DNA of 6,290 nucleotides, taken from assembly GCA_018903055.1 (NCBI GenBank), contig JAHIPW010000148.1, forward strand, positions 1-6,290, in the 5' to 3' direction. Of this stretch, positions 1-6,290 are shown piece after piece. This DNA comes from DRGV01 sp018903055 [NCBI: bacterium]. Its GTDB lineage: Bacteria > UBP18 > UBA7526. A program made the position numbers and the translations under genes. The notes under the pieces were generated by a model. That model was given only the letters and a program-made list of their open reading frames with translations. It was not told the DNA's origin and made no database searches. How positions within the stretch are numbered: the first letter of the stretch is position 1; every line of letters starts with the position of its first letter.

Positions 1-54
1 AATCTGGCTATCGAAAGCCTGAAGCTGGGCTAAGAGTTTTAGATCTTCTAACAT
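1..54 (-). CDS. C4-type zinc-ribbon protein, N-terminal end only (runs off the left edge)
   Basis: Only the first 18 codons are in the window: an ATG at 54..52 followed by MLEDLKLLAQLQAFDSQI with no stop before the edge. This opening resembles the start of bacterial zf-RING_7/DUF164 (CdsZ-like) proteins, which begin with a leucine-rich segment of this type leading into a long coiled coil and end in a four-cysteine zinc ribbon; neither of those later parts can be seen here. A good Shine-Dalgarno (AAAAGG) lies seven bases upstream of the ATG. In many bacteria such genes lie next to a NIF3-family gene; here a NIF3-like gene lies about 6 kb upstream on the same strand. The identification rests on 18 residues and is therefore tentative, but the start codon and ribosome binding site are clear. 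Confidence 0.6.
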   Translation of the reverse strand, partial: MLEDLKLLAQLQAFDSQI

Positions 55-60
55 ATCTTT

Positions 61-67
61 TCCTTTT
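61..67 (-). promoter_or_regulatory. Ribosome binding site of the zinc-ribbon gene
   Basis: The minus strand reads AAAAGGA seven bases before the ATG at 54. The site falls inside the left end of a dispersed repeat (62 to 102) that has a second copy at 470 to 510, so the translation signal appears to be supplied by the repeat. Confidence 0.55.
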
Positions 68-102
68 CAATTAAGGTCTCTCGGCTCTACGGCCTCGAGA
101 TC
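62..102. repeat. 41-bp dispersed repeat, copy 1
   Basis: This stretch aligns without gaps to 470..510 with five mismatches by eye; the part from 73 is AAGGTCTCTCGGC, then ACGGCCTCGAGATC. It can fold weakly on itself (TCTCGGCC-like arm against GGC-CT-CGAGA). Each copy is followed directly on the right by a long perfect hairpin of unrelated sequence (100 to 126 here, 511 to 533 for copy 2). Confidence 0.7.
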
Positions 103-126
103 ATCCCGACCAAAGGTCGGGATGAT
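100..126. repeat. Perfect 12-bp hairpin with AAA loop
   Basis: The arms ATCATCCCGACC (100 to 111) and GGTCGGGATGAT (115 to 126) are exact reverse complements around an AAA loop. It lies between the tRNA cluster and the zinc-ribbon gene. There is no T-run on either side, so it does not look like an intrinsic terminator, although it could act as a transcript-stabilising or processing hairpin. A smaller GGGC-GCA-GCCC hairpin follows at 127 to 137. Confidence 0.75.
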
Positions 127-224
127 GGGCGCAGCCCCGATAAAAGCAAAGTTAGTATTTTAAAATGGTGGGTGGCATAGGATTTGAACCTATGACCTCT
201 ACGACTTGCCCCGTTAGATCTTTC

Positions 225-301
225 TGGTGGGCAGCACAGGATTTGAACCTGTGACCTCCACGATGTGAGCGTGGCACTCTAACCAACTGAGCTAGCTGCC
301 C
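225..301 (-). tRNA. tRNA-Val (anticodon CAC)
   Basis: The gene reads GGGCAGC, D arm GCTC...GAGT, anticodon stem CCACG/CGTGG around the loop CTCACAT (anticodon CAC at 267..265), variable region AGGTC, T arm ACAGG-TTCAAAT-CCTGT, acceptor GCTGCCC, discriminator A and an encoded CCA. All four stems pair, with one G-T wobble in the D stem, and the 77-nt length is normal. It would decode GUG. It sits inside the second break of the fragmented tRNA-Val-like gene, separated by only five bases on each side from an 11-bp inverted repeat (CCCCGTTAGAT at 209 to 219, ATCTAACGGGG at 307 to 317), so in the precursor RNA it would be carried at the end of an extra helix. Confidence 0.95.
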
Positions 302-307
302 ATACAA

Positions 308-353
308 TCTAACGGGGTGAATGAACGTAGCGCTCTAACTTCACCCCGTTAGA
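308..353. repeat. 14-bp inverted repeat bracketing the middle piece of the broken tRNA
   Basis: TCTAACGGGGTGAA (308 to 321) and TTCACCCCGTTAGA (340 to 353) are exact reverse complements. The 18-base loop between them is precisely the middle piece of the broken tRNA gene. The same TCTAACGGGG core occurs four times in alternating orientation (209 to 218, 308 to 317, 344 to 353, 396 to 405), so several mutually exclusive pairings are possible. Confidence 0.8.
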
Positions 354-405
354 GATAAGACACCAAAGGTGTCTGCCTTGCCTTCGGCAAGGATCTCTAA
401 CGGGG
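344..405. repeat. 62-bp palindromic element with 13-bp inverted ends and two internal hairpins
   Basis: The ends CCCCGTTAGAGAT (344 to 356) and ATCTCTAACGGGG (393 to 405) are perfect inverted repeats. Between them are two perfect 7-bp hairpins: AGACACC-AAA-GGTGTCT (358 to 374) and CCTTGCC-TTC-GGCAAGG (376 to 392). Almost every base is paired, giving a three-way junction. It occupies the D loop of the broken tRNA-Val-like gene and carries no open reading frame, so it resembles a miniature palindromic insertion element. Its family is not recognised. Confidence 0.7.
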
Positions 406-422
406 CAGGCTGAGCTATGCGC

Positions 423-445
423 CCAAATTTCTGAAAGAAATTTGG
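423..445. repeat. 9-bp hairpin abutting the 5' end of the broken tRNA
   Basis: CCAAATTTC (423 to 431) and GAAATTTGG (437 to 445) pair exactly around TGAAA. The arm includes the first two G residues of the broken tRNA (424, 423), so the hairpin would compete with its acceptor stem. An imperfect hairpin built on ACCC-AAA-GGGT follows at about 444 to 471. Confidence 0.6.
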
Positions 446-469
446 ATCCCGAACCCAAAGGGTGAGGGA

Positions 470-510
470 CCTTTTTAACTAAGGTCTCTCGGCCTAACGG
501 CCTCGAGATC
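470..510. repeat. 41-bp dispersed repeat, copy 2
   Basis: This is the counterpart of 62..102, in the same orientation, with five differences. It is followed immediately by the AT-rich hairpin at 511 to 533, just as copy 1 is followed by a GC-rich hairpin. The two copies bracket the tRNA-Val part of the cluster. Confidence 0.7.
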
Positions 511-533
511 AAATTTTGACAAGGTCAAAATTT
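511..533. repeat. Perfect 10-bp hairpin directly after a tRNA CCA end
   Basis: AAATTTTGAC (511 to 520) and GTCAAAATTT (524 to 533) pair around AAG. Its last base is the terminal A of the CCA of the upstream-lying tRNA (533 to 609), so in the transcript the hairpin would start at the mature tRNA 3' end. There is no following T-run on the minus strand that would make it a standard terminator. Confidence 0.65.
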
Positions 534-609
534 GGTGGGCCCTGAAGGATTTGAACCTTCGACCGACGGATTATGAGTCCGTTGCTCTAACCAGCTGAGC
601 TAAGGGCCC
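533..609 (-). tRNA. tRNA with CAT anticodon, probably tRNA-Ile2 (lysidine type)
   Basis: The gene reads GGGCCCT, D stem GCTC/GAGC, anticodon stem ACGGA/TCCGT around CTCATAA (anticodon CAT at 575..573), T arm GAAGG-TTCAAAT-CCTTC, acceptor AGGGCCC, A and an encoded CCA; all stems pair and the length is 77 nt. The GGxCCCTTAGCTCAG opening and the TCGGTCG variable/T-stem region resemble bacterial tRNA-Ile2, whose C34 is converted to lysidine by TilS so that it reads AUA. Elongator tRNA-Met has the same anticodon and cannot be fully excluded; an initiator tRNA is unlikely because positions 1 and 72 form a G-C pair. It is the first tRNA after rpoD on the same strand, about 425 bases downstream of the rpoD stop. 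Confidence 0.93.
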
Positions 610-831
610 GGACACGGATTATCACGGATATAATATACAGATAATCACGGATTAGTTTAAATTTAAAAATCAAATATCAAAAATCAAGATCACATATCGT
701 AAATGCAAATATCAAATATTAAATATTAAAATTACATATCAAAATGTAAAATTATTCTCATTGTAAAATAATATCGGAGCAGGAAAGTTTCTTCTATAGG
801 ATATTTCTTTTTGATTTTTAATTTGTCATTT

Positions 832-899
832 TGCCCCGAGAAATTCGCAGAATTTCCGGGACTAAAGTCCTTGAGATTGCCTTGCAATCTCTAAGGGCA
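832..899. repeat. Cluster of three hairpins closed by TGCCC/GGGCA
   Basis: TGCCC (832 to 836) can pair with GGGCA (895 to 899). Inside are GAAATTC-GCA-GAATTTC (840 to 856), GGACT-AA-AGTCC (859 to 870) and GAGATTGC-CTT-GCAATCTC (873 to 891). The layout, an outer stem enclosing short-loop hairpins, resembles the 62-bp element at 344 to 405, though the sequence differs. Confidence 0.6.
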
Positions 900-940
900 T
901 TTTAATCTTTGATTTTTGATTTTCCTATGGTTTGTCATTT

Positions 941-960
941 TGCCTGTCTGCCGACAGGCA
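941..960. repeat. 8-bp hairpin TGCCTGTC/GACAGGCA
   Basis: The arms at 941 to 948 and 953 to 960 pair perfectly around TGCC. It follows the second copy of the TTTGTCATTTTGCC word and shares four bases with it. It lies downstream of rpoD on the minus strand but has no proper U-tract, so a terminator role is uncertain. Confidence 0.6.
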
Positions 961-990
961 GGCACTTTGATTTTTACATTTTGCATTTAG

Positions 991-1033
991 TTATCCGTGT
1001 CTATCCGTGTTGTTATCTGTGTCTATCCGTGTC
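991..1033. repeat. ATCCGTGT word repeats ending at the rpoD stop codon
   Basis: Imperfect tandem copies TTATCCGTGT, CTATCCGTGT, TTATCTGTGT and CTATCCGTGT occupy this stretch. The same word family appears inverted at 610 to 653, and again at 2738 to 2787, 2853 to 2890 and 2942 to 2949, so it is a dispersed intergenic repeat of this genome rather than a local duplication. Confidence 0.75.
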
Positions 1034-2725
1034 CTATTCTATGCCCCAGTCGATGTAGCTTTTGAGTCTCTTGCTCCTTAGGGGATGGCGAAGCTTTCTC
1101 AGGGCCTTGGCTTCAATCTGACGCACCCTCTCCCGGGTAACATGAAAGACGGCCCCCACCTCCTCCAAGGTGCGGGGAGAGCCATCGTCCAGGCCGAAGC
1201 GAAGCCTTAAGACCTTTGCCTCCCTCTCAGATAGTGTGGATAAAACCTTTCTTATCTCTTCCTGGAAGAGAGAAAAGGCAGTGGCCCTGGCTGGGGAGAC
1301 GGCTTTCTCATCCTCAATGAAATCCCCGAATAGGCTATCCCCCTCCTCTCCAATGGGGGTCTCTAAGGAGATGGGATTCTGGGAGATTCTTAGTATCTTC
1401 TGCACCTTGGCCAGGGGAAACTTCATGGCCCTTGCGATCTCCTCTGGGGTAGGCCCCCTTCCCAGCTCCTGAACCAGGTAGCGTGAGATGCGACTCAGCT
1501 TATTGATGGTCTCGATCATATGGACCGGGATTCTTATGGTCCGTGCCTGATCGGCAATGGCTCTGGTGATGGCCTGCCTTATCCACCAGGTGGCATAGGT
1601 GGAGAACTTATATCCTCTTTTATACTCAAACTTGTCTACCGCCCTCATGAGACCTATATTTCCCTCCTGAATGAGGTCTAGAAAGGAAAGCCCCCGATTC
1701 ACATATTTCTTGGCGATGGAGATCACTAGCCTCAGGTTGGCCTGGACCAGGGCCATCTTAGCCCGATGCTTCTTCTCCTCCTCAACCTCAATCTTTTTGG
1801 CTAGATCCTTTAAGGTAGTAGTTTTGTGGCTGGTTTTCTTCTCTATCTCCCGAATCTTGGCCAGAAGTTTTTTAATCTCGCCACTTGTTTCTTTAATCTC
1901 TTCATAATTTATTCTCTTTTTTCTTAACTTTTTTAGGCGCTTCTTCATTCTCTCATAGGAGAGGCCGCAGGTTCTTTCAATATTCTTAATTTCCTTTTCT
2001 AATTCTTCTATTCTTTGGGCATACTTCAGCACCTTCTGGGTAATTCTCTCCACTTCCTGGGGTCGAAGGCCGATCTCCTTTAAACTCTGTATAATCCTTT
2101 TCTTCTCCTCCTTCATCTTTCTCTTTAATTCTTCCCTTTTCCTCTTTCCCATCCTCTCCTGAAGGAGACGCTTGTTGGCTCGAGTAATAAAGTTCTTTGC
2201 CCTCTTAATCCTTCTCGCCAATTGCAAGGCCTTCTGAATCATCCTCTCTTCCTCTTCCTCAATGCTAGCGGCCTTTACCGAAATACGAGAGAAGTTTTCT
2301 ATTCTCGTTCTTTTCTTTTCCAGGCGAGCTGCCGTGGAGAGAACCTCATCCGGGGTAAGGGAAATCTTGAATACAATTTCCCTTAATCTCTTTTGGGATT
2401 CTTCTATTCTCGTTGCCAGGGCAATCTCCTGGGGGCGAGTAAGCAGAGGAGTTCTGCCCATCTGGACGAAATACATCCTCACCGGGTCCTCAATCCTTCC
2501 CTCTGTCGGGAGTGGCTTTTCTAAGGGGATAGGCCTCTTCTTTAATTCCCTGACCGCTATTCCTTTCTTCTCTAAGGCAATTAGGATATCATCGATCTCA
2601 CGGGAGGTAATGACCTTTGGGGGAAGGGCTTCATTCAGTTCATCCCAGGTAAGATACCCCTTCTTCTTCCCTAAATTAACCAGTTTCTTTAGAATGCGGA
2701 AAGATATCTTTTTCTTCTTAACCAT
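1034..2725 (-). CDS. rpoD: RNA polymerase primary sigma factor RpoD (sigma-70)
   Basis: This 563-residue protein directs RNA polymerase core to house-keeping promoters. Region 1.1 is at about residues 5 to 60 (a helical [20 protein letters not shown] segment), and region 1.2 at 80 to 109 ([15 protein letters not shown]). A long Lys/Glu/Arg-rich non-conserved region with coiled-coil character spans about 113 to 315. Region 2 is at 322 to 403, with [39 protein letters not shown], and the -10-binding segment [20 protein letters not shown]. Region 3 is at 404 to 478 and region 4 at 487 to 559, with the helix-turn-helix [21 protein letters not shown] full region 1.1 and this length indicate a group 1 sigma factor. 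The start ATG has an AGGGGGGAGA tract directly before it. The gene follows dnaG on the same strand after 227 non-coding bases, and the tRNA cluster lies downstream; no clear promoter or terminator is visible in the gaps. Confidence 0.97.
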
Positions 2726-2735
2726 TCTCCCCCCT
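2726..2735 (-). promoter_or_regulatory. Shine-Dalgarno tract of rpoD
   Basis: The minus strand reads AGGGGGGAGA immediately before the ATG at 2725. The AGG core is seven bases away, a normal distance; the inner GGAG is too close to be the main pairing site. No other in-frame start lies nearby, which supports this start. Confidence 0.6.
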
Positions 2736-2737
2736 GA

Positions 2738-2890
2738 AACACAGATCTACACAGATTTAAGACAGATTCTCACAGATCACAGATAATGCATTAATGTGTT
2801 CCAGGCTAAAAGGCTTCAGAATCTTGAAGCTTGTAGCTTGTGGCTGACAAATGATCTGTGATCCGTGTCTATCCGTAAACAATCTGTGAC
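2738..2890. repeat. CACAGAT / ATCTGTG word repeats between rpoD and dnaG
   Basis: On the rpoD side (2738 to 2787) ACAGAT occurs five times in imperfect tandem at spacings of 6 to 11 bases. On the other side (2853 to 2890) the words are inverted: ATCTGTG, ATCCGTGT, ATCCGT and ATCTGTG, with another ATCCGTGT at 2942 to 2949. Between them lie a GCTTCA/TGAAGC hairpin (2813 to 2830) and AGCTTGT words (2828 to 2846) related to those upstream of dnaG. The inverted arrangement mirrors the gap at 610 to 1033. No gene is visible. Confidence 0.65.
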
Positions 2891-2892
2891 AT

Positions 2893-2938
2893 TGCTTGAT
2901 GTATTCAAGCACCCTACGATGCCAACGGAGTGCATCGT
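2893..2938. repeat. Two hairpins just downstream of dnaG
   Basis: TGCTTGA-TGTAT-TCAAGCA (2893 to 2911) and ACGATGC with GCATCGT around a nine-base loop (2916 to 2938) are both perfect 7-bp stems. They lie within 60 bases of the dnaG stop on the transcribed strand, but no T-run follows either one. They could protect or process the dnaG-rpoD transcript; they are not classical terminators. Confidence 0.5.
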
Positions 2939-2952
2939 GCTAATCCGTGTTG

Positions 2953-5871
2953 TTAGCCGCGAAAGTATTTCAAAAGTTCCAGATAACGCGTCCTCTTCTC
3001 TTGGTTGATAGCTCCCTTCCTATCCAGAACCTCTTTTATCTCTTTCTCTAATCTCCGATATTCCAACTTTAACTTATTGTCTTTAATGGTCTTTATGAGA
3101 TCATTGAGTGCCCTCTCTTTTCTGGGATATTCTCTCTTCTCCATAAGAAGGGAAGTGACTATCTGGCTTAAACTCTTATCTTTTAACTGGTCCATTATTT
3201 TAGCCGGGGAGAGGGATTTTTCTCTGGTGCTTAAATCGAAGAGCGCCTGGGCAATCCTTCTATACTCTGGGTGGATGAAATCATCCGGGCCGAGTTTCTC
3301 CTGTACTAAAGAAACAAAGCTCTCATCTTGCAGCAGGAGTTGGATGAGGGAGGCCTCTGCTTTGCGGAGAAGGTCTGAAGGTTGGGAGCCTACTTTAAGG
3401 GCCTCTTTTGAAAAAAGACGGCCGCTTTTTATCTTCTTCAATTCCATCCAGAGGATCTCCTCCTCTAAAGAGAGCTCTTGGGAGAGCCGCTTTATCTCTT
3501 CCCTCTGGCGGATGAGATTCCTCTCTTTGGCTATGGTGGGAAGAAGATCCTCCGCTATAGCAATCTTTCCCTCTATGGTCTTAATATCGAACTTACTCTT
3601 AGCCAGCTGAAAACGCCACTCAATTAGAGGAAGCGCCTGGGACAAAAGTTTAGAAAAGGCCTCCCGGCCCTTATCCTGAATGAAGGTATCCGGGTCATAA
3701 CCTTTAGAGAGAGAAATCGCCTTTACCTTTACCCCCTGCTCCAAAAAGAGATCGAGGCTCCTTAGGGTGGCTTGAACCCCAGCAGCATCAGCATCATAGA
3801 GCATGGTAACCTGAGGGGAGAACCTCTTCAGAAGATAGACCTGTCCCGTAGTCAGGGAGGTTCCCATAGAGGCAATAAAATTCTGAAATCCTTCCTGATA
3901 GGGCAGGATGACGTCCATATAGCCTTCAACAACGACCGCCCCCTCCTTAGAGCGAATGGCCTCCTTTGCCCAGTTCAATCCATAGAGTATTCTTCCTTTA
4001 TCATAGATCGGAGTCTGGGGGGAGTTGAGGTACTTCGGTTCCCCTTTCCCCAAGATCCTTCCCCCAAATCCCACTACCCGATCCTGGGTATCGAGGATGG
4101 GGAAGATGATTCGACTCCAAAAGTAAGGCTTTCCCTGAGAGGTTAAAAGACCTCCTTTTATCAATAATTCTCTACTAAAGCCCTTCTCCTTGAGCTGGGA
4201 TAGGAGCTCATCCCAGGAGGAAGGGGCGTAACCCAACCTAAACTTCTCCATGGTCTCTCTCTTGATCCCCCGTTCCCTGAGATACTCAATGGCCCTCTTT
4301 CCTGAAGGGGTATTTACCAGGGATTTAGAGAAGTAGTCAGCAACTATGCTATTTAACCTGTATAACTCCTCCTTTTCCTCAACACGAACCCCCTCTTCCC
4401 TGGTCACCATAGGTAAGGGAATCCCCGCCTTCTTGGCTAATCTTCTTACTGCTTCCGGGAATGAGATATTCTCATACTTCATTAAGAAGTTGAAGACATT
4501 TCCCCCGATTCCACAATTTCCTACCACAAAATTGGGTGTAGTATAGGAGTGATCCTCGGCTACGGTTAGATTGTAAACATTCTCGGCAAATGCTCTTCTT
4601 ACAATTTTTCTAATCGGTAGAATTTGATAAACAAGATCGTTTATCTGCCTGATATCTGAGAAGTGCAATTTAATATTTTCTTGCCATAGGATAGTGTAGG
4701 CAGTCTTATGTCTCACTTTATTTTTATCTATCTTAGCATTTGCTACCCGAACCGTGGGAGAAATCTCCAATCTTAATAGAATATCTTTTAGTTGTTCAGC
4801 TAAAACTGGAGATACGGTAGTGATAGCCTTAAATTCCCTATCCTCTTTACACTTAGCAACCTTACCAGTATATCCGTCGCCTTTAAAAATGGCATCTAAA
4901 ATCATTCTCTGCTTTTTGGGAGGTAAATTCTGAAGTTCAAAGGGGATATGCTTATTCTCTGCCCCTTTCCCACAGAGATTTTCAAAGATATTAGACAGTT
5001 TTGAATTACAAGCGGTTATTTCTAAACCAGTTTTGTTTGCTTTTTTTCGCATATGGAAGGAAGTCTTTATATAGAAAATATCTTTAATAAGTTCTTCTAT
5101 TTCCTGGCCAAATTTTGCTTCATGACTTCCCAGACTGAATCGGATATAGGCTCGATGATTGCTTCCCTCTGCTATCCAGTATCCAATTAATTTTAAAAAT
5201 TTTTCATCAACCTTTATTCTGGTAGGAATAGGTTTTATCTCTGGTCCAAAATTGCTGATTCTGCGATCATAATATCTATCCAAATTTATGAATTTAACAT
5301 CGTTTATCTCTTGATTAATGGGGTAGAGCAGATAATCATTAAGGGAAAGTTGAGAGGCTGGTAATTTCTCTATTTTATACTCTTTGAAAAATTTTGCAGG
5401 ACAGTTTAATTTACATCGCCATTGGCAGATTTTAGTCTTCCGCGATTTATACTGACAATTTTTTGTCTTTATTACAAAGACTTCGTGATCTGTGGTTAAA
5501 GTTACAGGTAGATTTGATTTTCTGGTATATATCTCTACAAGTTCCCCATTATAAGGTCTCCATAAGATCCTTATAACCGGCATAAATCTACCACGATGGG
5601 TAAGAACCAATTCTCCTACCTGGATATCTTCAATCTTGTGAAAACCTTCTTCAGTCCTGATTAAAGCACCTGAAGGGAAGCAGCCAAAACAATGGAAGAT
5701 CTGCTTCTCCGGGCTGACTATAAAGGAGGGAGTCTTCTCGGTATGGAAGGGGCATAATGCCTTGAAGTTTCTTCCCGTCTTCCTCAATACCGCATAGTCC
5801 CCGATGACAGAGACGATATCATTCGCCTCCCGGATTTTATCCAAGAGAGCATCGGAAATTCTGCCATTCAT
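2953..5871 (-). CDS. dnaG: DNA primase DnaG, interrupted by an intein
   Basis: DnaG makes the RNA primers for lagging-strand synthesis. The precursor is 972 residues from the ATG; removing the 389-residue intein (64 to 452) leaves 583, normal for the family. The CHC2 zinc finger has C40, H43 and C61, and its fourth ligand is C453 after splicing, restoring C-x2-H-x17-C-x2-C and the continuation CGIGGNVFNFLMKYE. The polymerase core follows with YLRERGI (about 530), the RIIFPILD-GFGGRILG-PKYLNSP-IYDKG block (587 to 626), and the TOPRIM motifs VVEGYMD (E649), YDADAAG (D693, D695) and KGYDPD. Residues from about 836 form the DnaB-binding domain. ATG at 5871 is preferred to the in-frame TTG at 5883 because GGAG lies six bases before it and the TTG sits in a tandem repeat. 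The gene is 81 bases downstream of the NIF3-like gene and 227 upstream of rpoD. Function presumably depends on splicing. Confidence 0.97.
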   Translation of the reverse strand: MNGRISDALLDKIREANDIVSVIGDYAVLRKTGRNFKALCPFHTEKTPSFIVSPEKQIFHCFGCFPSGALIRTEEGFHKIEDIQVGELVLTHRGRFMPVIRILWRPYNGELVEIYTRKSNLPVTLTTDHEVFVIKTKNCQYKSRKTKICQWRCKLNCPAKFFKEYKIEKLPASQLSLNDYLLYPINQEINDVKFINLDRYYDRRISNFGPEIKPIPTRIKVDEKFLKLIGYWIAEGSNHRAYIRFSLGSHEAKFGQEIEELIKDIFYIKTSFHMRKKANKTGLEITACNSKLSNIFENLCGKGAENKHIPFELQNLPPKKQRMILDAIFKGDGYTGKVAKCKEDREFKAITTVSPVLAEQLKDILLRLEISPTVRVANAKIDKNKVRHKTAYTILWQENIKLHFSDIRQINDLVYQILPIRKIVRRAFAENVYNLTVAEDHSYTTPNFVVGNCGIGGNVFNFLMKYENISFPEAVRRLAKKAGIPLPMVTREEGVRVEEKEELYRLNSIVADYFSKSLVNTPSGKRAIEYLRERGIKRETMEKFRLGYAPSSWDELLSQLKEKGFSRELLIKGGLLTSQGKPYFWSRIIFPILDTQDRVVGFGGRILGKGEPKYLNSPQTPIYDKGRILYGLNWAKEAIRSKEGAVVVEGYMDVILPYQEGFQNFIASMGTSLTTGQVYLLKRFSPQVTMLYDADAAGVQATLRSLDLFLEQGVKVKAISLSKGYDPDTFIQDKGREAFSKLLSQALPLIEWRFQLAKSKFDIKTIEGKIAIAEDLLPTIAKERNLIRQREEIKRLSQELSLEEEILWMELKKIKSGRLFSKEALKVGSQPSDLLRKAEASLIQLLLQDESFVSLVQEKLGPDDFIHPEYRRIAQALFDLSTREKSLSPAKIMDQLKDKSLSQIVTSLLMEKREYPRKERALNDLIKTIKDNKLKLEYRRLEKEIKEVLDRKGAINQEKRTRYLELLKYFRG
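4516..5682 (-). mobile_element. Intein in DnaG with LAGLIDADG homing-endonuclease domain (389 aa)
   Basis: The insert starts at Cys64 of the ATG-numbered precursor (CFPSGALIRTEEG, splicing block A) and ends at Asn452, before Cys453. Block B is TTDH (T126, H129). Block F is VYNLTVAEDHSY (H441). Block G is FVVGN followed by C, so the penultimate residue is Gly instead of the usual His. Two LAGLIDADG-type motifs, LIGYWIAEGS (acidic E235) and LDAIFKGDGYTG (D332), keep their acidic residues, so the endonuclease may be active. A Cys cluster, C139-x9-C149-x3-C153-x3-C157, follows block B. The DNA is distinctly AT-rich: about a quarter G+C at 5041 to 5100 against more than half at 4021 to 4080 in the flanking primase, consistent with horizontal origin. 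It sits before the last zinc ligand of the primase zinc finger. Confidence 0.95.
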
Positions 5872-5877
5872 TTCAAT

Positions 5878-5881
5878 CTCC
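5878..5881 (-). promoter_or_regulatory. Shine-Dalgarno of dnaG
   Basis: GGAG lies six bases before the ATG at 5871, and this decides the start in favour of that ATG over the upstream TTG. Its first G is the last base of the heptamer repeat tract. Confidence 0.65.
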
Positions 5882-5912
5882 AAGCCTCAAGCCTCAAGCC
5901 TCAAGCCTCAAG
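5881..5912. repeat. Heptanucleotide tandem repeat (CAAGCCT, about 4.6 copies)
   Basis: Four exact copies of CAAGCCT followed by CAAG; the transcribed strand reads AGGCTTG repeated. It lies directly upstream of the dnaG Shine-Dalgarno. To its right, 5913 to 5952 holds looser relatives of the same word (CCTGAAGCCTGTGGCCTGTG), and a similar AGCTTGT series occurs at 2828 to 2846. The tract is exact enough to be prone to slippage. Confidence 0.85.
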
Positions 5913-5952
5913 TTGTAAAACCTGAAGCCTGTGGCCTGTGACCTGAAGCCAA

Positions 5953-6290
5953 TTATTTCTTATGTCTATAGCGACGGAAGCCGGAACAAGGAATAATCTT
6001 CAGTCTTTCCTTCTTCTCTATCTCATCCAGCAAAAGGTTCAATCCTAAGGTGTCGCTTGCCATATGGCCGGCAACGATGATATTGATGTGATGCTTCTCC
6101 GCCTCTTTATAATGTTTCTCAGAGATGTGCATGCCCACAATGGTTCCCACCCCGGCAGTAGAGAGTTTTTCAAATATTTTCTCTGACCCTTCTGTTCCTC
6201 CCGTCATATCGACAAATACCCTCCCGGCGCTTCTTTCCTTTCTTCCAATGATCACTTTGGGGCCGGCATTATTCTTACTAGACTCTTTAT
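5953..6290 (-). CDS. NIF3-like metal-binding protein, C-terminal part (start beyond the right edge)
   Basis: The reading frame is open to the window edge: codons upstream of the GTG at 6255 continue without a stop (KESSKNNAGPK, then VIIGRKE), so the gene enters from outside and only its last 112 codons are seen. The segment has the C-terminal NIF3/YbgI layout: a glycine-rich VDMTGGTEGSEKIFEKL stretch, GTIVGMHISEKHYKEAEKHH, and INIIVAGHMASDTLGLNLL, where His and, four residues on, Asp take the place of the family's GH-x2-xE metal ligands. It ends in IPCSGFRRYRHKK. NIF3 proteins form toroidal oligomers with a di-metal site; some are linked to GTP cyclohydrolase-like or nucleotide hydrolysis activity, but the reaction here is unknown. 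It is the gene before dnaG on the same strand, with an 81-base gap filled by repeats. Confidence 0.8.
   Translation of the reverse strand, partial: KESSKNNAGPKVIIGRKERSAGRVFVDMTGGTEGSEKIFEKLSTAGVGTIVGMHISEKHYKEAEKHHINIIVAGHMASDTLGLNLLLDEIEKKERLKIIPCSGFRRYRHKK

What the first reader, a model, noticed from the sequence alone, without database searches (positions are those of the whole stretch)
166..424. A tRNA-Val-like gene in three pieces with complementary arms at each break and a whole tRNA-Val nested inside
Seen directly: three pieces (424..406, 339..322, 208..166) reconstitute matching D and anticodon stems and a complete T arm. Each break is bordered by complementary words (CCCCGTTAGA after piece 1, TCTAACGGGG before piece 2, CCCCGTTAGA after piece 2, TCTAACGGGG before piece 3). 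This is the logic of archaeal split and tri-split tRNA precursors, where complementary leaders and trailers hold the fragments together, but here it is in a bacterial context and in collinear order. The second spacer contains an intact tRNA-Val(CAC). Against function: the acceptor stem has three mismatches and no simple excision gives a seven-base loop with a Val anticodon. A pseudogene opened twice by palindromic elements is therefore the simpler inference.
Basis: partly seen in the sequence, partly recalled or inferred. Interest (0 to 1): 0.8.

Follow-up and report, generated by a model that had tools for sequence, protein, structure and literature searches.

The report
tRNA genes nested inside tRNA genes
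In a little-known group of bacteria, tRNA genes are repeatedly found broken open by small palindromic DNA inserts that contain a complete tRNA gene for the same amino acid, so that the working gene sits like a Russian doll inside the wreck of an older one.

Summary
In detail: on the minus strand a tRNA-Val-like gene lies in three pieces (424-406, 343-318, 208-166), with complementary arms at both breaks and a complete tRNA-Val(CAC) (301-225) in the second gap. It is not a split-tRNA precursor. The arms are the ends of a dispersed palindromic element (CCCCGTTAGA 103 times in this 1.09-Mb genome; backward control 1), and the outer gene is a dead tRNA-Val. Nor is it a local accident. In six genomes of one family, 18 of 169 tRNA genes examined lie between the halves of a broken tRNA gene, and all 18 broken genes have the isotype of the tRNA they enclose (11 isotypes; reversed control 0). 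Host halves often match an intact sister gene at 95-100%. Where the cut can be placed it is in the middle of the anticodon or T loop. One-sided remnants suggest that the host decays while the guest stays. A narrow pattern for such nesting hit 3 of 386 genomes, all in this family. Best reading: serial tRNA gene replacement by palindrome-armed tRNA genes inserted into cognate tRNA genes. The enzyme, the unit that moves and most guest sources are unknown. Ten searches of open-access papers showed no earlier description.

The parts
406..424 (-). host tRNA-Val piece 1: 5' acceptor strand and 5' part of the D arm
   Evidence: 15/15 to the intact tRNA-Val(CAC) of G003
344..405 (.). element B: plain palindromic element in the D loop of the host (arms CCCCGTTAGAGAT / ATCTCTAACGGGG, two inner hairpins)
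318..343 (-). host tRNA-Val piece 2: 3' part of the D arm and 5' part of the anticodon arm
   Evidence: pairs with pieces 1 and 3 in the fold
209..317 (.). element A: palindromic element in the anticodon loop of the host, arms 317-307 and 219-209, with the guest tRNA inside
225..301 (-). guest: complete tRNA-Val(CAC), CCA encoded; the only tRNA-Val(CAC) found in G000
166..208 (-). host tRNA-Val piece 3: 3' part of the anticodon arm, T arm, 3' acceptor strand, CCA
   Evidence: 34/39 to the guest, 32/39 to tRNA-Val(CAC) of G005
533..609 (-). tRNA-Met(CAT), intact upstream neighbour that marks the same place in the sister genomes

Best explanation
The three pieces are a dead former tRNA-Val gene (the host). 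Element B, a plain palindromic element, opened its D loop. Element A, a palindromic element with a complete tRNA-Val(CAC) inside (the guest), opened its anticodon loop, and the guest is now the working gene. The same has happened repeatedly in this bacterial family: a palindrome-armed tRNA gene comes to lie in the middle of the anticodon or T loop, sometimes the D loop, of a tRNA gene of the same isotype. Shown by sequence: the arms are dispersed elements, guest and host isotypes agree, hosts match intact sister genes, guests are intact, and in some loci only one host half is left. Inferred: guest and arms arrive together by insertion; the insertion kills the host gene, so only guests that replace its function are kept; the guest is transcribed with the host and freed by RNase P and 3' processing; the host then decays, and the guest can itself be invaded. 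Not known: the enzyme, and where most guests come from.
For: CCCCGTTAGA 103 times in G000; 29 of 61 element sites with an exact 4-bp target duplication, shuffles mean 3.8, maximum 10. 18 of 169 tRNAs two-sidedly nested, isotypes agree in 18 of 18, reversed control 0, label permutation mean 1.35, maximum 7. Host halves against intact sister genes: Val 30/30 and 40/41, Lys 53/53 and 19/19, Met 27/28 and 41/41, Gly 34/34 and 35/40, His 49/50 and 12/12, Leu(TAG) 57/58, Cys 32/35 and 40/40. Cut after the fourth of seven loop nucleotides in eight cases, after the third or fourth in Cys. One-sided remnants. Guest Cys 74/75 to tRNA-Cys of G006, which is related only at domain level and shares the elements. 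Pattern of nesting in 3 of 386 genomes, all in this family.
Against: No element outside a tRNA gene was seen with a tRNA or a tRNA remnant: of 57 elements examined, 7 hold a complete tRNA and 50 score at most 12; a freely moving cassette should leave some. The Lys guest is identical to its host, as copying in place would give. Glu host and guest types are swapped between G001 and G005 with matching arms. Six of the 18 nested tRNAs have arms shorter than 8 bp. No dedicated enzyme: no Y1 transposase, one or two Xer-size recombinases per genome. Guests did not match other phyla clearly better than native genes did. No expression data.
Confidence: 0.66

Rival explanations
1. Same nesting, different origin. 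A plain palindromic element inserts into the tRNA gene first, tolerated for a while because other chromosome copies are intact, and a tRNA gene of the same isotype is then copied into the palindrome in place by recombination or repair. tRNA cassettes do not travel.
For: The Lys guest is identical to its host and to the sister genes; the Glu types are swapped within matching arms; no tRNA or remnant in the 50 other elements examined; plain elements do sit in tRNA loops (element B here, Leu and Arg T loops).
Against: Most guests differ strongly from their host and from the sister genes, and guest Cys is nearly identical to a gene of a distant genome; the insert would have to survive in an essential gene until the copy arrives.
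Confidence: 0.26
2. Split tRNA: the three pieces are a functional tRNA-Val joined at RNA level, with the arms holding the pieces together.
For: Arms and host stems can form together in one RNA; the G001 host keeps its acceptor and T stems.
Against: Arms are a genome-wide repeat; three acceptor mismatches here; no junction restores a Val anticodon loop; one host half is missing in other loci; each guest is a complete tRNA.
Confidence: 0.04
3. Local accident: a pseudogene opened by two unrelated repeats next to a tRNA-Val that happens to lie between them.
For: Fits the window taken alone.
Against: 18 of 169 tRNAs with agreement of isotype in 18 of 18.
Confidence: 0.02
4. Assembly artefact.
For: The genomes are fragmented metagenome assemblies rich in repeats.
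Against: The same nestings recur in separately assembled genomes, e.g. Leu(TAG) in G000 and G003, Arg(TCG) in G003-G005, Gly in G003 and G004, and record titles name different projects.
Confidence: 0.02

Closest known systems
Genomic islands integrated in tRNA genes (tDNA islands; Islander, PMC4383910: abstract and passages seen)
   Same: An insertion splits a tRNA gene and the inserted DNA supplies the restored gene; crossovers fall in the anticodon loop, the T loop or the T/acceptor junction.
   Different: Here the insert is about 100-210 bp, encodes no integrase, restores the function with a whole internal tRNA gene of usually different sequence instead of a fragment at one end, and leaves both host halves outside.
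Miniature inverted-repeat elements (MITEs) and other bacterial palindromic repeats (recalled)
   Same: Short dispersed inverted-repeat elements without genes, half of the sites with an exact 4-bp target duplication.
   Different: A subset encloses a complete tRNA gene and was seen only inside broken tRNA genes of the same isotype.
Archaeal split, tri-split and intron-bearing tRNA genes (PMC3293823 abstract seen; PMC3218864 listing only)
   Same: tRNA genes in pieces with complementary sequences at the breaks; disruption by a mobile element has been proposed there.
   Different: Here the host is dead in the window, the pieces are collinear, and a second complete tRNA gene lies in the gap.

Membership tests
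tDNA-integrated genomic island | Splits a tRNA gene | tested here: met
   18 of 169 tRNAs lie between two halves
tDNA-integrated genomic island | Insert restores the gene with a tRNA fragment at its end (attP) | tested here: not met
   a whole internal tRNA gene, usually different from the host, and both host halves outside
tDNA-integrated genomic island | Island encodes an integrase | tested here: not met
   inserts of about 100-210 bp; one or two Xer-size recombinases per genome, not in these loci
MITE | Short dispersed element with terminal inverted repeats and no genes | tested here: met
   (for the plain elements)
MITE | Target site duplication | tested here: inconclusive
   29 of 61 sites exact 4 bp; 19 of 61 with asymmetric edges, both window elements among them
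MITE | Related autonomous transposon | not tested
   only Y1 transposases and tyrosine recombinases were searched
Split / tri-split tRNA | Pieces together form a complete tRNA | tested here: not met
   three acceptor mismatches and no proper anticodon loop in the window
Split / tri-split tRNA | Complementary arms specific to the pieces | tested here: not met
   the arms are a genome-wide repeat
Split / tri-split tRNA | Joined mature RNA | not testable with these tools
   needs tRNA sequencing

The most novel reading that the evidence does not exclude
A class of mobile tRNA genes: palindrome-armed cassettes that home to the middle of the anticodon or T loop of tRNA genes, persist only by replacing the gene they break, and have serially rebuilt the tRNA set of this bacterial lineage, up to three tRNA genes deep (tRNA-Thr of G004), in part with guests from other phyla.
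Probability: 0.42. Interest if true: 0.92.

Novelty: categorically new. Interest (0 to 1): 0.82.

Why it matters
tRNA genes are among the most conserved genes. Here tRNA genes found once per anticodon appear to be replaced, isotype by isotype, by nested intruders, and the stages can be laid side by side in sister genomes: intact gene, nested gene, half remnant. That makes the origin of disrupted tRNA genes and the exchange of tRNA genes between lineages testable, and it suggests a very small mobile element whose cargo cures the damage it does.

Tried and rejected
Hairpin-loop targeting in general: the flanks of 62 element sites show no more complementarity than shuffled pairs (mean stem 2.92 against 3.11), so the mid-loop position in tRNA genes is not explained that way. 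A preference for TT[CT][AG] just 5' of the cut would fit both kinds of site; I did not test it formally.

IS200/IS605-type transposition: suggested by the TTCA | CAAG edges, but no Y1 transposase was found in G000-G005.

Viral carriers: CCCCGCACC close before a tRNA D-arm motif in 47 viral contigs (48 matches); none has the right arm within 140 bases. One pattern only.

Foreign origin of guests in general: seven guests against 290 genomes gave best matches outside the family of about 85-95%, some over part of the gene; seven native genes gave about 86-92%. Both tables were cut and few candidates per genome were scored. Inconclusive; the Cys guest (74/75 to G006) is the exception.

Nesting in G006 and G025, which share the elements: none two-sided in the tRNAs examined (8 and 9; 8 and 15, with some repeats).

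Limits of the count: the 169 tRNAs are all 31 over the cut-off in G000 and 138 of the 175 matches counted for G001-G005, whose table was cut. Four of the 169 were left out of the arm test for short flanks. One-sided hits of another isotype (Arg-TCG in G000, His and Tyr in G004, Gly-GCC and Leu-TAA in G005) are fragments belonging to a neighbouring nested gene within 250 bases. Cases judged by eye (Leu-CAG and Leu-TAG in G000, Leu-TAG in G003, Arg-CCT and Arg-CCG in G005, Val-CAC in G002) are not in the 18.

Literature: ten searches of open-access papers, eight of them on nested, disrupted or element-broken tRNA genes; one search listed 12 of 416 papers. None of the listed papers was seen to describe this. 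A report under other words, or in a subscription journal, may exist.

The statement that earlier drafts called these seafloor bacteria was dropped: it rested on isolate names only.

Full report
WHAT IS IN THE WINDOW. The window is contig C142 of a 1.09-Mb, 191-contig genome, G000. On the minus strand it holds dnaG, rpoD, tRNA-Met(CAT) and then the locus in question. The host tRNA-Val is in three pieces, 424-406, 343-318 and 208-166. Between pieces 1 and 2 lies element B (405-344); between pieces 2 and 3 lies element A (317-209), which encloses a complete tRNA-Val(CAC) at 301-225.

THE ARMS ARE A DISPERSED ELEMENT. CCCCGTTAGA occurs 50 times forward and 53 times reverse in G000, against 1 and 0 for the pattern read backwards. 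It is also frequent in the related genomes G001-G005, and in G006 and G025, which are related only at domain level. One search lists 43 pairings of 29 to 177 bp (four of them in G001; two are overlapping alternatives), with very different interiors. Among 61 distinct sites with exact 10-nt arms beginning CCCCG in the loci fetched by then, 29 have an exact 4-bp target duplication (shuffled flanks: mean 3.8, maximum 10) and 19 have an asymmetric edge of the type [CT]TNA | C[AG][AG]G (shuffled: mean 9.8, maximum 18); 13 fit neither. Both elements of the window are of the second type. So the complementary words at the breaks belong to a mobile-looking repeat, not to tRNA maturation.

THE NESTING RECURS. 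In the sister genome G001 the same place, after rpoD and tRNA-Met, holds a tRNA-Val(CAC) inside the anticodon loop of a broken tRNA-Val, with different arms (CCCCGCACCAAAT) that are again complementary. G002 keeps what looks like the left part of such an arrangement. G003 and G005 have one intact tRNA-Val(CAC) there. The broken gene of G001 matches the intact gene of G003 at 30/30 and 40/41 positions. In G000 itself I then read further cases: Met in Met, Lys in Lys, Ser in Ser, Leu in Leu.

THE COUNT. I collected 169 tRNA genes of G000-G005 (all 31 over the cut-off in G000; 138 of the 175 matches counted for the other five, whose table was cut) and 17 of G006 and G025. The 250 nt on either side of each, with intact tRNAs masked, were aligned to all tRNAs; reversed flanks never scored above 13. 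With a threshold of 12 on both sides, 18 of 169 tRNAs lie between a 5' and a 3' tRNA fragment, and in all 18 both fragments have the isotype of the enclosed tRNA (Lys, Met, Ser, Val, Glu, Thr, Arg, His, Pro, Gly, Cys). The reversed control gives 0; a threshold of 13.5 still gives 13 of 13; permuting isotype labels gives a mean of 1.35 and a maximum of 7. Twelve of the 18 have arms of 8 bp or more within 60 nt, against 16 of 147 others (p = 5e-7, four tRNAs left out for short flanks); some of those 16 are nested by eye. So six of the 18 lack long arms, by erosion or otherwise. One-sided remnants occur for Pro (G000), Thr(GGT) (G001), Glu(CTC) and Cys (G002), Gly(TCC) and Thr(TGT) (G003), and Gly(CCC), Thr(TGT) and Asn (G004). 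In G004 a tRNA-Thr lies inside a tRNA-Thr that itself lies, between further arms, before a third tRNA-Thr 3' half that is 33/33 identical to the intact gene of G003; the 5' half of this outermost one is too eroded to be sure of.

HOSTS ARE FORMER NATIVE GENES. Host halves match intact genes of sisters: Lys 53/53 and 19/19, Met 27/28 and 41/41, Gly 34/34 and 35/40, His 49/50 and 12/12, Leu(TAG) 57/58, Cys 32/35 and 40/40, Arg(CCG) 18/21 and 40/41. Guests mostly differ from their hosts; the Lys guest is identical to its host. For Glu two types occur: G005 has the one type inside the other and G001 the reverse, with matching arms; a single one-way insertion does not explain this. The window's host 3' piece is closest to its own guest (34/39), which may mean gene conversion.

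WHERE THE CUT IS. Where a related intact gene allows the cut to be placed, the 3' half resumes at the fifth of the seven loop nucleotides: anticodon loop of Val (G001), Met, Glu (G005), Gly and Thr, T loop of Lys, Leu(TAG) and Arg(TCG). For Cys the cut is after the third or fourth. Met and Cys were read by eye; the script did not test Met and stopped inside the guest for Cys. The T-loop inserts of Leu and Arg are plain elements in hosts that already held a guest. Other inserts lie in the D loop (element B here, Leu, Gly(CCC), Thr) or have eroded edges (Ser, His, Val(TAC), Arg). Plain elements in the dead hosts Glu (G005) and Arg (G004, G005) lie at the D stem rather than in a loop. Edges often carry four extra nucleotides (TTCA, CAAG, CAGG, CCCG, TGAA).

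SOURCE AND SPREAD. Contigs of equal length and content in a named collection are titled HyVt-354 (G001), UBP18_UBA7526 (G002), CSMAG_2709 (G003) and CSMAG_2684 (G005); the taxonomy places UBP18_UBA7526 among unclassified bacterial candidate phyla. A pattern for two D arms too close together to be tandem tRNAs hits 3 of 386 genomes, G000, G001 and G004, all in this family (four hits). The 380 genomes outside the family give 0 hits, and 4 hits of the backward control. The pattern is narrow and misses most nested cases, the window's included. Guests lack an encoded CCA in 9 of 18 cases, against 23 of 151 other tRNAs (p = 0.0015). The Cys guest is 74/75 identical to tRNA-Cys of G006 and 58/70 to the un-nested gene of the sister G004. 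For seven other guests the comparison with native genes was not decisive.

HOW IT PROBABLY WORKS. Shown: dispersed arms, cognate nesting, former native hosts, intact guests, loci with only one host half. Inferred: the guest is transcribed with the host and cut out by RNase P and 3' processing (the usual bacterial route, recalled, not tested). The fold shows that host D, anticodon and T stems, arm stem and guest can coexist in one RNA; that shows the arm stem and most of the guest, but the host D arm not in its usual form. The cognate rule may come from selection: an insert that breaks a single-copy tRNA gene should be lethal unless it replaces it. Against selection alone: of 57 elements examined, 7 hold a complete tRNA (scores 73-83) and the other 50 nothing tRNA-like (at most 12, control level), so stray tRNA-bearing elements are missing (the loci of the relatives were chosen around tRNAs). 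Copying of the guest in place is therefore a serious rival. The enzyme is unknown: no Y1 transposase, one or two Xer-size recombinases per genome; other transposases were not searched.

COMPARISON. It works like a genomic island in a tRNA gene, which splits the gene and restores it, with crossovers in the anticodon loop, the T loop or the T/acceptor junction (PMC4383910, abstract and passages), but it carries no integrase and restores by a whole internal gene. The plain elements are like MITEs. Disruption of an archaeal tRNA gene by a mobile element has been proposed (PMC3293823, abstract). Ten searches showed no report of tRNA genes nested in cognate tRNA genes.

Noticed in passing
window 2953-5883 (-): DnaG primase (976 aa) with an intein in its CHC2 zinc-binding region: Hint at residues 68-131, LAGLIDADG-like domain at 325-395.
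   Followed up: partly
window 62-103 and 470-511: Another dispersed-looking repeat (42 nt, 88% identical copies, AAGGTCTCTCGGC...CTCGAGATC) on both sides of the tRNA-Val locus; a similar stretch precedes tRNA genes in G005 and elsewhere in G000.
   Followed up: no
spacer between tRNA-Met and tRNA-Val: window 425-532, L093, L094, L101: The spacer of G000 resembles that of G005, and that of its congener G001 resembles that of G003: a mosaic across genera that suggests recombination at this locus.
   Followed up: no
L003 (G000:C186), about 420-500 and 1320-1400: A tyrosine-recombinase fragment (PF00589, below the cut-off) and, by eye, an attC-like palindrome ending in GTTAGGC between tRNA-Pro, tRNA-Arg and tRNA-His: perhaps an integron remnant.
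   Followed up: no
L276 (G006), upstream of 344-416 (-): A broken tRNA-Asn with TCCCGA...TCGGGA palindromes in its D and anticodon regions, next to an intact tRNA-Asn: plain elements break tRNA genes outside this family too.
   Followed up: partly
L103 (G001) and L182 (G005): tRNA-Glu(TTC): host and guest types are swapped between the two genomes while the arms match.
   Followed up: partly
L271 (G025), upstream of 482-557 (-): A partial tandem copy of tRNA-Pro(TGG) with long repeated flanks precedes the intact gene.
   Followed up: no
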